Origin: Amphiura filiformis
Taxonomy: Eukaryota; Echinodermata; Ophiuroidea; Amphilepidida; Amphiuridae
DNA length: 64,000 nucleotides
Direction of reading: 5' to 3'
Assembly (NCBI RefSeq): GCF_039555335.1
Contig: NC_092642.1
Coordinates: 60,243,776 to 60,307,775, forward strand
In this document: in pieces, positions 1 through 64,000 of the stretch
Layout of the letters: every line of letters begins with the position of its first letter
Numbering within the stretch: position 1 is the stretch's first letter
Notes under the pieces: generated by a model
The model's database searches: none
The model's input: the letters and a program-made list of their open reading frames with translations, nothing else
What the model was told of the DNA's origin: nothing
Program-made: the position numbers and the translations under genes

Positions 1-76
1 TCATAGGCATGATGTTTCAAGAACATTTTCTTCACTGATCTACATGAACTACCCTGATGAATCTCTCCATAACACC

Positions 77-272
77 TCATATAGAGGTTATCCACTATAC
101 TCATGTGTGACTTCTAACAAAAGGCACTGATTCCCGTAGTATTCCTCATTCAAACCAATTCAATACACGACCTTGGAGTTACCTGCATGACTTTGGCGGG
201 CTATTTTGAAGCAAGCGTGGTTGCACATGCAGGTACTTCTTTTGAAAGTCCTAAACAAGGTATAGCAGTCGC
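77..272. repeat. Dispersed repeat, copy 1
   Basis: This stretch is repeated, diverged, at about 17959-18190. Shared blocks include ACTTCTAACAAAAGGC, GTATTCCTCATTCAAACC and GCGGGCTATTTTGAA. The second copy carries an extra ~40-base segment. No coding potential or terminal repeats are visible, so the class is unknown. Confidence 0.6.
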
Positions 273-775
273 TGATAGGATGTGCAACTTATAGAACACG
301 GATAACCTCTATTATTCCTCGCAAATTGTGATGGATTTGCAATTTTGCAACTTACAAAGCGTCATAACTCTTTCACTTTGTAAAATGGGAGGAGGTTCAC
401 GTGGAAAAAATACACTCTACACATGCATGATCAAAAAATTCTAAGTTGTGGTCCTTCGTAAAAGGGGCGACTAATTTTTGTGATTCCTTTAAGAACTAGA
501 AATATCTGTATATAAAATTGATCAATTTTGTTGAAAAAAAGTCTCTATATATATATTACCTGTGAACACTGATGTTTTTTACATATTATGCATTTATTAT
601 TTTTGGTATTAATTTTGTTTTCTTTCAATACATAAATTATTTTCATAATTACAATGGCATGGAATGAAACAGCAAATGCTTACATGAGTCTTGAGAAATG
701 AAATCAAAATATGTATCCGGTAAACAGGCATGTCATTACGGGAACAACTCAAAAGATTGATGGCATTATTGGGCT
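273..775. other. Intergenic, nothing recognised
   Basis: AT-rich sequence between two repeats, with no convincing reading frame, RNA gene or repeat structure. Confidence 0.5.
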
Positions 776-950
776 ATTCCAGTTGAAATCCATACACCCC
801 CTATGAAAGACATGGCCTTAATCTCCCACACAGGGAGTGCGAATTTCAATGGGGTTACCTAAATGGGCGACTCCATTTGAAACCTACACCCTCTGTAAGG
901 GAGTTTAACTTCATGTGTTCCATAGGGGGCGTATGGATTTCATCTGGAAT
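776..950. repeat. Palindromic MITE-like element, family A copy 1
   Basis: An approximately 175-bp element whose two halves are inverted copies. It starts ATTCCAGTTGAAATCC and ends with the imperfect complement. CACCCCCTAT near one end answers ATAGGGGGCG near the other. Two related copies lie at 1150-1325 and 2640-2816. A foldback MITE is the likely class. The short reading frame at 915-1160 overlaps it and is probably noise. Confidence 0.75.
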
Positions 951-1149
951 GGCAGATTAACGAAACTTGTTTTGTTACGGAGGGAGGTGGATGATAATGT
1001 TGAATCTTGCATTTCTCCTATGCCTTTAAATAAAATTGATGTCATTTTGTCTCACCTCTGGTCTCCTTACAGATGGAGAGGGAGGGGGTCAGCTATGAAA
1101 CTAGTTTATAGGAAGCCATTAACCTTTTGGGCTGTTCCCCAATTGGGCA

Positions 1150-1325
1150 ATTCCAGTTGACATCCATACACCCCCTATGGAAGACATGACCTTAATCTCC
1201 CACACAGAGGGTGTAGATTGGAAATGAAATCACCCATTCAGGTAACCCCATTTGAAATTTACACCCCCTGTGTGGCAGATTAAGGTCATGTCTTTCATAG
1301 GGGGTGTATGGATTTCAACTGGAAT
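1150..1325. repeat. Palindromic MITE-like element, family A copy 2
   Basis: Same family as 776-950, with better preserved termini: ATTCCAGTTGACATCC at the left and GGATTTCAACTGGAAT at the right. The GACCTTAATCTCCCACAC arm is mirrored by GTGTGGCAGATTAAGGTC. Confidence 0.8.
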
Positions 1326-1719
1326 AGCTCAAAAGGCCAGGGCAGAGATCCAGTAACTGCACTTGCTAAAAGTTTGCTTACCCAAGCACAAGCAAATGAA
1401 TTACAATCCCGGTGCATGTTGTTTTTACCCTATTATGCGTAACTTGTTTACAAATTCGCACCATTTCCACCGGCGCCAGACTTGTTTTATAGCAGTTGTG
1501 ATGTAGTCTCGTCCTCGTCTATTACCAACTCATTTTGATTTCAGAAACAATAATAAATACGCTGTTTGGTAAACACTTCAAGGCCGTTCTATGGGACGCA
1601 CCAATCGTTTATACCAAGGTAACAATAACCATGTTGTAAACTAGACATTTCGCCATCTGCATCACACACTGTTGTATCTTAAAAGGCTGCCTTGTGTCAT
1701 TTTTACCATCATTGTTGTA

Positions 1720-2376
1720 TAGGGTGGTGCGTTTAAATGTACACTAGCTGGAAATTGCTTTGTCGCCCTCTGGCATTTGGCCTACGGATGTGTTTAGTCA
1801 AAGAAAGTTATTTTCTGCATCTTGAAGAGTTAAGCTTTCATTCCATACCAAACTCGACTAATTCTGAACGGATTTTCATAATTTTTTCGCTATCTTTGTG
1901 ATTGGTGAGGAAAAAGCTCCTTCCGGCCTTAAATTTAAAGGGACAGAACGTAAACAAAGTCACATGATGGGAGGAAAGAGAGGGAAATCTGCCTCCGATG
2001 CTGGACTGGATCGTGTTGTTAAGCTTCACAGTGATGGCAATAGCTTGACAGAAGTGGCTAAGATAATGAATCGCAGCCGTAGTTTTGTCTGTAAGGCTTG
2101 GGCCAGGAGATTTCATCCAAAACCAAAGGACCGGAAGCGGAAGCGGAAAAGCGGACAATTCTCCCAAATTTGCTGGAAGGCGAGAGAGGATGGAAAAATA
2201 GATGCCAAAGAGTTATTGAAAACCAGGGAGGTGCCAGTTCCTAAGCAAATGTATAAATGTAAGCATACAAACATTTGACAATAACATTTAGAAGGTTTCC
2301 AATGGTGTAAAACACTGTTAATGCTTTGTTTACCAAAAAGTTTAATTGCTAGTGTACATTTAAACGCACCACCCTA
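1720..2376 (+). mobile_element. Tc1/mariner-like non-autonomous transposon
   Basis: A 657-bp element with perfect ~29-bp terminal inverted repeats: TAGGGTGGTGCGTTTAAA at the left end, its complement at the right end, with ACACTAGC/GCTAGTGT as the inner part. TA dinucleotides at 1718-1719 and 2377-2378 fit the TA target duplication of the IS630-Tc1-mariner superfamily. It encodes only a short helix-turn-helix protein (1964-2278), so it is an internally deleted derivative or an element in which only the DNA-binding part survived. Confidence 0.75.
1964..2278 (+). CDS. Transposase N-terminal helix-turn-helix fragment
   Basis: Open frame of 104 codons inside the element at 1720-2376. I start it at the ATG pair at 1964; the frame is open upstream only through a GTG at 1898. 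Near the N-terminus, SLTEVAKIMNRSRSFVCKAW has the shape of the paired-like helix-turn-helix that Tc1/pogo-type transposases use to bind their terminal repeats. It is followed by a basic stretch (PKDRKRKRKSG). No catalytic DDE/DDD domain follows, so the protein could bind ends but not transpose alone. Assignment rests on helix-turn-helix shape and flanking terminal repeats, not on a family match. Confidence 0.55.
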   Translation: MMGGKRGKSASDAGLDRVVKLHSDGNSLTEVAKIMNRSRSFVCKAWARRFHPKPKDRKRKRKSGQFSQICWKAREDGKIDAKELLKTREVPVPKQMYKCKHTNI

Positions 2377-2639
2377 TATTTCATATTGTTATTTTAGATT
2401 TCAGCATGCTTCTCTCTTTTATAAATGGACAGGAGATTATAATATTGTGAATAACTAAAAATTAATATATCAAGTTAATTTTACAGTCATCACGATTAGA
2501 TGAGAATAATTTTTTTTTAAATCACATAAGGCAGCCTTTTGAGATATGACAGTATGTGATGCAGACAACGATTATTGTTTAGAAATGAGTTTAGGTGGGT
2601 ATGATTTGATTTGACTTTGACTTAATTTGTCAATGCCTT

Positions 2640-2816
2640 ATTCCAGTTGAAATCCATACACCCCCTATTCAATACATGACTATAATCTTCCAATACTTGG
2701 GGTATGGATTTCAAATGGAATCACCCACTCAGGTAACCCCATTTGAAATTCACACTCCCTGTGTGGAAGATTCAAGTCATGTCTTCCATTGGGGATGTAA
2801 GGATTTCAACTGAAAT
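2640..2816. repeat. Palindromic MITE-like element, family A copy 3
   Basis: Third and most diverged copy of the family at 776-950 and 1150-1325. Left end ATTCCAGTTGAAATCC, right end GGATTTCAACTGAAAT. Confidence 0.75.
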
Positions 2817-2850
2817 AGCATAATAACTTACAAAGTTACAAATGCTTAAA

Positions 2851-3008
2851 AAGAGGAAGCCCTGCCAGAGCAGTTCTTCTGGGGTGAACCAAACCTGCCT
2901 GGTTATCAAATTAATTAGTGACAAGGAGATAACCTTGTCACTGATTAATTTGATAACCAGGCAGGTTTGGTTCACCTCAGCAGAACTGCTCTGACGGGCT
3001 TCCTCTTT
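2851..3008. repeat. Near-perfect 75-bp foldback (hairpin) element
   Basis: The left arm (about 2851-2926) and right arm (about 2933-3008) are inverted copies with only a few mismatches, around a spacer of about 6 bases. Blocks such as AACCAAACCTGCCTGGTTAT are answered by ATAACCAGGCAGGTTTGG. The element lies just beyond the VTI1A stop codon and polyadenylation signal. A transcript across it would form a long dsRNA stem. Confidence 0.85.
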
Positions 3009-3092
3009 AGACATGTTTATTTTCATCACATGGTTCGTTGTTACCCTGGTAACAATACACATATGTGACTGACATCCAATAGAACATGCCCC

Positions 3093-3098
3093 TTTATT
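3093..3098 (-). terminator. VTI1A polyadenylation signal (AATAAA)
   Basis: AATAAA on the minus strand, 16 bases after the VTI1A stop codon at 3114-3116. If used, the 3' UTR is only about 35-45 bases. No stronger candidate is seen before the foldback at 2851-3008. Confidence 0.5.
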
Positions 3099-3113
3099 TT
3101 ACCTGCTTTAGTT

Positions 3114-6100
3114 CTATCTAGGCCTAGCAATGAAATACACAGTTAAAATTATAACAGTTAATATAACAAGACATATGAAGACCATCAGGACTCTGTTTTG
3201 AATGATCCTGTAATAAGAAAAAAAAGAGAGAGACCAACAAAATTGAAAAATGCAGTAAAAAACATACTTTTGCTATTTATCTGCGTACATTAAAGGAAGA
3301 ATTAGAACTTTGTATTGAGGGCTTATGATCAGAACCAAGTATGCCTACTTCAGGCTAGAAAGGATGACTCCGGCAATCACAACATCATGCCTTATATGTT
3401 AGAAAAACACACTCAACACACGATATTCAAAATTCCTGCGCCGAAATTGTCTAGTGCAATTACGTCATGGTTACTTGTGCTCAATTGTTGTCAGCATTAA
3501 TTCATTGTATTACTAGGACGTCATTGTGGATTAGGACGGTATTTTGAATATCGCGTGTTGAGAGACGGCTGTATTAATTCGTTTTTATGGTCAATACGCG
3601 TTTGTTTCAAAATGAAACCATGTGATTTGTGATTGATAATTAATTTTCTATCATATAAGGCATAATGTTGTGATTGCCGGAGACATCCTTTAAGTTCACA
3701 AGTTTACCAAGTATCATTTGTTTCTTTAACCTCTCAGGGTGTTTGGTGAGTCATTTTTGTGGCCTTTTATTTTCCCCCATTGTTTAGAATCATTAAATAT
3801 ACATTACACCATCTGGGCTACCTTTCAGTTAGGTACCACCAATAGCAAAATGACAGGAGAGGGTAAGTATCTAACCTGCTTCCAAATATTTTAACCCCCT
3901 GAGCTCTACCTGCCGATGTAACATTGCCTCTGATTGGTCAATTACATGATATCTTCACTTTAATCACCAATCAGAATGGAGCTTTGCAAATAATTCACCC
4001 CAATTTTTTGTGTGGTGAAATTATTCTAACAATGTTGCTGATTGGTCCAATTTATAATGAAAACTTCTTTTCGGCATGTGGTTCTCATGGGGTTAAAGAA
4101 AACTTGCACCAGAAAAGCAAAATATTACCCATTGTCTGTAATAAACGCTGCCCTCCAATTTTTCTGTGAAAAATTGACAAAAATGCAAACATTTCCATGC
4201 TATATCGTGTGAATAAGCTTAAAACTTGCATAAGTCATGTCAGTCTTGTAAGTGACGTTCGCTAAAGCAGAATCTACCAATATTTTGCATTGCTATAAAT
4301 CTACATGAAAAAAAGCTGGATTCTCATTTTAAATATCTTTTACTTCAGAAAGGAGGATAATAGGGGAAATTATTAACAACTATTACCTACGCATCATTGC
4401 ATTCAGTACCCGTGAACTCAGACCAAGATCTGCATCTGTTTCATGTAACTGAAAGAAAAAAATGACAAAATTAAAACAACTTTGAAAAGATCACAGAGAA
4501 AACAAAATTAACATTACATTATCATTTACGGTAAGTAGGATCTCTTTAGGGCAGACCATGGTATGCATAACACACTGCAGGTAAATTTGTTTCATCCTAA
4601 ACCTGGCATTCTCCTATTAAAGCCATATTATAACATTTGCTGAGGAAGACGCCCTCGCTGAATTTTTAAAATTCCTTTTTTTTACACGATTAAATTGTAC
4701 TTTATTAAAACAATATACCCTGCAAAAATCAAGACTCTAGGTGCTGTAGTTTTGTCAAAATCCGAGATTTTGAATAAAACGCAGGAACCAGCGCTTTATT
4801 ATTACGATTGAATTATTAGTCGAATGCATACACGATGTTCATAACACACAGTACGTACACGGCGTGTGGGACGGTGATACACACAACAAAGGGTCGTACC
4901 ACAACATGACCGAAGGAGTGGTACGTATTGGCATACATGTGCGCTGGTAGTAAATTCCAATTTTCTTTGCTTTGCCGTAGTTGTTGGGCTCAAAAATAAA
5001 AGGGGATATATCTGACTGTAAAAGCTAACATTTTATGGCAAAGAAATGCTAATCTATTTTGTTTGAAAATGTTATAATATGGCTTTAATTTGTCACTGAG
5101 GTATAAGTGTGCTAGTGTCATAGACCAGACAGGGAAATCCTCTTTTGCTCAAAGCACTACAGCATTCGTCTTTAACCATGAGCTTGTGGGTTTGAGTTTC
5201 GGGAAGGACTGAGTGAAGATAAAAGCTTAGTGACTACGAATGAAACAGGTTATTTCACTGAATATTTCCAATGATGTGGGCTGGGAGTCAAACTACATTC
5301 AGCTGGACAGGCTGTGACAAAAATGGTGGCACCGGTGGTCCCTGGTGATTCTAAACACCAGGTTGACCCGGTTTGGAACACTTGAGTCGATGATAGCCGT
5401 TTTTTACACTATTTTGCTCACCATGCGTTGCCAACCATAGTGTTACGCACGCACAGGCCAATTACGAGTCGGGAATCGTTTTATCAAATATCTTTTGTTC
5501 TTACCCTTGATCTTGATTTTGTTATTTTTTCTCTGTCCCTGTGAAGATTGTCCAAGATTTCTTGACCAAGTTCCTCTGTAAATAAAGTCAATAATATCTA
5601 ATGTAAAATGTATACTACATATGCACTCACACGCTAAGTAGAAGATATTATTATCTGCAAATTATATTTAATGTATTGAATTGTTTTTACTCTCTAGTTA
5701 TAACTCTATTTCAATTTCACAAAAAGTGCCTTCTTTTGACCTTATTAGATCAAATAGGGTCACATACATTAACCCTATGGGTTCTGCCAGCTAAATTATT
5801 AGCCTCTAATAACTTTTTTGATTGGATGCAAACATGGCTATAATCAAGTCTTCAGCCAATCAGAGATATGGTAAGAATAGACCAGTAAGGCTGAGTGGGA
5901 ATATGTTTTAAATTGCCACGAGATCTAAAAGCTCTATATTGATTGGTTACTCAGATCATTATATCATGTACTTAACCAATTAGGGGCCATGTAAGAATGT
6001 AGATTTAATCACCAACCTGTTTCCACTGTCATCCTGTAGCCAGCCTCTAACCTCTTGCCCGACCTTTCCAGTCTTTCTGTGTTGTCAAGTAGCCTTGTTC

Positions 6101-9100
6101 TCTGCAAGAATAGTTAACAGCAATACATGCAATTGTCATAATTATTCAGGAGTTTGTTCTGGACATGCTGTAATGTTGGTAGATTCGCCAATTTCGTGCA
6201 AGGGAGTGGCTACATCATGGGAGGTATTTGTACTAGGGGTGTAAATTAACGGTTATTTGTCTCCCATGATGTAGCCCTTGATGTATATTTCATACATGTA
6301 GGAACAGTATGATGAATACTTTACAAGGGATGTTACAGCATCAAATAATCATTCATGACAGTCGAGTTTTAATACTTTGCCTGCAGGCCAGAGGGTTCAA
6401 CATAAAAAGTCCAAAGTTTCGAGATAATTTATCAAAATTTCCACGGGTATCCTAAGAACCACTGAACCAATACTGTGCTTGTTTGTACTCATTTTAATGC
6501 ATTTTTCATGGCGATTCCAAATATGGTCATGAAATTGTGCAATTCTGAAATTTTTGAACTTGTCGTCTGCAGTCGACACCCATGTCGGGAAAGTTAATAG
6601 ACGGAGTGTTCACATTTATATACCAACCAACCTGATCTTCTGAGCCCCTGGCATCATCCATCCCTAAGAGTTCCTCTCTGGCACCATCTATATCACGAAA
6701 TGCAATTTTGGCTTTCCTCTGAAAATGAAATAAACAAAAACAGTATGATGATGAAGTTGTACAGGTATAGCTAAGTATACAGTTTACTTAATATTACTAT
6801 ACATTTTATTGTTTTACATGTAATAGTACCGTTATATAGGGCACTAGCATCGATGGCAGCTTGGAACTGGCTTGTAACAAAGCTGCACGGTCTAGTATTA
6901 ATGACACAAATATACCATGTAGAGGGATATTAAATAATACACTAATTAACTACACCTGTGTGTACAGATTTTTGTGATTACAAGCACAGTGACAATGATG
7001 TGATGACCCTTTCTCACTGTTCAAAAAATGATATGTTGAGAATATATATCATATGTGTCAGGCCAAATAAAACAATAATCATGTTTCACGTCCGCTCCCG
7101 CTTCCTATTTTTGAGGTTTCTTCAATTATATTTTTATTTTTTGAAATTCAGTCATAGAACTTTTCAAAAAAATATGTCTAGGAAGTTAAGCTACTTTCTA
7201 TAGGCTTGTTAAAGCAATAATGTGTGATTTGCATAAAGAATAGATTCCTATTTAAATGTTTGTTTTCACTGATCACATTATCCTCTTTTAATTTCGAGCC
7301 AAACAAACGAGGTATAACGAAGAAAATTGCAATTTCATTCCAGCGCCTACAATGCATGTACTACGCTCGCTCGCCGATCGTAACATGTAATACTGCACGG
7401 AGCATCGCGCTCGACGTGTGTACACATAAGCTGACATAAACGGGAGATGTTAGCAAGTAGTCGATCGATGAACTATGAATAAATCCGGGTTGACCCGGTT
7501 TTAATATAAAAAGTTCAATTTTACTGTTATTAAAGCACTTCAGGCTTAGTCTTTTACGTGGTATTTTAGTACACCACTGGGCATTATAATTATGCAAAAA
7601 GTAGAAATCCGAGTAAAATTGAGGGCGTCGCTGTAAAACAAATCACACATTATGGCTTTAATATACAAGAAACACTTTTGGAAGGTTTTGTGATCAGAGA
7701 AAAATCAAGCACATGGAGCGGAAAGTACACCTTACATCAACAAGCCTTGGGATCTCCTTGTGTGTCAGCTTTATTTGTCTCAATATTTGAGAGCAAACAG
7801 GTCATACTCTCCTCTGACTAGCCTTAATATTACGACGTAGTATTTGGATTGCTGCGCTGACATTTTTATGCTGCGGCTCAACTTCTACTAATAATAATTT
7901 TATGTTGCGGCTCTATTTCTACTGCTAAATATTGTGATGTAAGCGCTTCAGAAATTTTCTGTCATATTTTTGCTTCTAAAAAGCTGTTTGAGCAGTGGTG
8001 ATCCAATACCTACCAAATCTTTTTCTAGCCTGTTGAGTTCTGTTTGGTAGCTCTTTAACCTTGTTGTGTATTTCTGTCTGTCTTTGGCGGGAATGCTTCG
8101 GACCTCCAGGTCCATTTGCTCCAACTATTAAGAAAACATTTGACAGAATAAAAAATAAACATAGCACATGGAATAAGCCCAAATCGGCCAGGGCAGGGTA
8201 ATCAAGGCAGAGAGAAAATCAAGGTCAACAGTTTTTAGAAGACCACTTCGGTGCACAAATGCCTTTTTTTTACCCTTTGCGCTTTCCACACATTTGTAAA
8301 AACCATGTCTTTATATTAATTGATATTCTAATGAGTGCACAGTAGCTAAACTTTCTATGCCGGGGGGGGGGGGGGGTGGCCTAGTAATTTTCTAAAAGTT
8401 GCTTTCATTTGTTTTGGTCTTTTGCTATTTATATTTCAAGTGTTTAAGCTATCAGCGGTTAGTGGCTATTGATGTCGGGAGACGGTACATCGTTTGTGTA
8501 TCGATACTACCATTGAGTGTACCAACATGTCGGAAGTCTTTGAATTTTCCGACTATCGATAATTTCGACAGTCGATAACAGGCCTATATTCTATCAAACC
8601 GTAAGTAACAAGCTCTTTAGAATTTATATATGGGATGAGTGATATTTTTTTTAATCCCAAAAATGTTTCATAGCGTGGGTCGCTCGAGAGGTCTAGCTAC
8701 AAATTTGCTCACAGATATCTTCGCATTTGAGACTAGAGTCCGAATCTTATCTATCGTTGAAGTGTGACAGCATATAAAGCAATAGAAGTTCGGAAGTAAA
8801 CACAGGCAAATCACAACGAGTTATCCCAATCGAAGCTGTTGTTCAAATTGCACTTCAACTAAATTTTAGACTGTTTAAAAAAGCAACCTTTGCTCTAAAA
8901 TATAAAATCGACTGAGCAAAATAACTTTAGTCAAAATTTAAACATCAAAAGAATATTGAACAAGCGTGATCATGTGTTGCAAAAAATGTCACCGCTGATC
9001 TACCGAAAAATGATTGCTCAAGTTCAGAGTTTTTTGGTAGATCAGCGGTGACATTTTTTGCAATGCATGTACAATGTTTATGCATGTTACTCTGAAGCAA

Positions 9101-12100
9101 TCATTTTTCGGTGATCAGTGGTGTGACATTTTTTGCAATGCATGTAATATGCATGTTAAATATTCTGTTGATGTTTAAATTTTGATGAAAGTTATTTTGA
9201 TTAGTCAACTATATTTTAGAGCAACGGTTGCCTATTTTGAAATGTATTTTTGAGTAAATTATGGGGTAACATTACCAATTCATGAGCTTCATCTATCTGT
9301 CTCTCTGCTGAACTTGTTTGGGATTGCTTCTCACCTGCGGGGAAAACAAAAACACATGTTGATTGTCTCGTTGCAAATAATTACTCAAATGGGCTGAAAA
9401 AAGGGTTTTTTTCTTTAAAATCAGAAAAGAGAGTATAAGAAAAGTAACAAGTTACAGAGCGAATGCCGAATAGGGTGCAACTACTAGTCTTATTACAAGA
9501 CTGCCTTACCCCACCCCTACCCCTAAACGAGGACTGGACTCAAGTCTAGCAAGTTGCACCCTATTTGGAAATTGTACCCAAGTTAGTGAGTTACATGTAT
9601 GTAGAAATGGGGCTTACACTAATTACAATTTACCTGATCAGTGCAAGCAACTCTGGAAGCAATGAAAATATTTATAATCAGGGGAATAACTATAATTAAG
9701 GGCTGGGGTATGAACGTTTGGACAGTATTTATTTTGGGACATTAGAGCACATCATACATATCGAATTGCATTCTGAATACGAAGAATGTCATTCTGATAT
9801 CAAATAATTTTGGTTTTTGAAATTCGCAATTTAATACACATTTTATGGCAAATCATTAAAATTGATATTTTTGATATTTAACAGTACTCGGTAAACTTTA
9901 TAAATCTGATGATTTATACTTAACGTGTATGTAGGTGGGATGAAATGCCGACGATCAATTGAAAATTTTGACCTTTCGTATTGAAGATATGGATTTTTTT
10001 CCCCAAAACACCAAAAAAAAATAGGTCTTTTGGAAAAAAATCTATATCTTCAATATGAAAGGTCAAAATTTTCAATTGACCGTCGGCTTTTCCTCCTGCT
10101 ACATACACTTTAAGAATATATCATTAGATTTATATAATTTACTTCGAGGACTGTTATATATCAAAAATTTGAAAAATATCAAATTTTTATAATTTGTCAT
10201 AAAATTTGTATTATATTGTGATTTTCAAAAATGAAAATTATTTGATATCAGAAAGACATGCTTCAGATTCAGAATACAATTCGATAGGTCTGAGGTGCTC
10301 TCATGTCCCACAAAATATACTATCGAAACGCAATAAACGCTCATTTTAGATCCCTTAAAGACAGAGATAAAAAGAATTGATCGCGTCTGACGTCATCTGT
10401 CAATCAAACTCGAGCACGGTTTGTTTACAAGTGTCATGATGATGACTTGCTGAACACGGATTTATAACCGGGCGCCTTATTGTTAATTTTGCACCTTTCG
10501 ACATGCAAACCATCTCAAAAGTTATAGTAGGAAACTTTATAGTAGGAAACTTTCTTTGGTGAAGGTACCATGTCGACAATGCCTAGAAAAGCTGCTTTTT
10601 GCCTTGTAAAACTACGTAATTTTTCGCCATTTGCTGCTATTCCTTTTCTCCGATCAGCACCAGATAGATCGGTCTTCCTTTTACGGACTGATTAACCTGT
10701 GTAAACCAATCAAAGATCGTAATTGACAGTCACATCAGACGCGATAAATTCTTTTTATCTCTGTCTTTAATTATAGGAGTGTCCAGTTGTAGATTTATCT
10801 ACATTTTTGTAGACTCACTCCCCAGTCCTATATACGCCGTACCTGTGTATATTAAGGACTGGCTCATACCATTTTGTCTATGGGAAATACGCATATTCGA
10901 TGCTAGAGTGCTTTGCTATCGTTTTTCGGTCGGACAGCGGTGCAATTTTTTGCACCGTACCGGAGGTTATTTATTCAGTTAATGTTGAAATTTGGAGACT
11001 AAATTTTGCTGAGCCTGAACTTATGAAGACGTAGTTCACCACGTAAACTTGTATGGCTCAAAATTCGGACCGCTCGCCAATAAGTTTACTGACATAGTGT
11101 ATTTCCAGGCGGTTGATGTTTTTTTCATACTCACATACAGTCCACAGGTGTTCCAGAGAAAGTCATTAATATATCCTGCTACTTCACAAAATAAAACGAA
11201 TTCTCATTACGGAGAAATTTCAGTGAAAAATACGTGCCAATATGACTCTACGGCACTAGACCAATCGCCATTCTAACTTCCGGTTTTTGAGAGCAGTTTT
11301 GGGGCACTTTGACCTCTGACATATATCGGAAAAATTGACGTAATTATTATTAATTTTCTTAATATTGTCATAATGATGATCATTAAAAATACTAAATAAT
11401 TAATTTATAGACCTTTTTCTCAGACGTCACCAATCAATCGATATTGGGGTCCAGCATTCGAGTCATCAGCACCCAAACGCGAATACCGCGCCGGCGCGAG
11501 CGGTTAACTTTGCGCCACGCTAGGCGTCCTGCGCGAATTGCCAGCTCGCAGTACGCGTTTAGTTCTTCACGGTGTAAAAAGTAAACAAAATTGTGAAACA
11601 AAACAAAGATTGAATTTTAAATAGCATCGCGGTTTTTCCGTATCTTTTGTATTTTATGGCATCAAAACTAACTAGACCAAAGGTAACTTGTATGCAGTTC
11701 CCGTAAACAATTATTTTATGGAAGCTAACGTGAAATATGACAAAAGAGAGGAGAAAATACGCAATATTTGGTGGTTTTACATCGTGGACACGTGAGAAAC
11801 GCACGTGTTGTTTGTTTACATCTCAGACCCCAATATCGATTAGGTGACGTCATCAGAAAAAGGTCTATACAATACTAATATTTTTTATATTTGTTTTAAT
11901 TATTGTAAAACATTTTAGATTATATTTTGTACGCATAAAAACCCAATATTTCTGAATTCAGGTCATCTACGTCCATGACGTCATTGATTGAGGTCAATTT
12001 CCATAATTCGACGAATGGACTTACATAGGATTACACAGAGAGATATTTTGCCAAAATTTGACCATTTCTATTTAGCTTGGCCCTACTTTGTCTGCGTTAT

Positions 12101-14748
12101 ATGAAAAAGGACAGCCTTAAGTAAGTAAATGTACAATGCTTTTGATGTTTTGATGTTTTGGGAGACTGGGAGGGATCAGAACAAAAAAATTATGGAGCCT
12201 ATTCTTGACTGTGTAATATTCCTTCAACGAGTTTCCGTGCGGTAATAACCTTATACGATGGACAGATAGTATCAGTTTGTGAATGAGGACATCGTATAAG
12301 TTCCTTGTACTAACTAATGAAGACGTGTCAGACTTATGCCTGCCACTTCCACATACTTGTGCATAATACGGAAGGTCGATTTGTGCCCATAAATGTTTAG
12401 GCCTATGTTAAACTGTATGTTATACAAATTGTACAGCTATCATTTCTACCCTATGACGAACCGACATACCTGTAAATCAAATAGCCCACAAAAAACTGGT
12501 CATCGCTGGTATTTTTCATGAAGAAAAACAACACTTTTTACGCCGAACATGTCCAAAACACGCCAGCTGACGTACAAGCCTCCCCACGCATGTACATAAA
12601 CAAGCCGTGTTCATTGTTTAATTGTCACCTGCAGCTGTTCGCAAGAAAACTTTCTGCATAAAATTACCTGGGGTCGTTATCAGGCCTGAGACACACTGGC
12701 ACTAGTTTGAGGACAGTCACTATGAGTTAAATGTCGGCACATGCAGAAAATGCGTGATGGGTCGCCATTTTGTGACTCGTGCAAGCTAACACAAACAAAT
12801 TATTGGACTTAATAATCTTTTCAAGTTTTAATAAAACGTGCATCTATCATGATAATATTACATTTTATTATTTTATTATTTGAATTACATTTGCTATGTC
12901 AATTTTGTGTCCATGTTAATTTTTATATGGATTTACCTGTGTTGATTTTAAACTGTTGTGAACGTGGAGCTACGCAAACTGGCAGGCGATTACCCACCAT
13001 GCAATGCGAATACACGGAAACGATCCAGTTTAGGATGCATCGCAGTTCCTATTGTGTAAACCAGGCGTAAACCGCCCATCCAACCTGATCGTGTGCACAG
13101 GATTTGTGCTGGAGGCTAGTTAATGCGCACAACCAATGCGCAGAAGAAGACCTTGATACTAGGCGGAGCTTACGTTTCACAAGAATGATTGACAGCTGTG
13201 AGTAAGTGAAATTCTGTTCTGTGATTGGTACAAAAATATGGTTCTCGTATAAATGAATATATTATCCATGGCTTCAAAATTAGGAACTTTTTCTTCAACA
13301 GAGCCCTATATAGGACTCTATGGTCTCTACTCATCATACACGATCGTAGAAGATCTGGCTAGCTTATTTACGCTTGCCAATCAGGCTAGCTATTTGTACG
13401 GCGTGGCCTCTCATCCTTTATTATCTCTGGTCTTGTCACGCTGGTAGATTTGCCCATCTGTGATTACTGACCTGGATCTGACAGAAGATTGTGGAATTTA
13501 CGATTTTCAGCAGCAGGATTTTATGAAACTGCCAATATTTGCAAGTATTCTGAAGGATCGGTAATAATTAAAATATTTTTCATGGTGTCGGTAGTGCAAG
13601 TTGAAGTTAGTGAATTTGTGGTTTTGTATGTTATGTGCAAGAGTGTTTTCAGGAAGCGTAAATAGGCAGGCCGTTATGCTAAACTCTCCATCTTATATGT
13701 AAGTTCGGCGACAAACTGGACACATCACACGGTAGTGTGATGTGTCCAGCCTGATATATGTCAGACTCAGACTCAGAGTGACAAGTCAGTGTGAGTGTAA
13801 TTTTAGCAACATTATGATTTTTGATGCAATCGCCTGTCGTGATCGGATGTGTTTACTCCTTAACTTCCATTGCTTCACACGGTGTCATGCTTCAGCGAAT
13901 CCGACTGGATATTTGGCTAGACTTCTCGAGCAAGCAAGGGCCTGCGCTAGCCCTAGAACTCTGGCCATAGTATCCGTTTTTACTTCCACTAGGGCCAGAG
14001 GCACTTACATTGAAAAATTTGTTGGAGATGCTTGAACGATCCAGTACAAAAAATCAATGCTTGATCGAACCAATACAAATGTGTGTCAGGTCACTAATTA
14101 ACATGATAAAACCCACTTGAGAACACACAATCGCCAGTCATTTCTAAAGACTCATTTATACTCAATCGCTTTTGCAGAAATCTGAATCGCACGCATGATC
14201 AGTGTACTAAATCGCCGTCAGATTTGCCTGCTGAGCATGCGCATGAATCGCTGTTTTTCAAAAGCGACACGTAGGCCTATATTGACACCCTCTGTCGGTC
14301 AAGGATTCAGTCTGATGATGAGCAACCCGTGGGTATAAACACAGCTTTACACAATGACTAATTTACATAGGCACAAAAGACCGTGTTCATGTACCGTTAC
14401 TCAGCCAAACATGGCAGAGTAGGTCCCGGATGACGGTACATGTTCCTATCTCCTCAACGTTATACCTTTCCAACAAGGAAAGAGATACGAAAGGCGAACG
14501 TCTAGCCTGCGCCTGGCAAAACCAAAACAAATGCCAAGTCTGCAGAATTCGGAACCTCGATTCTTGTTCGGAAAATCTGGTGGCCATGTATGGAAAAACA
14601 AGAGCACAAACAACAAATATCTTTATCTATAATTCATGAATATGTACTTACTGCCTGATAACTGAGGAATTTTGTTAATTTTGGTTGTTATTTCGGCAGA
14701 AATAGCCGCAAATTGGTGCTCGAATTCCTCCATCGCCGATCCTGCCAT
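3114..14748 (-). CDS. VTI1A: VTI1A, vesicle transport Qb-SNARE (8 coding exons, complete)
   Basis: Membrane-anchored Qb-SNARE that joins SNARE bundles for endosome and trans-Golgi vesicle fusion. Coding exons on the minus strand: 14748-14652, 9334-9276, 8124-8014, 6718-6632, 6101-6017, 5575-5505, 4448-4387 and 3207-3114. All junctions are GT-AG and phases agree, giving 666 nt or 221 residues (human VTI1A is about 217). Order: N-terminal three-helix domain (AISAEITTKI in exon 1, LLEQMDLEVRSIP in exon 3), SNARE motif over exons 5-7 (TRLLDNTERLERSGKRLEAG, then EELGQEILDNLHRDREKI, then ETDADLGLSSRVL), and a tail anchor in exon 8 (IIQNRVLMV, then about 20 hydrophobic residues and ARPR). The start is the ATG ahead of MAGSAMEEFEHQF, which aligns with the family's N-terminus. 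No break or missing region is seen. Intron 1 is about 5.3 kb and repeat-filled. Confidence 0.95.
3358..3692. repeat. Inverted-repeat MITE in VTI1A intron 7
   Basis: Ends are inverted copies: AAGGATGACTCCGGCAATC at the left, GATTGCCGGAGACATCCTT at the right. The arms continue inwards (CATGCCTTATATG against CATATAAGGCATAATG, and ACACGATATTCAAAATTCC against GGTATTTTGAATATCGCGTG). No protein is encoded. Confidence 0.75.
4617..5090. repeat. TTAA-ended MITE in VTI1A intron 6
   Basis: Terminal inverted repeats start TTAAAGCCATATTATAAC and end with the complement GTTATAATATGGCTTTAA. An internal ACGCCCTCGCTG block near one end is shared (inverted) with the element at 7209-7662, so the two belong to related families. 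The frame at 4802-4993 is unlikely to be a gene. Confidence 0.75.
5120..5215 (+). repeat. Degenerate tRNA-derived SINE head (possible)
   Basis: The segment reads like a worn pol III promoter. An A-box-like stretch (TTTGCTCAAAGCACTAC) is followed about 35 bases later by CTTGTGGGTTTGAGTTTCG, which resembles a B box next to the T-loop of a tRNA. The cloverleaf is not intact, so this is a SINE remnant at best, in intron 6 of VTI1A. Confidence 0.4.
6208..6276. repeat. Hairpin with 16-bp perfect stem
   Basis: GGCTACATCATGGGAG at the left is matched exactly by CTCCCATGATGTAGCC at the right, with a ~37-base loop. It lies in VTI1A intron 4 and is probably a small foldback element. Confidence 0.6.
6397..6590. 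repeat. Dispersed repeat, copy 1
   Basis: Diverged copy of the stretch at about 32517-32715. Shared blocks are CTTGTTTGTACTCATTTTA, ATGCATTTTTCATG and TTGTCGTCTGCAGTCGACA. No termini are defined and the class is unknown. Confidence 0.65.
7209..7662. repeat. TTAA-ended MITE in VTI1A intron 3
   Basis: Terminal inverted repeats: TTAAAGCAATAATGTGTGAT at the left and ATCACACATTATGGCTTTAA at the right. Related to 4617-5090 by the TTAAAGC terminus and a shared GGGCGTCGCTG block. Reading frames within it are not gene-like. Confidence 0.75.
8881..9235. repeat. Long inverted repeat in VTI1A intron 2
   Basis: Outer arms pair over about 90 bases: TTTGCTCTAAAATATA against TATATTTTAGAGCAACG, and AATTTAAACATCAAAAG against TGATGTTTAAATTTTG. 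Inside, the block GATCAGCGGTGACATTTTT occurs in both orientations, and AATGATTGCTCAAG faces GAAGCAATCATTTTTCGG. An imperfect foldback element with internal duplication. Confidence 0.65.
9469..9573. repeat. Short (~105 bp) MITE in VTI1A intron 1
   Basis: CGAATAGGGTGCAACT and AGTTGCACCCTATTTGG form the terminal inverted repeats. The interior also pairs (GACTTGAGTCC/GGACTGGACTC type). No coding content. Confidence 0.55.
9709..10345. repeat. ~640-bp foldback MITE in VTI1A intron 1
   Basis: The halves are inverted copies around about 10010. GAAAATTTTGACCTTTCGTA pairs with ATGAAAGGTCAAAATTTTC near the centre. ATCAAATAATTTTGG pairs with AAAATTATTTGAT further out, and the ends read ATGAACGTTTGGAC and ACGCAATAAACGCTCAT. 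A fragment of the same family (GGGACATGAGAGCACATCA) occurs at about 45548-45600. Confidence 0.75.
10355..10770. repeat. TTAA-ended MITE, family B copy 1
   Basis: TTAAAGACAGAGATAAAAAG at the left mirrors TTTTTATCTCTGTCTTTAA at the right. The terminal repeats extend about 50 bases through GCGTCTGACGTCA. A close copy lies at 46702-47119. The TTAA ends fit a piggyBac-like target choice, but termini alone do not prove the superfamily. Confidence 0.8.
11408..11869. repeat. ~460-bp MITE with 45-bp terminal inverted repeats
   Basis: TAGACCTTTTTCTCAGACGT at the left faces ACGTCATCAGAAAAAGGTCT at the right. The arms continue through CGATATTGGGGTC/GACCCCAATATCG. TA flanks both ends. It lies in VTI1A intron 1. 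The minus frame at 11559-11804 is internal and not recognisable. Confidence 0.75.
11870..13715. other. VTI1A intron 1 interior, nothing recognised
   Basis: I see no exon, RNA gene or clear element. There is a short inverted pair (CTTATACGATG at 12249, CATCGTATAAG at 12290). The frames at 12849-13070 and 13253-13447 have no recognisable motif. Confidence 0.5.
13716..13749. repeat. Perfect 15-bp hairpin
   Basis: CTGGACACATCACAC, a GGTA loop, then GTGTGATGTGTCCAG. Every base of the stem pairs. It lies in VTI1A intron 1. Whether it is the core of a small element or a structured RNA cannot be told from sequence. Confidence 0.7.
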
Positions 14749-15076
14749 TTTTTTCTCCGAGCAATTCTAGAAACAGGATATCCCAAATGATGGCTAAATA
14801 TTAACCAGAATCAAATTTAAACATTGATTAAAATTAAATTGTTATTTTCATACCACTTTACACCTCTATATAGTTCTTATGATTGAAAATATATGTAATA
14901 AATACCTTTATTGTGTAATATTTTAGGCCAATAATGTTTTCTTAAATCAAAATCAATTATTATTATAGTCTCGTATTAGCATCTACAAAGTGATGTAGTA
15001 TCAGATTGACATTCAATGATCAGACTGGTGTGGGTGATCTTTGAATGTACATTCTGGTGCAGAGATTGTTTTCTGA
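14749..15076. promoter_or_regulatory. Putative shared VTI1A/RPL34 promoter interval
   Basis: About 330 bp separate the VTI1A start codon (14748, minus) from the pyrimidine tract where RPL34 transcription probably starts (about 15077, plus). No other gene lies between. Divergent housekeeping genes this close usually share a control region. No TATA box stands out on either side. Inference from layout only. Confidence 0.45.
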
Positions 15077-15103
15077 CCTTTTCTCCACGGGCCTGAATCA
15101 CTG
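15077..15103 (+). promoter_or_regulatory. Putative RPL34 non-coding exon 1 with TOP motif
   Basis: CCTTTTCTCC is a terminal-oligopyrimidine-like tract, the usual cap site of ribosomal protein mRNAs. It is followed by a short leader and a strong donor (CACTG|GTGAGT, intron from 15104). The coding exon at 17179 starts after a clean acceptor (GTTTTCAG) with only 7 leader bases before its ATG, so a separate upstream leader exon is required. This is the best candidate seen. Confidence 0.5.
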
Positions 15104-15969
15104 GTGAGTCGCGGATCCCAGTGAGGTTAAAATCTCTCCAAATCCGTCAAATTCACAATAATACATGGTTAATAAGATACATATTAGGGTAGAGTGTTGT
15201 ATTCCCAACTAAAATCATGAAGATTGAATCACACATGAGTTCGTAAATGATGTAAATGATGCGATTTTGTACAGCATGTATGATGAACGAAACATTGCAA
15301 TTTTATGCGTGATAAAAATTGATAAAAGCTTACAAGCTTACAAAATACCAAGAGACCACTTGCCGTGGTGTGTACATTAGCCAATTCTAAAAAAATCATT
15401 TGAGCCCTAATGTGAAGCTAAATATATAAAAGTTTTTAAGTTCATTGATCATCAATTTATTATATAATATTTTTATTTTCACTTTCTAGTATTTGCCAGC
15501 CAAGGCAATGCCAGCAGGCCTGGCCTGTTGGCCCATATATCATGTTCACATTGCATGATTGTGGGTTTAATTTATTTAAACTTGAAGGAGTATTTGTGAT
15601 CTAGCATCCTCAAATACGACAAATTAATCTGCAAGAAATTTTTTGTACCGTACATAAACAATTACGACAATACTCTCGTAGGACTATGTCTATAGTATAT
15701 CAATATATCTAATCAAATTCAAGTATTCATGAAGAAATAAAGACGATATAATCGGCAAAATTCCAGTACAAGATGTTTTTATGCAAACCGCACAGCAGTT
15801 CACCGCATAGCCATTGGAAATGTACAGTAGCCGCGATATAGCCTCAGTCCTCGTGTTCTAATTTTTTGCATTGCAAGTCTGCCGAAATCTGGAATTGCAA
15901 ATGGGCTTATTGTGGAATGATTCAGTGGTGCGCCCTCTATTCTGTCAAATAAAAAAAAATTATATACAG

Positions 15970-16090
15970 GATTGCCAACGCCCAAAATTTCACAAGGGAT
16001 TACAGCGCTTTGAGTCCTCTACGATCTGGAGAAAGGCGCTTTATAAATCCAAAATTTATAATTTTATTTATTATTATTTATTATGTCAAG
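15970..16090 (+). repeat. SINE/LINE 3' tail remnant
   Basis: AGCGCTTTGAGTCCTCTACG, then GGCGCTTTATAAATCC, then an ATTATTATT-rich tail. This GCGCTTTGAG...GCGCTNTATAAAT layout is common at the 3' end of short retroposons and related LINEs in invertebrates. It lies in RPL34 intron 1 and only the tail is visible. Confidence 0.5.
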
Positions 16091-17185
16091 AAAAATACAA
16101 GCTTTAATTTGAGCATCAACAAGGCCAGGGTACCGTAGGCAAGTTCACAAAATTTTCAAGTAGGATATTTCACATGGAAATTATTTTGTTTTAAAAAAAG
16201 GTGATTATTTAACTTAAAAAATGAGGGGTCAACCATGTCTGTAGGTCAAAAATTAGCGAAGTAATGGGCAAATGTCTGTTTTTAAAAAACTGCACTTTTC
16301 TGCGACCATCATTGACAAGCATGTAATGCATCATTTTTTACCATGATGATCCATTTTACACAAAGGCGATTTTATTTTATGAAATCTAACTTTCACTGCA
16401 TGCTGACTTCTGTATCAAGGATAAAGTACCAGCACTTTTTAGACTACGTCGTTAAGTTTCTGGTCTCCAAATTTCAAATTTTTGTATTTCCCTATGGGGA
16501 TTACACAGTTAAGCCATTGACTGTGAGCTACTGTGGTCGCAACTTTTTGGATTGAATGTCGCCCTCTGATAAGCAATGTGGACATGTCTAACAAGGGTAC
16601 ATGTAAAGGGGTTGTGAGTTGTGACGGAGGGGGTGCATGGCATGATGACTGACTTTCGGGGTACAAAATTTGATGAAAATAATCAAAAGTTTCCTGCAAC
16701 CAGCATCTAGTGGAGGGATTTTCCACAGCCCTGGCTTTGCCTTTGGCTACACTGCACTGTACCAATCCATGAATCTCGAGAGAATTGGCTGAAAGTCAAA
16801 ACATGTACTCATTCAAATTTTAATAATCGGTAATTTTAATTATAGTAAAATACCAAGGAACATTATTCTGTGGCGTGGTGGATATCATAACGCTACCAAA
16901 ATGTGAAGGGTATTATGGATGCCCTGAGAAAATAGTTGTTTAGGGAAAGTCCAGGATGCAATTGCAAGAGCATGATTGAATTTCACTTTGGGATACAAAT
17001 CCTGGTAAAAAATAAATCAGGAGATGTGCCATAAACTTCCAATTTAAACCAACATCACATTGGTTAGCTTCGATGGATTATAAACAATTCATTATTATGA
17101 TCAATAATATTGGTCTTACAATGTGGTAGCTTTTCAAGTGTAACTTGTTCCAAACTTTTTTGTTACCCCTGTTTTCAGATCCAAG

Positions 17186-20100
17186 ATGGTTCAGCGATTG
17201 CATTACAGGAGGCGTCACTCCTACAATACCAAGTCCAACAAAGTCAGGATGTAAGTTATAATAACTTTGGATTTAAGTGTGTCTTATTTTTACATGTTGG
17301 TTCATACAGAAAGCAGAAGTGCTAATATGATGTAGGCCTACAATTTATGTCTTGGGGCACTTGATTTGTCTTGTTGATTTTCATCATGATTCATGTTATA
17401 ATTAGGGATAACCATCAAAATTTCATGTTGACCCTATTGCTACAAAATATTGTTTTCTGGGTAGCACTCATCAACAGAAGTATTTTGGTGGTTAAATGGT
17501 CAAAATCGGTCAAAAACTTTTCAATTATGAATTATCAAAGTTTCCCATTCTGACCGGTCATTGGAACGAAATAAAATGCAAGGTCCAAAAATAGCAATTG
17601 GGAGCAAAATTGGCATAAGCATATATTTACCTTTATATATTTCTTTATTTTAACATATTTGCAAACATGAAACAAGCATATTGTGAAAGTATCAAAGGGT
17701 TTCTTATGAAATGGCACTTAACTAGTCACTGGCATAACTTATTTTTTCAAACCGAGGCATTGAAATCATGCATTTAGAGGACATTTGCCAAAAATCATCC
17801 AAGATAGCCGATATGGCACAAAATCAAAATTGCACTAAGAAGGTGAACTTTTTTTTCACAACCAAGAATTTCAATGTTATTGGGTTTAATATGACCAATT
17901 AGTAGGTGTATGTAAACAAAATCTTTTGAAGTTTTGAAGGTCATTGACTCATTCACAACAATAGAGATTATCCACTTTACTCATCATGCTCATGTGTGAC
18001 TTCTAACAAAAGGCGCTGGTTCCTGTAGTATTCCTCATTCAAACCAAAGATATTCAATACATTATGAGTATCTTTGTTCAAACCAATTCAATGCTTGACC
18101 TCGGAGTTACCAGCATGACTATTGCGGGCTATTTTGAAACAGTTATGGTTGCACATTCATGTGAAAGTCCTAAACAATGTATAGCCAGCAGCAAGTTGTA
18201 GATGGTATGGGCCTAAATATAACAAAACGTTTAGGGTTGAAATCAGGTGAAAAATACATCAAATGAGCACGAAACTCCACATTTATGTTCAGAAAGGTGT
18301 CTTCTTAGCATGATTCGAAAGGAGTATGGAAATTCCAAAGGGAAGCTGGTGATTTAATTTGTAACTCAAGATCTACTTGTTCAATATTTAAACCTTTTTA
18401 CAGAGGGTATGACAGAGGTATTACTGGCAACTCTGCCAAATTTCAGCTCAGTAGGCCACGTTTTTCACCTGAAATTATTGACATGAATATTTTGTGCCAT
18501 TCTTGAGCAGTGCTAAACTCCGCCACTGGCAATTAAGCGCACTGTGGCGATGGACCAATTTTGACTCGCACTTACAGAAAAACGAAATAAGTTACGTTGC
18601 TGTAATTTGCAAGATAGTTACAAAATATAATTGGCAGTAACTTCCCCAATTTTTACAGAAAAATATTGAAAATTAAAAGAATGAGATCAATTTAGAAATG
18701 TCTGTGCAAGCAGTGCACAGTTGAGCTCCCTTCATGTCTATGGGAGTGGTCTAATCAAGTTGATGGTTCATTGGTCATCCCTATTATAATTGTGACCATC
18801 CACCACAAAGTGGTAGTAAAGTCAGCTCCAGATCATTTTCTGTTTAATTGCAGATTTTGAAAAAATGCACTTTCAGCTTTAAAATGACACCTCAACCAGC
18901 TTTATCGGACATCTGGAAATGGTTCATCAAAGGTCAAATTCCTAATATATTTAACATAGAAATCCATTTACTGTTTTTGATTGTATCTCAAAATAAATCC
19001 ATTTACTGTTTTTGATTGTATCTCAAAATGGAAAATGCCGACTTAACGACCAGTTTGTGGTGGATGGGCACAATTAGTACTTTTTAAAATGTTATGTTGT
19101 ATGTGCTTACAATGTACCAGGTTCCTTAGTGCCGTACTATTACGCTGACTTTCGTATTCGGCGAGGAGGACGATTTCGACCTCCTGGTTTGTTTACAAAC
19201 AGAGAGGTAGACAAAAGACCGTTCCACGTGTCCAAACACTCAAGTATCAGAAGGATGGTCCACAATAGCGTGATTCACGTAACATGAATAGGGATTAAAA
19301 AGCTGTCGCGTAGAACCATGTGCTTCTATTGTCCAATTTGCCATCAAGATTTCATATGGAAACAGTTCAGACCCAGGACAGGATCATGTCAGAAATTAAT
19401 ATATTGTTCTGGGTCTGATTATTCGACTACAGGTTCCTGTGTTTTTCCCCTCTCATTTCATCGTTTTAACACAGGTTGTAATTTTCTTTATTTTTTTTTT
19501 CTGGTTATTTTTGCAGTGTAAAGACCCCTGGTGGCAAGCTGGTCTATCATACCCACAAGAAGAAGCCCAAGGCATCAAGATGTGGTGATACTGGAGTCAA
19601 GCTTCAGGGTGTAAGTTTCTGAAACAAAAAAACAATTTAATAGATTGATGCCTCACAGGGTCAGAATTTCATCAAAATTCAGCAATTTAGTTCGCCCCAA
19701 AAATCAGGGATGAGATTTCCTACTTTTTGTTAATTCAAATTTCCACATTTTTGTTTATTTTTAGCCCGTTTTGGGACTTCATAGCCCAATTTGCGCACTT
19801 TTTCAGACTTTTCCTGCAAAGTCACTTCAGGCCACTGGCATCCCTCAAAAATCTTGTACATAACAAGAACATAACAGTTTGGTAAATCAAAGTTGAATCA
19901 TGCAATATGTAATGTCTACACATTACACAGTAGATATTGTGAGAATCACTCAATTCATTGTATTCTATTCCAGCTTGTGGACTCCTTGTCACTTTTGCCT
20001 AGTAAACCATCTGGCATCATGCTTGGGAGTAATGTCTCTGGTTGGTCAGCGTTTACTGTCAGCTCCCCATATTTGTCATTCAGCCATTTTGCCATTTTTT

Positions 20101-21710
20101 ATTTGACCATAGTAAAACACTGAAATTGACACATTGGTCAGACAAATCTGAGCATGTCACCAGACAATTTGTTTTCGGTGATGAAAGCGATGACCCAAGC
20201 CATCTGGAATGCGAGACGTTAAGTTCATGTTATGAATACGCCGGTAATGGCTTTAAAATTTGGCCTTGTTACAAATCCTCATTGCTTAAGACCATATTAG
20301 ACATAAACCTTTGCGAAGTTTAACTTATAGGTTTGATTGTTCTCTCAACAGGTGTGGGCCGCTAGACCCAAGAAACTCATGTCAATGTCCAAGCCTAAAA
20401 AGACGGTGTCAAGAGCATATGGTGGTACACTCTGTGCAAAGGCTGTCAGACAAAGGTATAGTACCATTTACTTAATATTTCATATGGGTTTCAGGCTCAG
20501 AACTTTGGCAAGAATCCATTCTGGCAGAGATTCTCTACAACTTACTAGCATGAATATACAGAGATTCTGGCAGTTTTTTGAGCCTGTACGCTACGTAAAT
20601 GGGGATATAATATAAATTGTATTTATAAATAAATTTGTATTTATAAATAAATAGCAAATTAGCTGATTCCCAGGATTTTGTTTAAAATATAAATTCCTGG
20701 ACTTTTGAAGCTGTATCTGCATCCATTAGAGTGAGAATAATTACGATTCTCTCTCAGCGGTTCAGATTGTGCAATTCATCACCAGGAAATGCAAGAAGTG
20801 AAGATTAAATTTACACACCAAACTACTGACAATGTAATGTCAACTCTGCAAGCAGTTTTTTTATTGAGGAAACTCGATTTCTCCACACATGAGAGATGAT
20901 GTTTGAATCCACGATTAATTGCTGCAGATTCCATATATGTTTTGTGTTTGACATCAGTTTCACGTCATGACCATGGAGATAATTTGCGCAACGTTTTGAA
21001 TAACTGAATTAAATTGAAAGAATCCCTGATGAAAATTATGTTAGGTTGTACCCAACCGTCTCCGCTATGTTTGGACTTTGCGTATGGCTCGTGGAGAGTA
21101 AAATAGTATACCTCAGGATTATTTCATCATGCGCCTGGCCAGCCCTCGAATTAACCCACGGCACCCAAGGCATTTTGCCGTGGGTGCCCACCCCCACTGC
21201 CGTAATGCCCTTAAAATATGTCCTTTACCCAAGGCAGTCACTTGCCGTGCCCTCTAATGAAGTTGCCGTGGGTGCCCCAGCCCTGCCCCTTTATTTATAT
21301 AATCATCTATCTATGTTTGTGTGTGTTTTCTTCCATTTTGAGAAATTGCCTTGGTGCCCTTCTCAAATTTTCAACAGTTGCCATGATGCCCTCTTGAAAT
21401 ATTACAAACTGCTGTGCTGCCTTGCCTTTTCAGTGAAAATCCAAGGCAATTATCAACTTGCCCTAAAAAGGTTGCCGTGCCCCTTCAGATCCTTAATTGA
21501 GGGCTGCGCCTGGCAGACTTAAAAACGTGCATGTTTGCGGTGTGTGAGTAATACTTATATGTTAACTTTGTAACTGTATTAAAAGCATATTTTCGTACTA
21601 ATCATTCCTTTCTCTTCGTTTTCCTCCACAGGATTGTTCGTGCTTTTCTGATTGAAGAACAGAAGATCGTACAGAGAGTCCTCAGGGCACAACAACAGAG
21701 CAAGAAGTAG
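17186..21710 (+). CDS. RPL34: RPL34, large ribosomal subunit protein eL34 (4 coding exons, complete)
   Basis: Structural protein of the 60S ribosomal subunit. Coding exons: 17186-17250, 19517-19610, 20352-20455 and 21632-21710. Junctions are GT-AG and phases agree, giving 342 nt or 113 residues (human eL34 is 117). The N-terminus [19 protein letters not shown], the middle [19 protein letters not shown] with [12 protein letters not shown], and the end [15 protein letters not shown] are typical of the family. The first coding exon begins 7 bases before the ATG, after an acceptor at 17177-17178, so a leader exon lies upstream (candidate 15077-15103). AATAAA at 21759-21764 follows the stop. Of the zinc-ribbon-type cysteines seen in many family members, the RCGDTG and LCAK cysteines remain but the usual second residue of the first pair is replaced. 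No breaks are seen. Confidence 0.95.
17959..18190. repeat. Dispersed repeat, copy 2
   Basis: Diverged copy of 77-272, in RPL34 intron 1, with an additional internal piece around 18040-18080. Confidence 0.6.
18960..19028. repeat. Tandem duplication, ~36-bp unit
   Basis: ATCCATTTACTGTTTTTGAT followed by TGTATCTCAAAAT occurs twice in a row with almost no change. A recent local duplication in RPL34 intron 1. Confidence 0.75.
21140..21506. repeat. hAT-like MITE in RPL34 intron 4
   Basis: CAGCCCTCGAATTAA at the left and TTAATTGAGGGCTG at the right are terminal inverted repeats of CAGNNCTCG hAT type. The interior repeats degenerate TTGCCGTGGGTGCCC-like blocks. The 158-codon open frame over it (21046-21522) is a by-product of that composition, with no recognisable domain. 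Confidence 0.65.
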
Positions 21711-21758
21711 ACTTTTGGCACAATCCATACAGAAATTTATACAGAGCAAAGACATTAC

Positions 21759-21764
21759 AATAAA
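21759..21764 (+). terminator. RPL34 polyadenylation signal (AATAAA)
   Basis: AATAAA 49 bases after the RPL34 stop codon, the first good signal in the 3' flank. A second AATAAA lies near 21841. Confidence 0.65.
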
Positions 21765-21774
21765 TGACATCATG

Positions 21775-23439
21775 TATCCGATTCTGAAGTCAAACCAGGA
21801 ACTCTAGGGACAAAGGGGGGATTGAAAAGCATCATTTATTCAAATAAATGTCAGCAATGCTTGGACTTGGAGGATAAATCATGTTTGTGATGGTTTTGTT
21901 TTGTTGTGTTTACTTTATATCTGGGCTTATTGACCAGTAACAAATATCAGTTGTTCATTATTGTTCCCAGAACAAATTCCCTAACAGGCAAATAGTTTTC
22001 AGAGGGGATGAAACAAGCACCGTTTGTATTTACAGTGAGCACAATAAATATGGTCACAGTTCATAAATCATGACCTTACAGCAAAAGTGAGGGTCGATAT
22101 CAAAAAGCAAAGTGTCCATAATAACCACAAGGATGTTTTCTTTGATCATTTTGAGATATCAATGACTGCAAATAATGCAGAAATAACCAATGAAATATCA
22201 TTGCCTTATGAGGAGAGTGAGAGCAATCACTCTCTATTGCTCTCCTTAAATCTGATATAGGAGTGATTTTTAGCTCTCCTTAGTTGACCATTCTCTCCTT
22301 ACATTCTATTGTAAATGCTCTAAACAGCTCTCCTTAAAAGCTCCAGAAGAGCTATTTAATGCTCTCATGAAAATTCCAAAAGACAAGCCCTGAAATATGA
22401 CACGAAAACATCTTTACAGATTCAAAATTGCACCAATATTGGTTTTGTGCACATTGACAGTAAACTTATTCAACATGTTCAATCATGGTGAGTGCCATGG
22501 ACAATGGGACTTGGTAAATGTTGACGGAAAGTGAAAACTTGTGGTGTACAAACCAATAATGTTGCAAGTTCCGAATTGGTGCCTTCCATTGGTTTAAATG
22601 TTTTCAGTTTCATAACTTTGTTATTTCTTCATCATTTCCCGTCATTGTTATCTCAAATTAATATCCTTTATGTCATTATGGTCATCTTGATGTTCAAATT
22701 CAACCTTCACTTTGGCTATAATTAGCGGCCTTTTCAAGCATGGCTTACACAATAGTAGGTGCTGCGCTCAACTACGTGTACGCCATTCTATATCAATCCG
22801 TGATGTTATGAGTCCCGCCTGTTATGAGATGATTATAGTATAGAATTTTCTTATAATTGGCCCATTCCTGCCACATTTTGGCTCGGCTAATTCCAATCAG
22901 GCTGAAATTAGGGTAGTGGAAAACTAAAAGGGAGGATGATTGTTGTTTCACCTGAACTATGTTCAGAGGGAGCCTTAAATAATCACGATGATGTGTTGGG
23001 GTGCGTTTGTGAGTGAACATGTTATGTTGAGAACCATAAGTCACAAGTGCTTCAATAATTAATCTTATGGGCAGTGTTGCCAAAACTTTTCGGCGTCAAG
23101 GCGCGGCGCATTGACTCGCCAGGCCGCGGTAAAAGATTCTCAAGTAGCCCAATTTTTAAGCTTCCAAAAAGCGCCTAATACCAGATATTTGGGCGGATTT
23201 ACCCGAATTTAGAACGCAAAACACCCAATTGGGCGGAAAAGCACTTGACTTTAATAATTTATGCATATCAAGTAAAATACCTTGTGAACAGATTATCTGG
23301 CGATTCGCATGGGGTACAGTGACGTAACTTGGTGGGGAGTAGGGCGGCCAGAGGTTTTCGACCTGATTAGATTTTTGGCGCAAAACCTGTTAAATCGCAA
23401 GGTCATTTTTGGGGTCATCTGGGTCAAATCGCCATAGAT
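21775..23439. other. Intergenic, low-complexity patches
   Basis: No gene is recognised. Around 22210-22370 there is a degenerate repeat of GCTCTCCTTA/GAGAGC blocks. Other short frames lack motifs. Confidence 0.5.
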
Positions 23440-23705
23440 TGTTGCAGGTTCATGAAAGTTGGCGGGAACAACCACCGTAGCGAGACCAAAAATGTCAAGG
23501 TCAGTTTGGGGTCATATCGCCATAGATGTTGCAGGTTCATAAAGTTGGTGGGAACAATAACCACATGCACCGTAGCGAGACAAAAGATGTCAAGGTCAAT
23601 TTGGGGTCATCCGGGGTTAAATCGTCATAGATTGTTGCAGGTTCATAAAATTTGGTGGGAACGACCACCATAGCAAGACAAAAAATGTCAAGGTCATTTT
23701 GGATA
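23440..23705 (+). repeat. Tandem repeat, ~3 units of ~90 bp
   Basis: Units share ATCGCCATAGATTGTTGCAG, GTTCATAAAGTTGGTGGG and AATGTCAAGGTCAATTTGG. They resemble the GGTCAT-rich arms of the foldback element that starts at 23959 and may be an outlying part of the same family. Confidence 0.75.
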
Positions 23706-23757
23706 GCCATATGTGTACATCCATATCAAAAGGATGCACTTGTCGGCTGCTACATGT

Positions 23758-23951
23758 GTCTCATTTCACATAATAGCTAGGAATAAATACCAGACTCATT
23801 TCAAGTGCAGGTCACTACATATCATCCCCAAGTCACATGGTTTAGGAATACAAAGACCATTCCTTAACCATGTCACTTGGTGATGATTTGAAGAGACCTC
23901 CACTTGAATTGAGTCTGTTCTGTATTCCTAGCTATTACTAGTATGTGAAAT
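23758..23951. repeat. ~190-bp foldback MITE
   Basis: ATTTCACATAATAGCTAGGA at the left faces TCCTAGCTATTACTAGTATG at the right. Inner blocks CAGACTCATTTCAAGTG/CACTTGAATTGAGTCTG also pair. It directly abuts the large element at 23959. Confidence 0.7.
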
Positions 23952-23958
23952 TATCTAT

Positions 23959-26317
23959 ACTAGGCGGTTACCCGTGTTTGGCGGTTCTCGGCTGTCGCGA
24001 TTACCTGGCTGATGATGACTGTACCCATTAAGTTTTATGCCCATAGGACAGTTTTTACTAATTTGACCTCAGATGACCCCTTGTGACCTCGAAATGACCT
24101 TCCAAAATTTGGCTCTAAATGTTGACTGTTCCCACCACGTTTCATGACCATACGACAGTTTTTAGTAATTTGACCGTGGATGACCCCAAAATGACCTGCA
24201 AACAATGTCGTTACAAAGAATACCAAGTTTCATGCCCATACGACATTTTTTACTATTTTGACCTCAGATGACCCCTGGGTGACCCCGGATGACCCCAAAA
24301 TGACCGTCCAAAAATTTGACTCTAAAAGTTGACTACCCACCAAGTTTCATGCCCATACGACAATTTTTACTAATTTGACCTCAGATGACCCCTGGATGAC
24401 CTCGGGTGATCTTGGCCCACTTACCGAAACAAACTTGTTCTGTCTGAGGTCCAGATGCATCCACCCACCAAGTTTGAGGAACGTGCGATCCCTAGTCTCC
24501 GAGAAAATAGGCGGAAAATAGTTGTTACTAATTTGACCTCAGATGACCCCTGGTTGACCTTGACCCACTAACCAATACAAACTTGTTCCGTCTTAGGTCA
24601 AGATGCACCTACCCACCAAGTTGCATGCCCATATGAGTTTTTACTAATTTGACCCCTAGATGACCTCTGGTGACCTTGACCCACTAACCAATACAAACTT
24701 GTTCTGTCCCGGGTCAAGACGCACCCACCCGTCAAGTTTGAGGAACGTGCGACCCCAGTCTCTGAGAAAAACAGTTTTTACTAATTTGACCCCTGGATGA
24801 CCTCGGGTGACCTTGACCCACTAACCAATACAAACTTGGTCTGTGTGGGGTCAAGCTGCACCCACCCACCAAGTTTGAGGAACGTGCGACCCCTAGTCTC
24901 CGAGAAAATAGGCGGACAGACAGAGTCACAGACAGAGGCACAGACAGAGTCACAGACAGAGTCACAGACAGAGGCACAGACTACCAGTATTATTATACGC
25001 ATCGTCTATCTGTCTATCTGTTTATCCGTCTGTCTATCTGTGTGTCTGTCCGCCTATTTCCTCGGAGACTAGGGGTCGCACGTTCCTCAAACTTGGTGGG
25101 TGGGTGCATGTTACCCCCTTACAGATCAAGTTTGTATTGGTTAGTGGGTCAAGGTCACCTGAGGTCATCCAGGGGTCAAATTAGTAAAAACTGTTTTTCT
25201 CAGAGAATGGGGGTCGCACGTTCCTCAAACTTGACGGGTGGGTGCGTCTTGACCCGGGACAGAACGAGTTTGTATTGGTTAGTGGGTCAAGGTCACCAGA
25301 GGTCATCTAGGGGTCAAATTAGTAAAAACTGTCATATGGGCATGCAACTTGGTGGGTAGGTGCATCTTGACCTAACTAGGGGTCGCACGTTCCTCAAACT
25401 TGGTGGGTGGGTGCATGTTACCCCCTTACAGATCAAGTTTGTATTGGTTAGTGGGTCAAGGTCTCCCGAGGTCATCCAGGGGTCAAATTAGTAAAAACTG
25501 TTTTTCACGGAGACTGGGGGTCGCACGTTCCTCAAACTTGACGGGTGGGTGCGTCTTGACCCGGGACAGAACGAGTTTGTATTGGTTAGTGGGTCAAGGT
25601 CACCAGAGGTCATCTAGGGGTCAAATTAGTAAAAACTGTCATATGGGCATGCAACTTGGTGGGTAGGTGCATCTTGACCTAAGACGGACCAAGTTTGTAT
25701 TGGTTAGTGGGTCAAGGTCACCCAGGGGTCATCTGAGGTCAAATTAGTAACAACTGTTTTCCACCTATTTTCTCGGAGACTAGGGGTCGCACGTTCCTCA
25801 AACTTGGTGGGTGGGTGCATCTGGACCTCAGACAGAACAAGTTTGTTTCGGTAAGTGGGTCAAGGTAATCCAGGGGTCATATGAGGTCAAATTAGTCAAA
25901 ACTGTCGTATGGGCATGAAACTTGGTGGGTACAGTCAACTTTTAGAGTCAAATTTTTGGACGGTCATTTTGGGGTCATCCGGGGTCACCCAGGGGTCATC
26001 TGAGGTCAAAATAGTAACAAATGTCGTATGGCCATGAAACTTGGTGGGTACAGTCAACTTTTAGAGTCAAATTTTTGACGGTAATTTTGGGGTCATCCAA
26101 GGTCAAATTACTAAAAACTGTCGTATGGGCATGAAACGTGGTGGGTACAGTCAACATTTAGAGCCAAATTTTGGAAGGTCATTTTGAGATCACAAGGGGT
26201 CATCTGAGGTCAAATTAGTAAAAACTGTCCTATGGGCATAAAACTTGGTGGGTAAAGTCACCATCAGCCAGGTAATCGCGACAGCCGAGAACCGCCAAAT
26301 ACGGGTAACCGCCTAGT
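23959..26317. mobile_element. Large foldback element with satellite-like arms
   Basis: Begins ACTAGGCGGTTACCCG followed by GGCGGTTCTCGGCTGTCGCG, and ends with the inverse (CGCGACAGCCGAGAACCGCC, then CCGCCTAGT). Each arm of about 1 kb is made of diverged tandem units built from GACCTCAGATGACCCC, CCCACTAACCAATACAAA, CACCCACCAAGTTTGAGGAA and TCTCCGAGAAAATAGG. The right arm is the inverse of the left. The centre (about 24912-25056) is a simple repeat. The structure fits a Foldback-type transposon. Open frames across it are periodic translations of the repeat. Confidence 0.7.
24912..25056 (+). repeat. Microsatellite at the foldback centre
   Basis: An imperfect 9-18-bp repeat of ACAGACAGAGTC and ACAGACAGAGGC, then ATTATTATACGCATCG, then (TCTA/TCTG)n tracts such as TATCTGTCTATCTG. 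It is the axis between the inverted arms. A similar TACGCATCGTCTATCTGT tract starts the next unit at about 26327. Confidence 0.8.
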
Positions 26318-27350
26318 AGATAATAATACGCATCGTCTATCTGTCTATCCGTCTGTGTGTCTGTCCGCCTATTTTCTCGGAGACTGGGGGTCGCGCGTTC
26401 CTCAAACTTGGTGGGTGGGTGCAGCTTGGTATGAGGACGAACGAGTTTATATTTTTTAAGGTCAAAGGTCAAGGCCGGGGTCAAGTTCAATTGAAGTCTA
26501 ATTTCAAACACTTTCAATGGCAAATCTAGCCATGCCAATGTGTTGACCTTGGACTCTCAAACAAAAGTTTCCACGGTGACCTTTTCGTCAGACCTACGGT
26601 TAAGAGGTCAAAGGTCAAGAAAGGTAAACATTTCAAATTGCCCCTATAGAGCTCAAACTTGGTGGGTGGGTGGACCTTGGACAAACAAATAAAAGTTTCC
26701 ATGGTGACCTTTTCGTCAGACCTACGGTTAAGAGGTCATAGGTCAAAAAAGGTAAAAATTTCAAATTGCCCCTATGAAGCTCAAACTTGCTGGGTGGGTG
26801 GACCTTGCACTAACAAATAAAAGTTTCCACAGTGACCTTTTCGTCAGACCTACGGTTAAGAGGTTATAGGTCAAGATAGGTAAAAACTTCAAATAGCCCC
26901 TATAGAGCTCAAACTTGGTGGGTGGGTGGACCTTGGACTAACAAACAAAAGTTCCACGGTGACCGTTTCTTCAGACCTACGGTTAATTAAGAGGTCATAG
27001 GTCAAAAAAGGTAAACATTTCGAATTGCCTCTATGGAGCTCAAACTTGGTGGATGGGTGGACCTTGGACTAACAAACAAAAGTTTCCACGGCGACCTTTT
27101 TGTCAGACCTACAGTTGAGAGGTCATAGGTCAAAAAACATAAAATTTCAAATTGCTCATGAAACGTGGGTGCAACTTTGGCCAAGGAAGCTCAGATTTGA
27201 GAGCGAAAGTCAGGTCAAATTGCAAAAAGCTGCAATTGAGCTCATCTGTGAGGACAGTGATCCCAGCCAAAGGACATACCCTGATTTTAAGATCTGCAAA
27301 AGCCAGTAACCATGACAGCCGAGAACCGCGAAATACGGGTACCGCCTAGT
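26318..27350 (+). repeat. Adjacent half-element with ~125-bp tandem units
   Basis: Starts with the TACGCATCGTCTATCTG tract, continues with five units of about 125 bp (GTGACCTTTTCGTCAGACC, GGTTAAGAGGTCA, AAATTGCCCCTAT, CTCAAACTTGGTGGGTGG), and ends with GACAGCCGAGAACCGCG and ACCGCCTAGT, the same terminus as 23959-26317. It looks like one arm of a second copy. Contains two perfect AGGTCAAAGGTCA sites (26459-26471, 26605-26617). Confidence 0.7.
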
Positions 27351-27446
27351 TATGTATAATACACAATCCTTTTACACTTAAATCAAATTCTATGCCATAG
27401 GACTATTTATATTTATATTGCAGCCACAAATAGGGGCCTAGTCGCC

Positions 27447-28490
27447 AGTAGTTCATCAATGTGCTATCTACTACTGATAGCAAGTATTTCACGTGCTATC
27501 TACGAACTACTGCTGATAGCAAGTAGTTCATCAATGCGCTAGCTATATACTGTTGATAGCAAGTAGTTCATCAATGCGTTATCTACTGCTGATAGCAAGT
27601 AGTTCATCGATGTGCTATCTACTGCAGATAGCAAGTAATTAGTTCAATGTGCTATCTACTGCTGATAGCAAGTAGTTCATCGATGTGCTATAGACGCTGA
27701 TAGCAAGAGTTCATCAATGTGCTATCTATTGCTGATAGCAAGTAGTTCATCAACGTGCTATGTACTGCTGATAGCAAGTAGTAGATCAATGTGCTATCTA
27801 CTGATAGCAAGTAGTTCACATGCTATCTACCGCTGATAGCATGTAGTTCATCAATGCGCAATCTGCTGATAGCAAGTAGTTCATCAATGCGCAATCTACT
27901 GCTAATAGCAAGTAGTTCATCAATGCGCAATCTACTGCTGATAGCATGCAGTTCATCAATGCACAATCTACTGCTGATAGCAAGTAGTTCATCAATGTGT
28001 AATCTACTGCTGATAGCAAGTAGTTCATCAATGCGCAATCTACTGCTGATAGCAAGTAGTTCATCAATGCGCAATCTACTGCTGATAGCAAGTAGTTCAT
28101 CAATGCGCTATCTACTGCTGATAGCAAGTAGTTCATCAATGCGCAATCTACTGCTGATAGCAAGTAGTTCATCAATGCGCAATCTACCGCAGATAGCATG
28201 TAGTTCATCAGTGCGCTATCTACTGCTGATAGCAAGTAGTTCATCAATGCGCTATCTACCGCTGATATAGCATGTAGAGGGCCCTTGTGTAAAGCAGTGC
28301 TGGACCACTGATCTTGGCTACCCTCTTTAAATATGTCTGAAATAAAATAAATGTAATTCATCAATGCGCTATCTACTGCTGATAGCAAGTAGTTCATCAA
28401 TGCCATATTTAATGGCACTACTACTGCTAATAGCAAGTATTTCATCAATGCCCTATCTACTGAAGATAGCAAGTACTTCATGTGTTACTG
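27447..28490. repeat. 36-bp hairpin minisatellite, block 1
   Basis: About 28 units of roughly 36 bp, each with GCTATC, a TACTGCT spacer and GATAGC (a 6-bp stem), followed by AAGTAGTTCATCAATGC. Many units have GCAATC in place of GCTATC, which weakens the stem. Because 36 is a multiple of 3, frames stay open for long distances on both strands (for example 27816-28481 minus, 27854-28270 plus). These are artefacts of the period, not genes. Confidence 0.9.
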
Positions 28491-28898
28491 TTAGGCCAAA
28501 AAAAGAAAGAAAGATGTTTGCTTGCCCACAACCGACCGACCCTAATTTTCGAAATCAGAAAAAAGGTTTTTTTTCTATATACTGTACAAAAGAATACCGA
28601 CCCTATTTTTGGAAAAACTGTTTTTCTCGGAGACTGGGGGTTGCACGTTCCTCAAACTTGACGGGTGGGTGCGTCTTGACCCGAGACAGAACAGGTTTGT
28701 ATTGGTTAGTGGGTCAAGGTCACCAGAGGTCATCTAGGGGTCATTTGAGGTCAAATTAGTAAAACTGTCATATGGGCATGCAACTTGGTGGGTGGGTGCA
28801 TCTTGACCTAAGACGGAAAAGTTTGTTAGTGGGTCAAGGTCACCCAGGGGTCATCCGAGGCCAAATTAGTAAAAACTGACTGGGAGATTGGGGGTCTA
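28491..28898. repeat. Insertion splitting the hairpin minisatellite
   Basis: Starts TTAGGCCAAAAAAAG, then a CCGACCGACCC-rich piece like the segment near 37428 and 38575. It then joins sequence of the 23959 foldback family (TCTCGGAGACTGGGGGTTG, GGGTCAAGGTCACCAGAGG). Minisatellite units resume at about 28899. A composite of two repeat families inside a third. Confidence 0.65.
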
Positions 28899-29262
28899 TC
28901 TATCTACTGCTGATAGCAAGTAGTTCATCAGTGCCATATCTACTGCTAATAGCAAGTATTTCATCAATGCCCTATCTACTAATGATAGCAAGTACTTCAT
29001 CAATGTGTTGCTGTTATCTGCTGCTGATATCAACTAGTTCATCAATGTGCTGACTGCTGATATCAAGTAGTTCAACAATGTGCTATCTACTGCTGATAGC
29101 GAGTAGTTCATCAATGCGCTATCTACTGCTGATACCAAGTAATTCGTCAATGTGCTATCTACTGCTGATAGCAAGTAGTTCATCAATACCTATCCAATGC
29201 TGATAGAAAGTATTTCATCAACGTGATCAATGCCCTATGCTGATAGCATGTACTACTACATG
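28899..29262. repeat. 36-bp hairpin minisatellite, block 2
   Basis: About ten further units of the 27447-28490 repeat, more diverged, with variants such as GCTGATATCAAGTAG. The array decays into unique sequence before 29283. Confidence 0.85.
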
Positions 29263-29282
29263 TTGAAATTCCATTCATCAAG

Positions 29283-29973
29283 ATAGTGTGTTTCTATTGA
29301 GGCCATTATCCGGAAAAAACCCGGCTAAGAGATTAATTGTACCCAATAGAAACTGACCTTCTCCGCTATTCTCCGGATAATAGCGGCGAGAGTTTTCCGG
29401 GGAAATTATCCTACTTTTGGTAGGATAATAGCGGAGAAATTATCCGGATAACGCCAATAGAAACTGATATCGTTCCGACAGAGTGCGCATGCAGGGGAGA
29501 AAGCGGAAATTATCACGATCAGGTGTGTGTTTATCATTTAATCAGCTATGTTTTGAAGTAGGCCTACAGCGTACAATTTTAACTCGAAAAAAATAGGCAT
29601 AAGATTATTTAATATATCAGAAATAACGGCTGAAAATCCTACTTTCGCATGGACAACTGAAGGAATAAAAGTGATTGCAGAGTGGTTTTGATTGCGGTGG
29701 GGGGGTGGTGGGGTATACACCGTCGTACAGTGTATAGTCACGCCCCGACCTGAGCATGAAAATTAAATATATTACGGTACATATAAAGTTAAACTTTTCG
29801 ATCGTACACGAAATATGCCCTTTCGCCGGCAAGTGTGATGATCGGGCCACGGCGGCTGGTATTTTCCGGATAACATCCCCCAATAGAAATTGACCGTTAG
29901 CCGTCATTCTCCGCTATTACCCGGTGAACAATTTCACTGGAAAAATTCCGGATACTTAATAGAAACACGCTAT
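29283..29973. repeat. ~690-bp MITE with ATAGYGTGTTTCTATT ends
   Basis: ATAGTGTGTTTCTATT at the left and AATAGAAACACGCTAT at the right are terminal inverted repeats with one mismatch. The interior is built of degenerate CCGGATAATAGCGG and CAATAGAAACTGA blocks in both orientations. The two minus frames inside have no motif. Superfamily not assignable. Confidence 0.7.
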
Positions 29974-30009
29974 GTGTGGAGGGTTTCTCTTCAAGGAAAT
30001 TTCCATGAC

Positions 30010-30890
30010 CGTGCATTTATTTATTTATTTATTTGGAAGGGTTAAAGCTCATCTTCCAGGTCTCCTGCCATGTTTCAAGAGATTTTAGATCAGCTTGTAG
30101 AGAGTCCATGTCCCTTTCATCTGACACTGTAGAGTACACCAGGCAGTCGTCTGCGAAGAGTCTTACTTGGTTGCTTAACTTGTCCGGGAGGTCGTTTATA
30201 TAGGTTAAAAACAACAACGGCCCAACACCGTCCCCTGTGGTACTCCAGAAAGGACCTCTTTGGGTGATGAAAAGTTGCCCTCGCACGCAACTCTCTGGAT
30301 CCTATTTGTTATTTAATTTCTGATCCATTGATGAAGGTTGTTTCTAATCCCATAATGATGAAGCTTATTCAGAAGGCGTTCATGAGGAACCTTATCAAAG
30401 GCTTTGGAGAAGTCTAGAACTGCCATATGCATTGAATCCCCTTGTTCCAAAGCTCTTGCAATATCATCAACAGTTAAAATTAGTTGAATTTCAGTGGAGC
30501 GCTTAGACCTGAAGCCATGTCGTGAATCAACCAAAATATTATGCTGCTCCACGTGATCCATAACATGAGAATGTATAATATGCTCCAGAATCTTGCAGCT
30601 GACGCTTGTTAACGAAACAGGTCTATAATTTTCAGGCACGGCTTTGTCCCTCTTTTTAAAGATGCCACAAATGTTTGCCTCCCTCCATTGATGGGGGAGA
30701 GTCCCTTGATCAACAGAAGCTTGGAACAAGTCTGTAAATATCGGCGCAAGTTTCTCAGCAAACATTTTGAGAAACCATGGAGGTATCTCATCAGGCCCTG
30801 CTGCTTTATTCGGAGACAGTTCCTGGAGTTGCTTTAAAACCCCCTTTTCATGAATAATTAAATCCGGAATGTCTTGAATACTGCTACTGC
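30010..30890 (-). pseudogene. Jockey-type non-LTR retrotransposon reverse transcriptase, broken
   Basis: The reverse transcriptase would copy its own RNA at a nicked target. Reading leftwards: finger region (SPNKAAGPDEIPPWFLK near 30800), thumb-proximal blocks (WREANICGIFKKRDKAVPEN and YRPVSLTSVSCKILEHII), motif A (LDFSKAFDKVPHERLL, about 30380), a damaged motif B with GPLLFLTYINDLPD, and motif C (LFADDCLVY, about 30150). A frameshift near 30290 divides it into two frames (30313-30765 and 30029-30286). Sequence upstream of 30890 and the endonuclease are missing. The coding part stops at SFNPSK, directly followed by four ATTT repeats at 30018-30033, so the 3' end is also lost. A dead, doubly truncated copy of the jockey/CR1 grade. 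Confidence 0.85.
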
Positions 30891-31094
30891 TCGAAGGCTT
30901 TTCGGGGTGATATGCGAGTTAAAACAGCACAGATTAAATCGTAGATGGTTCCGATGTCTCGCGACTTTCCTTGCCGTCCTCTCAAAAGTTCTGACTGAAT
31001 TTAGGCAATCCTTGCCATAAATTTGTCCAATACTCGAATGTAAGTTCATACGTGCTGGTGATAAACAATTTCAAGAAGTTTAAACTGACTTTCA

Positions 31095-31160
31095 GCACCA
31101 AAATTCACTAACCTTGAATTTTCGATGTGTGACACACATCTTCATCAGAAGAAGTCCTAA
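31095..31160 (-). ncRNA. Hammerhead-ribozyme-like motif
   Basis: Minus strand: CTGATGA (31148-31142), an extra A, a 7-bp helix GATGTGT/ACACATC, GAAA (31123-31120), then a 6-bp helix AATTCA/TGAATT with loop AGGTTAG, then T. This is the order CUGAUGA - helix II - GAAA - helix III - cleavage nucleotide of a type I hammerhead. Helix I is weak: only GACTT upstream can pair with AAGTC downstream, leaving an internal loop. The extra A after the CUGAUGA box is also seen in the motif at 34010-34062. Self-cleavage is not established. Hammerheads are known from Penelope-like elements. Confidence 0.45.
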
Positions 31161-31475
31161 GATGTTGTGACTTGCCCATTTGTTGACCATTGGCGACTTT
31201 TGCCAATATTTCTGTTCGCAAAATCTGCGTTCTTTAGAAACCAGCCTTCGCTACTTTTATTTACCCTAAAAGGAGGGTTGGCGCTGCTCCAAAACTTCTG
31301 GCAAATCCGCTCGGCCATTAAACAAATAGGGTTAGCCAGCAGCCCACCACCCCCTATTCCTTTCACAATACCCAGGGCAACCAGACGCAGTTTGTTGCCT
31401 CGATCGAGGGAGTTGGGCCACTCCTGGGTCAGAATGTGTGCTGTGTTGTGGTCTGAATCGAAACTGTCTACCTAC
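31157..31475 (-). pseudogene. Unrecognised coding-like fragment
   Basis: One open frame reads from about 31475 down to 31157 without a stop. It includes DHNTAHILTQEWPNSLDRG, NKLRLVALGIVKGIG, MAERICQKFWSSANPPFR and EGWFLKNADFANRNIG. It has no upstream ATG in frame and ends just before the hammerhead-like motif. I do not recognise the family. The composition looks like real protein sequence and its position suggests an element ORF. Confidence 0.35.
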
Positions 31476-31522
31476 TTACCAGTTGATTTCCAAGGAGACA
31501 CTTCTAAAGTGGGTTCTGTACA

Positions 31523-31585
31523 ACAGCATGTCATATCATTTCATTTCATCTTACTTATGATGCAGAGCAGAGATGGGGTGGTACA
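31523..31585. repeat. Direct repeat, copy 1 (~62 bp)
   Basis: CAGCATGTCATATCATTTC through GATGCAGAGCAGAGATGGGG and TGGTACA. It recurs almost exactly at 32144-32207. The two copies bracket about 560 bp of unrecognised sequence. Confidence 0.8.
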
Positions 31586-32143
31586 CACCGACATCGCCTG
31601 GCTAATAATTATTTGATGCAGCAGAGATACTAAAATAAATACACGGGATCGATACACGTGAATTGCTATGCACGATTTTGATATCAGACGAAAATCTTCG
31701 GATACCGGGGTGGAAAATGATGAATATCTGCCGTAAATGATTTTGTTTCAAGAAACCAGATGTGGTCTCATACACTTGAAAATACGTGTTGAACAGATAT
31801 GATAGTCGTTAGTTTGCGCTTTGAGGAAAAGCCATGCGTCTTGAACTCAAAATCTGACCAAAATTCTAATTTTATATTGCGTTGGTCCTGTATGGACTAC
31901 AGCGCGCAGGCTATATAGATGCACTCACTGCAGTCGAGGCAGTATGACCATTGACCGCAATGTCGTATACAAGCTTACTCACACAGCGAGAAATCAATTA
32001 CCCCGGCTATTGTCAGTAGCCTTAGTCAGGTCACTTGGCTACTGCGTCTCATATTAAAGGTCGGAAGAAAATTGCCATGCGTGGCTGTGGATTCAACCTA
32101 CCATGACGATTTCTACCATGAAGATATAGGGGCGATGACACTG
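31586..32143. other. Unrecognised sequence between direct repeats
   Basis: No gene is seen. Part of it (about 31660-31900) is similar to about 42040-42270 (GGTGGAAAATGATGAAT against GGTGGAAAACTATGAAT, and a shared GCCTTGA/AAAATCTGACC type ending), so it is itself a dispersed repeat. Confidence 0.4.
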
Positions 32144-32207
32144 TGCAGCATGTCATATCATTTCATTTCATCTTACTGATGATGCAGAGCAGAGATGGGG
32201 TGGTACA
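32144..32207. repeat. Direct repeat, copy 2 (~62 bp)
   Basis: Second copy of 31523-31585, differing at one or two bases. Confidence 0.8.
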
Positions 32208-32516
32208 TAGATGGATTAGACTTCAAACCTCTCTTGTGAATAGGGATGACAGATGCAGTCTTCCATTGTCTTGGGAAAATTCCCTTGAAGAAGCAAAGCT
32301 CAAACAGCAGGCTGAGTGGTATTGCAAGTTCTGCATGATAATTAAATTAAATATGCGCATGTACCTGGTTGCAGATTCCTAAGAAGCTTCCTAAAATCTT
32401 TGACCTTTTGATGTAGTGTAGACTTGACGCCGATCCTTCAGCACTGGTACATCAATTTAACTCTGGTGGACTTACCAAACATGGTGTTAATTAATGCTCT
32501 GCGTGCTAGCCATATG

Positions 32517-32715
32517 CTTCAACATAAAAAGTCATAAGTTTTGAGATATTTTCTCAAAATATCAAGAGCTATCTAAAGAACCACTGCACCAATACTAGGC
32601 TTGTTTGTACTCATTTTAATGCATTTTTCATGCTGATTCCAAATATGGTAATGAAAAATTACAATTCTGAAATTTTGAATTTTTTTTTTAATTTGTCGTC
32701 TGCAGTCGACACCCG
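32517..32715. repeat. Dispersed repeat, copy 2
   Basis: Diverged copy of 6397-6590, sharing CTTGTTTGTACTCATTTTA and TTTGTCGTCTGCAGTCGACA. Confidence 0.65.
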
Positions 32716-32819
32716 CGTAGAGAGAGATAATTAACATATTGGACATTGGGCCCTTTGATGGTACTGTCTGGGCCCCCGTACAGGAAAAAGTTGTTGTGAT
32801 TGGTATTTTTGTGCACCCT

Positions 32820-33810
32820 AAGGGAGTGTTCAGAAATACTTTGGTGGGGGGGCTGGTAAAAAGGGAGGGGGCCAAAAAAGTTTTGAACCTTAAAAGAGGG
32901 GGGACCAAAAAGTTTTAAGTGGTAGGAAAGGGGGGTCAAAAAGTTTGCCGCTTTAAAACCCAAAATTTTTTAAACTTTTAACATTGGGCAAGTTTGGGTT
33001 TTCAGTGCTTTTGTTTGAAAAAAATTATGGCACTTAGTCAGTGTACACATATTAATATAACATTAAAGATGATCAGCAACATGCAACATCTGGGTTGTTC
33101 TAAGAAATACTGGCACTTTTTATCATAGAATCTCTTCAAAGAACATGATTCTGTACCAATCTGATCAAAATACAACTAATTCAAGAAAATATTGCAAATA
33201 AATTGGATTTCTTTGCACGTAAACTGCACACTTCAGTTTACTATTTCTCATAGCAAAATTATTTTGTACACAGGCCCATGGGTAGATTTACCATAGGACA
33301 GCCTGGGTGGGCACAGGCCCAGGTGCCACAGTCTTTGGGGGCCAAAACTGATACCTGTGTACATTTGCGTGACCAAATTAATCTAATATTTGACCATTTT
33401 AGCTTTTTGCATAAATTAGTTCCAATTTTAACATCATTTGACCATTCAAGCTCCAATATGGCCAATTTTTTTGCGCGCATTTGTACTATCATAATAGCCA
33501 CAGATCCAAATTATGCTGATGAAAATTTCCTTGTGCTTGTATTTCATGCGCAATTGTCCCAAACATTTGCCTCCCTCAATGACATGTGACCCAGATACCA
33601 CACCACTCACTCACTGGAAACAACACTTAAGTTATTAGTATAATTAATGTTTGTTATACGATAATGGGGGGGGTCAAAAAGTTTTGTCTGTCAAAAGAGG
33701 GGGGGTCAAAAAGTTTAGCGGTCCATCGAGGGGGGGGTGTCAAAAAGTTTTCGGGCGAAAAATTTGAAGAAGACCAGCCCCCCTACCAAAGTATTAATGA
33801 ACACTCCCTA
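32820..33810. repeat. ~990-bp DNA transposon derivative with G-rich ends
   Basis: AAGGGAGTGTTCAGAAATAC, then TTTGGTGGGGGGGCTGG, faces CCAGCCCCCCTACC, then AAAGTATTAATGAACACTCC, at the right. Next to each end are GGGGGGGTCAAAAAGTTTT-type blocks. No transposase is seen. The frames at 32573-32963 and 33259-33589 are translations of low-complexity sequence. Confidence 0.7.
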
Positions 33811-33933
33811 AATGTATAATAAACACAGCCAAAATAAAAAGTCTCCACTAGTTCCATACCCATTTAATCAGAGTCTGATGAGTTTATGGCAAAGTAATTT
33901 ATATAATAATTTTCTATACACTTTCCTTCGAAG

Positions 33934-34061
33934 TTGTGGGATAGGCTTTTACGACGAGAATTCATAACAATTAGTGGGTTTTTAGCGGGTTCGCCGTCGG
34001 ACAAGTTTAGAACTGTCAAGCTTTCGTCAGGAGTAGCTCTGACTTCATCAGGACAAAGTAC
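33934..34061 (-). repeat. Penelope-like element terminal repeat, 3' copy
   Basis: 128 bp, matching 36946-37073 with only one or two differences (GACGAGA against GACGGGA). Contains the hammerhead-like core and the codons that open the N-terminal ORF. Upstream of it on the minus strand lie the stem-loop array and promoter-like region, which are missing from the 5' copy. Confidence 0.9.
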
Positions 34062-34062
34062 C
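34010..34062 (-). ncRNA. Hammerhead-like core in the Penelope terminal repeat
   Basis: Minus strand: CTGATGA (34051-34045), an A, helix GTCAG/CTGAC closed by loop AGCTACTC, then GAAA (34025-34022). The same core is in the other repeat copy (37063-37034). Helices I and III are not convincing, and in the 5' copy the same bases are read as protein (CPDEVRATPDES), so conservation could be for coding. Hammerheads in Penelope terminal repeats are established for other members. Confidence 0.4.
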
Positions 34063-34100
34063 TAAGAATGAGACATGTAGACCGCTCCTTGTCTACTGAT

Positions 34101-34116
34101 GACTCTGAAAAGAGTC
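34101..34116 (-). promoter_or_regulatory. Histone-type 3' stem-loop, copy 1 (variant)
   Basis: Sense strand GACTCTTTTCAGAGTC followed by ATCA. Relative to the consensus GGCTCTTTTCAGAGCC, position 2 and its partner have both changed (G-C to A-T), so the stem still pairs. The TTTC loop is unchanged. Such paired change suggests the structure has been maintained, though one pair is limited evidence. Confidence 0.65.
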
Positions 34117-34189
34117 GTTCACTGAAGACTGCCCCTTGTCAACAGAGAACAAGCAGATCTCGCCTATCTGCTAATATAAAGGTTTTGGT

Positions 34190-34205
34190 GGCTCTGAAAA
34201 GAGCC
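34190..34205 (-). promoter_or_regulatory. Histone-type 3' stem-loop, copy 2
   Basis: Sense strand GAAC, GGCTCTTTTCAGAGCC, ACCAAAA. This equals the metazoan replication-dependent histone mRNA 3' stem-loop (6-bp stem, 4-base loop) with an ACC(A) 3' flank like that of invertebrate histone genes. In histone mRNAs it binds SLBP and directs cleavage without a poly(A) tail. I see no purine-rich U7 snRNA site in the next 20 bases. Confidence 0.8.
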
Positions 34206-34279
34206 GTTCACTGAAGACTGCCCCATTGTCTACAGAGAACAAGCAGATCTCGCCTATCTGCTAATATAAAGGTTTTGGT

Positions 34280-34295
34280 GGCTCTGAAAAGAGCC
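34280..34295 (-). promoter_or_regulatory. Histone-type 3' stem-loop, copy 3
   Basis: Identical in stem, loop and near flanks to the copy at 34190-34205. Confidence 0.8.
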
Positions 34296-34446
34296 GTTCA
34301 CTGAAGACTGCCCCTTGTCTACAGAGAACTAGCAGATCTCGCCTATCTGCTAAATTAAAGGTATATACTGTAATAGAAGTATACGGCTTACCAGGAACCG
34401 TTTGGCCACTCATGGACCGATTGATTGATTGTATGCACGATGAGCG

Positions 34447-34591
34447 TTTATATCACTTAATTGCGGACGTGGTACAGATTAGCGGCTCTGTGATTAGTTG
34501 TTTGAAAAATAGAGAGCGCCACATACGATGTGATAAGATTAGCGGCTCTGTGATTGGTTGTTTGAAAATAGAGAGCGCCACATACGACTGA
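34447..34591 (-). promoter_or_regulatory. Promoter-like region of the Penelope-like element
   Basis: A 60-bp unit is tandemly duplicated (about 34476-34535 and 34536-34591). The sense strand of the right-hand unit has AACCAATCACAGAGCCGC, a CCAAT box; the left-hand one is degraded to AACTAATCAC. TATAAA follows at 34452-34447, about 100 bases downstream. Transcription would then run into the stem-loop array and, in a tandem arrangement, the ORF. It overlaps the end of the endonuclease frame. Assigned from motifs only. Confidence 0.45.
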
Positions 34592-34985
34592 TGTCTTTGT
34601 CGTCATTTCTATTGATAGTAGAAGTTTCATTAACTCTGATTTCCAAAGCTTCACGCGTCAACCTCATCCCCAACTTGTGTGAGTGAGAAACTTGTGCCAG
34701 TTTTGTTGTTTCGTCCCACAGAGGTTCATGGCCTTCTTTGCAAGCATGTTCAGCTAATGCCGAGCCTTCTTCTTTCTTTTGTCTTGTGGCTCTTCGGTGT
34801 TCAGATATTCTGACCTTTAGTGGTCGTTTGGTTTGGCCTATGAATTGCTCACCACGACTGCAAGTGCAAGGTATAGAGTACACACATGGTGCACGATCCT
34901 TGGGCAGAGGATCTTTTGGGTGGTTTAGGATGTCTCTTAATTTGGCCGACCTAGAGTAGAATGTTTTGACCCCTGATCGGTTTAG
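34539..34985 (-). pseudogene. Penelope-like element GIY-YIG endonuclease domain
   Basis: The open stretch before the domain reads GVKTFYSRSAKLRDILNHP. The domain then reads VYSIPCTCSRGEQFIGQTKR, PLKVRISEHRRATR and SALAEHACKEGHE. This is the Penelope form of the GIY-YIG fold (VYxIPC...FIGQTxRxLxxRxxEH), which nicks target DNA for reverse transcription. It is out of frame with the RT by a shift near 34985, so the fusion protein is broken. The first ORF-track-style methionine at 34883 is not a true start, because the domain continues upstream. Confidence 0.8.
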
Positions 34986-36600
34986 AACCGACAGATCTTG
35001 TCTGATACACCTTTGATATATGACATGAAGGTAACGCCTTTGTGTTCATCGTCCACCAATTCTTCTGATCGTTCTCCTGTCTGTTTCTTGATTGCCTTGT
35101 GAATGAGGTTTGAGGGATAGCCATTCTTGTTCAACGCTTTTTCAATGTGTTTGAGTTCGTCTTTTCGATGTTCTTCATCACACAGAGTCAGTGCTCTGTG
35201 AACCAGTGTATTGACAACACTGTTCTTGGCAGACATATGGTGACTAGAGTTAAAATGAAGATATTGATCAGTATGAGTGGGTTTTCGGTATATGGCGAAA
35301 CTCAAGCTAGTGTCTGATCTCTGCACTTTGACATCAAGGAAAGGTATGCCACCCGCCTCCTCAATCTCCATTGTGAACTGGATACACTTGTGTTGATTGT
35401 TGAGATGACTTAGGAATTTGACCAGTTCGTCTTTGCCATGTCGCCAGACGACGAATGTGTCATCAACAAATCTGAACCAAGCAACGGGTTTCAAAGGATA
35501 CGTATCTAGTGCTTTGGTTTCAAAGTGTTCCATGAAGATATTCGATGTTATTGGGGAGAGGGGTGAACCCATTGCCTGACCCTCTTTTTGTTCATAGAAT
35601 TTCCCTTGCCATTTAAAGTACGTAGATGTGAGGCATAACTTCATAAGTTCTACGATCTCATCGCTTGTCATGCGTGTTCTGTTTTTAAGTGTATCATCAT
35701 CACGCAAGATATCTCCTATAATCTTACTAGCATCATCAATTGGTACATTAGTGAATAATGATACCACATCAAAACTGACCAATAAGTCACCTGGTTCTAT
35801 GGGTATTTGCCCTGCCTTTTCAACAAAATGTTGCGAGTTCTTGATGTAGGAAATGCCTTTCCCTGATAAGGGTGTCAATATATCCGCTAGGTGTTTCGCT
35901 AAATTGTAGCATGGTGAATTGATTGAGCTGACAAGAGGTCTAAGTGGCATGTTTTCTTTGTGAATCTTCGGTAGACCATATATACGTGGAGACACAGTGT
36001 GCTTAGGTGTTAAATGTGATGCCTTTTTCTTATCAACCTTGTTCTGTTCCTTCAACTCAGAGATGGCCTTACCTATCTTGCGTTCAAGAGATAGGGTGGG
36101 ATCTTTCTTCCTGACGTGATAAGTATCGCCTTCAGACAATAAGTTGTTCATTTTCTCTTGGTACTTATCTTTGTCCATAACAACGGTAGACCGCCCCTTG
36201 TCTGCTGGAAGGACAATTATGGAATCATCATTCTTGAGTGAATTCAACGCTTCTCTCTCTTCTCGAGATGGTTGAGGAACTTTGGCTTTCTTGAGAACCC
36301 TGAGAACATCACTTCGCACTAGGTTGGCTTCACCTTCACATAAGTCTTTTAAGCCGTGTTTGGTCGCCGCTATTAACTCTTTGACCGGAATGCTCGTTGG
36401 AGTTGGTGAGAAATTCATGCCTTTGCTTAAGATAGAATTTTCAGATTCACTAAGTTCCCTACTACTTTCATTGCGGACTGTATTTTGAGGAAAGTCACTA
36501 TTATTTCGCCAATCCCGCCTTAGGATGTTGACCGGCAGGTTTTCTTGTTTTAGACGGGCAAATTTCTGAAGATGTTCTTGCTTAACACGTGAGTATATTA
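34982..36600 (-). pseudogene. Penelope-like element reverse transcriptase
   Basis: The 478-codon open frame from the ATG at 36418 (open upstream to about 36590) holds a whole Penelope-type RT. Counting from that ATG: PADKGRSTVVMDKDKY (71-86), PRIYGLPKIHK (144-154), motif A SFDVVSLFTNVP (215-226), motif B GQAMGSPLSP (280-289), motif C RFVDD (316-320), then IPFLDVKVQR and YRKPTHTDQYL. All catalytic aspartates (D217, D319, D320) are present. It is separated by frameshifts from the N-terminal piece (near 36590) and the endonuclease (near 34985). The intact core suggests recent inactivation. Confidence 0.9.
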
Positions 36601-37082
36601 TCGGCTGCTATCTTGGCCACACGTGATACAGTTTTAAAATCCATTTCATTCATATTATCTTTGAGCCAATTGTACGTTTGATTTATTTCATTGGATATAC
36701 GTTGCATTTGCTGGCGATTTTCATTAATCGTGGCTCTGACGAGAGATAGACCAGCTTGTAGCATAATGCATTTTGCTTTATTAGACTTGACACCCGTTGT
36801 GGGCATTAGACCTTTGGGAACAATATCATTGTCTCTGCATCTTCGTACTAAGAGCAATTGATTGTGCAGTGTAGCATTCTTGCATAGTAGTTTCTTATAT
36901 TTCTTGGAATATATCTTGCCGTCCTCCCCGTAGAGGTTAAACAAATTGTGGGATAGGCTTTTACGACGGGAATTCATAACAATTAGTGGGTTTTTAGCGG
37001 GTTCGCCGTCGGACAAGTTTAGAACTGTCAAGCTTTCGTCAGGAGTAGCTCTGACTTCATCAGGACAAAGTACGTGATACAA
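36582..37082 (-). pseudogene. Penelope-like element N-terminal ORF segment
   Basis: Open frame of about 166 codons with no early ATG, beginning inside the 5' terminal repeat: DESLTVLNLSDGEPAKNPL, then SLSHNLFNLYGEDGKIYSKK, LLLVRRCRDNDIVPKGLM and NEINQTYNWLKDNMNEMDFK. This matches the poorly characterised leader that precedes RT in Penelope-like elements. In the 3' copy an ATG lies just upstream (minus strand 34076-34074) but a stop separates it from this frame. It ends in a frameshift before RVKQEHLQKFARLKQE, the continuation into RT. Confidence 0.75.
36946..37073 (-). repeat. Penelope-like element terminal repeat, 5' copy
   Basis: 128-bp direct repeat of 33934-34061. The match stops at the GTAC at 37070-37073, so the promoter region and stem-loop array present beside the 3' copy are absent here. 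That is the usual truncated 5' pseudo-LTR. Confidence 0.9.
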
Positions 37083-37245
37083 TTCCCTATGTCATTTTAA
37101 AAATTGCACGAATTTCCAAACAACGGTCCTTATGGTCACGATTATTGAACTTTTGATATCAAAGTTGGTACCAACCTTTGAAGGAAAGTGTATAGAAAAT
37201 TATTATATGGATTATTTTGCCATAAACTCACCATACTCTGATTAA

Positions 37246-38640
37246 AAGTCTTTATACTAATATTACCAGGTCGATCAAACCTTTTGTGTCTTCTGGGCTG
37301 AATAAATCTTCTGGACTCGCAGTATATTATGAATAGCTGACTTTTGTTAGGAACTGACCGGTTACCTATTGTTCATTTATTATCAAAAAGCTGGCCTTGA
37401 CACAAAGCAAGTTATTTTTTAACTATTAGGCCAAAAAAAATGTTTGGTTGTACTACAACTGGTCCAAAAAGGTAAGATCGGTCGGTCGGATTTTTTTTTC
37501 ATATGGCCTTTTTGTTGCAAAAGAGGCAAAGCAAGTTAACATGGTGTTTGGGTTTTTAAACACCTATGCAGTTGTACGGCAACATGAATGTATGTCTGAA
37601 TTACGGCTGTCGATTTCCGTTTAATGTGGTAAACGGTAAAAAATCGGCCGTTTAAACGTAAAAAACAACAACAAGAAAACAGCTACCAATGCATACTAAG
37701 ACCCCCTTTTGAGAACTCAAAAATTCCAGCCTCCCCCCTTTGGTCATGAAAATTATGGGTAACAGTGGCGTACCGTGGCCGCTCCTACCCCGGGGGCTAA
37801 GGAAATGTAAATTTTGCCGCCCCTTGCAGCAACAGCCCGAAAAGGTTGACCCAATTTTTTTCCAGCCAGGACGGCTCTCGAAAATCTAAAAAGTGGTGGT
37901 GGGGAGGTAGGAGGTAGAACATTTTTCACCGATTATTTTCAAGTTTAATTTTACAGGTGTTACACCGCCCTAATAACCCACACAGCTTAGAGCTGTCGCC
38001 CTGTTGACAGTCAAAAAGGTATACTTTCATTAATTTTCAATAATTTTTTGCCATTTTTCCTTCATAATTATTTTTGCCGCCCCTTAAGTCCCGCACTTTT
38101 TTCTTTTGTTACTCTTTATGCCGCCCCTTTATCTTCCGCCGCCCTTCTTTTTTACCGCCCCTACTTTTACCCCGGGGCTGGCGCCCCAAAGGCCCCCCCA
38201 AAAAAAACATACGCGCATGGGTAAACCCCATAGAAAAACATATAAACTCAATTTTCCCAGGTAAATTTGTGGTCATTTTTTCAGGCCCCCCTTAGGAGGG
38301 TCAAACATTTTCAGGCCCCCTTTTTTTGCATCAGGCCCCCCTAACAAGTGTTTGTGAACGGTCCCTAATTCAATGTGTCCTGGCTGTTTAACAGAAGCAA
38401 AAGTAATCAAAAATGTACAACTTTATCCAACTTAGAAAAAAATAGCATTTTTTTTAAGTTGCAGTATTTCTCCGGATTCCAACCTTGAGTAACAATTAAT
38501 TTAGGGCTTATGACTTCTTCTTTTTTTTCTTCAATTTTTGTAAATAAAAAAAATTGGGTCGGCCTCAAACATCGGGTCGGTCGGTCAAGTACAACAATAA
38601 TTGTACTCGTCAAGTTCTGAATGGTCACTTTACCCTCAAC
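37246..38640. other. Repeat remnants, no gene
   Basis: Contains ATTAGGCCAAAAAAAATG (37424) and GATCGGTCGGTCGGA/CGGGTCGGTCGGTC pieces (37478, 38572) shared with the insertion at 28491. An hAT-like terminus AACAGTGGCGTACCGTGG (37759) and GC-rich CCGCCCCT runs follow, ending in CCCCCCTAACAAGTG with GAACGGTCCCTAA (to about 38369). Likely one or two decayed DNA transposons. Confidence 0.5.
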
Positions 38641-41600
38641 ATGTCGGAGTTTTCTACCATTCAAAGCCGTAAATTTGTTCTCACGAAAGAGGAAGCTGCT
38701 TATTTTGCATCAAAGACCAATGAGGATATGAGGCAATATTATGACAGATTAGAACAGAAAAGAATGCGAAGACTTGAAGAGACTCCTGCTGAACGAGACA
38801 AGTATAATGTAAGCATATGTTTAGAGTCGTTAATGATTCAAGACCCAAAACAGCTTTTACCTAAATTCACTTCAGAATGCACAACAAAACACATTGTTTG
38901 CGTAAGTTAACAAAATCTGAATCTTTAACCCCAGAACTACTGAGCCATATTTTGTAACACGGACTACGAAGGGGTGGGTGGGGTTGTTGCACCCCCTTAT
39001 TTTTCGTTATAAAAGTCACATACCGTTATACTTTATTTGATACCAAAGTATAGCTATGGGTCTGCTCTATCGAGTGATTCCAAATAAGTGCAAACATTCC
39101 CCATATAATGTCGCAATGACGTCATAATGTGAGCGCAGACATGCAAATTCTGAAATGAAAAATTTGGGCAAAAAAATAAGGTGACAGCATTATTGACAAA
39201 GTTGAAGCCCCATTGAAATACATATAGCTAATCTATAAACTGTCAGTAAATTCGTGTAAAATGTTTTATTTTGTCCTTCATACATGGCTGTTAGCACATC
39301 TATGACAATGACAAAGGAAACAAAATCTGAATTTTGATGATTTTTACGATTGTCCGGATGAGCAAATCACTGAAAGGTTCTGTAATTACGTAAATAGGTA
39401 TACAGAATACAAAGTTTGGAATATGGCAAAGCCAAATCCGAAAAGTAAAAATAAATATTCACTGTAAATGAGACTTTAAATTAACATTTCGAAATCTGGA
39501 TTAACATGGGAGGACAAATGGTGAACGGAACAGCCATTCCACTACCGCGTATACTAAAATAGCGGGGCCGTTGGCAAGCACAATGACATCACAGCTATTG
39601 TGGTTATGAATACTACTCCCTTCAAAATCTCTTTGATAATTTTATGTTATTTTGTTATTTTATTTAAATAATATATTACTTCTAAATTTAATACTACTGT
39701 ATAATTGTTTGAAACGATATTATATTTGTTCACAATACATGACTTAAACTTATAAGATTATTGTGTTTTCTTTGATAAGAATTAAGATCAATTTCTAGAG
39801 TGGTCCGGGTAGCGACCTCCCGTGTTCGATGTACAAACTATTATAGTCCAGTACCCATGTGGTTCAGTATAGGTTTAATGTGCATCCCCCAGGACTCTAC
39901 CAAACCAACATTTTTAGCTTCCTTTTATGGTCCTATAACACATTCAAGATACCAAAAATAATTCCTGGCTCTCCAGCCATATTCGAGATCAACGGTCAAT
40001 ACAGAGGTCAAATTTCAAAGTTGTTCAAATTTGGTTACGAAGCATATCAAATTATTCCTCTCATTTCACATTTCAAGGATTCAGAAAAGTATAGTTTGAG
40101 CCGCTTGCGAATTTCTTGGATTGTAAGTACACTTTTGTAGTGGACTCTTTATCTACTTGATCACCATGCTTCAATGAACATGCAATCACCTTTTGAAGTA
40201 TGAGCATAATGATACATGGGCGTATTTTTACCATTATAAGCCACGTGACTTTGGCCAAAAATAAACTTTAAGAGCACATCAAAGTTTTTGGAACGTTTTC
40301 TATTTTTTTTTCAAAATACCTTTTTTAAATAAATAATTTTTTTTCAAAAAATACCACCAATACACCTGGCATTATGATCTTTATTTTTGCTAAAGTGATG
40401 ACAAAATATTTTTTTCACTCGTTTTTGTCAATATCTTGAAAAATTGTCATAATTCTATGTCTCTTCTTTATGGAAATCAAAATTTTCTGCAGGCTATATT
40501 TTTTCAAAATTTTAACATTTCGACACAAATCTGACGTACCTTACAGTTTGCTTCCCATAACTTTGCAAAAATGTAGTTAGAAAAGACATAAATTCACTCC
40601 CCTTTCTCACCTAAACATTCATGTTTAACTTAAATCATTTGCATTTCAGGGCAAAGAACATCTAAGTTCACACGTATGTCCATATACTGTTGGTTGTCGT
40701 GCGTAATAGCCTTAACTACATCAAATCATGTCCCGCATGACACTCGAATTATAGACCTAGCAGCTGGTTCTGGATACGTAGGCATTGAAGTGAGTATAGT
40801 ACAATTATAATAGTTGTGAATCATTTTCTCAAACATAGGCAAAACAAGAAGAGTCTTTAAAAAGATAGTTCGCTCCCACACAGTTTTAAATCCCCCCAAT
40901 ATTTTGACAGAGGGCTAGTCCATACAATAACCCCTCCCCTTCAATGTTGACGTCTGTATGTGGGTTTCTGACGTATGACCAAATTAACCTCATATTTGGC
41001 CATTTTAGCCTAAAAAGTGCCAATTTTTGCCCACTTCGCGCACATGTATTCAACTTTAGCATCATATCTTACCAGTTTAGCTTCAATATGCCAAAACTTT
41101 TCGCGGGCATTTATACCATTAAATTATTCTGTCGCCAAAAGGTACTGCATAATGTTTCCAAACTCATCCGCTCAATGTCAAAAAGGAATCTACCTCACAT
41201 GACGCAACGTTCCCGGAAACACCGCTAGGTGGCAGCACACGACGAAAGCTTTGATGGAACACCTTAATTACTTTCATATGGAAAAACCAGGTAATGCTCT
41301 GAGATGCCCGAGATATCTATGATGTAGCCACAATTTTGACATTGTAGCGCATGGAATGCCTTAGAATGGTTTCAAAAGGGTTGGAAACGCTGATAAATAT
41401 ACGAAACAGCATAGATCTGGGCCAAAAAAGTGCATTTAATCGACAGATCTAATAGACCCGTGACGTCTGCGTGACGTCACGGGTCTATACATGTACAGTT
41501 AGCCGGGTATAGCCCCCTTCATCTCTAGTTCCGAAAATATCGATGCACTTGAGCCGATAGAGGCAATGATATCTATGCAGCCAGATGGTGTCTATGACAA

Positions 41601-43993
41601 AATATACACGGAGATCATAAGTGAAGAAAAGCAAACATCTATTGCAAGTGGTAAGGTCAACGGGAAAGGCCATTAAGGCTACGCAATGTTTAAACAAATT
41701 TTCCTCAGATTTGATGCATGTAGCCTCATTGACTCCCTGCCCTCGGTTCCGCCGCCGTTGAGAATAAATACGGTACTACTTTTTCATGTGTGGAACCCAT
41801 TTCACCGATGAGTATTAAGGCTGAAAGAAAAACAGTTATAAAAAAAACTGAATTTATACTCCGTCGCTGAGCGACGAGCGATTGGTATTTTACCAATAAT
41901 AATGAAGCTCGCAACGCAACAGAAGGAGTTCTATCTGATTGGCTACCAACCACTCGCTATCGCTCATCGATGTAGTATCAATTTTATGCCGAGTTTTGCA
42001 TGGCGTATAGTGGGGTATCTGCCATAGACCCGTTGATATTGATACGTTAGATTTTTGATACCTACATCTCGACCTGGGTGGAAAACTATGAATAGGTATC
42101 CCGTTATTTTTGGTTTCTGTAAAAACCTATTGTAAGGAGGCTTGCAGTTGTATATGTGTGTTGACAGAATACGGTAAGCTTCTGGCTGTGCCTTGAAATC
42201 TCAGCCTGTGCCTTGATCTCAAAAACTGACAAAAAAAATCAAATTTTCTAGAGTTGGTAACGCAATAACGTAATATGCGCAGAACCTAAAAAATGAGTCT
42301 TCTAAGCTGATGCGGCGCATGCGTAGTATTTTTTAGTTTTGCTAGATTTACTTTGCATTTGTTTTGCTTAAAAGTACGTGCTTAGAATAAATAGCGCAAT
42401 TGACTTAGTTTTGATTTTATTACTGTTTACTAATATGCACTGAATGCAAGTAAAGTAGTTCTATATACATCAGGAATTTACGCTTGAAATACGAAATTAA
42501 TGAACGCCTTTTAAAATGCTAGAAACAGGCAAAATGCCATTTTGTTGTTGTAACGTAATTTCCTCATTCAAAGGAGCACCGTGTATTACATGCTGACACG
42601 TCTATGGTCGGCCGGAATCGTCATAACGTGGAGCTGCTACGCGTAGCTTGCTTTTTGCTTCGCGGAGCTAAATTAACCAATGGGTTTCTCATTTTTGAAT
42701 ATATTCAGTTCAGTTCATGAATAGTCAGCCCATAAAATAATCTGAAAAATACGCCTGATATCTACTGCAAGCTTAATTTTCCCTAACAATAGTAACCGAA
42801 ATGGTAACCTGAGCCTGATTCCTTTTATTTGAAACCAATCCTCTTGCATTCCATGCAGTACCATTTTACACCTCTCCCACTGCAATATATATGCCTTGCA
42901 TTTCATAATTCTTCTTTGATTACTATGCCAATGTTACAATTGTTTAAAAGAAGTAGGCTAAATCCAAACGGTTACATTTCAAGTTATTTCATCACATAAC
43001 ATCAAAGCTCCCATTGGGCGCCCTTTCCTTTTTAAAGGTTTTTTTTATTATATATGTATTTTCATTTACACTAAATAGGAAGTTACGACTGTGCAATCAT
43101 AGGTGGGAGCGTTTACACCGGCCATATCGAAGTTGAAGCCTTTCCCGAGATCCTACGTATCATTAAACCAGGTAGGCCATTAAATTTATGATCAGAATTA
43201 TGAGCTATGAATGATGATGAATTCAAATGAAGCAGGCCAAACTTACCTGTTACCGAGTACACTCAACACCAAACACGCAAACACACTGTTTAGGCTATTA
43301 TACCAAACAACTTATTTATTAATTAGTGCAGTATGGCTGTCAATCAAGTCACATTACAAAATCATGCAGGAGTTAAACTTAAAATTACTGCGAACATTTC
43401 TTTTATGTGGCGGGAGTTTTAAAAACACGAGCCCTGAACAAAATATGATGCGCGCGCATACTACCAAACATTGACGTCAGAAGTCAACTCATCTATAAAC
43501 TGCACATTTGTGTGCAAGCTGAGGGCGCTATTTACATACTTTTTAATTTTAAATTAGCCAAATAATTATATAATAATAATGTTCTAATGCCAGTATACAA
43601 GTGTCTACCCCTTCTAGAGATGCAATCAAGATTTACGATAAAGAGCGCCATCATTGTTCACTTTTTCTTTAAAATGATTACAGTTTACGTGCCATCAAAC
43701 AACCATGAGCTATTATTGTTACCCCGGGATTGTTATTTCCCGAACAAATAGTAATTAACAATAACTTGTATAGTATAATTGCAACATTCTCTCGTTCATA
43801 CAATACAGGCGGTAGCATTTTCTTGAATATCAGTGACAAATGGTACGACTACATGAACTTCGGAGCCAATTTCGACACCATGTTACAACACCAGATGAAA
43901 AAAGGCATAATAGAAAGTGTTGTAAAACAACGATGTGTGTACCTCTACAATTATGAAGATGGCAATATGTATATCATTAAAAAAGCGGAGTAA
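38641..43993 (+). CDS. METTL27: METTL27-like S-adenosylmethionine-dependent methyltransferase
   Basis: Class I methyltransferase of the METTL27 (WBSCR27) family; substrate unknown. Supported exons: 38641-38808 (MSEFSTIQSRKFVLTKEEAA, ending ETPAERDKYN), 40650-40789 (motif I IIDLAAGSGYVGIE), 41529-41650 (ENIDALEPIEAMISM, ending SEEKQTSIAS), 43079-43171 (SYDCAIIGGSVYTGHIEVEA, FPEILRIIKPG) and 43809-43993 (GSIFLNISDKWYDYMNF to the stop). The last three exons join in phase. Two joins do not. From exon 1 the frame entering 40650 hits a stop before the SAM motif, and 40789 ends in phase 0 while 41529 needs two carried bases. Either small exons were missed (about 40790-41528 for the second) or the gene has indels. 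SAM-binding glycines and the IIGGSVYTGHI/KPGG core are intact. Confidence 0.7.
38809..40649. other. METTL27-like intron 1, nothing recognised
   Basis: AT-rich intron. A plus frame at 39859-40140 has no recognisable motif. A missing coding exon could be hidden here but I could not identify one. Confidence 0.45.
41452..41488. repeat. 17-bp palindrome with TGACGTCA
   Basis: AGACCCGTGACGTC, TGC, then GTGACGTCACGGGTCT: nearly the whole segment folds on itself and includes a consensus cAMP-response-type octamer TGACGTCA. It lies about 40 bases before the exon at 41529 of the METTL27-like gene. Another ATAGACCCGTTGATA end near 42022 suggests it belongs to a small element. Confidence 0.5.
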
Positions 43994-45687
43994 CTAATAC
44001 CCATCAAGCTCGCGTGGGTATATAGACCAATTGTCAGTCTTCAATGAGTCAGTCATTTATCTATTTGTTGTTATATGACTATCATTTAAGGGGCATATCT
44101 ATTGCAAAAACAAGTTTGACTCCATCCGAAGAAAATACTTATTACATTACAAGTTGACACTCGTTGCAATCTTTTTATTAGTATTTCTCCTGAAAAAATA
44201 CAAATTGTGTTGGTAAAATGCTGACTCGTACGGCCCTTTTCAGTGTTCGAAGCGAAATTGATTTCCAATGCAACAGACTGATGACGACATTATATGAATA
44301 GTAGTCTCCAACGCAGCCAGTTTGGTCATGCGTAACCAAACTGGTTACGGAGGAGACTATATGTTTCCAAACACAGATAACTCTTTTGATGTCCATTGAT
44401 GTATGTAAAGCGTGACCTTCAACATGAAAAATTAGGAAGGCCACAAACGATTAGTTCCCAATACATTAGATGAACACAGTTCTGTGGGCCATGAAAATTG
44501 GTTATTTGCATAATACAATATTAAATCCTTTTCTAGCACGTTTGTGTAAAAGGTATGTCATGCTTAAATTCTGATACGGTGAAATTGATCTAAAATAATT
44601 TTAAAAAATATTTTTTTATTTTTTAGTCCAAGTATTTCTCATCAAGTTGATATACATAAGAATTTTAATATCACATTTTACTAATATATAACAAAGAAGC
44701 GGCCTGATTTTATCCATATGTTTAAAAACCATTAAATTTGTAATACTTGATTCAGAGGTTTTTTCTGATAAAAACAACAGTAAGGCCTAGTTCTGTGCAG
44801 TGACAGTGTTGGCAGTCCATTCTCTCAAAGCATCCAGGGTCTATGCTCAAAGCTGGTCATGTTCATAGCATGACATCATAGTTTCTAGGTCAAATATGTC
44901 TCGTTCGAAGGAACTCGCCGCTTACAGTTGGTTTTTGTGGAATATCAATTTTAAACGTCTTATTTTCACACAAAAAAGGAGTCATTTTCATTGTCCTCAT
45001 AATATTAGCTTGCCAATGATATGATGTTGTCCGAGCAATATATGTGCCCTTTAAGGGTAGACTATACATGTAGGTGAGACAAGAATGGTTTTCACTACAT
45101 ATATACTATAAAAAGGTTAATTGGGAGTAGTAAGATATTTAATCTAAAAGTTATAAAGTCTAGATAGTCTATTAAGATGTTTAATCTATTTAATTATAAA
45201 AGTTAAAGTCTATTCTATTATTGACTATTCATATTCATATTACATATATCATGTATATAATCAAAATAATGTTAAGGTGAATTGTGATACAAAAAATTTG
45301 TGTTATTTTGATAAAGGTTAGTCTATTCTACTCGTACTCTTGACTTTACACTACACAAGCAATATGTACTATATACTGGAAATTGTGCTTTACTTTATTT
45401 ACTCATTTCGCACATTGTTTGTACAAAATACATATCATAAAATGGCTAATACCCGAATTTACATACACCGTCGTTATAGATATGTCCGATCGAACTTACA
45501 CCTTAATGCCAATGGAATTACCAAATTTGCTAGAATAGCAACGTTTGGGACATGAGAGCACATCAGACATATCAAATTGCATTCTGAATACGAGCAAAAT
45601 GCTTAAGCCAAGCTTATATAAGCATGCTGGCCTATATGAAGAGGAAAAAAAAGAAACAAACAGTATTGAGGAAAAAGAGCAAGGAAC
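43994..45687. other. Intergenic, minor repeats
   Basis: A hairpin at about 44301-44358 (TAGTCTCC, CCAGTTTGG/CCAAACTGG, GGAGACTA) is a diverged relative of the palindrome at 53925. A 50-bp piece at 45419-45470 (ATACATATCATAAAATGG, CTAATACCCGAATTTACA) recurs at 46648-46699. The end of the MITE family at 9709-10345 appears at 45548-45600. No gene. Confidence 0.5.
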
Positions 45688-46505
45688 ATGATGCAGTCAT
45701 GTCTACAGTAGAATTCAATTCGACCTTTGCAGGACTTAAACCCCATTAAAAGCTATTAAACCAAGACAACACTCATTGAAAACAGCTCAACTGATTAAAT
45801 CATATCTTCTCTGGTTAAATACACACAACATATGTGTCTGCTTTAAACGTACAATAGAGCAATGAGCTGGGATTATACTTTCAGTTGGGTGAACGATTAT
45901 AAAGCGAGCGCTAGAGAACAATTGTGTGTGGTCTTTGTTTACGAAATGAGACAATACGTGCTTATTGTTAACCAGCGTTCTTAAAAATGAGAAACATGGT
46001 GGTTTGCAGACTTAACACGGGTTGGAAATAATTTCTTCATATTTTTTGGTGTTATCTGTCGTTTACATATCCTTCCTAAAACACCAAAGTACGAGTATTT
46101 CCAAACATCTAAATTAGCTAAAAATTTAGGACATGTTACAAAACTATATTGTCTAGAATTTTAGAAGAGTACTTTTAATATTGGCCGGTTATTTTTCACA
46201 CAGCGACGTTAACTAGGCAATGTACTATTACCTATAACATTAACTAAAACACCAAAGTACGAGTATTTCCAAACATCTAAATTAGCTAAAAATTTAGGAT
46301 ATGTTACAAAACTATATTTTCTAGAATTTTAGAAGAGTACTTTTAATATTAGCCGGTTATTTTTCACACAGCGACGTTAACTAGGCATATCCCCATACTT
46401 TTAACGTAGGCTATTTGTAGAGGTCACGCGTCAATGGGAAAGAGCACTGTGTATTTTGTATAGGAAAACGGACAGTAACTGCAGTATGAAGGAAAGGCCA
46501 CTCCC
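45688..46505. repeat. ~0.8-kb direct repeat left of OAS
   Basis: Matches 50784-51571 in the same orientation, starting GATGCAGTCATGTCTACAGT and ending near GAAAACGGACAGTAACTGCA. Within each copy a ~170-bp unit is itself tandemly duplicated (ATTAGCTAAAAATTTAGG, AGAATTTTAGAAGAGTAC, TTTTTCACACAGCGACGTTA). No coding content. The OAS gene lies between the copies. Confidence 0.85.
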
Positions 46506-46701
46506 AACAAATCAATTGTACATTTTGCTCTTAAGCTCTCTTATCCCTTGGGTCGAGAATTTAGAAATAAGAAATTGTGAATTCTTATTCCGTGCCCCGA
46601 TAGTGTTCCTTCTTTTTTATATGTAATTTACTCAATTCGCACATAGTTTGTACAAAATACATATCATAAAATGGCTAATACCCGAATTTACATACACCGA
46701 A

Positions 46702-47119
46702 TTAAAGACAGAGATAAAAAGAATTTATCGCGTCTGACGTCATCTGTCAATCAAATTCGAGCACGGTTTGTTTACAAGTGTCGTGATGATGACTTGCTGA
46801 ACGCGGCGGTACAACCGGGCGCCTTATTGTTAATTTTGCACCTTCAAACATGCAAACCATCTCAAAAGTTAGGTCTTGATAGTAGGAAACTTTCTTTGGA
46901 GAAGGCACCATGTCAACAATGCCTAGAAAAGCTGCTTTTTGCCTTGTAAAAGTACGTAATTTTTCGACATTTGCTGCTATTCCTTTTCTCCGATCAGCAC
47001 AGCTCAGCACCAGATAGATCGGTCTTCCTTTTACGCGCTATTAACCTGTGTAAACCAATCAAAGATCGTAATTGACAGTGACATCAGACGCGATAAATTC
47101 TATTTATCCCTAACTTTAA
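46702..47119. repeat. TTAA-ended MITE, family B copy 2
   Basis: Close copy of 10355-10770, with TTAAAGACAGAGATAAAAAG at the left and AAATTCTATTTATCCC plus CTTTAA at the right. The frames at 46671-46949 and 46747-47010 arise from it and are not recognisable. Confidence 0.8.
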
Positions 47120-47591
47120 TTAAGTGAATCGGCAAGTATTGCACAATATCTGGGAATTCCATGTACTACACGATGATCATGCAATAATCATTTTGGGTTC
47201 TCATAGTCCAAAGGGGTAAAGTTTGGTACTATTTTGGGTACATATATTTGTAGTTTTAGGACGCAAGCAATAGTTTCCTTAATTTACAGGTATACCTGAA
47301 TCGCTAAGCATGATAAGCATTTTCGGAGAGCTGAGTGCCCCCCCGTCCAATAAAAGAAGCCGGCTGAAATGCTTCTGGCCTAGTCTATACATTCCTTATT
47401 TCAATGTATCAAACATTTATGCCATTGTTCTTTTTTTTTAATTTCGCATTGTAACACTTTTTTTGCTACAGCTTGCATTCCTTTCTTTGTCATAATCTGA
47501 ATCTTAAGTGACATTCCCTATACCTAATTTAAAATAGTCTCTAGCCGGCTAATTGTATATTAATTCAAATTTCTCGTAGTCTCGTATCAGA

Positions 47592-50479
47592 TTACAGTTC
47601 TGTTTTCCAATGTTTTTTAAGTCGAATATTTCGTAGTAGGCTAGAATTCAAAGTCTCCTGTGCGACTCTTGCTACATCAGGCCAAGTATCGTGGAAACGG
47701 GCGCATACATTGTTGAACGGATTAGCAGGGTCCAGAATGAAAGGCCTGGAGAGAGAGCAAAATCACAAAAATATATGTTTTTTGCAATATAATGTATTAG
47801 TTAAACTAGAATTTATTTTTGTTCTTAACGTGGGCAAAAAACACTCTAGTTTTTGTATTTCTGTTTATTTTTATATTTAAGAGCAAAATTCTATCTATTT
47901 TAAGCCATTTTTCGTATTATTCTATAGGCCTACCTTCGTTTTCGTGTTTCATCCATTCCGCCCATTGCAATATCAACCATTTCTTTAGTGTAGTTCTCGC
48001 GCCAATAATGGAATACCTCGTCGTTTCCAATTGTGTTGAGGACTTGCTTGAATCCCTCTAACAGATCAACTCGGTTGGGTTTTCCCATCTTTTCTTCCCA
48101 TACATACACAGTTATAAGCTCCATGGAGTATGATGTTGGCAATGGTCCCTCCAGTGCAGTCCCCACGATGTTTGCATTCCAGTATTTGACAAGCCGAATC
48201 AACTCCTTGACTGGAGCAGGTTTTTGTTTCACGAAGTCTCTTTGCAGTTTTGCTAATCCAACTGAATAAAATTCGCGATCTTCAGGGAGCCTTCGTCTGA
48301 ACATTGAATCGTAAATGCCCTTTCCTGTAAGAAACGAAAATTAACTTGGAAGATTTAAACGTACGCAAAATATCAGCCATGCGTACACCGCGTTACATTA
48401 TTGGACCTCTCATTTTTCAGATTTTTCAGAAGGATGTGTCTTATACAAGGGATTGTGGGTTCGGCTGGATAGATGGGGTACCGTATGTGTTTTCTTAATT
48501 CCTATAAGATAGAGTGACTCAGGCTACGCCACTGCTCCTAAATGTTCTTCATTTTGAAGATTGCTATTAAATAAAGGTAATTTTGATTATGAGGTGTGTG
48601 GCCATGTGGGGTGTGTGGTTGTATGGAAGGGTGTATGGAGTGCGGTGAGTGGGGTTTGTAGGGGTGGGTGGGGTGGTGTGTACCCGCGGTAGGCTTACAA
48701 TTAACGAATTAAAAAACAATGTGAACCACTATGTGGAAGACCATTTACCTTCCTCGGCCCAGTTATCTGCTGTTGCTAGCACGTCGACTTTAATCCTCTC
48801 TCCTGAAGCAAGCCGAATATTTACATTCACGAGAAACTGATTTGTGACTGTACTTATGACTTTCATTCCGTTTTTTCCAACACTTTTTACAGCTACTTCC
48901 ATCTCTCCGATAACCCAGGCTAGCTGCTCTTTATACTTGTCCATATTTTTGACATTTTTCAGAAAAGGAAGATCTGGTGGATTCAGGATAACTATGACAT
49001 CAATATCGGACACGCCATGCACCATGGTTCCTTTGGAAAGAGACCCACTCTGAAATATACGTAAATTCACGACATTTGGTAACAAACGTTATCAACCACA
49101 ATTACATTAATGAACCGTATTTCATATTTCGGGTTAGCAAGGGATTTGATTCAATAATTAAATGCCCCAGATAAGATGTAAGGTAGTAAGGAGCCTTTAG
49201 CAACGTTTAATCCACAAATCAAGAATTGATTTATATATCAGTAACAGATCGGCAAATCAAATTGTCGGTGAATCAAATAATCGATTAATAAATCAATAAA
49301 TTAATAAACGATCGATAAATCAATAAATAATCAATCGATAGATAAATATACACAGAAATATATACATGTACGCAGAAAACAGCTCCTCTTTTGATGTTTA
49401 CTGAGGTATGACGAGTGTGGCCTTCAGCACGTAAAATTGGGAAAGCTATTTAGCATAACAATGGGTTAGTTCCTATTACACTGTGGAGCATAGAAAGTGG
49501 TTATTTGCATAGTAAATAGGCTACACTATAAAAATCCCGTCGAGATGTAAATTGGGTGATGATGTCATCTCATTAAAGTTTGTCACTCGGTGTATTGCAA
49601 CTTGTTGTTATGGTAATTCCAAAAAATCAAGTGAACAATAAGTTGACTCCAATCAAAATGCTACAAATTTTCGTGCGCATTTGTAGGGTGATTCGAAGAG
49701 GCGACATCATGTTGCCGTGCAACAGGCAGGGCCGGGTTTACCTTTTTGGTGGCCCTGTGCCAGGCCCAAATTTGGAGGCCCCAAATGTACCGTGAGGAAG
49801 GCATGTACACTCAAGTGGCCAAGTATTTAGATTTTACTAGGACATTTTAACGCCAAGCGCGCGATAAATTTTCAATTTAGAATATTTTAGCCCGAATTGA
49901 AGCTGAATGTTGGTATATAATAGGCCAGTATGCGCAAAGCGCGCAAAATGTTGCGATTTTTGTAGGCTATTTTGGCCCCAAACATGGTGCTTTTCGGCTT
50001 AAATGGAAGATGCACACTGCACAGGGCAATTTGGGTCCGGGCCCATCTGGCCCTATGGTAAATCCGGCCCTGTGCCCAAGGACCAGCAATGGCAGCAAAA
50101 GGGAAATCTGTGTGGCACCACGGTTGTTATTTTTCTTGACAAAGTAGTCTATAACTTTTCGTGTTATACTGTATAATTATCTTACCTTTATTACTTCCTT
50201 GACTTTCAATTGTAGATCTTCCCTCATAACCTTAGCAACCATGTCCACTGCTTGTTGACAATCTCTCTTAAAATCTGCAATTTCATCTGTGATTACTCTG
50301 GTAAACCAACCTTTAGGCCCCCTAAATTGATCTTCTTCGAGATTCAACGGTGCCATATTCTGAACGTTAATTCGAGATGCGGTGCTCGGATTCAACGGTA
50401 TAAGTGAGAACGCGATCATTATGAGCCCGGAATAAAAACACATTCGGAGAATGCATCGAATTATTCTATCGTACTTCAT
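47592..50479 (-). CDS. OAS: 2'-5'-oligoadenylate synthetase (OAS), 4 exons, complete
   Basis: Template-independent nucleotidyltransferase. On binding double-stranded RNA, family members make 2'-5'-linked oligoadenylate, an innate antiviral second messenger. Coding exons (minus): 50479-50186, 49049-48749, 48324-47934 and 47745-47592. Junctions and phases agree, giving 1140 nt or 379 residues. P-loop SGSLSKGT (99-106), metal-binding DID in GVSDIDVIV (D113, D115), and the third aspartate in IKVDVLA (D187). The OAS C-terminal domain holds LAKLQRDFVKQKPAPVKELI, RLVKYWNAN and SMELITVYVWEEKMG, and RPFILDPANPFNNV spans the last junction. The start is the ATG at 50479 (context GTCACC). It gives about 35 extra N-terminal residues with a hydrophobic run CFYSGLIMIAFSLIPL (14-29) after RIIRCILR, like a signal peptide or signal anchor. 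That is unusual for this normally cytosolic family. All catalytic residues are kept. A GGAAATAGAAG site resembling an interferon-response element lies about 50 bases upstream (weak). Confidence 0.93.
49727..50072. repeat. hAT-like MITE in OAS intron 1
   Basis: CAGGGCCGGGTTTACC at the left and GGTAAATCCGGCCCTG at the right form terminal inverted repeats of the common CAGGGCCGG hAT type. Next to them GGTGGCCCTGTGCCAGGCCC faces GGGTCCGGGCCCATCTGG. A clear 8-bp target duplication is not obvious. Confidence 0.75.
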
Positions 50480-50783
50480 GGTGACAATGTGACAACGACA
50501 GCAAAACACCTTATTTTTCTTCTATTTCCTCAATATGGTATGTTGCATGAATAACGTGATTCAGGCCTACCCTTTAGACTCGAACGATGTAATTCGTAAT
50601 AGTCCATGGCCTTACGTTACAAAAAAAATACCTCTGCATGTTGTTACGAGCCGCAATGACTCGAGGCCAAAATCACCTTTTTCCCGATTTCACAACAAAA
50701 GTACACTGTTTGATTTAGTTAACAAAATCTAAGTCTTTAATTGAAAGTAAAATATGATTGGTACATAGCAATAATTGCACATC

Positions 50784-51571
50784 ATGATGCAGTCATGTCT
50801 ACAGTAGAATTCATCTCGACCTTTGCAGGACTTAACCCCATTAAAAGCTATTAAACCAAGATAACACTCATTGAAACAGCTCACCTGATTAAATCGGATC
50901 TTCTCTGGCTGTGCACATGTGACTGTTTTCATGTGCGATATCGCAATAAAGTTTGTATTATAGCTTCAGTTGGGTAACCGATTATAAAGGAAACGAAAGG
51001 AAACAATGGTATGTGTACTTTTGTTCACGAAATGAGACAATGGCGTGCTTTTTGTAAACCAGCATTCTTGAAAATGAGCAACATAATGATTGTTGACTTA
51101 ACACGGTTTGGAAATAATTTCTTCATATTTTTGGTGTTATCTGTCATTTACATATCCTTCCTAAAACACAAAAGTACGACCCTCTCCAAACACCTAAATT
51201 AGCTAAAAATTTAGGACATGTTACAAAACTATATTGTCTAGAATTTTAGAAGAGTACTTTTAATATTGGCCGGCTATTTTTCACACAGCGACGTTAACTA
51301 GGCAATGTACTATTACCTATAACATTAACTAAAAGACCAAAGTACGAATATTTCCAAACATCTAAATTAGCTAAAAATTTAGGACATGTTAAAAACTATA
51401 TTTTCTAGAACTTTAGAAGAGTACTTTTAATATTGGCCGGTTATTTTTCACACAGCGACGTTAACTAGTCATATCCCCATACTTTTAACGTAGGGCTATT
51501 TGTAGAGGTCACGCGTCAATGGGAAAGAGCACTGTGTATTGTGTATAGGAAAACGGACAGTAACTGCAGTA
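50784..51571. repeat. ~0.8-kb direct repeat right of OAS
   Basis: Second copy of 45688-46505, same orientation and internal duplication, with small indels. Confidence 0.85.
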
Positions 51572-52923
51572 TGTAGAATATAATAACCACATAATCACAG
51601 TTTTAACTAATCAGCGTAACCAGCAGTCTTCTTCTTGGCGATCATAGAGTTCTATTGCAATGTTCTGGACGGTTGATAGGCATATTATCCTTAATCACTT
51701 CACCTGCGAAAATCACTGTTGAGCGATTTCCACTGTACACTTGCATTTATAATCCTTTGCGTTTAAAATCCTCGCACGAAAATGGTGCTGCTTTCTCCAA
51801 ACACTTAATTCCTTGTGCAGTTCTCCAAACACTTAACTCCTTGCGTCGTTCTCCAAACATTTAACTCCTTACGCAGTTCTTCAAACACTTAACTCCATGC
51901 GCAGATGACAATCTCCAAAAATGGTGTTTCTTTCACCAATCACTCTCTATCTAGAGGAAATAGGCTTCTTTCTGCACTGCTCCACTTTATTGACAGATGT
52001 GATGTTTTATAAACCAGACTCCAGCAAGTCTTTCATACACTCAAAATCTCCTTCGTTGCTGTATTAAAATAGCACATTATTGGCTCTGTAAACTGGTTCA
52101 AATGTACCTCTTTTTGAAGCACAATGATGACCAGCACGTAGAAAGTTTACAAACTCTCATGATATTCTGCAAAGAGAAAACTAAAGCTCTCCCCTTTTAT
52201 ACTCACAATCTATTAATAGACCATTCTGTCATTCACTTCCTGGGGTATTTCCAAAATGATGTCATCATATCCATTTTACAATCTAAGGGATTTTCCCAAT
52301 GATGCAATACAGAGAATGTTCTGGAATAGTGGGGATTTTCCAAGATTATTAATAACTCTGATTGAGTTTGTTTACTGTAACCAAATGGTTTCCCCTAAAC
52401 GTCTTTTGCATGTTTACTTCCAAGGTTTTTCCATTGTCTCATATTTCTCATGACATAGCTTTAAGTTGTAAACAAACAAAAATAATGAAATTGAATTACT
52501 CAGGGCACATCACAATGTTCAATAAAAAAACCCTGAAATCCAATAATATACTTGGACCATGTTGATTTTTTTTTAAAACTTCATAGCCGCCATCTTGGAT
52601 TTGACCCCCTTAAACCCACCAGAAAATTTGGCAGCGGTTCATTTAATTCAGTGGTCCATGTTGATTGGATTTCGGTTCAAAAAACAAAATTAACATGAAA
52701 TACACATGAAATGACACAAGGCCCTGGACTATAAGGTCATTTCCATATGTGACTCGGGAGCTCTCAGGAATTGACACGTGGAAATGCGTTTAAAGGGAAC
52801 AAACCAAAAGTTCGATGAAAGTCTGATTACGTTAGCTTTACGTTTGTAAAAAAATATCTAAACAACTATTAATGAGTCTAACTTTTGGATTGGAATTTTC
52901 AAGATTTCAGCCTTACATTTCAG
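51572..52923. other. Intergenic, short tandem motif only
   Basis: A four-fold degenerate tandem of about 33 bp (TTCTCCAAACACTTAACTCC variants) lies at about 51790-51905. Otherwise no gene or element is recognised. Confidence 0.5.
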
Positions 52924-53149
52924 CAGTGGCGTAGTCAAGGGGGGGGGGGGGCACACCCCTGTGAGAAGTCTTGCCCTCTCTTGCCCACCATGTGGGATGT
53001 TGGCGGGGATGCTGACCGCTCTGATATGTAATATTTTTAGCCCTTTTTTGTACTTTTTAGCCCAAAACCATTTTCGTCAAAGTTTGCCCCATAAATGTTT
53101 GCTTGCACCCCTTTGCCCACCCTCTGAAAAAGTGCTGGCTACGCCACTG
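52924..53149. repeat. hAT-like MITE (226 bp)
   Basis: CAGTGGCGTAGTCA at the left faces GGCTACGCCACTG at the right. Flanks CATTTCAG and CATTCAAG agree at 6 of 8 positions, consistent with a decayed 8-bp hAT target duplication. Contains a 12-base G run and no transposase. Confidence 0.75.
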
Positions 53150-53924
53150 CATTCAAGAAAATGGAGCTGGAGGGGCCCGCTGGAGGGGCAACGTTCGGCC
53201 TCCTAATGAAAGCATAGTCATCGAAGTATTGATTTGTTCCCTAATTGGGTCCAATGTTCAATACCTTCAATGTTTTACAACAGGCCTACAGAAAAATGTC
53301 TCAATATTTCATTTTGAATAAACAAATATTGAGACATTTTTTGAAAGGTCAAAGGAAGTGGTTGGCAATAATCTGATAATGGTGATTTGATATGTGTACA
53401 TTTTAATTATTATATTTTAAATAGGTTCCAAAATATTAATATCTTTCCCCTTTGAACGCATGCTGTTAACCCAACGCGGTTTTATTGCATGAAACTTGAA
53501 AGTCAGGGGATTTCCAGATATTGCGCAACACTACTAGTATACTAGTAGCACGCAAGTGTCATAAAAGTAGTCGGGATCGAGGCGGGAATCGAGGGTATTA
53601 GCCAGTATTAGCCAGTCATGGTGCTCGGAGCACCATTTCAGGGTAGGGGAGACCGGGGCAAAGTGGACCAAATGTTTTTTATCCAGCCCAAACAGGATTA
53701 CGAAGCAAGGCAAGGCAAAACTTAAAGCCCAATGTACGATCTTTTTAAATTTTCAGATTTTTCTTTTTTTCTTCCAAAATGATAATATGCAATCATTATG
53801 TAAGTTCCCAATACATTTGGACGCGAAAAACATTGGGAATTTGCAAAGAAACAACATCATAAACCTCTATAACTCGAAACATCTCCCACTATTTGGATTA
53901 GGACAGCGAGTGCGGCCTCAGAGT

Positions 53925-54004
53925 TAGTCTCCTACGCGGCCAGTTTGGTTACGCTCCCTCCACATGTGGAGGGAGCGTAACCAAACTAGTTTTGTAGGAG
54001 ACTA
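53925..54004. repeat. 80-bp near-perfect palindrome
   Basis: Centred between 53964 and 53965 with almost no spacer (CCACATGTGG axis). TAGTCTCCTACGCGG, CCAGTTTGGTTACGCTCCC and their complements pair outwards, with a few mismatches at ACTAGTTTTG. A diverged relative is at about 44301-44358. Confidence 0.85.
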
Positions 54005-54018
54005 CGGTTTGCGATCGT

Positions 54019-54065
54019 GGCCGACATAAAATCATAATTTTTTAGATTATGATTTTATGTCGGCC
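54019..54065. repeat. Perfect 20-bp hairpin
   Basis: GGCCGACATAAAATCATAAT, a 7-base loop TTTTTAG, then the exact complement. It sits 14 bases after the palindrome at 53925-54004. Confidence 0.85.
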
Positions 54066-54926
54066 AACAGAAAATCATCCCGTTTTACTACAAATAGGGC
54101 GAATTTGACAGTTTGCTCATAGAACATGTGTAAGTATTACAAATATGCCGAAAAATCGGGTTTGAAAAAAATAAAGGTGAATTCTGAAAAAAGATCGTAC
54201 ATTAAGGCTTTAAGGTTTATAATCTTACCTTAGGACTGCAATTAACAAAATAGCATTGATGAAGTTGATCAAAAATGCAGCTTTATTAAATGGTGTGAAC
54301 TTGAAAAAGGTCGTTCCGGGCCGGGGTAGAGAGAAACGTGGAGGGGCATTACAGAAATACATCCGCTTCCGTTGTGTCTTCATTGGCAACACCACTTAGG
54401 GCCTACATCTTGGAAATATTATATTGTATAGTTCTGAGTGGGGTCTGTTTCCGGTATTCCACTTTGCCCCATCCACGTTGAACTATTGTCCACTTTGCGC
54501 CGGTACACTTTGCCCCTTGTGAGATTTTTCTCGACATGTATCACTATCTTGTACGCTAATAATAGGCTATATAGGCCTATGCTATCCCTGTTCCCATGCA
54601 TAGAATAGGCTTAAGCCAATAGAATACTTTGCTTAAGCCCACCTATAATTAATATGGCTATCGAAGTAATTCAGCAAAAGCACAGTTCTTTGGCAGATAA
54701 TAATATTTCTATAAATCATCGGGTTAAATATATGAAAAACAGACATTTTCTGTAAAAATCACACATACCTGACTCACTCGATTGCCCCCTATCACAAACA
54801 ATGCTGGATCCATGCCGTGTGGCGTGTTCTAAATACATGAGCTTGGATATTGAGGGCAGCATATAAATAAGTTAATGGGGGTGTTTCATTTTGCCCCGTG
54901 GTCCACTTTGCCCCGGCCTCCCCTAG

Positions 54927-55118
54927 GGGAAGGTACAATGGGGTGGAGGACAGTGATGAATACTCAGATAGGCTTTAATAATATAGGATGCTAAGGATTT
55001 ATTCTGATAGTCATGGTAAACAATCTAGCTCATGTAAGTCGCCATTTTAGATAGTGATGGGCGATCATCGATATATGAATAATATCATTCGATGTCATTA
55101 TTCTACATCTCCCTTCTT
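54927..55118 (-). mobile_element. Ty3/Gypsy 3' LTR start with polypurine tract (putative)
   Basis: On the minus strand AAGAAGGGAGA (55118-55108) is a typical Gypsy polypurine tract, directly followed by TGTAGAATAATGAC, which would be the LTR start (55107). Further on, AATAAATCC could be its polyadenylation signal. The far end of the LTR is not resolved and the element at 53642-54926 may have inserted in or beside it. The 5' LTR lies outside the window, so the repeat cannot be checked here. Confidence 0.45.
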
Positions 55119-56085
55119 AAGATAAACTGCACAGTAATTTCAAATGAAATTGAATTAGCAAATCTTGCTAATTTAGTAGTGCCTGAAACTTTCACACTAA
55201 AAGTCAAATGTGACATCTCAAGATTTTTTCTTGATTGTGATATCAAATAAACTGTAAATATTCCTGTGCCGAAATAAGCTTTGCTTGCCTTTTGTCATTC
55301 TTTATGAGTTAAAGTGTCCTTTATCACTTATAGTCTTTTTCAAAGTTTCTGCTCTTTCTTTTAGAACTTTGTCCAAAGCATCTGATTCAAACTTATGAAA
55401 CTTTTAACTGTAAACTTCATAGAACTCACAAACTAACATTCTTAAAGTTGTGAAACAATGTCAAACCTCGACATTTTTGTTTTGTTTTTAGAACTTTTGG
55501 AAAGAAAGGAAAACATTATTTTCCATGCCAAAATTGTCAAAATGTGGTGACCGAAATAAACTGAACTGTCGACTATTGACATTATTTTTACCTACTCTAG
55601 AGAACAGGGTAGACTACCTGGATTCTCACTGTGTGGTACATGGACCTTATTCTGAGTCCATTAGTGTTGTGATTATATACTCACACAGATCTACACTAGA
55701 ATTACATTTTTATGTTTAGACTTGCTTGCAGACTGGTTGACAGGTAGAACTTCACACACGCTCACGCGAATGTTGTAATTGGTATCATGTGTGTCAATGA
55801 GTATTATGTTGCAGACATAATAATAAACAACATGCAAACCTAACAATACACAATCTGCTAACTTTAACAAAATTAGTGTAGTAATGTATCAATTAGAACT
55901 TCAATTTTGGTTTCAAATGCCAAACATTTTTACAATTAGTTTTGTTTCAAGTGCCAAAACTTTTAAATGTCTTTTTAGACAATTTGTCTTGTTTCAAGTG
56001 CCAAAACTTTTAAATATGACTTTTTTAGAAGTTCAATGAGAGTCTCTGTCTCTAAGTTTTGGTAGTAAGGCTAATGTGAAAACAT
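55119..56085 (-). other. Gypsy 3' untranslated region
   Basis: Non-coding stretch between the Gypsy stop codon and the polypurine tract. Contains a degenerate tandem of TTTCAAGTGCCAAAACTTTT units at about 55915-56015. The frame at 55525-55719 is not recognisable. Confidence 0.45.
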
Positions 56086-56223
56086 CTATGTACGGTCATA
56101 CACTTCTGAGTTGTACTTTGGGTTAGGCTTCACCACTCGTCCACTTCTGGTTTTCACTGGTGGGTGCTGAACAGGCTGTTCTTGTTCTTGCTGTGGTGCT
56201 GGCTGTCTATGCCCTGGCTGAAA
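56086..56223 (-). CDS. Displaced C-terminal end of Gypsy Pol
   Basis: On the minus strand, QPGHRQPAPQQEQEQPVQ and then HPPVKTRSGRVVKPNPKYNS, ending in a stop at 56088-56086. TRSGRVVKPxxKY is the usual C-terminal signature of Gypsy Pol/integrase tails. It is the missing end of the pol frame that breaks off at about 60440. Both broken edges carry a similar QPGH stretch (QPGHH on the right, QPGHR on the left). The ~4.2 kb between is satellite and spacer. Confidence 0.75.
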   Translation of the reverse strand, partial: FQPGHRQPAPQQEQEQPVQHPPVKTRSGRVVKPNPKYNSEVYDRT

Positions 56224-59030
56224 TTTGATACACTTTTGATACACCACTTTTGATACGTATGAAAAATGTATGAAATAAAAGGATTTGAATTGGAACCCTC
56301 ATTTCATACACTTTTATGTATCAAAACTGTATCAAATTAACATTGCATACACATTTTATACATATCAAAAGTGTATCAAATGCCAAGATAATGTATCAAA
56401 AAAGTATCAAATGAAATGTATCCTTTCATTTCATACATGTTTGATACATGATTATATCAAAAGTGTATCAAATAAGTAACTGTATCAAATGAGGGTTCCA
56501 ATTTAAACTGTATCAAATTAGCGTTAAAATTTTTATCCTTTCATTTCATACACATTTCATACATAATTTATATCAAAAGTGTATCGAATATGTTACTGTA
56601 TCAAATGAGGGTTCCAATTTAACTGTATCAAATTAGCGTTAAAATTTTTATCCTTTCATTTCATACACATTTCATACATAATTTATATCAAAAGTGTATT
56701 GAATATGTTACTGTATCAAATCAGAGTTCCAATTTAAACTGTATCAAATTAGCATTCAAATTTTTATCCTTTCATTTCATACACATTTCATACATAATTT
56801 ATATCAAAAGTGTATTGAATATGTTACTGTATCAAATGAGGGTTCCAATTTAAACTGTATCAAATTAGCATTGAAATTTTTATCCTTTCATTTCATACAC
56901 ATTTCATACATAATTTATATCAAAAGTGTATTGAATATGTTACTGTATCAAATCAGGGTTCCAATTTAAACTGTATCAAATTAACATTCAAATTTTTATC
57001 CTTTCATTTCATACACATTTCATACATAATTTATATCAAAAGTGTATTGAATATGTTACTGTATCAAATCAGGGTTCCAATTTAAACTGTATAAAATTAG
57101 CATTGAAATTGTTATCCTTTCATTTCATACACATTTTATATAAAATTTATATCAAAAGTGTATCGAATATGTTACTGTATCAAATGAGGGTTCCAATTTA
57201 AACTGTATCAAATTTGCGTTCAAATTTTTATCCTTTCATTTCATACACATTTCATACATAATTTATATCAAAAGTGTATCGAATATGTTACTGTATCAAA
57301 TGAGGGTTCCAATTTAAACTGTATCAAATTAGCGTTAAATTTTTTATCCTTTCATTTCATACACATTTCATACATAATTTATATCAAAAGTGTATTGAAT
57401 ATGTTACTGTATCAAATCAGAGTTCCAATTTAAACTGTATCAAATTAGCGTTCAAATTTTTATCCTTTCATTTCATACACATTTCATACATAATTTATCA
57501 ATGTATGTAACTGTATCAAATCAGAGTTCCAATTTAAACTGTATCAAATTAGCATTGCAATTTTTATCCTTTCATTTCATACACATTTCATACATAATTT
57601 ATATCAAAAGTGTATTGAATATGTTACTGTATCAAATCAGGGTTCCAATTTAAACTGTATAAAATTAGCATTGAAATTTTTATCCTTTCATTTCATACAC
57701 ATTTCATACATAATTTATATCAAAAGTGTATCGAATATGTTACTGTATCAAATGAGGGTTCCAATTTAAACTGTATCAAATTTGCGTTCAAATTTTTATC
57801 CTTTCATTTCATACACATTTCATACATAATTTATATCAAAAGTGTATCGAATATGTTACTGTATCAAATTAGCGTTCAAATTTTTATCCTTTCATTTCAT
57901 ACACATTTCATACATAATTTATCAATGTATGTTACTGTATCAAATCAGGGTTCCAATTTAAACTGTATCAAATTAGCATTGAAATTTTTATCCTTTCATT
58001 TCATACACATTTCATACATAATTTATATCAAAAGTGTATCGAATATGTTACTGTATCAAATGAGGGTTCCAATTTAAACTGTATCAAATTTGCGTTCAAA
58101 TTTTTATCCTTTCATTTCATACACATTTCATACATAATTTATATCAAAAGTGTATTGAATATGTTACTGTATCAAATCAGGGTTCCAATTTAAACTGTAT
58201 CAAATTAACATTCAAATTTTTATCCTTTCATTTCATACACATTTCATACATCATTTATATCAAAAGTGTATCAAATAAGTAACTGTATCAAATCAGGGTT
58301 CCAATTTAAACTGTATCGAATTAGCATTCAAATTTTTATCCTTTCATTTCATACACATTTCATACATCATTTATATCAAAAGTGTATCAAATATGTTACT
58401 GTATCAAATCAGGGTTCCAATTTAAACTGTATCAAATTAGCGTTCAAATTTTTATCCTTTCATTTCATACACATTTCATACATACTTTATATCAAAAGTG
58501 TATCAAATATATTACTATATCAAATCAGGGATCCAATTTAAACTGTATCAAATTAGCGTTGAAATTTGTATCCTTTCATTTCATACACATTTCATACATA
58601 ATTATATCAAAAGTGTATGAAATATGTAACTGTATCAAATCAGGGTTCCAATTTAAACTGTATCAAATTAGCATTGAAATTTTTATCCTTTCATTCCATA
58701 CACATTTCATACATAATTATATCAAAAGTGTATGAAATATGTAACTGTATGAAATCAGGGTTCCAATTTAAACTGTATCAAATTAGCGTTGAAATTTTTA
58801 TCCTTTCATTTCATACACATTTCATACATAATTTATATCAAAAGTGTATCGAATATGTTACTGTATCAAATCAGGGTTCCAATTTAAACTGTATCAAATT
58901 AGCATTAAAATTTGTATCCTTTCATTTCATACACATTTTATACATAATTATATCAAAAGTGTATCAAATATGTCACTATCAAATCAGCGTTCCAATTCTA
59001 ATGCTGGCCAGCAGGACCGCCCTATTTTTG
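56224..59030 (+). repeat. ~116-bp TGTATCAAA satellite array
   Basis: About 23 units of roughly 116 bp: CTGTATCAAATTAGCGTTC, AAATTTTTATCCTTTCATTT, CATACACATTTCATACATAA, TTTATATCAAAAGTGTATC and GGGTTCCAATTTAAA. TGTATCAAA-like 9-mers recur four or five times per unit. Units differ by a few bases and two (near 57500 and 57925) carry a short deletion. Open frames through it are periodic and not genes. Confidence 0.95.
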
Positions 59031-59255
59031 ATACATGCCATTTGATACACTTTTGATATAGTTTTTGATACACTTTTGATAGTTTTTGATACACTTTTGA
59101 TAGTTTTTGATACACTTTTGATAGTTTTTTTGATACACTTTTGATACACTTTTGATACACTTTTGATAGTTTTTATACACTTTTAATACAGTTTTTATAC
59201 ACTTTTGATACAGTTTTTATACACTTTTGATACAGTTTTTGATACAGTTTTTCAA
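59031..59255 (-). repeat. Simple array of TTTGATACA in inverse orientation
   Basis: About a dozen TTTTGATACAC or TTTTGATAG units of 9-20 bp, the complement of the 9-mer in the neighbouring satellite. The polarity switch lies close to 59030. Confidence 0.85.
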
Positions 59256-59985
59256 ATTTCAAAATTGGTCCAATCAAGCTCAAATTCAACAAGAATTATC
59301 CTTACATGATCTAAACATATTTGCAAACATTAATGACCCCAAAGCTCAAAGGGAAGGGATCAAAGGTCAAATTTTGAAATTAGTCTAATCAAGCTCAAAT
59401 TCAACACTGCCCCCTACTACCAATGCTGACCTCTAGCACTTTCCCCCATCACGGAGCAGCTCAATGCACTTTCCCCTATCAACGTTCAAAATTACAACGC
59501 AATAGGACAAATGTGTGAGAAAGTATTGCAAAAAAGAAGCAAAACCCAACCAAAATGGAACATACATACATCAGAGGGCCTGCTTGGAAAGAAGTGCTTG
59601 TCACTGAAGTTGTTACCCTCAATAAAGAGACAAAAAGGCTACCAATAACAAAAAGATTCAGCAGGGTTTTTTTACTATACAGGCATGTGCTATATTCATG
59701 CTTAATACGTATACATAGAGGTCCTATATATAATATATAGTAAGCTTACCTTATCAGAACAAAGTCAACAAAATATCCTCTTTAATCATAGTCCCTGATT
59801 ACAACGACATTGTAACCTAATGTGCAGTCTACAAGCATGTTTGTATCTTCATCATGATAAATAAAACACCATAATTTGCTCTAAAATACAGTACATTTCC
59901 AAGTGCAAATCCTGGTGTTAACTGCATGCATGCCACATGGGCAAATTTGAAAATGAGTCATTATCTAGACATGTGATCAGTTATT
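59256..59985. other. Spacer between satellite arrays
   Basis: Non-repetitive DNA with two related CAATCAAGCTCAAATTCAACA segments (59272 and 59387). No recognisable gene; the frame at 59555-59740 has no motif. Origin unknown: it belongs neither to the satellite nor, visibly, to Gypsy. Confidence 0.45.
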
Positions 59986-60440
59986 GATACAGTTTTGATA
60001 CACTACAAAAGGTCAGTTTATGAAAGCCCAATTTGATACACTTTTGATATACCTCTAGCCACCAAAAATTAACTAAGTTCAATTTGATACACTTTACATA
60101 CACTAAAAAATAATCAAAGTCCAATTTGATACACTTTTGATATACATCTAGCACCAAAAATGAACTAAGTTCATTTTGATACACTTTACATACACTAAAA
60201 AACTGCAAAGTCCAATTTGATACACTTTTGATACACCACAAGCATAGCCAAAAATTAACTAAGTTCAAATTCGATACACTTTTGATACATTTTTGATACA
60301 GTTAGGTGGTATTTGATACAGTTTTGATACCCTATATTTTCAGTTGATACATTTTTAATACACCCTTTGTATATCAAAACTGTATCAAATTGCCGTTTGA
60401 TACAGTTTTAATACACTTCGATACACTTTTGATACACTTC
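59986..60440 (-). repeat. TTTGATACA array abutting Gypsy pol
   Basis: Units of about 60 bp (AATTTGATACACTTTTGATA, ACCAAAAATTAACTAAG, TTCAATTTGATACACTT), then denser TTTGATACA repeats up to the Gypsy reading frame. Opposite in polarity to 56224-59030. Confidence 0.85.
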
Positions 60441-63400
60441 TTGCTGTATAGAATTTCTGCTAGGGTGATGACCAGGTTGAACTGTTGCTGGTTGCACTGC
60501 ACTGTTGACTGGTTGTTCTAGTTGTAACTCTGGAAGTGTGTCATTTCTTGGCTCTTGACGTACATATTCTGGTACTGGTAGGAGATGTTTTCTATTTCTC
60601 CTAAGTTCATGTCCTTCACTTGAAATTATGTAGGATCTTGGTTGAGGACCAACTTGCTTGACAACACCAGCGCGATCAAATCCTTTCTTTGTCTGGAGTC
60701 TCACAGGCTGATTTACAAGTAGAGGTTTCAGCACTTTTACATGCTTGTCATAAGATGCTTTCTGCTGATTTCTCTTCTTGTCAAGTTGGTTTCTTACTGT
60801 CTTTGGTTGGATAACAGCAGGTTGTAGCAGTTTGCTGTTAGTGTACATGGGTGTTCTAATGGATCTAGACATAAGTCTTTGAGCTGGAGATCCAAGAACT
60901 GAGTCTCTGGGTATGTTTCTGACATTTAACAAGTTCATGTAGATGTCGGAACCTTCTCTCTTGGTTTTCTCTAACAGTAGCTTGGCTTGTTTCACTGCGT
61001 TTTCAGACAAACCGTTTGACTGGGGGTATTCGGGACTGCTTGTAATGTGAGTAAAGTTCCATTCTTTGGCGAACGCTTTGAACTGGTGTCCCGAAAACTG
61101 ACCACCATTGTCGCTGATGACGATTTGGGGGGTACCATGCGTTGCGAAGTGACGCTTCAGCTTTGTTATCACTGTTGTCGCTGTCAAATTTGCGAGGCTG
61201 TTTATTTCATACCATCCCGAATAGGAATCTACTACCACAAGATAGTGCAAACTATTCCATTCGAAAATGTCTGTACCGACAATTGTCCATGGCAGATCTG
61301 GAATGTCATGAAGCACTAAAGGCTCCTTCTGCTGGTGGCTCTTTAGCGCATTGCAGATTGAACACTCGGTTACATGTCTGTCTAAATCACTGTTCATTCC
61401 GGGCCAGTACACTATATCGCGGGCTCTGCGCTTTGTAGCTTCAGCGCCTTGGTGTCCACGATGTAAGATCTTAGCATACTCTGTGCGGAGTGATTGTGGA
61501 ATTACTGCTTTCTGTCCTTTCATGACTATACCGTTATCTACTACCATCTCTTCGCGGAATGGGAAGTAGCTGCGTATCTCTGGTGCACATGCTGAATGTG
61601 TCTTGGGCCATCCACGATGCACTGTGTCTATCAGTTTCTGCATCGCTGGATCTTTCGCTGTTTCTTTGATTAGCTCTTCTTTTCTATTGTCCGACACTCT
61701 GGAGTTAGAAATCGTCATGACTTCATATTCAAAGTTAATGTCATCCTTTCTAGTAGAGGGCGCTCTTGAAAGTGTGTCAGCTAAATAGAGTTCAGCTCCT
61801 TTCTTGTAGTACAATTCGAAATCATACCTCTGTAGTAGCAGCATCATCTTCTGTAAGCGTGATGGTGCTTTAGATATTGGTTTTTTCAAAATTGTCACTA
61901 GGGGCTTGTGATCCGTTTCTATGCGGATGTGCTTGCCATATATGTACTGGTGGAACTTGCGACACGCGAAGGTTATACTTAGCAACTCCTTCTCAATTTG
62001 CGCGTAATGTTGCTCTGTCTCCGTCATAGTACATGACGCAAAGGCTATAGGTCTACCATCTTGCATACATGCACATCCAAGTCCAAACTGGCTAGCATCG
62101 CAGGTGAGTGTCAATGGCTTGTTGACATCATAAAATGCGAGTACTGGAGGACTACTTATCAAACGCTTTAAAAGCTCATCAAAAGCTCGTTGATGTTCAT
62201 TTTGCCAGCTGAATTGGACACCTTTGTGTAGCAACTGTCTTAGTGGTGCTGATACTTCGCTGAAGTTTTCTATGAACTTTGACACATAGTTTACCATGCC
62301 GAGAAATCGTTGCAGGTCTGCTGGTCCTTCAGGTATCGGAATTTCATTAATCGCGGATACCTTCGCTGGATCGGGCTTGATCCCTTTATCTGTTATGAGG
62401 TGACCAACATAACCGACTTCTGACTGCCTAAATTTACATTTGTCCTTGTTCAACTTCAAACCGACTTCTCTTGCTCTCTTCAACACTCTCTCTAAATTTG
62501 CATCATGCTCTTCTAGGTCCTTTCCGGCAACTAACAAATCATCTACAATGATTGAACATGGGTATCCTTCAAACAATGTTTCTATTGATCGTTGAAAGAC
62601 TTCCGACCCACTGTTAATTCCGTATGGCATTCTGAGATACTTGTATCTCCCTAGCGGAGAGTTAAAGCAAGTGAGTTTGGATGACTCTTCATCCAGAGGG
62701 ACCTGCCAAAAGGAAGTTTTGGCATCTAGCACTGTGAACACTGTAGCATCCGCTAAATTCATAGTTATCTCTTCGACCGTTTTCATTGGATGATGTGGTC
62801 GCCTGAGTGCTCGATTAAGATCTTGCGGGTCTATACAGAGTCTTATGTCCTCACCATTCTTCTTCTTTGTTGCTACTAATGACGAAACCCACTCTGTGGC
62901 TTCCTCGACAGGCTCTATTACACCTAATGCTGTCATTCGTTTCAACTCTTGAATCACTTTCTCCTCCATTGGCTTTGGTACTTTTCTGGGGGGTCGTATC
63001 ACAGGAGGCACTGCTGGGTCAAGGGTCATCTTGTACTTGATTGGTAGTGCGCCCAACTTATCATCAAATAAGTCTGCGTATTCAGTAATTTCTACCGGAG
63101 TGTCAATGATGTGAACCGTGTTCATGTTCAATGTGATTAAACCCATATTCAATGAATCTCTGCAACCCAGTAGTGGTACGACTGAAGATCTTGATGCGGC
63201 TACGATCTTGAATTCTGTGTTGTATTTCTTTCCATCACTGATACACTCAAGTCTAGCAACACCAATAGTTGGTATGATGGTACCTCCATACGCTAATAAA
63301 CCTGGTTTGTATTGCGTGTTGAGGTGTTGGTCACAACCGATTTGCTGCAGAAGAGACATTGGCATAACACTGCACTTGGCTCCTGAATCAACTTTGATGT

Positions 63401-64000
63401 TGACACTGTGACCATTCACTTGCAAATTGGTGTAAATAGAATCTTGATCAAATAGCTGAGGGCAATTTATACTTCCTATCATGTCTATCACATAGTCTGT
63501 ATAATCTATGTCCTCCTCCTGCACATCTATTTCATGTACGCTTCGCTGACCGTGTTGTGCAGGTCTTGCTTGCTGTCTTCTGCGACTGCGACACATATGC
63601 TTGAAGTGATTCGGCTTCTTGCAGAAATGACAGGTTTGCCCCATTGCTTTGCACTGTCCGTTCGGATGACTGGCTCCACAATTCTTGCATTCTCTTAATG
63701 GCTTGCTTGTACTAGGAGGGGTAGGACTGGGATTTGAATTCACCTTAGGCTTAAATTTCCTGTAATTTGCGGACTGTGGTTTTTTCTTGTTGATATAGTG
63801 TACGGCGCTTGTTGAATCCGAATCGGCTGCTGCGGCTGTAAGTGTCTTGGAATGCGCATCAGTCATTTCAGAAATCTGGCCCAACTGTACTGCTTTCACC
63901 AGTGTAAGATCACGTTCTTTCAACATCGATCTTCTCAGTCTATCATTATTTATACCACACACGATCCTGTCTCTAATAAGCTCGTCTGGGGTGAGTTTAT
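60408..64000 (-). CDS. Ty3/Gypsy Gag-Pol, open to the window edge
   Basis: One uninterrupted frame that continues past 64000, so the Gag N-terminus is outside. Counting from the codon at 63962: Gag zinc knuckles CKNCGASHPNGQC (92) and CHFCKKPNHFKHMC (111), protease VDSGAKCSV (191), RT motif A VLDAKTSFWQV (411) and catalytic IIVDDLL (471), RNase H with LTCDASQFGLG (619) and ETDHKPL (682), integrase zinc finger with HRGH (834) and CSIC (867), and integrase core D898, D951 and E987 with the classic 35-residue D-E gap. It makes the element's own capsid RNA-binding, protease, RT/RNase H and integrase activities. After residue about 1170 the frame runs into satellite DNA and stops within ten codons. 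The true tail is at 56086-56223. Every catalytic residue is intact, so the element was active recently. Confidence 0.95.
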   Translation of the reverse strand, partial: KLTPDELIRDRIVCGINNDRLRRSMLKERDLTLVKAVQLGQISEMTDAHSKTLTAAAADSDSTSAVHYINKKKPQSANYRKFKPKVNSNPSPTPPSTSKPLRECKNCGASHPNGQCKAMGQTCHFCKKPNHFKHMCRSRRRQQARPAQHGQRSVHEIDVQEEDIDYTDYVIDMIGSINCPQLFDQDSIYTNLQVNGHSVNIKVDSGAKCSVMPMSLLQQIGCDQHLNTQYKPGLLAYGGTIIPTIGVARLECISDGKKYNTEFKIVAASRSSVVPLLGCRDSLNMGLITLNMNTVHIIDTPVEITEYADLFDDKLGALPIKYKMTLDPAVPPVIRPPRKVPKPMEEKVIQELKRMTALGVIEPVEEATEWVSSLVATKKKNGEDIRLCIDPQDLNRALRRPHHPMKTVEEITMNLADATVFTVLDAKTSFWQVPLDEESSKLTCFNSPLGRYKYLRMPYGINSGSEVFQRSIETLFEGYPCSIIVDDLLVAGKDLEEHDANLERVLKRAREVGLKLNKDKCKFRQSEVGYVGHLITDKGIKPDPAKVSAINEIPIPEGPADLQRFLGMVNYVSKFIENFSEVSAPLRQLLHKGVQFSWQNEHQRAFDELLKRLISSPPVLAFYDVNKPLTLTCDASQFGLGCACMQDGRPIAFASCTMTETEQHYAQIEKELLSITFACRKFHQYIYGKHIRIETDHKPLVTILKKPISKAPSRLQKMMLLLQRYDFELYYKKGAELYLADTLSRAPSTRKDDINFEYEVMTISNSRVSDNRKEELIKETAKDPAMQKLIDTVHRGWPKTHSACAPEIRSYFPFREEMVVDNGIVMKGQKAVIPQSLRTEYAKILHRGHQGAEATKRRARDIVYWPGMNSDLDRHVTECSICNALKSHQQKEPLVLHDIPDLPWTIVGTDIFEWNSLHYLVVVDSYSGWYEINSLANLTATTVITKLKRHFATHGTPQIVISDNGGQFSGHQFKAFAKEWNFTHITSSPEYPQSNGLSENAVKQAKLLLEKTKREGSDIYMNLLNVRNIPRDSVLGSPAQRLMSRSIRTPMYTNSKLLQPAVIQPKTVRNQLDKKRNQQKASYDKHVKVLKPLLVNQPVRLQTKKGFDRAGVVKQVGPQPRSYIISSEGHELRRNRKHLLPVPEYVRQEPRNDTLPELQLEQPVNSAVQPATVQPGHHPSRNSIQQEVYQKCIEVY

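Follow-up and report, generated by a model that had tools for sequence, protein, structure and literature searches.

The window analysed here, a 64,000-nt stretch of DNA, holds a Penelope-like element (PLE) on its minus strand, and direct-repeat comparison showed that the ORF of this element is bracketed by two copies of a 131-bp direct repeat, the pLTR, with 98.5% identity. The 5′ copy (36943..37073, −) includes the ORF start, with the ATG at 36977, while the 3′ copy (33931..34061, −; 131 bp, ATG at 33965) forms the start of the next tandem unit and terminates at +35 of the ORF. The pLTR therefore stands in partial tandem and takes in the ORF start, the arrangement by which PLEs are recognised. 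The ORF itself is in three pieces, of which the N-terminal (36585..36977, −) and C-terminal (34542..34970, −) parts share one frame and the reverse transcriptase (RT) part between them (34982..36418, −) lies in another; these two frame changes indicate a decayed copy that is most likely dead. The RT part matched PF00078 (RVT_1, E 3.3e-10), and we take it to be of PLE type from known motifs, its NCBIfam matches being to other RTs and far below cut-off. Pfam gave nothing above cut-off for the N-terminal part. The C-terminal part is presumably GIY-YIG-like, judging by eye from its motif; Pfam, PHROGs, NCBIfam and PDB sequence searches recognised no endonuclease in it, and its predicted structure (mean pLDDT 46.8) was too poor to use.

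A putative hammerhead-like motif was found by pattern matching in the 3′ pLTR copy (34010..34059, −) and again in the 5′ copy (37022-37071), composed of the stem I strands ACTTTGTC/GACAGTTC, CTGATGA, stem II, GAAA, GC and TT. Stem I forms about 4 pairs beside the core, helix III is absent and there is an extra A at stem II; Rfam scans of the window and of 33901-34620 listed no hammerhead family for this motif. Minimal hammerheads, mostly without helix III, are reported for all available PLEs (PMC6155905). Inverted repeats of ~74 bp, 91% alike (33863-33936 and 37172-37246), flank the whole PLE and end near TTAA, and are possibly a small DNA transposon that served as the target of PLE insertion.

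Similar architectures are known from Penelope/Poseidon-type PLEs (PAc, Anolis; PMC11167929), which have in common with this element the RT ORF, the partial tandem with a pLTR at the ORF start, a hammerhead-like motif (putative here) near the ORF start and a 3′ terminus that falls within the beginning of the following ORF. Unlike the element here, PAc is described in the main text without a histone-type stem-loop array. In Adineta vaga Pen2 (PMC3846280), the pLTR extends over 12 aa from the start of the ORF, compared with +35 nt here, and palindromes at the pLTR 5′ ends are a point of likeness to our element; the main text makes no mention of histone. Searches of sequence collections gave no relatives: the whole RT piece had two pattern matches among viral contigs, neither confirmed, and its 60-aa core none, the pLTR 32-mer had no match in viral contigs, and tblastn against a plasmid collection found none. 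Since the collections comprise viruses, plasmids and prokaryotes, these absences are uninformative on whether animals hold further copies.

On the sense strand the ORF end (34542), together with a 60-bp repeat, is followed by an array of three units and then by the 3′ pLTR. The 60-bp repeat (two copies, 34476-34587) spans the ORF stop codon. Tandem-repeat and folding analyses placed the three units, of 89-90 nt each, at 34097..34365 (−), with tandem-repeat detection reporting a 90-bp period and 2.9 copies at 34103-34362. Each unit consists of three adjoining hairpins. The first is GCAGAT...ATCTGC; the second pairs GTTC, CTG and AGAC with GTCT, CAG and GAAC around U-U mismatches, its inner part being weaker in unit 3; and the third, a histone-type stem-loop followed by ACCA or ATCA, is GGCTCT-TTTC-AGAGCC in units 1 and 2 and GACTCT...AGAGTC in unit 3. 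The fold of the 331 nt around the array was better than those of 100 of 100 shuffles (z −3.58), and predicted stem pair probabilities in this context were 0.82-0.99 for all three histone-type stem-loops. An earlier, sequence-based reading of this stretch (the original prediction) had described three sense-strand hairpins 89-90 bases apart, two of them identical and one a variant with a compensated pair, all of which was found as described, with starts at 34295, 34205 and 34116 on the minus strand (spacing 90 and 89). The two extra hairpins per unit and the downstream pLTR copy were absent from it.

Copy 1 of the histone-type stem-loop (GGCTCTTTTCAGAGCC, 34280..34295, −) and copy 2, which has the same sequence (GGCTCTTTTCAGAGCC, 34190..34205, −), each scored 31.3 bits against the Rfam model of the histone mRNA 3′ end (RF00032, Histone3), and copy 3 (GACTCTTTTCAGAGTC, 34101..34116, −) scored 18.0 bits. 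The corresponding E-values from a cmscan of 33901-34620 (720 b) were 5.3e-7, 5.3e-7 and 0.049. For this copy of the element, the proposed histone type is borne out by Rfam E-value in two stem-loops, while all three scores stay under the curated cut-off of 34 bits, such that Histone3 is missing from the results when the window is scanned at the gathering threshold. All three stem-loops are preceded by TGAAC; copies 1 and 2 are followed by ACCAAAAC and copy 3 by ATCAGTAG. The histone-type flanks that had been claimed are present at copies 1 and 2 (AAC, ACCA; GAAC and ACCA around copy 1), and at copy 3 the 3′ flank reads ATCA.

Two of the three copies combine a 6-bp stem with a G-G start, a 4-nt loop of the TTTC type and an ACC(A) flank, with copy 3 differing at G7 and at ACC. 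Copies 1 and 2 share the 6-bp stem, TTTC loop and ACCA with replication-dependent histone mRNA 3′ ends (RF00032), and also a worm-like AAC 5′ flank; the differences are that the element has no recognised histone downstream element (HDE), a flank that is predicted to be paired, three tandem copies and one lost G7. A possible identity of 23 letters with sea-urchin histone mRNA ends was set aside, since a literature text search found the AAC-extended form in no paper, the 16-mer alone accounting for the matches. The same 16-mer is used in mammalian H2a substrates (PMC7026596), and in C. elegans the mapped 3′ ends of histone mRNAs likewise have AAC before the stem (PMC1924863).

We estimated how often such sequences would be expected by chance. 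A first-order Markov model gave 8.2e-5 occurrences of the histone-type class per 64 kb on both strands, counting 144 variants of stem, loop and ACC and leaving out the AAC 5′ flank, and 2.1e-7 for the exact 19-mer over the same 64 kb and strands; across the window a histone-type pattern has two sites, copies 1 and 2. The class estimate is weakened by the many windows that were read and strengthened by the AAC flank that lies outside the count. In a 257 Gb prokaryote collection the exact 19-mer occurred twice, against 1.9 occurrences expected if all bases were equally frequent. Among viral contigs, the 19-mer with any last loop base occurred once, as a loop variant, and the hairpin with its GAAC flank not at all. 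After inspection of their surroundings, the matches in the one viral and two bacterial contigs were taken as chance. The likeness of the element's stem-loops to that of histone mRNAs is real and is unlikely to have arisen by chance.

Four substitutions and one gap separate unit 3 from unit 2, and two of the substitutions form the compensated pair, which lies at position 2 of the copy 3 stem. When two substitutions were placed at random in the 16-mer, 1.7% of the simulations yielded a stem pair compensated in this way. The same change puts A in place of G7, and the flank reads ATC for ACC. Unit 3 stops resembling the other units just past ATCA, near where histone mRNAs end, which we estimate to be a coincidence of a few percent; a stretch resembling the second hairpin (repeat family D4) follows ATCA at once, which weakens the argument from this boundary. 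Directly after copy 3 lies a stretch with an extra hairpin (34077..34098, −) that agrees in 20 of 22 letters with the ADKGR stretch of the element's own RT ORF (36186-36207), a match reached by none of 1000 dinucleotide shuffles, and which may be an ORF piece copied to the pLTR side. A plus-strand hammerhead considered at a CTGATGA beside copy 3 was rejected by eye, GAAA being missing from the required place.

The inserted copy spans all three stem-loops and continues for 166 nt beyond ATCA to its terminus at +35. In PLEs, reverse transcription starts inside the RNA, within the first part of the ORF that belongs to the following copy (PMC11167929), and insertion past all three stem-loops, as expected of such internal starts, suggests that the template was probably read through. 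The template RNA of this copy was therefore probably uncut at the stem-loops, unless the 3′ pLTR pre-existed. An RNA that ended at a stem-loop would not carry the RT start site downstream of the ORF. The proposal that the array gives the genomic RNA repeated ends like the R region of LTR elements was consequently rejected for the template, for which it is unlikely given insertion to +35, and is possible for an mRNA form.

Signals that accompany histone mRNA processing were then set against the array. The contact of G7 with Arg181 of the stem-loop-binding protein SLBP is called key, and the minimal SLBP site is given two flanking 5′ adenines, in PMC10388802. G7 is present in two of the three stem-loops (copies 1 and 2). 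In the 5′ flank, AAC, a C adjoins the stem, and folding predicts the flank to be paired in the preceding hairpin in all three copies (probability of being unpaired 0-0.07); we infer that SLBP needs this flank free. The AAAGAG core was found downstream of none of the stem-loops, in 45 nt after copies 1 and 2 and 40 nt after copy 3, the latter holding AAGGAG. Duplexes of the mouse U7 5′ end with the 45 nt after copies 1 and 2 reached −5.9, matched by 77% and 83% of 300 mononucleotide shuffles, and those of the fly U7 5′ end −5.0, matched by 39%. After copy 3 the mouse U7 value of −11.9 was marginal (8% of shuffles) and the fly value of −7.7 unremarkable (17%), compared with −18.1 (0.7%) for the positive control of mouse H2a with mouse U7; the fly test was without a positive control, and mouse or fly U7 may differ from that of the host. 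Mouse U7 forms poor duplexes with fly HDEs (PMC7026596), and with pairing host-dependent in this way the mouse and fly results are not decisive for the present host. Deletion of the HDE abolished stem-loop processing in human cells (PMC7807067). Neither AATAAA nor ATTAAA occurs on the sense strand from the ORF end to 33931, where about one poly(A) signal would be expected by scaling, such that their absence is weak and no evidence alone.

The best single explanation of these observations, in our view, is that the mRNA carries a leaky 3′ signal of histone type and that templates arise by read-through; we give it a probability of roughly one in three. SLBP would bind stem-loop copies 1 and 2, and part of the RNA would stop directly behind ACCA; this form, lacking poly(A) and favoured in S phase, would be the mRNA from which the RT protein is made. 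Transcripts that pass the leaky signal and extend into the following pLTR and the beginning of its ORF would be the template, on which reverse transcription would start inside that ORF. By its position the array is both the 3′ UTR of one copy and the upstream region of the next. The analysis establishes the sequences and how they are arranged, the match to Rfam, the downstream pLTR copy and the +35 terminus, whereas SLBP binding, ending at the stem-loop, S-phase use and two RNA forms are inferences. Counted for this explanation are the Histone3 score of 31.3 bits reached twice, the chance expectation of 8e-5, the AAC flank, the predicted formation of the stems, the compensated pair and the precedent of H2A.X; counted against it are the lack of AAAGAG and of a U7 duplex, the paired flank with its C, the changes in copy 3 and an inserted copy that runs through the stem-loops. 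The original prediction is supported in part: copies 1 and 2 are of histone type by their Rfam E-values and flanks, while histone-type 3′ end formation would be a further step, opposed by the missing AAAGAG, the lack of a U7 duplex above shuffles after copies 1 and 2, the paired flank, the loss of G7 in copy 3 and the read-through insertion. H2A.X has two coexisting mRNAs, one that ends at the stem-loop and one that is polyadenylated after read-through and retains the stem-loop (PMC7807067). It resembles the model in combining a stem-loop end with read-through RNA, and differs by its HDE and by a poly(A) site further downstream, no counterpart of either having been recognised in the element.

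Two other explanations come close behind the leaky-end reading. The first, which we regard as possible but on balance improbable, is that the units are structural or promoter repeats of the pLTR, with a role as promoter monomers, as structure in the 5′ UTR or as hairpins that bind protein, and that their likeness to histone mRNA ends is incidental. The units lie upstream of the next ORF and downstream of promoter-like words on the sense strand (CCAAT at 34557, in one copy of the 60-bp repeat, TATAAA at 34452 and TATATA at 34367), as had been noted originally, and TATATT occurs in units 2 and 3. Such words are weak evidence. The two non-histone hairpins of each unit, the fold of the array (z −3.58) and the palindromes reported at pLTR 5′ ends in Adineta PLEs (PMC3846280) are also as a structural repeat would have it, whereas the joint occurrence of a histone-type stem, loop and 3′ flank would be rare by chance (8e-5).

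Hardly less plausible, and still unlikely, is that the element captured the 3′ end of a host histone mRNA, which multiplied along with the 90-bp unit and is now a passenger with no role. A histone core within histone flanks would be expected of such a capture, as would the observation that the histone letters end shortly past ACCA with no downstream element recognised; and if 34077-34098 derives from the RT ORF (20/22), capture of small pieces may occur at this locus. Against this, pairing is preserved in copy 3, and nothing resembling a histone gene was recognised outside the stem-loops and their near flanks. Histone gene debris in the window was rejected as far as H3 and H4 are concerned, matches to human H3 and H4 queries being at noise level (best E 0.69). 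Chance likeness, selected from many windows and motifs, is improbable, since Rfam scores under the curated cut-off and a 19-mer found in prokaryotes at about its chance rate have to be set against a class expectation of 8e-5 per window that the uncounted AAC flank makes rarer still.

If the leaky-end reading is true, the histone-type stem-loop would be a concrete 3′ end for a PLE gene, and a mobile element would be using the histone mRNA ending, with retroelement expression linked to S phase. Among known metazoan mRNAs this ending is peculiar to replication-dependent histone mRNAs, as stated in PMC10388802. The broader proposition, that a PLE family took over the histone mRNA ending through tandem SLBP-bound stem-loops, an S-phase mRNA without poly(A) and a read-through template, with protein and template arising from two RNA forms coupled to DNA replication, is doubtful, and a single element copy with two frame changes cannot show histone-like use by the element. 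If the stem-loops are a captured fragment and nothing else, they would indicate that PLE units can acquire and amplify short RNA ends. Literature searches, judged largely from the titles listed, turned up no description of such a stem-loop in a PLE or another retrotransposon, in loose agreement with the remark that none was known in PLEs; in two of the papers (PMC8490949, PMC11722881), histone concerns chromatin.

The remaining ORFs of the window, which include retroelement ORFs and one with an OAS1_C domain, would in our judgement suit an animal source. A second RT fragment, separate from the element, lies at 30313-30765 (−; RVT_1, E 5e-17), and a long LTR-type pol ORF of 1184 aa at 60408-63962 combines domains for RT, RNase H and integrase. 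A 36-bp tandem repeat occupies 27447-28267 (~23 copies) and 28900-29221 (~9 copies), and a satellite-like, AT-rich array with a 116-bp unit extends over 56419-58997. An ORF at 47930-48304 matches OAS1_C (2′-5′-oligoadenylate synthetase).
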